20,027 nt of DNA from a virus. Each line of letters begins with the position of its first letter. The stretch's first letter is position 1. The stretch is from positions 1-20,027 of the IMG/VR virus record IMGVR_UViG_3300025736_000271. One strand, 5' to 3'. The position numbers and the translations under genes are program-made. Shown piece after piece: positions 1 to 20,027 of this stretch. The notes beneath the pieces were generated by a model that made no database searches, was not told where the DNA came from, and saw nothing but the letters and a program-made list of their open reading frames with translations.

Positions 1-266
1 CTAAGCCACAGATGGTAGAAGCATTATCGGGGGCCATAGCAGGGCAATCTATATCGTGGCCACCATACAAAGAGATGGAAAAGGAGCTGCTCAATATGGA
101 GGGGAAGTCTCTCCCGAGTGGCATGATGCAGTACCGACACGCAAAGGGTTTCCACGACGACATACCGATGGCAATGGCATTAGCGTACTGGGGATACCTT
201 AAACTCGGCGGTTCAAAGGGAAGCAACATCTGGATCTCTGGGATAGAAGTCGGAGGTAGAAGGTAA
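1..266 (+). CDS. terL: Terminase large subunit, C-terminal end (5' part outside window)
   Basis: The reading frame is already open at the left edge (codons run from base 3), so this is the last 85 or so residues of a longer protein. The ATG at 12 is probably an internal methionine. The segment carries HDDIPMAMALAYWGYLKLGG at its end. This matches the C-terminal nuclease part of phage large terminases, where an Asp pair in a (H)DD-x-x-x-A context lies near the end of the RNase H-like fold. The large terminase cuts concatemeric phage DNA and pumps it through the portal with its N-terminal ATPase, which lies outside this window. Its place just upstream of the portal gene fits. The family assignment is good; the exact class (headful, cos) cannot be judged from this fragment. 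Confidence 0.85.
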   Translation, partial: KPQMVEALSGAIAGQSISWPPYKEMEKELLNMEGKSLPSGMMQYRHAKGFHDDIPMAMALAYWGYLKLGGSKGSNIWISGIEVGGRR

Positions 267-272
267 GCGGTA

Positions 273-323
273 ATGTCTTTAATGAAGGGGCAGTCTAACA
301 AAATGTCCGCTATACCTATTTAG
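273..323 (+). CDS. Possible 16-codon mini-ORF between terL and the next gene
   Basis: An ATG at 273 opens 16 codons (MSLMKGQSNKMSAIPI) ending in TAG at 321-323. AGAAGG at 258-263 lies nine bases upstream as a possible ribosome binding site. Its stop codon overlaps the strong SD of the following gene (AGGAGGAG, 322-329), so translating it would place terminating ribosomes on that site. This arrangement could couple or tune expression, or it could be chance. No function is recognised. Confidence 0.2.
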   Translation: MSLMKGQSNKMSAIPI

Positions 324-329
324 GAGGAG
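322..329 (+). promoter_or_regulatory. Very strong Shine-Dalgarno site for the 335-736 gene
   Basis: AGGAGGAG is a perfect match to the 16S rRNA anti-SD sequence, and seven bases separate AGGAGG from the ATG at 335. It is the best ribosome binding site for a normal gene start in the window, which suggests that the small protein it serves is made in large amounts. Confidence 0.8.
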
Positions 330-334
330 AATTT

Positions 335-736
335 ATGACAGCTACACAAGTCCCAAGTAAACTTGGGTGGGGCGGATCTGGTCTAAACGATAGCTTGAAG
401 ACTGTGCTTGACGGAATTGCTGAGGACACCAGTCTCGGCCATGTGAATATTTCTTTGGTTACCGGGGCTTCCGCAAGCTGCGACATAACCCTCACCGGGC
501 TTGCCGCAGATGATGTACTTATTGGCGCGGTAGTTATTCATGGGATGAACGCTGCAACACCAGTCTTTACGAGCGTGGCTGTTGTTCCAACGGCAGGGAT
601 TGCCCATTCTATGACTCTTGACGCAACGCCAGTTGCTAGGGTGTTATACCTTACGCTGGACATTGATACCAGTGATGCGCTGGTCTATATCCTCTGGAGC
701 AAGGCCGCGGATAAGAATATCATACCTGCGAGTTAA
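335..736 (+). CDS. Small beta-rich protein, possible capsid decoration or other abundant virion protein
   Basis: The protein has 133 residues. The start is fixed by the AGGAGGAG site seven bases upstream. No catalytic motif, signal peptide or membrane segment is seen. The sequence is rich in Thr, Ala, Val and Ile, with alternating hydrophobic strands from about residue 37 to 125 (for example CDITLTGLAADDVLIGAVVI and LYLTLDIDTSDALVYILWS). This is the look of a small beta-sandwich. It lies between the terminase and portal genes, which is not the usual place for a decoration protein (more often beside the major capsid gene). The strong SD and the composition suggest an abundant structural protein, and a capsid decoration protein is my best guess. 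A minor head or host-range protein is also possible. The role is inference only. Confidence 0.4.
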   Translation: MTATQVPSKLGWGGSGLNDSLKTVLDGIAEDTSLGHVNISLVTGASASCDITLTGLAADDVLIGAVVIHGMNAATPVFTSVAVVPTAGIAHSMTLDATPVARVLYLTLDIDTSDALVYILWSKAADKNIIPAS

Positions 737-738
737 AT

Positions 739-2205
739 ATGGAACTGCCCGGAGGTTTGGAACTAAAGGTTGTTGAGTCTGATGTATCAGTCGATAGGTT
801 AAGTAATACTCTCAAGAAAGCCGCATCAGGAATATCTGGTGTATCCCGATCAGCAATAGTACTACAGCTGAAGGGTAGCGGAACAGAGGTAATACCATGG
901 CCTTACGATGTAGACCCAGCAGATTTCGCCGTTCTGTACGACGAGGAGCCTACTCACCATGCGTGTGTTGATGTTAAAGCATCAGCTACCATGTCTAATG
1001 GCTATAAGTTTGTACATAATAGCGGGTTGCCTAAAAGTGTTCCTATGGCTATGCGTAGGGATTTTGAAGATCTTTTTCCCGATGGGCCTGAGCAACTTGT
1101 TTCTCGTGGGCAGAAAGACTTTGAGAGTCTAGGCAACGCCTGGGTCGAGGTAGTGAGGGATGGTACGGGGCGCGTAAAGAATGGCTTAGGTAGGGTTGTA
1201 CAGCTTAACCATATCCCGGCCTATACGATGTGGAGACTGAACCCAAATACAGCCTCCACTAATGGATCATATGTTCAGATATGCAACGGCACAGAGGTAT
1301 ACTTCCGTGAGTTCGGGTCTCAACCATTAGAGATAAACGGAGAGTGGGTGAACGAGGTTGTTCACCTCATAAACTACACTCCGTCTCATTACTTTTATGG
1401 GCTGCCTGCTATCTGGTCTGCTCTTTATGCGGCCATGTCCAACAGGCTAGATGGACAGAACTCAGTAGAGTACCAAGAAGATAAAGGCCTAGCTCGCTAC
1501 ATGCTTGTTATGGACGGGGCTCATACCATGGTTGATCCTAAAGACGAGGCCATGATAACTAACTATATGAACTCGCTAATGGAGAAGCGTAGCGTTAAGC
1601 TAATAATGGTTAGCACTCCAGCGGGGACAAACTCGAAGTTCCAGGCATTGCGTGAAGACCCGCACTTCGATCACTTATTGAATAACCGTAACGCTAATAG
1701 AGATGAGATATGTAGGGTTGAGCAAGTTCCTCCGAGGTTGATCGGAATCATCGCACAGGGCGCTTTAGGCTCTACAGGGGAAGGGGAGTCTCAGTTTGAT
1801 CTGTTCAAGCGATTAGTTGTTCGCCCAAGACAGAACAGATGGGAGAGATTGTTCTATAATGTCTTCTTCGCCAACGTCGATAAGCGAAAGCAGTGGGGCG
1901 TAGAGCTAAAAGAGGTAGACTTAGCAGACTTCCTGCGAAGACAGCAGGCGAATATTGGTTATGTTCGTTCTGGTGTGTTCTCTATCAACCAGGTTCTTGC
2001 CGATCTGGGAAGACCTCCTCTAAGTAGAGGCGGAGACGAGCACTTCATTATCTCTGGTGGTCAACCTGTAAAGATTGAGGACATAGGGAATGTGGACGTT
2101 CCGGCGGAGAGAAACGTAGTTGGGTCGAGAGAGGCCCTAGGCGGGCTGGACAGTGACGCCACATCTACAGATACATCGGTTAGGGGGGATACAGCTCATG
2201 TTTGA
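739..2205 (+). CDS. Portal protein
   Basis: The protein has 488 residues, normal for a phage portal. Portal forms the dodecameric ring at one vertex of the capsid, through which DNA enters and leaves and on which the neck is built. Segments typical of PBSX-type portals are visible: HHACVDVKASATMSNGYKF near residues 73-91, YGLPAIWSALYAAMSNRL in the middle, and VEQVPPRLIGI followed by a Gly/Glu-rich GALGSTGEGES loop near residues 330-350. The C-terminal stretch is polar. The ATG at 739 is two bases after the upstream stop. Only a weak purine stretch precedes it, so translation is probably coupled to the gene before. The 3' end overlaps the protease gene by eight bases. Position between terminase and prohead protease supports the call. 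Confidence 0.88.
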   Translation: MELPGGLELKVVESDVSVDRLSNTLKKAASGISGVSRSAIVLQLKGSGTEVIPWPYDVDPADFAVLYDEEPTHHACVDVKASATMSNGYKFVHNSGLPKSVPMAMRRDFEDLFPDGPEQLVSRGQKDFESLGNAWVEVVRDGTGRVKNGLGRVVQLNHIPAYTMWRLNPNTASTNGSYVQICNGTEVYFREFGSQPLEINGEWVNEVVHLINYTPSHYFYGLPAIWSALYAAMSNRLDGQNSVEYQEDKGLARYMLVMDGAHTMVDPKDEAMITNYMNSLMEKRSVKLIMVSTPAGTNSKFQALREDPHFDHLLNNRNANRDEICRVEQVPPRLIGIIAQGALGSTGEGESQFDLFKRLVVRPRQNRWERLFYNVFFANVDKRKQWGVELKEVDLADFLRRQQANIGYVRSGVFSINQVLADLGRPPLSRGGDEHFIISGGQPVKIEDIGNVDVPAERNVVGSREALGGLDSDATSTDTSVRGDTAHV

Positions 2206-3382
2206 GAAGGCGTTTAAGGGATCTGTTGTTATTCCAACCAAGTTCAAGAGTGACGGAGACCTTATCGTAGGGTATGCCAGCACTCCGCTAGTAGACCTCG
2301 GGGACGATAAATACAGAGACCAGATACCGTCTCACCTCTGGCTGAAGGCATTGACTACGTTCTTCGCCACTGGCGCTGAGATCAGTTTCATGCACCGAAA
2401 CATTGTAGCTGGGCAGACGGTAAAGATAGAGCTTGACGCAAACGGCCCGTTGCTTTACACTCGACCAACCAAGCAATACGTCAAGATGATGATTGCCGAA
2501 GGCGACCTGACAGGATACTCAATTGAATATACGGCTAACGATTGGGAGCTAAAGGATAACCCAGACCCATTTGATAGTCGCCCCGTCAGGGTGTTTAAGG
2601 ACTTTGACGTGTGGCGCGTGTCATACGTCGATAAACCGATGAACCCTGGATCTACATTTATAGGGGGTAAGAGCTTGAACTTTGATGATTTTCATTATAC
2701 GTTTGACACAGAGAAAGGGGAGGTAACCGTTGTTGCGAACTCGCTTGATGCGTTTGCTCAATTGACTGGAATGTTTTCTGATGGTCTTGGATTCCCCGAC
2801 GAGTTACCATTGGTTAAGGAAATATCTATCAAGATGGCGAGCGGCGATCCCGCTCATACGGACAAATCACACCGGACGACTAATCCGTTTACGAAAGCTA
2901 TTGATGCTCTAGTTGCGCTCGGTGCAAAGACACAGGAGGAAACTGTGAAAGACACAGAGTTAAAGGCTCAGATTGAGGCACTAACTGCTTCGGTTACCGA
3001 AGCCATGGAGAAGTTTACCAAGTTAGAGCTCACTGCGGCACAGATCACCGAGCTGAAAGAGCAGGTCACCGCGCTTGCGGCCCTGATGCCAAAAGCTCCC
3101 GCAGAGGGAGAGAAGAGCGTAGTGGAGCAGGTTGTGGCATTAGGCGAGAAGGTTGATGCTCTTTCTGTTCTTATGCCAAAAGCCCCCGCAGAGGGAGAGA
3201 AGAGTGTAACTGAGAGGATTGCAGCCCTAGAGGCAAGCACAGCCTCTACGGTAACAGACGAAGTAAGCGAACTAAAGGCTACTGTTGAGTCTATTGTAGC
3301 TCTACTGGAGTCCGAGAAGGGTAAGTCTACTTTCACGAAGCCAGTCCCTAACGTCAATACCGACAAATGGGGCGCGTACTAA
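2198..3382 (+). CDS. Prohead protease with C-terminal scaffold domain
   Basis: The protein has 394 residues. I choose ATG 2198 because AGGGGGGA (2182-2189) lies just before it. A possible ATG at 2153 lies inside the portal gene without such a site. Residues 1 to about 165 look like an XkdF/herpesvirus-assemblin type prohead protease: GYAST at 25-29, a likely catalytic His66 in SFMHRN, a likely catalytic Ser108 in LTGYSIEY, and YVDKPMNPGS at 143-152, the usual end of the protease core. A polar linker follows, and from about residue 250 there are heptad-like coiled-coil helices rich in Glu, Lys, Leu and Ala. This resembles scaffold proteins that guide capsid assembly and are then degraded by the protease. 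It lies directly upstream of the major capsid gene. The end carries a 29-residue repeat and an internal start, both listed separately. Confidence 0.82.
   Translation: MFEKAFKGSVVIPTKFKSDGDLIVGYASTPLVDLGDDKYRDQIPSHLWLKALTTFFATGAEISFMHRNIVAGQTVKIELDANGPLLYTRPTKQYVKMMIAEGDLTGYSIEYTANDWELKDNPDPFDSRPVRVFKDFDVWRVSYVDKPMNPGSTFIGGKSLNFDDFHYTFDTEKGEVTVVANSLDAFAQLTGMFSDGLGFPDELPLVKEISIKMASGDPAHTDKSHRTTNPFTKAIDALVALGAKTQEETVKDTELKAQIEALTASVTEAMEKFTKLELTAAQITELKEQVTALAALMPKAPAEGEKSVVEQVVALGEKVDALSVLMPKAPAEGEKSVTERIAALEASTASTVTDEVSELKATVESIVALLESEKGKSTFTKPVPNVNTDKWGAY
2934..2940 (+). promoter_or_regulatory. Internal Shine-Dalgarno site inside the protease gene
   Basis: AGGAGGA matches the anti-SD sequence perfectly and sits five bases, counted from AGGAGG, before a GTG codon at 2945 that is in frame with the protease gene. 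The site falls at the junction between the protease linker and the coiled-coil scaffold part. Glu-Glu codons can create AGGAGG-like sequence by chance (here within Thr-Gln-Glu-Glu), so function is inferred. Confidence 0.55.
2945..3382 (+). CDS. Probable separate scaffold protein from an internal GTG start
   Basis: In-frame translation from GTG 2945 gives 145 residues identical to the C-terminal part of the protease (residues 250-394). It starts MKDTELKAQIEALTASVTEA if GTG is read as Met. The product is almost entirely coiled coil, without the protease core. Lambda gives a precedent: scaffold Nu3 is made from an internal start within the protease gene C and shares its C-terminal sequence. What is seen is a perfect SD at ideal spacing located exactly at a domain boundary. 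That it is used is inference. If used, scaffold could be made in excess over protease, as capsid assembly usually needs. Confidence 0.5.
   Translation: MKDTELKAQIEALTASVTEAMEKFTKLELTAAQITELKEQVTALAALMPKAPAEGEKSVVEQVVALGEKVDALSVLMPKAPAEGEKSVTERIAALEASTASTVTDEVSELKATVESIVALLESEKGKSTFTKPVPNVNTDKWGAY
3065..3232 (+). repeat. Imperfect tandem repeat, 29-codon unit, in the scaffold region
   Basis: Two copies of a 29-residue unit lie 87 bases apart, covering protein residues 290-316 and 319-345. The core LMPKAPAEGEKSV is identical in both (3083-3121 and 3170-3208). Over these 39 bases only three differ, and all three are third-position silent changes. The flanks keep the pattern V-x-A-L-x-x before and V-x-E-x-x-x-A-L after the core. 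This suggests a fairly recent in-frame duplication that lengthened the coiled-coil scaffold, with the protein sequence kept under selection since. Confidence 0.85.
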
Positions 3383-3407
3383 TCTACAAGGAGGCTACAG
3401 AATAGCT

Positions 3408-4397
3408 ATGGATCGCAAAGACATCATGACCAAGTTCCTGTCTACTACAATTGGAACAGACGGTCTATTGAACGCTACGCAGGCACGTTTATTTATCGAC
3501 GAGTTTGTACAGACGGCTGAGTTAATGCCGTTGGTTACGCGACAGATAAAGACTGAGAGGTCGGGTACGTTCTACTCGATTGACATGAGTCAACCGGCAA
3601 CGGTTGCGGCTTCCGAGGGAACCGAGTACACCGACGAGACCGGAGAGGTCACTTACGACAAGTATGCGTACAATGTCGTGAAGCGTCGAACCCAGTTCGA
3701 GATGACGTGGGAAGATGAGGCATGGACGATTGAGGGTGCTGGCTTCAAGCAGCATATCGTCAACATGTGGCTTCAGCGTTGGGGTGTTGATACTGAGGCG
3801 CTTGGTCTCTTAGGTGAGGGGCCTGCTGCAATTCCAGCTCCAGTGACAGCATGGGAGAAACTCTATGCTATTAACGAGGGTTGGTTGCCACAGATTACTG
3901 TGGCTAATGGATGCCATATCATAGACGCCGATGGCGCAACGCCTACATTCGAGCTATTCGCCAAGGCGTTCAACAACGTTCCTAACAAGTATCTGCGATT
4001 TGCCAAGCGCAACTATCGCTGGATGACTTCTACTCACGTCATCAGCGACTATCGCAACTACCTATCTTCGAGGCAGACTGGGCTTGGTGATGCTATCATC
4101 AATGGCCGTATCGCTCTTTCCCCGCAGGGAGTTCCTTTTGCAGGAGCCAATGGAGAAGAGGGCTTTGCTGTATTCCCTGAAACATTGGGAACAACCGAAG
4201 ACCAGGGTGTTATTTTGCTCATGGATCCAAAGGCTCTAGTGTGGTTCGTCCACCGCGACATGAAGCTTCTTAATCGCTTCATCCAAGAGAAGGATAGTTT
4301 TAGGTATACTGGATACCACTACGATGACTTTATCGTAACCCAGTTCCCGTCTATCGTCCGCATCGACAACGTTGGGCGCGACACCACCTACGAGTAG
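3408..4397 (+). CDS. Major capsid protein (HK97-type fold)
   Basis: The protein has 329 residues, normal for a HK97-fold shell protein. AAGGAGG at 3388-3394 precedes the ATG, with a somewhat long 13-base spacer; Met7 at 3426 has no better site. After the N-terminal helix (NATQARLFIDEFVQTAELMP), residues about 60-110 form a charged extended arm (ASEGTEYTDETGEVTYDKYA then RRTQFEMTWEDEAW), as in the E-loop of this fold. The C-terminal part reads VILLMDPKALVWFVHRDMKL, then YHYDDFIVTQFPSIVRIDNV, the typical beta strands of the axial domain. The N-terminus is not preceded by a long delta domain. This fits with scaffolding supplied by the upstream gene. The order portal, protease/scaffold, capsid is standard. 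Several hundred copies per particle are expected. Confidence 0.87.
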   Translation: MDRKDIMTKFLSTTIGTDGLLNATQARLFIDEFVQTAELMPLVTRQIKTERSGTFYSIDMSQPATVAASEGTEYTDETGEVTYDKYAYNVVKRRTQFEMTWEDEAWTIEGAGFKQHIVNMWLQRWGVDTEALGLLGEGPAAIPAPVTAWEKLYAINEGWLPQITVANGCHIIDADGATPTFELFAKAFNNVPNKYLRFAKRNYRWMTSTHVISDYRNYLSSRQTGLGDAIINGRIALSPQGVPFAGANGEEGFAVFPETLGTTEDQGVILLMDPKALVWFVHRDMKLLNRFIQEKDSFRYTGYHYDDFIVTQFPSIVRIDNVGRDTTYE

Positions 4398-4400
4398 ACG

Positions 4401-4796
4401 ATGCAATGTCAATGGATTAAAGGTGATGGTGAGCAGTGTAAGCGTCGCGCAATAGTCGGCGAGTCGTATTGCTCAACACACCTGCGGATGGCTAAAGCAG
4501 CGGGGGATGAGACTATTGTTTCTCCCCCGCGCAGCGAGAAGGCGGAGGTTATTGTTGCTCCAACCAAGAAGGCAGTGGCGATAGTCCCCACAAACCCCAG
4601 CAAGAAAGTGGAGGTAGCGCAGATGGCGGTTGTTCATTCAAACAAACCAAAATCACTGAGATTCACCGGCAAAGGCACATACAGCATCCCTTCCGAGGGT
4701 GTTTACTTCTATGAGCGCGGACAAGTGTTGGTAGTTGATCATGACACTTGGGCTAGACTTTTGGAGGACCAGCCGGACGCCTTCGAGGAGGCGTAA
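4401..4796 (+). CDS. CCCH zinc-motif protein between capsid and connector genes
   Basis: The protein has 131 residues and starts three bases after the capsid stop, probably translated by coupling. Residues 3-27 hold Cys3, Cys13, Cys24 and His27 in the pattern C-x9-C-x10-C-x2-H (CQWIKGDGEQCKRRA, then YCSTH). This short zinc-binding signature is known from many phage and bacterial proteins of unknown role (similar to the DUF5763 type). A low-complexity Lys/Val/Pro linker of about 55 residues follows. Then comes a small globular end (LRFTGKGTYSIPSEGVYFYERGQVLVVDHDTWARLLED) that resembles short beta domains seen in Mu-like and related phages in this gene position. The position suggests a head or head-tail joining protein. 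Zinc binding is likely from the motif; whether the motif touches nucleic acid or only stabilises the fold is not known. Confidence 0.5.
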   Translation: MQCQWIKGDGEQCKRRAIVGESYCSTHLRMAKAAGDETIVSPPRSEKAEVIVAPTKKAVAIVPTNPSKKVEVAQMAVVHSNKPKSLRFTGKGTYSIPSEGVYFYERGQVLVVDHDTWARLLEDQPDAFEEA

Positions 4797-4798
4797 CA

Positions 4799-5422
4799 AT
4801 GCTCGTCACCGTTGCGGAGTTTAAGGACTCTATCTATTGGGACTCTAATAGAAATTGGACGGACGGGCAGGTTACCCAGGCTCTCTCTTATGCCGAAGAT
4901 CGCTTTTACCAGCGGACGAGGCGTAGGAAATATGGGTACTGGCTTGAGCCAGTAACGGATCAAGTCACGCTGCATGGGACCGGACTCCCCGTGATTCGAT
5001 GCTACTATCCGATTCTGGCGCTGTCCTCCGTCCTCTGTGACGATGTAGAGATTGTCGATGATATCAGGATAGACCACAGTCACTTCCTCTACAGAGCAAC
5101 GGTTGGCGAATATTTTGGAACACTCCCGGATTCAATACTAGAGACCGTGTATGCGAACGTTATTCTTACTGGGCAGTTCGGTGACCCAGAGACCAGTAAG
5201 GGCACTCCGCTAGTGTCTACTATTCCATGGGATGTGAAGGTATGCGTTATGCGCATGGCATCATTTCAGTTGTTAAAGGAACGTCAGCAGTTAGACCGCA
5301 CCCGTGATCGTGCTGGTGGAGTTCATACGCGCTACATTGATGTGGCAAATGATCCAATCATAGCTGACACTATAATGAATTGGACTGTACACGACATGTC
5401 GGGGATCTCTGATTTTAGATGA
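4799..5422 (+). CDS. Head-tail connector (adaptor) protein
   Basis: The protein has 207 residues and its start is set by GAGGAGG at 4785-4791. It begins MLVTVAEFKDSIYWDSNRNWTD, and the next part contains an Asp-Arg-Phe-Tyr helix (ALSYAEDRFYQRTRRRKYG) followed by beta segments. Helix-rich adaptors of this gp6/gp15-like type, placed right after the major capsid gene, attach as a ring beneath the portal and extend its channel. A later segment (DVKVCVMRMASFQLLKERQQ) is a good amphipathic helix, as in the C-terminal half of this family. Residues from about 175 are polar and may fold on docking. Its end overlaps the next gene as ATGA. The assignment comes from sequence look and position and is not certain in detail. 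Confidence 0.6.
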   Translation: MLVTVAEFKDSIYWDSNRNWTDGQVTQALSYAEDRFYQRTRRRKYGYWLEPVTDQVTLHGTGLPVIRCYYPILALSSVLCDDVEIVDDIRIDHSHFLYRATVGEYFGTLPDSILETVYANVILTGQFGDPETSKGTPLVSTIPWDVKVCVMRMASFQLLKERQQLDRTRDRAGGVHTRYIDVANDPIIADTIMNWTVHDMSGISDFR

Positions 5423-6375
5423 GTTACGTTCCTCTTAGCTCAAGTCTACAAACATCTACGAGGTGGACTAAGACCTCTGGTGGAAGCCTTCAAGCCGGTA
5501 GGCTCGTTATGAGGGGTGGGATGTTCTCTATATCACAAGGCGTTAGAGGCAACCCAATAAACTTTGACCTAGCGGCTGAGGTGTTAAAGAATCACGTCAG
5601 GCTAAACGGAAGAAACTTCGATCAGGCTCTCTTGGATATCGGAGCACAGATCAAGGACTACTGGATAGAGCTGCTCGAAGGCGGAGAGGGGACACCTGAT
5701 GGAAGGCCTCTCTCAGAGAACACCCATAAGGCTAGATCTGATCGCGGAAATCCACCTGAACCATTTCTCTTTGAGACTGGAGAGGTGATAAGGAACACGA
5801 ATGTCACCATTATCCACCACGGAGAGGGCGGGACATCGGCTGCAATAGCCATAGTCCCTGGATCTGGTAAGTCTCCTCACGGCGGAGCGCTTGCGCAATG
5901 GAATCTGTTGAGCGCACTGACGCAGGAAGGAATGGTTGTAAGAGCCAACCAGCTCACACCGGATGGCCTGGGAAGGCTGATGGGCTGGAGAGATAAACAC
6001 TTCGGTAACCCGCGCCCAAAGAAAGGCGGTGGGGGCGAGGACTGGATGACCTTATCTGAGGCCAGCAGGACGCCCGAGGGAGCAGGCGGGCACGGTTATG
6101 CACAGGATAGGCACGGCACATGGATGGAGACTGCTGCCAGTCAAGCGAATAGGCTTGGCGGCAAAACAGCTATAGGCGAGGGTGGTCCTATCATAAACAT
6201 TCCACCAAGGCCGTTATTCAACAAGACAATGGAAGAGAAGCTCAGCAAGATGGCGACCACTCTATTGCAACAAGTTTTCATGACCGATGCCATTATGACA
6301 GCAAAGGCTTTCTCCCAGGCCACTGTCGGAACAGTTGGTTTCCATAAAGCCGCCATACATAGGGGTGTTTCTTGA
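5419..6375 (+). CDS. Mu gpG-like virion morphogenesis / tail completion protein with an insertion
   Basis: The protein has 318 residues, about twice the usual size of the family. Its ATG overlaps the previous stop (ATGA), so translation is probably coupled. Residues 68-150 follow the phage virion morphogenesis (Mu gpG/P2 gpS-like) pattern: a helix ALLDIGAQIKDYWIELLEGG, then GRPLSENTHKARSD, then FLFETGEVIRNTN and strands. The closing signature of this family, I-P-x-R-P-(L/F), is present as NIPPRPLFNKTM at 260-271, followed by a final helix. Between them lies an additional stretch of about 105 residues (150-255), Gly-rich and polar. The N-terminal 45 residues are also extra. Proteins of this family join or finish the tail at the head-tail interface. 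The insertion has no recognised motif. Confidence 0.6.
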   Translation: MSYVPLSSSLQTSTRWTKTSGGSLQAGRLVMRGGMFSISQGVRGNPINFDLAAEVLKNHVRLNGRNFDQALLDIGAQIKDYWIELLEGGEGTPDGRPLSENTHKARSDRGNPPEPFLFETGEVIRNTNVTIIHHGEGGTSAAIAIVPGSGKSPHGGALAQWNLLSALTQEGMVVRANQLTPDGLGRLMGWRDKHFGNPRPKKGGGGEDWMTLSEASRTPEGAGGHGYAQDRHGTWMETAASQANRLGGKTAIGEGGPIINIPPRPLFNKTMEEKLSKMATTLLQQVFMTDAIMTAKAFSQATVGTVGFHKAAIHRGVS

Positions 6376-7001
6376 TAACATTAGAGAGCTTTAAGCTAAG
6401 CCTTGGCGACGCGCTAGACGCCGCTATGCTGGGTATCGGGTTCTCTGTCCCTAACGCACAATACACAGATATAGGAAGCATTGAAGAGGTTGACGAGCTT
6501 CCGGCGATCATATACACTTGGTCATTAACGCCAGAGCGCGACATGGTTTTAGATGTTGATGTTGAAAAAGATTACACCACCGACCCCGCTAAGCCGACAG
6601 CAACAGCTACGGAAAGGCTGCCGCACAAGATGGAGATCTCTGTCAGAGTGGCCTCTGAGGTTCTTTGGGAAGCAGATGCTATGCGTGATGGAATGCTGAC
6701 TGAGTTCGGGAATGCACCTTGCGCTGGGTTGCCTCTCTACTATGGGGGATTCTCAGACAAAGCCAATATGTTTAAGACTGGAATATTCCAATATCTGTTT
6801 ACGTACACCGCGCATATATTCCTTAACGGAAGATCCGAGACAGATCCTATAATGACAACGGTGAAGGTAGAGATTAGCAGCACAGCCGGAAGCGGCATAG
6901 AAGAGAACACGGAGGAAGAGGACGACGATGGCGACCCAGATGTTCCTACTGGAGCAGTCACAATATCAGAGGTAGTATGCGAAGTCCTAACTAGGCCATA
7001 A
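6372..7001 (+). CDS. Probable neck or tail-terminator protein, TTG start
   Basis: The protein has 209 residues. The only sensible start is TTG at 6372, which overlaps the previous TGA stop as TTGA. ATAGGGGTG at 6359-6367 provides an SD site. No ATG lies near, and the protein reads MITLESFKLSLGDALDAAML from this codon. An N-terminal helix, a long central beta-rich part (for example KMEISVRVASEVLWEADAMR, FQYLFTYTAHIFLNG) and a strongly acidic linker at about 177-190 (EENTEEEDDDGDPD) are visible. It ends in a short beta segment. The size, position between the morphogenesis protein and the sheath, and general shape fit tail terminator or neck proteins, which cap the tail tube before head joining. 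I do not recognise a specific family, so the role is inferred from context. Confidence 0.45.
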   Translation: MITLESFKLSLGDALDAAMLGIGFSVPNAQYTDIGSIEEVDELPAIIYTWSLTPERDMVLDVDVEKDYTTDPAKPTATATERLPHKMEISVRVASEVLWEADAMRDGMLTEFGNAPCAGLPLYYGGFSDKANMFKTGIFQYLFTYTAHIFLNGRSETDPIMTTVKVEISSTAGSGIEENTEEEDDDGDPDVPTGAVTISEVVCEVLTRP

Positions 7002-7017
7002 CTGCCGAGGAGAGATT

Positions 7018-7191
7018 ATGATACGAGTTCGTAACACAAAGAGACATCAGCGGGTTATCAATATGCTGGGCAAGACACAGTATATTGCGCCACGAAGCAC
7101 GGTAGAGTTGACCGAGGCCGAGTTTAAGTGCACTGAGATACAGAACTTGATAAAGAAAGACTACCTTCGGGTAGTAGGGGGGGCTGCATAA
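7018..7191 (+). CDS. Small 57-residue protein directly upstream of the sheath gene
   Basis: The ATG at 7018 follows GAGGAGA (7007-7013) at good distance, and the frame runs to TAA at 7189-7191, immediately before the sheath ATG at 7192. The protein starts MIRVRNTKRHQRVINMLGKT and ends KKDYLRVVGGAA. It is basic and small, with a beta-then-helix look, and the segment LTEAEFKCTEIQNLIKKDYLRV resembles the end of short proteins that advise residue positions by a terminal rule of the type lysine-rich then hydrophobic. Mu-like phages carry a similarly short protein (DUF2635 type) in this same place before the sheath. Homology to it is only suggested by size and position. The function is unknown; coupled translation with sheath is likely. 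Confidence 0.6.
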   Translation: MIRVRNTKRHQRVINMLGKTQYIAPRSTVELTEAEFKCTEIQNLIKKDYLRVVGGAA

Positions 7192-8724
7192 ATGCCCGGT
7201 AATGAGAGATACTTAGCTCCTGGTGTATATGTCTCCGAGATCCCTATGGGTGGAGAGCCACTACAGCCAGCAGGTAGTGCTGCTGCTGGAATGGTTATGA
7301 CCGCTGAATGGGGTCCGATGGACGTAGCTACGCTAGTCACGAGCTGGACGGACTTCGTCCGAACATTTGGCAACGATACCTCAAATGGATATGGGGCGTT
7401 AGGGGCAAGAGACTTCTTCAGGTTGGGCGGAAATCGCCTATGGGTGGCGCGTACATCGCACCACACAGACCAAACTGAAGCCACGAGTACCACTGCCGTA
7501 AAGGCCACTATCACAGTTCCTTCCAGCGAAGCTACCCCGCAAACCTTGTTTACCGTTACTGCAAAGTATTACGGCACGCTCGGCAACGACTTCAAGGTTG
7601 TGATCAGTGACGTTGACGCAGTTGACAAGACATTCATGTTGTCTCTGTGGAGATGGATTGACCCGTCATGGAAGCGTATCGATCGCTTCACTTATGTTGG
7701 AGTAGACTCCGCCGATGAAGTCAACTTCATGGAAGACAAGATCAATGATGTGTCCGCATATATCGTTATCACAAACACGGTTGAGGATGTTGTCCCTGCC
7801 GCTGGCACGTATACGATGATTGGCGGAACAGACGGCATTGCCGCCATGGATGATAATGACCACCTCGGGGATTCCGCTGGCAAGACTGGGCTTTACCAGT
7901 TCGATAGCGTACCTGAGATTCTAGGTATCTGCCATCCCGGCATTACCTCTACTCCAGTGATTATCGGTGGACAGGCATATGTGAGGGACACAGTTGCCCG
8001 CAGACAGCATGATGTTTACGTGTTTGACTTCCCTCTCGCCACTACTCCAGCAGGAGCGCTTGCATTAGCCCAGGATTCTTATATGTCTACTGGGTATGAG
8101 GCAGCATACTATCCATGGGTTGATGAGGGGACCACCGAGAAACCAGTGTCTCCTTATATGTTGGGCGTATGGGCGAAGAACGATTACGATAACGGCGTAT
8201 GGCACGCGCCAGCCGGTACCGCGTTCGAGCTTCCCATTAGCGGGCTGGAGTACGATCTGAACTTCGGTGACCTGCAAACACTGAACCCAGAGGGGATTAA
8301 CTCGATCTTCCACCTCAAGAGCGAGGGGTTTGTTCCTTGGGGCGATCGCACCCTGGACGTGCAGACGCACTTCCGTTACCTGAACATTAGGCGTTTCTTG
8401 AACGTTATCAAGAAGACCCTACAGGACGGAACTAATCAGTTCATCTTCGAGCCTAATGCACCTAACACGTGGGCCAGGATCGAGGACACCGCCCGACTGT
8501 TGATGATGTACTACTATTCTCTTGGCGCTTTCAGCGGGAAGACAATAGCAGAAAGCTTCTACGTGAAGTGCGACATCAGCACAAATCCGCCAGAACTTAC
8601 TAACCAGGGTATTTGCACCTGCGTTATCGGAGTGAACTTTGTTAAGCCTATCGAGTTCCTAGAATTCGAGGTACAGATCTACAACGATGGAGTCCTGCCA
8701 ATCGCCACTACGGCTGGGGCATAG
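7192..8724 (+). CDS. Contractile tail sheath protein
   Basis: The protein has 510 residues, in the common size range. The start touches the previous stop, and a G-rich site (AGGGGGGG, 7176-7183) lies eight bases upstream. The N-terminus LAPGVYVSEIPMGG and then GMVMTAEWGPMD are highly typical of sheath proteins (PGVYvxE, followed by GfvGxaexGP). Near the C-terminus, GINSIFHLKSEGFVPWGDRT and HFRYLNIRRFLNVIKKTL correspond to the conserved core where the gene-wide sheath signature WG-x-RT and the R-R helix lie. The end VNFVKPIEFLEFEVQIY (481-497) matches the usual last strand that interlocks neighbouring subunits. The protein wraps the tail tube and contracts on infection. This gene alone proves a myovirus-type tail. 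Confidence 0.95.
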   Translation: MPGNERYLAPGVYVSEIPMGGEPLQPAGSAAAGMVMTAEWGPMDVATLVTSWTDFVRTFGNDTSNGYGALGARDFFRLGGNRLWVARTSHHTDQTEATSTTAVKATITVPSSEATPQTLFTVTAKYYGTLGNDFKVVISDVDAVDKTFMLSLWRWIDPSWKRIDRFTYVGVDSADEVNFMEDKINDVSAYIVITNTVEDVVPAAGTYTMIGGTDGIAAMDDNDHLGDSAGKTGLYQFDSVPEILGICHPGITSTPVIIGGQAYVRDTVARRQHDVYVFDFPLATTPAGALALAQDSYMSTGYEAAYYPWVDEGTTEKPVSPYMLGVWAKNDYDNGVWHAPAGTAFELPISGLEYDLNFGDLQTLNPEGINSIFHLKSEGFVPWGDRTLDVQTHFRYLNIRRFLNVIKKTLQDGTNQFIFEPNAPNTWARIEDTARLLMMYYYSLGAFSGKTIAESFYVKCDISTNPPELTNQGICTCVIGVNFVKPIEFLEFEVQIYNDGVLPIATTAGA

Positions 8725-8734
8725 GTGATAATTG

Positions 8735-9700
8735 ATGGCTGAGGAAAAGAGAGCACGACGCGGTTTATTCACCGTCTCCGTTATAGGGGGCGGTGGAGAA
8801 CACAAGCTACAAAGTGTGAGTAACTTTGGGCTTGGTGTTGACGCCATAAGCTCGGTATCGGAGTCCACTCGACTTGATCAGTTTTCTCTCCCTGCGCAGT
8901 ACAACATGGAGAACATAACTCTCAAGGAGACTCCTTTTGCTGGATGCGACAATCAGCCTGCTACGAACTTCCTGTTCAAGGTGCTTGTTAATGGTACCGA
9001 GATTGGGCATATGCGTAGCGTGTCTGGTATTGGCGCGAGCTGGGATGTTATGGAGAATCGGGAATCTACTAGCCTCAATGTTCAGAAGTTGTTTAACAAA
9101 AGAACAACTCCCGACATCACGCTAAACCAGGTAATCGATCTCAACGAAGGTAATCCCTTCTACAACCAGATGAAAAAGATGGGTGAGTATGTCGGTCCCG
9201 GCAATGGTTATTCTGTTGTCGGTGGGGCTGACTGCGCGTATCGCGGTGACTGGTCATTCATCCTAATGAACCGATCAGGTGGTGAGGTTGCGCGATGGAC
9301 TATGTATGGCGCGTACCCAAGTCACTACCAACCAATAGGCGATCTTGATGCCTCCTCTAGCGAGGTCGGTATGAGGACTTTGACTCTTACATCTTCTCCT
9401 ATCTATGGTGTTCAGAATATAGAAGAGAAGGTTACGTCATGGCCTAATGGTGGACAGATTGTAAGCGGTGAGTTCCTCTCATGGATCTCTGGGGTATTTG
9501 CTGTACCAACACGCAAACACCTAATGCTCAACCTGTACCACCCTGATGCAATACCCGGCATGGGGCAACCAGCTAAGCGATGGAAGTTGTTTAACTGCTG
9601 GCCGTCTTCGGTTTCATACCAAGACCTTGATGCCGGATCTCCGGGGCTGTGTACGCGCGAAATAGTGTTGGCAACCGACGGGTTTCTACCCATAGGATAA
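8735..9700 (+). CDS. Tail tube protein, extended form with a repeated tube-fold end
   Basis: I choose ATG 8735 (321 residues) over TTG 8732, because AGGTGA at 8723-8728 is six bases before it. The central part follows the T4 gp19-like tube fold: NFLFKVLVNGTEIGHMRSVS (78-97), then TTPDITLNQVIDL (124-136), then RWTMYGAYPSHYQPIGDLDA (187-206) with SSSEVGMRTLTLTSS. A second version of the last block occurs at 282-318: RWKLFNCWPSSVSYQDLDAG and REIVLATDGF. The first 75 residues also contain MENITLKETPF, similar to the DITL strand. Usual tube proteins have 140-170 residues, so this one is about double. It follows the sheath gene, as tube genes do, and no second tube gene is seen. It could be the tube itself with extra domains, or a fused tube and initiator (T4 gp54 is similarly long). 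Confidence 0.75.
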   Translation: MAEEKRARRGLFTVSVIGGGGEHKLQSVSNFGLGVDAISSVSESTRLDQFSLPAQYNMENITLKETPFAGCDNQPATNFLFKVLVNGTEIGHMRSVSGIGASWDVMENRESTSLNVQKLFNKRTTPDITLNQVIDLNEGNPFYNQMKKMGEYVGPGNGYSVVGGADCAYRGDWSFILMNRSGGEVARWTMYGAYPSHYQPIGDLDASSSEVGMRTLTLTSSPIYGVQNIEEKVTSWPNGGQIVSGEFLSWISGVFAVPTRKHLMLNLYHPDAIPGMGQPAKRWKLFNCWPSSVSYQDLDAGSPGLCTREIVLATDGFLPIG

Positions 9701-9706
9701 GTAAAC

Positions 9707-9735
9707 TACGGGGCTTGTTGAACGCAGGCCCCGTA
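9707..9735 (+). terminator. Strong RNA hairpin between tube and chaperone genes, no U-tract
   Basis: The bases TACGGGGCTTGT at 9707-9718 can pair with GCAGGCCCCGTA at 9724-9735, leaving a five-base loop TGAAC. All 12 positions pair if two G-U wobbles are allowed, and eight outer pairs are perfect. The bases after the stem (TAGCATAAGG) contain no run of T, so this is not a textbook intrinsic terminator. It may cause partial termination or protect the 3' end of upstream tube and sheath message. It lies six bases after the tube stop in the longest intergenic gap (55 bases) after the first one. It is a natural boundary between highly expressed tail tube and weakly needed chaperone and tape measure genes. 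Confidence 0.6.
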
Positions 9736-9755
9736 TAGCATAAGGGAGTCCGATT

Positions 9756-10541
9756 ATGTACAAGCTACCAGTAGGTATTGTTAGAGATGGAAAGATCCTC
9801 GACGAGGTTGAGCTTAATCAGCCAACGGGGAGATCGTTAAAGAATATCCGTAACGCAATGAATATCAAGACACGTGGATTTAACCCCAAGGTGTATAAGG
9901 TAGTGCTGCGTGACGGGGTAAAGTCAATTAAAGGAATACCGGGATCTCCATCAGAAGATGACTTGATGAGCATGACGTGGTCTGACGCCGAATACATCTT
10001 CATGGAACTAGCTAGACTAGACCTTGATGGCGAGAGCCCCAAGCTCGCGGTGGAGTGTCCTCAATGTGGGAATAGCGTTACCGTTGAGTTCCCGATGGAC
10101 GAAGTTACAGTTGACCGTCTATCGGACAAAGATAGTACATCCAAGTTCGTAGGAGAGCACTTGATACCGTTCAAGCTCTCCAAGCCTATCTCTCTTGATT
10201 TAGAGGGGAAGGAAAAGATCAAGGATGGGAAGATGCGTCTACTGACTGTTGGAGAGATGTTGAAGCTGTACTCCAATGGCGGCGATAAGCTGGGGACAGC
10301 CATGCTGGATTCAGTCTGCCTTGCAATTGAAAGCCTTGGCCCACACGGGCACGAAGACTTCTCTAATGCTGAAATAGAATTACTTCCAGCAAAAGACATG
10401 AAGATGCTAGAACGTCTCTACAACGACAATCTCCCTGGAGTAACACCACCCGTAAGCGTGCCTTGCCCTTCTTGCGGAGAGGACATTCCTATGGGGACAA
10501 TCGATTGGGTGACAGATTTTTTAGTATCCAATCTGGTGTAA
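9756..10541 (+). CDS. Tail assembly chaperone, short (unshifted) form, with two CxxC pairs
   Basis: The protein has 261 residues and its start has AAGGGAG (9742-9748) seven bases upstream. It lies directly before the tape measure gene, where tail assembly chaperones lie in almost all long-tailed phages. These proteins bind the tape measure and bring in tube subunits and are not part of the final virion. Cys101-Cys104 (ECPQCGNSV) and Cys237-Cys240 (PCPSCGEDI) form two zinc-knuckle-like pairs, which could join into one zinc ribbon. Between them the sequence is mostly helical with Leu and Lys. CPxCG pairs are also known from T4 gp26-type baseplate assembly proteins. The gene ends with a slippery sequence that leads to a longer product, listed separately. 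Confidence 0.75.
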   Translation: MYKLPVGIVRDGKILDEVELNQPTGRSLKNIRNAMNIKTRGFNPKVYKVVLRDGVKSIKGIPGSPSEDDLMSMTWSDAEYIFMELARLDLDGESPKLAVECPQCGNSVTVEFPMDEVTVDRLSDKDSTSKFVGEHLIPFKLSKPISLDLEGKEKIKDGKMRLLTVGEMLKLYSNGGDKLGTAMLDSVCLAIESLGPHGHEDFSNAEIELLPAKDMKMLERLYNDNLPGVTPPVSVPCPSCGEDIPMGTIDWVTDFLVSNLV

Positions 10542-10744
10542 GGGTCAACCGCGATCATACGGTTACTATCGCTAAAGACCCAACATACAACCTCCCCGTA
10601 TTAGACGTAGAGGATCACTACTTTGCCATCAAGTACCACTGGACCGTCCCCCAAAGCGAAGCACTAACAGCGGCAGCACGCCGTATGCACCTAGTTATGA
10701 TAGCGAGAGACGCTGAGCTAGAAGCAGAGGCCTACGAACAATAG
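9756..10744 (+). CDS. Tail assembly chaperone, long form by programmed -1 frameshift
   Basis: Translation follows the short form for 256 codons up to 10523 (ending WVTDFL). It then slips back one base on T TTT TTA and continues with AGT at 10523-10525, reading SIQSGVRVNRDHTVTIAKDP and on to TAG at 10742-10744. The shifted product has about 329 residues, with a 73-residue extension. This matches the lambda gpG/gpGT type, where the shifted extension binds tube protein and the common part binds the tape measure protein. The extension frame lacks an independent start: its first possible codon is a TTG at 10463 inside the first gene, without a good SD. The gene ends eight bases before the tape measure ATG. 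The heptamer and frame agreement are seen; the frameshift itself is inferred, but is expected at this locus. Confidence 0.78.
10517..10523 (+). promoter_or_regulatory. Slippery heptamer T TTT TTA for -1 frameshifting
   Basis: The sequence is X XXY YYZ with X = T, Y = T and Z = A, and it is in the right register for the chaperone frame (codons GAT, TTT, TTA). The same heptamer serves in HIV-1 gag-pol. The zero-frame stop follows at 10539-10541. Downstream, AACCG (10547-10551) can pair with CGGTT (10560-10564). Alternatively, GCGAT (10551-10555) can pair with ATCGC (10568-10572). Both are short and lie more than 20 bases after the heptamer, so a stimulatory role is uncertain. Confidence 0.8.
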
Positions 10745-10752
10745 GAGAGTTA

Positions 10753-13700
10753 ATGGCTGGACAGATTGGCACACAGATACTACTAGGCATTGAGGAGCGC
10801 GTCATAGGCGCATCTCAGGCCATCAGCCAGATCAATCAAACAGCCTCCGCTGTTAGGAATGTCAATACACAGCTACGGAATCAGGGTTCTGCCGGTATTG
10901 CCGCCGGACGGGGTATGCAACAGGCAGGAGTTCTCGGTAGCGCCGCCACGCAGAAGATGGCACAGAGTACATTCCGCTTCACCTTCTATGCCCTGATGGC
11001 GATACGCGTCGGGCAAACACTCATGTCTAAGGTGTTTATAGAAGGATCTATGAAGGCGGCTAACTCCTTCCAGCACTCATTCACACTTATTGACGCTGTA
11101 CTACAAACAACCACAGCAAACATAGAGAAGCTTAAAGCATTGTCTATCGACGTTGCCATGAGAACTCCGTTCGATCCGTCTGACGTGGCTGAAGGCATAC
11201 GTGTCTTCGCTAAGGCTGGTTGGAGTGCGTCCGAGACTGCTGGTGCTATCTTCTCCTCGACTGAGTTGGCTTCTATTGGCGAGATGAATCTTGCCGATGC
11301 TGTCGCATTCACAGCCACCTCGTTAAAGGCTTACGGGCACGAGGCTTCGTGGGCAGCAAACGCGACTAACCTGATCGCGTTCTTCGCAAACAAGTCTAAG
11401 TTCTCCATGGAAGACCTTATGACCGTCATGGGAAAAGTTGGGGCAACAGCTCACGCCTATGGTCAGAATATGGCCCAGACGTTGCAGCTCGCCACCGCCT
11501 TTGCCCAGGTTGGCACTAGCTCGTCTGAGACGGGAACCATGATGCGCCAGCTGTATACCAGGGCATCCAGGAAGACCGTAGCTCCGTTGCTAGAGGGTAG
11601 CTTGAGGGCTCAGGGGCTTGAACCGCTGTATAGCGGAGACACCGGCAAGATGACTAATGTTGGACAAGCCTACGTTGCTCTAGCAAAGACTATTCAGGAT
11701 TATGAAGATACGCTCGAAGGTGCAGACTTAGCGGCATTCGGGCTGATGCGCGACCAAGAGCTCTATACGATGTTCGGTATTCGCTCTGTGAGATCCTTCC
11801 TTTCCCTCTCGTCTCTTAGCATGGAGAAGTTCCAAGAGCTCATGCCCGATGCTCTTGCCAGGACGCTAGAGAAAGCAGCAGAGTATGAAGAGAAGTACAT
11901 GGTGAAGTTGCGTTCTGATTGGGCGTGGGCTAAAGCTCAGGCTGGTACTACAATGAGGACGTTACAGGCCACCGTGGGTAACGCAACGCTGTCGATGACT
12001 CGTCCGTTTATTCAGGGTGGAACTGAAGTCATGGCGATGACCAATAGCTTGATCACAATGAACGATACCACCCAGCACATGATTCCTATGCTGTTCACCC
12101 TAGGTGGGGTGCTCGTTGCCGTATCGGGAATGGCCGCAATCGCCGCAGGAACATTCATGCTGGTCAAGACGCGACTGGCTGATATGGGGTCTGCTTTAGT
12201 GGCGGACACGATAGCCATGGCGCGTATGGAGAAGATATATGGCACAATGCGCGTGTCTCGGTGGGCCTCTAGGGGCGCAACAGCCACCATCGGTATGCGC
12301 AACCTGACCTCTTATGCGGCCTCCCCTATGCGTCTACTCGGCGCACTCACAACCGTTGGTACAATCATATACTATGCTTGGTCTAAGAACCTCGCCGGAT
12401 TAAAGGACATGACCACCAAGTTCTTTGGCAGTTGGAATTCACAGCTAAATAACACGGGTACATTAGGCGAACGCATAGCCAATAAGTTCAAGAATATCTT
12501 CCGACCGTATACCCAAACAGCCGGAGGCCACACTGGCACCATGTTCGGGTCTATGTTGGGAGGTGTTTCAGGGACACTGCAACAAGGCGGTGCCCTGGAC
12601 GGGATGTTGAAGGGTCTGGCTTTCGGGTTCAAGGCACTTGGCACAGTCTTGAAGTGGGTCGGTAAGGGTCTTGGCTACCTGTGGCGCACGGCATTCTATA
12701 TGCTTAACGGAATAGCCAAACTATTAGGCCGCGGCGACATAGCTAAAGGTTTCGAGAGACTTGGAACAGCTCTTGGCTGGCTTGTGTCAGCAGCTATCTT
12801 CGAGAAGCTGATCTTCGGTATAGGGGCTCTCGGCAAGAGTTTGATATGGTTGACAGGACAAGTTCTAGCACACACCGCCTTTAGGGGCATAGCAAGAGGC
12901 GCACCTATGGGTATGATGGGGTCCGCCCTGTTGGGGGCTGTCCCTGGACGGAGAACGCTGTTGGCCGCGCGGGGGCTAAAAGACCGGGCCTTAATGTGGG
13001 GTGCCCGAGCGGATGCGGGATATGAAAATGTAGCCAGGAGCGCCCTGGCTGGTGCCGGTGGTCCCTTAGTAAGCTCTACGGCGGCTGGGGGCAGTGCGCT
13101 CCAGTCTACACGAGAACAGCTTATCGCTATGCAAACAGCTAGCGTTATGAGGGGAGAGATACAGGCCGAGAACCTAAGAAAACTAAGCCTGATAAGGATG
13201 AGGGGCATGGAACAAGGCCTCACTAAAACACTCATCGAAAGAAATGTTGCTACGGAAATCGCGCGGAGCGGGCGACCGGGGATGTTCGGGGCTTTCCGTA
13301 TGAGGGGAAGCGCGATGTTCGGCAGAACGACGATTGGGCGTGGTGCTATGGACATAGCCAGCCAACCATATGGAAGGAACGTATTCGGCAACATGATTCC
13401 TTATTCCGCCGCTAGAGGCGGAGGGATGATGGCAGGGATGGCTTCGTTCCTGACACCGGCGATAGTGAGTGTTATTGCTGTTACCGTTATAGCCCTACTC
13501 GGCCTAGGCCTATACTCAATGATCTCGCGCATTAACTCCAACAACGCACACAAGGTTAATGACTATGCTCTTGGCGGATCTACCAGCATGGCACCATCCT
13601 CTATCACGGTCAACGTGTCTAGCGCACACGACGATCCCAAGGCAATAGGCGATACCGCTGCCGCTGCCGTTCAGAAGATACTGAACCACAACCAGGAAAT

Positions 13701-13755
13701 CGGCGAAGAGGAAACAGCGAGAACTAACTTAGCAAAAGCAATACCGGCCAGGTGA
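10753..13755 (+). CDS. Tape measure protein
   Basis: The protein has 1000 residues, the longest in the window, and starts after AGGAGAG (10743-10749). The N-terminal quarter shows the phage tape measure core: VAMRTPFDPSDVAEGIRVFA from residue 134, then KAGWSASETAGAIFSSTELA and a GTSSSETGTMMRQLYTRAS segment near 255-275. Hydrophobic segments lie at about 443-471 (LFTLGGVLVAVSGMAAIAAG) and 899-924 (IVSVIAVTVIALLGLGLYSM). The region between is rich in Gly, Ala and Met with amphipathic helices. The protein runs inside the tube and sets tail length. At the known value of about 0.15 nm per residue, it predicts a tail near 150 nm. Such hydrophobic parts are usually linked to DNA passage across the inner membrane. 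No lysozyme or peptidase motif was noticed. Confidence 0.92.
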   Translation: MAGQIGTQILLGIEERVIGASQAISQINQTASAVRNVNTQLRNQGSAGIAAGRGMQQAGVLGSAATQKMAQSTFRFTFYALMAIRVGQTLMSKVFIEGSMKAANSFQHSFTLIDAVLQTTTANIEKLKALSIDVAMRTPFDPSDVAEGIRVFAKAGWSASETAGAIFSSTELASIGEMNLADAVAFTATSLKAYGHEASWAANATNLIAFFANKSKFSMEDLMTVMGKVGATAHAYGQNMAQTLQLATAFAQVGTSSSETGTMMRQLYTRASRKTVAPLLEGSLRAQGLEPLYSGDTGKMTNVGQAYVALAKTIQDYEDTLEGADLAAFGLMRDQELYTMFGIRSVRSFLSLSSLSMEKFQELMPDALARTLEKAAEYEEKYMVKLRSDWAWAKAQAGTTMRTLQATVGNATLSMTRPFIQGGTEVMAMTNSLITMNDTTQHMIPMLFTLGGVLVAVSGMAAIAAGTFMLVKTRLADMGSALVADTIAMARMEKIYGTMRVSRWASRGATATIGMRNLTSYAASPMRLLGALTTVGTIIYYAWSKNLAGLKDMTTKFFGSWNSQLNNTGTLGERIANKFKNIFRPYTQTAGGHTGTMFGSMLGGVSGTLQQGGALDGMLKGLAFGFKALGTVLKWVGKGLGYLWRTAFYMLNGIAKLLGRGDIAKGFERLGTALGWLVSAAIFEKLIFGIGALGKSLIWLTGQVLAHTAFRGIARGAPMGMMGSALLGAVPGRRTLLAARGLKDRALMWGARADAGYENVARSALAGAGGPLVSSTAAGGSALQSTREQLIAMQTASVMRGEIQAENLRKLSLIRMRGMEQGLTKTLIERNVATEIARSGRPGMFGAFRMRGSAMFGRTTIGRGAMDIASQPYGRNVFGNMIPYSAARGGGMMAGMASFLTPAIVSVIAVTVIALLGLGLYSMISRINSNNAHKVNDYALGGSTSMAPSSITVNVSSAHDDPKAIGDTAAAAVQKILNHNQEIGEEETARTNLAKAIPAR

Positions 13756-13761
13756 TAAACA

Positions 13762-14346
13762 ATGGGAATGGGTAGCGCCGGGCCATATGCGCCGGGAAAA
13801 ACAAATAGAGGAATCATTAAGAATGCTGCGTTAGGGGTTTACATAATGTTCCAATACAACCCAAAGGAAACCAGTGACGGTATTCCGGTTACGTTTAAGA
13901 AAACACTGATTCAAGGTGGGGGATCGCCGTTGATTTCTTTCCAGGTGAGAGACGCGCCAAAGAAAACATTTGAATTGCTTCTTGACGCCCACGCATCGCC
14001 GCACGCTAATGGTCACATAGCCCAGGACTTAGACGACTTAGAGATGCTAACAGTCCCATACGACGAGGATGGAAAACCAATCATAATACCACCAAGGAGA
14101 ATGGGCGCTAAATCAGCTGCGACCCAGTCTAAGAAGGTGGTGGGCATCCCCCCTATGGTGAAGATAGCTTACGGCGGCAGGGTTCAGGTTGGCTTGATAA
14201 GTAACCTAACCATTAAGGAAGAGCTGCATGGGACTACAGCTGAATCTAGCGCGAATTCATACCCCACGAGGGCTCATGTGACGTTCGAGTTCCTAATCGT
14301 TGATGACAAGCGCATGGCGATATACTTCGAGGCGACACAACCATGA
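13762..14346 (+). CDS. Baseplate hub adaptor, CIS tube-protein family (N-terminal XkdP-like)
   Basis: The protein has 194 residues, and AGGTGA (13750-13755) is six bases before the ATG. It contains MFQYNPKETSDG (29-40) near the start, the F-x-Y-N-P-x-E motif of the contractile injection system tube protein family (Afp7 and XkdP N-terminal type). It then has an FELLLDAHAS strand at 70-79. The end YPTRAHVTFEFLIVDD (167-182) matches the conserved P-x-R-A-x-V segment of the same family. These proteins sit between the tube end and the hub. The ATG of the following LysM-like gene overlaps the stop (ATGA). In Afp- and XkdP-type genes both parts are normally one protein, so here they are two adjacent genes. 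Confidence 0.72.
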   Translation: MGMGSAGPYAPGKTNRGIIKNAALGVYIMFQYNPKETSDGIPVTFKKTLIQGGGSPLISFQVRDAPKKTFELLLDAHASPHANGHIAQDLDDLEMLTVPYDEDGKPIIIPPRRMGAKSAATQSKKVVGIPPMVKIAYGGRVQVGLISNLTIKEELHGTTAESSANSYPTRAHVTFEFLIVDDKRMAIYFEATQP

Positions 14347-14591
14347 TAAGGAATGCGGTAGAAACGGTTATATGGGAAGGGGAGACAATCAATCAGATGC
14401 GCATCCCAGAGACAGCTCCCGCTATTGGCGCTACGTACTATACCATCAAACAGAACGAGCCGTTGGACCTAGTGGCGTGGAAGTTCTACAAAGATGAATC
14501 GCTTTGGTATCTGATCGCTGACGTAAACGAGATAGACAATCCATTGGAACCCATAGAACAGGGCATAAGAATCATAATCCCTCCGAGGTAG
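14343..14591 (+). CDS. LysM-like baseplate protein (tail protein X / gp53-like)
   Basis: The protein has 82 residues and its start overlaps the previous stop (ATGA), which indicates coupling. Residues 32-80 follow a LysM-like pattern: YYTIKQNEPLDLVAWKFYKD, then SLWYLIADVNEIDNP and IRIIIPPR. This is the Y-x-V-x-x-G-D-(x)-L-(D)-x-I-A-x-x-(F/Y)-Y-x-D, W-x-x-I-(A)-x-x-N, (L/I)-x-I-P series known from tail protein X and the C-terminus of XkdP and T4 gp53. It probably joins the hub to the wedges. A peptidoglycan-binding role is possible for LysM in general but not needed in the baseplate. Confidence 0.75.
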   Translation: MIRNAVETVIWEGETINQMRIPETAPAIGATYYTIKQNEPLDLVAWKFYKDESLWYLIADVNEIDNPLEPIEQGIRIIIPPR

Positions 14592-14592
14592 T

Positions 14593-16137
14593 ATGGCAAA
14601 TGAGGCAGGTGGTGGCGGTAAGAAATTCGTTACCGTACAAGGATACATGTCTGTTGAGAGCAGGGCGCTTGATGATGCCTTTGCGGATACCGATGTTGAC
14701 CCACGCCAACGCTTAGTCTCCCTGGAGATCGACTACCTGGATGATGCAGTTGATGTTGCTCGCTGTACGTTTGTTGACCCAGATGGAAGAGTGGGTCGAG
14801 CTATTAGGGTTGGGTCAACGAAGATTGGTGACAAACTTGTGTATACTCCATGGACAGCACGCATAGGGTACTTTGGTCAAGATCATGAAGAGATGACATC
14901 GCTGACAGGGGTGCCCATGATTGAGGCATCGAACTTCCCCGAGGATGGAGAGCCATTGGTCACTATCAAGGTGATGTCTGCATCTATAGCCATGCAGAAA
15001 AACTCTACACCGGGCGGAGGCCCACAAGAGGCATGGGGTGGCACGGGAAGCTTTAGTATCGCATCGCTAAGAGACGCTATCACTAATATCTCTCTCTACT
15101 ATCAGCTGGATGGAATCGACTGGGGCGACTCCGGCATGGAGGATGTTATTGATGAGATTGATACTGTCATTAGCGGCAGGCTGAAGGGAGAGCACTTCGA
15201 TGAGGAGTTACAAAACTACCTGATGGGGGAAGGCACCCCACCGAGGATAACATGCAATTTCCCATGGGCGAAAAACGATGAGACTGACGCAAAGTATCTA
15301 ACGAGAATTGCTGAGGCAATAACGAACCTAGTAAACTCTACTGTGTTTGATGCCACAACTGGGTTTGATCAATACTTCTCCATAAAGATGCGCGGCAAGC
15401 CCAGCAAGAGCGACATCAAGGTTGTGTGGGGAATATACAACAACAAGTTGATATTCATGTTTACCAGAGATTATTTTAACCTGATAGGCGTAGACAGAAT
15501 ACCGTGTCTTGATTACCGTGTTGGCAACAACCTTCTCCGTAGTTTCAACCCTCGCACAGAGGCAACGAAAGCCCAAGGTGGCTTTCTTTCAAGGATATTT
15601 GCTGGGTTACGTGGTGAAGAGAGCACTATTGAGGACGATGCCGACCCGATAGACCCCAAGGGAAGCCCAAGCGACGATATTGAGGCGACCGGGATTAACG
15701 CACTCTTAGTGAATAAGAGTCGTGATATCGTCTATACCCTGCCTGATGGATCTGCCGGTACTGGGTATGTTGATATTGCTACTGCGCGTAGGGCTCTTGA
15801 CACTGACATCAAGGGAGAGGTGACTACTTACGGAGACAGGCATCTTATAGCTGGCAACCTGATATGTCTTAATGGTCTTCCATATGGCCCAATGACCGAG
15901 CCTAAAGAGAACGAGGCGCAAGTGTTTGCATCATACAACAGGCTCTATCTAATCAAGCAGGCCACTCACAGGATGGACGATACGGGATTCTATTCTGCGA
16001 AAATAAAGGTAGAGGGTTGCTCGATGGATGGCAGCGACGAAACCGCGCTAAAGGATTTGATAAAGAGATTAAAGGCAGGGATAGAAGGAGGAGCTGGGGA
16101 TACAGGATGGGCAGGATTCCTAGATTTCCTCAACTGA
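14593..16137 (+). CDS. Baseplate hub protein (gpD / gp27-like)
   Basis: The protein has 514 residues. The start follows the previous stop by one base, with GAGG at 14585-14588. Following the LysM-like gene and preceding the spike, it takes the place of the P2 gpD, T4 gp27 and XkdQ hub. The N-terminal part RLVSLEIDYLDDAVDVARCT suits the first beta-barrel of this fold (strands with Asp-rich turns), as does VYTPWTARIGYFGQDHEEMT (domain with the typical I-G-Y-x-G). The middle part holds helical segments (SLRDAITNISLYYQLDGIDW) and the later part YNRLYLIKQATHRMDDTGFY, with a V-x-H-x-(x)-D-x-x-G-(Y/F) end typical of gpD-like proteins. A polar linker occurs at about 335-375, which is Asp-rich. The hub forms a trimeric platform for the spike and tube. 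Confidence 0.72.
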   Translation: MANEAGGGGKKFVTVQGYMSVESRALDDAFADTDVDPRQRLVSLEIDYLDDAVDVARCTFVDPDGRVGRAIRVGSTKIGDKLVYTPWTARIGYFGQDHEEMTSLTGVPMIEASNFPEDGEPLVTIKVMSASIAMQKNSTPGGGPQEAWGGTGSFSIASLRDAITNISLYYQLDGIDWGDSGMEDVIDEIDTVISGRLKGEHFDEELQNYLMGEGTPPRITCNFPWAKNDETDAKYLTRIAEAITNLVNSTVFDATTGFDQYFSIKMRGKPSKSDIKVVWGIYNNKLIFMFTRDYFNLIGVDRIPCLDYRVGNNLLRSFNPRTEATKAQGGFLSRIFAGLRGEESTIEDDADPIDPKGSPSDDIEATGINALLVNKSRDIVYTLPDGSAGTGYVDIATARRALDTDIKGEVTTYGDRHLIAGNLICLNGLPYGPMTEPKENEAQVFASYNRLYLIKQATHRMDDTGFYSAKIKVEGCSMDGSDETALKDLIKRLKAGIEGGAGDTGWAGFLDFLN

Positions 16138-16138
16138 T

Positions 16139-17653
16139 ATGAAAAAAGAAGATGCAATGTACGGGGTGTATCAAGGGCGCGTAGAGCGGGTGCGCTATAA
16201 GCGAGGTGCCGTCTTCGTGCAGGCTAAGCTGTATGGCCTGTCAACGTCTGATAAGGATACAGGGGAACACCCATGGTTTACCCCACTTGCCCTTGTTACT
16301 ATGAACGGTACCGGCTCTGTGGGCGATAGCGTTTATGGTGAGTGGCACAACCCCAAGGTGGGCGACAATGCGCTCATTGTATTCGAGCAAGGCAACCCCG
16401 GTCTCCCATACTGTATAGGCTTTCTACCCCACTTCAACGATATGCCGACAGAGTTCGACAACGACGACTACCTTAATAAGGAAAGAGAAGCAGAGGACAG
16501 ACGAGAGCCAACCAATGAAGACATTCCTAAGTCGATTAACAATGCTAGAATGGTTAAGACAATCCTGCAATATCTTCTACTACATGATAAGACTAATCAT
16601 CTTGTGCTTGACGCTAAGAACGCTGACGATATGCCAGCGGCAAAGCTAGAATTAGGAGAAGCGGCTGAGTTTGCCATTGCTTTAGGCGACAGGTTGGTGG
16701 AAAACTTCCTCAAACACGAGCATAAAGGAGCAGGAAAGATTACAAACCTTGATTCCGATGAGGCTGAGTATTACCTTTCCACTCTGTCCTTCACTAGGAA
16801 AGATCCTCGTGAAGATGGCGCTGATTCTGGCGAGAACGCACAAACAGAGAAGGCAGGGTCAGAAATAGGTGATATGGTGGCTAGCTTTATAGATACCATC
16901 AAGGACTTTGCTGAAGGATTCTGCAAGTTTGCCACTACTGCCGATGACTTTGTGAACGATCCCGTTGGCACTGTTGTCGATGGAATAGCCGATGCAGCTG
17001 AAGAATATGCTGGTACATTAGTTCCAGAGATAGACGTAGAGACGGCCAAGGATGAAGCCGTTGCGTGGATTGGTGATCTTGGTAACCAAGTAGGTAAGGC
17101 TACCACTGATGCCCTAACCGATTGGACTGGCGATGGGGCGCTCGGGGCACTGCTAAGCACAGAAGATGGTCAAGCCCTATCCGACACGATTAGCGTAGCA
17201 GCATCGTCTGCTACTGACTCTGGTGCGGCAATAGCTTCTGGCTTTGTTAATGATGCCTTTGACACGCTGACAGAGTGGGCTGACGGCGCCGGTATCGCTG
17301 ATGCAATAGACGACCTAGCCTCCGATGTTCTCGGCGGTGCAATCGACGCCGGGATAGAAGTGGTCAAGGGCGCCGCCGACGAAGTAATAGGAAGCGCGGT
17401 CAGCGATGTTGTTGATAGCGTCCCTGGGGTTAAGTCTGCACTTGATATCGCAGCTGGCATATGTAATAGTGACCCCAGCACGGTTATTAAGGGTGTCTTC
17501 GGATTCCTTGTCGATGCCGCAAACGTTGTCACTGCTGGCTTGCTCACGCCATACGTTGCCAAAATCAAAACCGTTGGTGCTGGGCTGATAGATGGAGCAT
17601 TCAGCAACGAGGCTGATGCTGGTGAGGAACAGGTCGCAAACGGGAGAGAGTAA
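16139..17653 (+). CDS. Baseplate spike protein (gpV/gp5-like OB domain) with an Ala/Asp-rich helical C-terminus
   Basis: The protein has 504 residues. No SD lies before ATG 16139; ATG 16157 (Met7) has AAGAAGA four bases before it and is an alternative start. Residues 8-97 form the usual gpV OB-like domain: YGVYQGRVERVRYKRGAVFV, then GEWHNPKVGDNALIVFEQGN and PYCIGFLP. Residues 130-195 contain helices (ARMVKTILQYLLLHDKTNHL, then ALGDRLVENFLKHEH). From about 240 to 490 the sequence is rich in Ala, Asp, Gly and Val with amphipathic helices (SFIDTIKDFAEGF, DAIDDLASDVLGGAIDAGIE). It has no repeats typical of a beta-helix needle and no PAAR motif. A piercing needle made of beta strands is therefore not evident here. 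The end GEEQVANGRE is acidic and polar. The spike normally forms the trimeric tail tip; the helical tail role is unknown. Confidence 0.65.
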   Translation: MKKEDAMYGVYQGRVERVRYKRGAVFVQAKLYGLSTSDKDTGEHPWFTPLALVTMNGTGSVGDSVYGEWHNPKVGDNALIVFEQGNPGLPYCIGFLPHFNDMPTEFDNDDYLNKEREAEDRREPTNEDIPKSINNARMVKTILQYLLLHDKTNHLVLDAKNADDMPAAKLELGEAAEFAIALGDRLVENFLKHEHKGAGKITNLDSDEAEYYLSTLSFTRKDPREDGADSGENAQTEKAGSEIGDMVASFIDTIKDFAEGFCKFATTADDFVNDPVGTVVDGIADAAEEYAGTLVPEIDVETAKDEAVAWIGDLGNQVGKATTDALTDWTGDGALGALLSTEDGQALSDTISVAASSATDSGAAIASGFVNDAFDTLTEWADGAGIADAIDDLASDVLGGAIDAGIEVVKGAADEVIGSAVSDVVDSVPGVKSALDIAAGICNSDPSTVIKGVFGFLVDAANVVTAGLLTPYVAKIKTVGAGLIDGAFSNEADAGEEQVANGRE

Positions 17654-18060
17654 TGGCTTGGAAGAGAGATGAAGTAGGGTACACTGGAATAGCTTTCCCT
17701 TTTATGATAGCGCCCACCGGCATGATTGCTGTGTCTACTGTGAACCTTGGCGAGAACGATATGAGTCACATCACCCAGGCCATAGAGCAGCTGCTACGCA
17801 CAGACAAAGGGGAGCGGTTCTTCAATCGTGACTTCGGTGCAAAGCCTGTCGATCTAATGTTCAGGCCAAACACAGAAGAGACCGTGATGTTGGCGGCAAG
17901 CGAGATCAAAGAGATACTAGATGAATATGAGCCACGTGTCGTGGTGACAGAGTTCACCATGGTTGATTCTGACCCAGACGAAGGGCGGATCAAGATAAGG
18001 CTTGGGTTGTTCAATACACAAACACAGGTTGAAGATAGCGTCGAGGTTGTCGTAGGATAG
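17653..18060 (+). CDS. Baseplate wedge protein, GPW/gp25 family
   Basis: The protein has 135 residues, the normal size. The ATG overlaps the previous TAA stop by one base (TAATG), and purine-rich GGGAGAGAG (17642-17650) is just upstream. The sequence has the family signature: YTGIAFPFMIAPTGMIAVST, then DMSHITQAIEQLLRTDKGER and FFNRDFGAKPVDLMF, and EYEPRVVVTEFTM in the C-terminal half. The T-x-x-G-x-R-x-x-x-x-x-F-G part of other family members corresponds to TDKGERFFNRDFG here. The protein starts sheath assembly at the baseplate, and is conserved in phages, tailocins and type VI secretion (TssE). Next to it is the gpJ/gp6-like gene, the usual neighbour. Confidence 0.9.
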   Translation: MAWKRDEVGYTGIAFPFMIAPTGMIAVSTVNLGENDMSHITQAIEQLLRTDKGERFFNRDFGAKPVDLMFRPNTEETVMLAASEIKEILDEYEPRVVVTEFTMVDSDPDEGRIKIRLGLFNTQTQVEDSVEVVVG

Positions 18061-18068
18061 GGGATAAA

Positions 18069-19460
18069 ATGTCTAACAAAGTTGTACAATATACGTCAGC
18101 TGATTATGCTAGCATTAAAGCTGACCTGATCGCCTACGTAAAGGCAGAACACCCTGAGTGGACGGACCACCTGGAGACTGATTTCGGAGTTACGTTAATC
18201 GAGTTGTTCTCTGGTATAGGCGATATGACCAGGTTCTACCAGAACGTCACTGCCAATGAATCATTCCCGACCACTGCGAGACTGTTCGAGTCTCTCTGTA
18301 GGCACGCCGAATGGTTCGGGTATCATCCACACCCAGCTGCGGCTGCTCAAGTTGATCTGACACTCACCAAGTCAGACATCACCAAGTCTGCTACAATACC
18401 AATAGGTACACGTGTCTCTACATCGGATAATGGAATAGTGTTTGAGGTTGATGAACACCTATACCTTCCGGCTGGTACCGACAGTGGGTCTACTGGTGCT
18501 GTTCATGGTCATCATATAGCAGGACAGGTTATAGGTGTTTCTGATGGCGCAAAGAACCAGGAGTACAAGCTACTCACCGGCTCTCTAGTTATGCTTACAG
18601 AGGATGAAAATGCTATCAGTGTTTATGTTGGCGGTATGGAGTGGTCTGAATATGTATCGCTGATATGGGCCGCCGAGGCCAATGGATTCAGGATGTGGAT
18701 AGACTCTGACCGCAATGCGTGGGTCAGGTTTGGCGATGGTGTATACGGCAACATCCCTCTAATCGGTGATCAGATAACCGTCGATTACACCAATGGTGGT
18801 GGTGTAGAGGGTAATGTCGGTGCGAGTACATTGACGCGGATGGTTAGCTCGATCACCAATATCGCAAGCGTTACCAACACGCTAGCGGCAACAGGTGGGG
18901 CTAATGAAGAGACAGCCGAAGAGCTTAGGATACACATGCCAGCGTTTGTTGTTACCCGTGGCAGGGCTGTTACTAGAGATGACTACTCGCGGCTGCTGGA
19001 AGCGTTCGGAGAGATCTCCAAGATAGACGTAGATCACCCATCCACGAACATCGTAAACGTGTACGTTCTCCCGCAAGGGGGCAATACCCCGGGGGCGGCA
19101 CTGCTTGCGTCGGTGCGTACATATCTAGCCGACATAAGGATGATAACAGAAGACGTTAGGGTGCTTGCTCCGACATTTGTTGTTGTTGATGTATCAACGG
19201 AACTAACGCTAGCAGATGACGCAGACAGCTCTACCGTGCTATCAGAGATTGAAACAGATCTGCGTGCATTCCTAAGCCAGAGCGTGTTTGCCAGCGAGCT
19301 ACACATTCACGATTTGTATGATTTCTTCGACGAGTATGACGACGTGGAGCACTCCACCATTACGCTGCTAGCCGAAGCAGGCGGGTCCGGTGTCGCTGAC
19401 ATAGAGTTGTCGGCTGGAGAAATAATGAATGACGGGGAGATAACCTTAACGGTATCATGA
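18069..19460 (+). CDS. Baseplate wedge protein J (gp6-like)
   Basis: The protein has 463 residues and starts after AGGGGA (18059-18064). It contains LETDFGVTLIELFSGIGDMT (35-54), as at the start of baseplate J-like proteins, then IPIGTRVSTSDNGIVFEVDE (about 114-133), a typical core strand of this family (I-P-x-G-T-x-V-x-x). Further on are VRFGDGVYGNIPLIGDQITV and VEGNVGASTLT, then GGANEETAEELRIHMPAF with a RAVTRDDYSRLLEAF segment, the conserved W/R-A-V-x-x-x-D-Y part of this family. The C-terminal quarter is acidic with helices. The protein makes the wedge ring that opens during contraction. The next gene starts at its stop (ATGA). Confidence 0.9.
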   Translation: MSNKVVQYTSADYASIKADLIAYVKAEHPEWTDHLETDFGVTLIELFSGIGDMTRFYQNVTANESFPTTARLFESLCRHAEWFGYHPHPAAAAQVDLTLTKSDITKSATIPIGTRVSTSDNGIVFEVDEHLYLPAGTDSGSTGAVHGHHIAGQVIGVSDGAKNQEYKLLTGSLVMLTEDENAISVYVGGMEWSEYVSLIWAAEANGFRMWIDSDRNAWVRFGDGVYGNIPLIGDQITVDYTNGGGVEGNVGASTLTRMVSSITNIASVTNTLAATGGANEETAEELRIHMPAFVVTRGRAVTRDDYSRLLEAFGEISKIDVDHPSTNIVNVYVLPQGGNTPGAALLASVRTYLADIRMITEDVRVLAPTFVVVDVSTELTLADDADSSTVLSEIETDLRAFLSQSVFASELHIHDLYDFFDEYDDVEHSTITLLAEAGGSGVADIELSAGEIMNDGEITLTVS

Positions 19461-20027
19461 TATATAATATCTACGACCTTCTGCCCTATGTGTACAAAGA
19501 GCTTGACGATGAAGATCATCTCAAGACCTTCTTGGATGCCGTCCAAGCAACGTTAGAGGAAATACACGAAGATGAAGCTGATCTGAGAAAGATACAAGGG
19601 ATATGGACTACCCCCTGGAAGTACTTGAAGTATATCGCTAGATCTCTTGGGTGGAAACTATCTGCTGGTACTGAAGAATCACAGAGACATGAAACGTCAA
19701 CCATTGTTGACTTCTATGACCTGAAAGGAACCCCATATGGTATAAGGCTTATATCCAAGCTAACGCTAAACAAGTTCTTTAAGAAGCTTCTAGAATTATA
19801 CACGCCTGCTGCTACGTCTGCATCAGAGATCACTGGGACAGCAGACACGGAGCTACAGTACCTTATTGACGACCAAGGTAATTTCGTTAATGCTGACTGG
19901 GACCCGGCTCTCGGGGGAACTGGGTATGATTTCGCTCCACTGTATTCGTATATAGTCTTCATGAAGGTAGACCCAGATAACTATACATATGGAGAAATAC
20001 GCCCAAGAATCGTTGCTTTCAAAAAGG
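19457..20027 (+). CDS. Tail protein I (gpI-like), 3' end outside the window
   Basis: An ATG at 19457 overlaps the previous stop as ATGA, and the frame is open to the right edge (190 codons seen). The protein begins MIYNIYDLLPYVYKELDDED, the usual LLP-x-x-x helical start of the P2 gpI/tail-protein-I family, and continues IWTTPWKYLKYIARSLGWKL (family: P-x-x-x-L-x-x-(I/L)-A-x-x-L-G-x). It then has TSTIVDFYDLKGTPYGIRLI, the conserved (x)-x-K-G-T-x-x-G-(I/L) stretch. After about residue 120 the sequence turns to polar strands that may be an additional domain. gpJ followed by gpI is a standard baseplate order. The protein joins wedge and tail-fibre parts in P2-like phages. Confidence 0.82.
   Translation, partial: MIYNIYDLLPYVYKELDDEDHLKTFLDAVQATLEEIHEDEADLRKIQGIWTTPWKYLKYIARSLGWKLSAGTEESQRHETSTIVDFYDLKGTPYGIRLISKLTLNKFFKKLLELYTPAATSASEITGTADTELQYLIDDQGNFVNADWDPALGGTGYDFAPLYSYIVFMKVDPDNYTYGEIRPRIVAFKK

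Follow-up and report, generated by a model that had tools for sequence, protein, structure and literature searches.

A probable -1 frameshift in the tail-assembly chaperone gene of a divergent contractile-tailed phage, and its possible relation to T4 gp26 and gp51

An out-of-frame chaperone arrangement ahead of the tape-measure gene is widespread (PMC5009743). In phage lambda, a short and a long chaperone are produced, the latter by a -1 slip (PMC5009743), and a review describes this G-T frameshift as conserved in long-tailed phages with the exception of T4 (PMC5009743). The contractile-tailed phage P2 and P2-like phages shift at TTTTTTG, and no hairpin was found at these sites (PMC3091744). 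Shifts in the +1 direction have been reported as well, which include the one proposed at TTT-CGC in the HF1 group of haloarchaeal myoviruses (PMC7230728) and the chaperone shift of HSTV-2 (PMC5009743). As for T4 itself, gp51 is known as an essential protein of unknown function that is missing from the final particle (PMC3004832).

The locus discussed herein is located in a 20 kb viral contig (termed the window, that is, the whole analysed stretch of 20,027 nucleotides), the head and contractile-tail genes of which are arranged in order. Profiles served to identify the portal, sheath, tube, chaperone, and tape measure, and the relevant features are as follows.

7192-8724, plus strand: tail sheath (phrog_23, E 1.5e-52)
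8732-9700, plus strand: tail tube protein of the T4 gp19 family (PF06841, E 1.5e-28)
9756-10541, plus strand: zero-frame tail-assembly chaperone of 261 aa with two zinc-ribbon CxxC motifs, T4 gp26/gp51 (PF12322) family (PF12322, E 7.8e-9; phrog_150, E 9.8e-9)
10517-10523, plus strand: slippery heptamer T TTT TTA in the -1 register (T TTT TTC counterpart in the related contigs L021 and L022)
10523-10744, plus strand: -1 frame extension of 73 codons plus stop, first codon AGT at 10523 (homologous extensions in the related contigs L021, L022, and L023)
10539-10541, plus strand: zero-frame stop TAA, five codons past the heptamer
10753-13755, plus strand: tail tape-measure protein of 1000 aa (PF10145, E 4.8e-25; phrog_1533, E 1.1e-26)

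The chaperone gene is thus placed between the tube and tape-measure genes, and the 211 nt separating it from the latter form the widest gap among the called genes, which is filled by the -1 frame. The next widest gap (190 nt, before the tail sheath) is occupied by a 57-aa ORF at 7018-7191, and small ORFs are also found at this place in Cantare and SP-15. Elsewhere in the window, ORF 2153-3382 contains a 39-bp direct repeat (3083-3121 and 3170-3208, 92% identical), while Rfam and tRNA scans of the window gave no matches. The best named matches of the major capsid protein (3408-4397) are Streptomyces phages at 27% identity, accompanied by a few Methanothermobacter and Halorubrum virus matches, which indicates that the head and tail modules differ in their nearest relatives.

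The 3' end of the chaperone gene reads ACA GAT TTT TTA GTA TCC AAT CTG GTG TAA, in which T TTT TTA occupies the exact X XXY YYZ register for a -1 slip, as the original prediction had held, and lies five codons before the stop. The predicted 73-codon -1 frame was likewise recovered, running from 10523 to 10741 with its stop at 10742-10744 and ending 8 nt short of the tape-measure ATG, and the anticipated junction peptide TDFL-SIQSG agrees with the sequence. Of the 6,175 codon positions in the window genes, 12 hold an in-frame heptamer of the general form X XXY YYZ, and T TTT TTA is the only one of these near a stop. Codon usage in the -1 frame scores +0.13 per codon, within the range of the phage genes (+0.08 to +0.23); values for the remaining five frames of this stretch run from about -0.35 to -0.70. 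Under a Markov model, 73 open codons would arise by chance with a probability of 4.8%, which is mildly unusual; an open frame by itself is therefore unconvincing at about 5%, and it is conservation that carries the case. The extension was modelled by AF2 as C-terminal helices with a pLDDT of 70, and a PDB fold search with this model returned no meaningful match.

Relatives of the locus were retrieved via the baseplate-J gene and subsequently by chaperone alignment. Single-protein scans with the chaperone, sheath, and tape measure yielded only near-identical contigs or over-distant T4-like sheaths; tblastn of the window chaperone against named phages gave no match, and a search of the genome collection gave no useful provirus. 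One contig, L002, is identical to the window in this region, its seven differences over 8.1 kb all falling outside it. The more distant relatives comprise L021 (one contig with L024), L022 (one contig with L025, to which L026 is 98.5% identical), and L023, whose chaperones share 42%, 36%, and 41% identity with that of the window, respectively. Both L021 and L022 carry GAT TTT TTC, hence T TTT TTC, at the homologous codons, and their -1 frames of 83-84 codons end 9 and 11 nt short of the tape-measure gene. The extensions of all three are homologous to that of the window by BLASTP (L021, 40% identity, E 2e-16; L022, 26%, 5e-12; L023, 39%, 3e-15) and have a YH-WT motif in common with it. Since relatives at 36-42% chaperone identity retain T TTT TTC together with a homologous -1 extension, this arrangement is not a product of chance. 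The strongest single number in this regard is the count of T TTT TTN in the long ORFs of the window and three related contigs, which amounts to 3 of 19,848 in-frame positions, each of them five codons before the chaperone stop.

The heptamer itself is less constant than the frames. Alignment of related phages had been proposed as a check on whether the heptamer and both frames stay conserved; the two frames and their register are kept in all three relatives, while the T6 heptamer is present in two of them (L021 and L022) and absent from L023. The latter retains the -1 extension but reads GAC TTC TTG, that is C TTC TTG, with no X XXY YYZ heptamer, which shows that the T6 run is dispensable in at least one lineage. 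No relative that keeps the chaperone and lacks both the heptamer and the extension was encountered among these contigs. With both frames and register retained and the -1 extensions recognizable as homologous proteins, the reading originally proposed is well supported, and it is highly probable, as judged from comparative sequence evidence, that a programmed -1 ribosomal frameshift yields a short and a long tail-assembly chaperone from this gene.

According to the proposed mechanism, the majority of ribosomes would read 9756-10541 and release the 261-residue gp26-like chaperone. In a minority, the Phe-tRNA on TTT and the Leu-tRNA on TTA would slip together by -1 on T TTT TTA to re-pair with TTT TTT, and these ribosomes would add 73 more codons, so that the product reaches 329 residues and terminates shortly ahead of the tape-measure gene. 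If the system works as in lambda gpG/gpGT and P2 E/E+E', the short and long forms may both coat the tape-measure protein, and the helical segment added at the C terminus of the long form may recruit tail-tube subunits. We infer that the slip takes place in cells with an efficiency that would govern the short-to-long ratio, and that the two products fulfil these roles.

Other routes to the same layout have to be weighed against ribosomal slippage. Should RNA polymerase add one U at the T6 run, normal ribosomes would then read the -1 frame, and a homopolymer run is indeed located at the junction. Efficient polymerase slippage typically involves longer runs than six T's, so that this one is short for the purpose; moreover, every T6 lineage with a -1 extension has the run in the exact X XXY YYZ register, a feature irrelevant to a polymerase, and L023 keeps the -1 frame with no T run at all. 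Although products of this sort are known to arise through transcriptional slippage as well (the title subject of PMC5009743), the short run, the kept ribosomal register, and the case of L023 make it improbable here.

The extension might also be a separate small protein with its own start or one produced by reinitiation past the TAA; in several annotated relatives a small independent ORF is recorded at this place, with its start inside the extension. The -1 frame of the window is open from 10373 up to its stop and so overlaps the chaperone 3' end, and it contains a TTG at 10463; this is the sole listed upstream start, and no good Shine-Dalgarno sequence is seen for it, in line with the earlier view that the extension has no usable start of its own. 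In each T6 lineage the open frame extends back over the end of the chaperone gene, in register with the slippery site, and the frame of L021 contains no ATG, GTG, or TTG within its first ~30 codons, which renders separate initiation highly improbable. Finally, the source is a metagenome contig, and homopolymer errors do happen, so a misread run length could have split one continuous ORF. A second contig (L002) is identical in the region, however, and L021, L022, L026, and the isolate genomes of Atu_ph07 and PA5oct are interrupted at the corresponding position and likewise run into a zero-frame stop soon after; because independent contigs and isolate genomes share the break, the probability of an assembly error is close to negligible. 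The -1 ribosomal slip thus stands as the preferred reading.

With regard to a stimulatory structure, the stems near the heptamer had been described as weak, and the values obtained for the window bear this out (z -1.3 for 60 nt and -1.5 for 100 nt). Among the simple stems modelled, none downstream of the T6 run is common to the window, L021, and L022. An HIV-type -1 signal consists of two parts, a heptamer and a stable conserved 3' structure, and no simple stem of the latter kind was recovered in the window. In L023, a strong stem (-28.9 kcal/mol, z -2.9) starts 2 nt downstream of C TTC TTG, and the segment L023:5753-5859 harboring this sequence and the hairpin is possibly a different, stem-dependent shift site. 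The conserved sequence TGGGTG upstream of the T run was considered as an internal Shine-Dalgarno element and is not claimed as such, since it codes for the conserved residues W-V and lies only ~4-5 nt ahead of the run.

The chaperone of the window scores 36 bits against PF12322, above the gathering cutoff of 24.5. The chaperones of L021-L023 fall under the cutoff (17.9-20.1 bits) and yet are 36-42% identical to it. The AF2 model of the chaperone is of low confidence (pLDDT 56), and its Foldseek matches, which comprise the SP-15 baseplate hub subunit, T4-like hub assembly proteins, and, in third place, a Myoviridae ctgXL3 baseplate protein (E 6.5e-9), add support only for the family that the HMM had identified. 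The first Foldseek match of the extension model is a separate 74-aa protein, also of Myoviridae ctgXL3 (E 0.1). The PF12322 cutoff is also passed by the chaperones of SP-15, LIS04, GXN1, BRock, GiJojo, Atu_ph07, PA5oct, LR756511, LR756508, and contig L031, while that of Mel-JY01 was found by tblastn with SP-15 and has no Pfam match. In all of these, Mel-JY01 and L031 included, the chaperone is followed by an out-of-frame extension.

The direction of the extension differs across this assemblage. It lies in the -1 frame in the window group, Atu_ph07, PA5oct, LR756511, and L031/L032, and in the +1 (or -2) frame in SP-15, LIS04, GXN1, BRock, GiJojo, Mel-JY01, LR756508, and the cyanophage group YongM/Elbi/Dfl, the chaperone of which measures 146 aa and gave no PF12322 match in Elbi, the one tested. 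Atu_ph07, PA5oct, and LR756511, with chaperones above the PF12322 cutoff, carry T TTT TTC in register with a -1 extension. In the two jumbo phages Atu_ph07 and PA5oct (L048:2286; L049:1357-2211, minus strand), this extension of ~70-75 codons is unannotated as a frameshift. The +1 (or -2) extensions of SP-15, LIS04, GXN1, Mel-JY01, BRock, and GiJojo (L016, L013, L012, L047, L015, and L033) are unannotated too, with TTT TTT N or TTT CGN as the junction where the gp26-like chaperone terminates. The corresponding Phe-Phe codons of L031/L032 read C TTC TTC.

The base preceding TTT TTN is T in 6/6 T6 lineages with a -1 extension versus 0/7 +1 loci with Phe-Phe codons (Fisher 6e-4, a value that ignores shared ancestry, three of the seven +1 loci belonging to one cyanophage group). 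Where the extension calls for it, the base completing the -1 heptamer is in place. Furthermore, SP-15 (3e-7) and LIS04 (1.5e-5) are recovered by a jumbo-phage extension profile built from -1 and +1 members, and a +1 extension profile finds the -1 member LR756511 at 3e-4; since profiles from one extension set find the other, the extension domain is common to both frames. The alignment of the very distant chaperones was too diverged to be used in scanning.

The same family contains two T4 proteins, both of them baseplate-hub chaperones. PF12322 and phrog_150 each cover the greater part of gp26 (208 aa) as well as of gp51 (249 aa), which identifies these two as paralogues. The end of gp26 corresponds to phrog_150 position 235, while gp51 runs on to 280. 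In the window, SP-15, and GXN1, the fused product exits phrog_150 at 234-236, which is the frameshift site. Several searches connect the part of gp51 beyond this point with the extensions. The single match of the L022 extension among 38,880 families is phrog_634 (E 0.048), the family matched by the C-terminal part of gp51. The +1-extension HMM finds a Proteus-phage gp51 at 2e-4, the hit lying in the tail (tail domain 0.00097), with the best shuffled decoy at 0.31. By hhalign, the extension and the gp51 tail align in the same register, with a probability of only 8.7 (1.0 for gp26 ends). The KPV15 baseplate protein, ZZ1 gp51, and a tail chaperone of a Bacillus phage are among the Foldseek matches of the extension model, all with E values of 0.1 or more. 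By contrast, in the reverse search with a gp51-tail HMM the extensions did not rise above decoys. Overall, these weak matches suggest that the C-terminal tail of gp51 may well be the same domain as the frameshift extension.

T4 may consequently encode as two paralogous genes what the window phage makes by frameshifting, a suggestive proposal that is as yet unproven. In a more general form, toward which we lean only slightly, the T4 exception would be just apparent, with gp26 as the short form and gp51 as the counterpart of the frameshifted long form, now divergent paralogues; across PF12322, the terminal Phe-Phe pair would shift -1 after a T and +1 otherwise; and gp51 would be the tube-recruiting long chaperone. 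That gp51 is essential and absent from the final particle is as expected for a long tail-assembly chaperone. No report linking gp26 or gp51 to frameshifting was found in the freely accessible literature.

The probable frameshift adds a divergent contractile-tailed lineage to the known and widely conserved trick. What it contributes beyond this is the membership of the frameshifted chaperone in the T4 gp26/gp51 family, which is less expected than the T-run. Should gp26 and gp51 be the equivalents of the short and long forms, T4, the one classic tailed phage said to be without G/GT, would have the system in another form, and gp51 would gain a specific, testable role. Meanwhile, the PF12322 family provides natural cases in which the shift at one and the same codon pair changes between -1 and +1. 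The T4 pair as a gene-duplicated form of the frameshift system is suggestive and unproven, and it is the part worth testing.

Compared with the described systems, the probable frameshift of the window is an instance of a known mechanism in a divergent contractile-tailed phage lineage. It has the same place and layout as lambda G/GT, from which it differs in its slippery site and in a chaperone of another sequence family. P2 E/E+E', together with P2-like KS5, KS14, and KL3, resembles it in the contractile tail and in a -1 shift within the chaperone gene between tube and tape measure, and the T-run of these phages runs counter to the original prediction that such a site is less usual in phage chaperones; on the other hand, P2 E has 91 aa against the 261 aa of the window chaperone, which is of the zinc-ribbon type and belongs to PF12322, and the window heptamer ends in A. 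The haloarchaeal myoviruses (HF1 group; HSTV-2) share the contractile tail and the two chaperone frames between tube and tape measure, but the shift proposed for them is +1. SP-15, LIS04, GXN1, BRock, and GiJojo are similar in their PF12322 scores above the cutoff, the sheath-tube-chaperone synteny, and an out-of-frame extension that precedes the tape measure and spans 66-89 codons, whereas they use the +1 (equivalently -2) frame and are not annotated as frameshifted. T4 gp26/gp51 match the same two families as the window chaperone, with gp26 ending at the frameshift position and gp51 carrying a further C-terminal tail, the difference being that T4 draws its two forms from separate, divergent genes.
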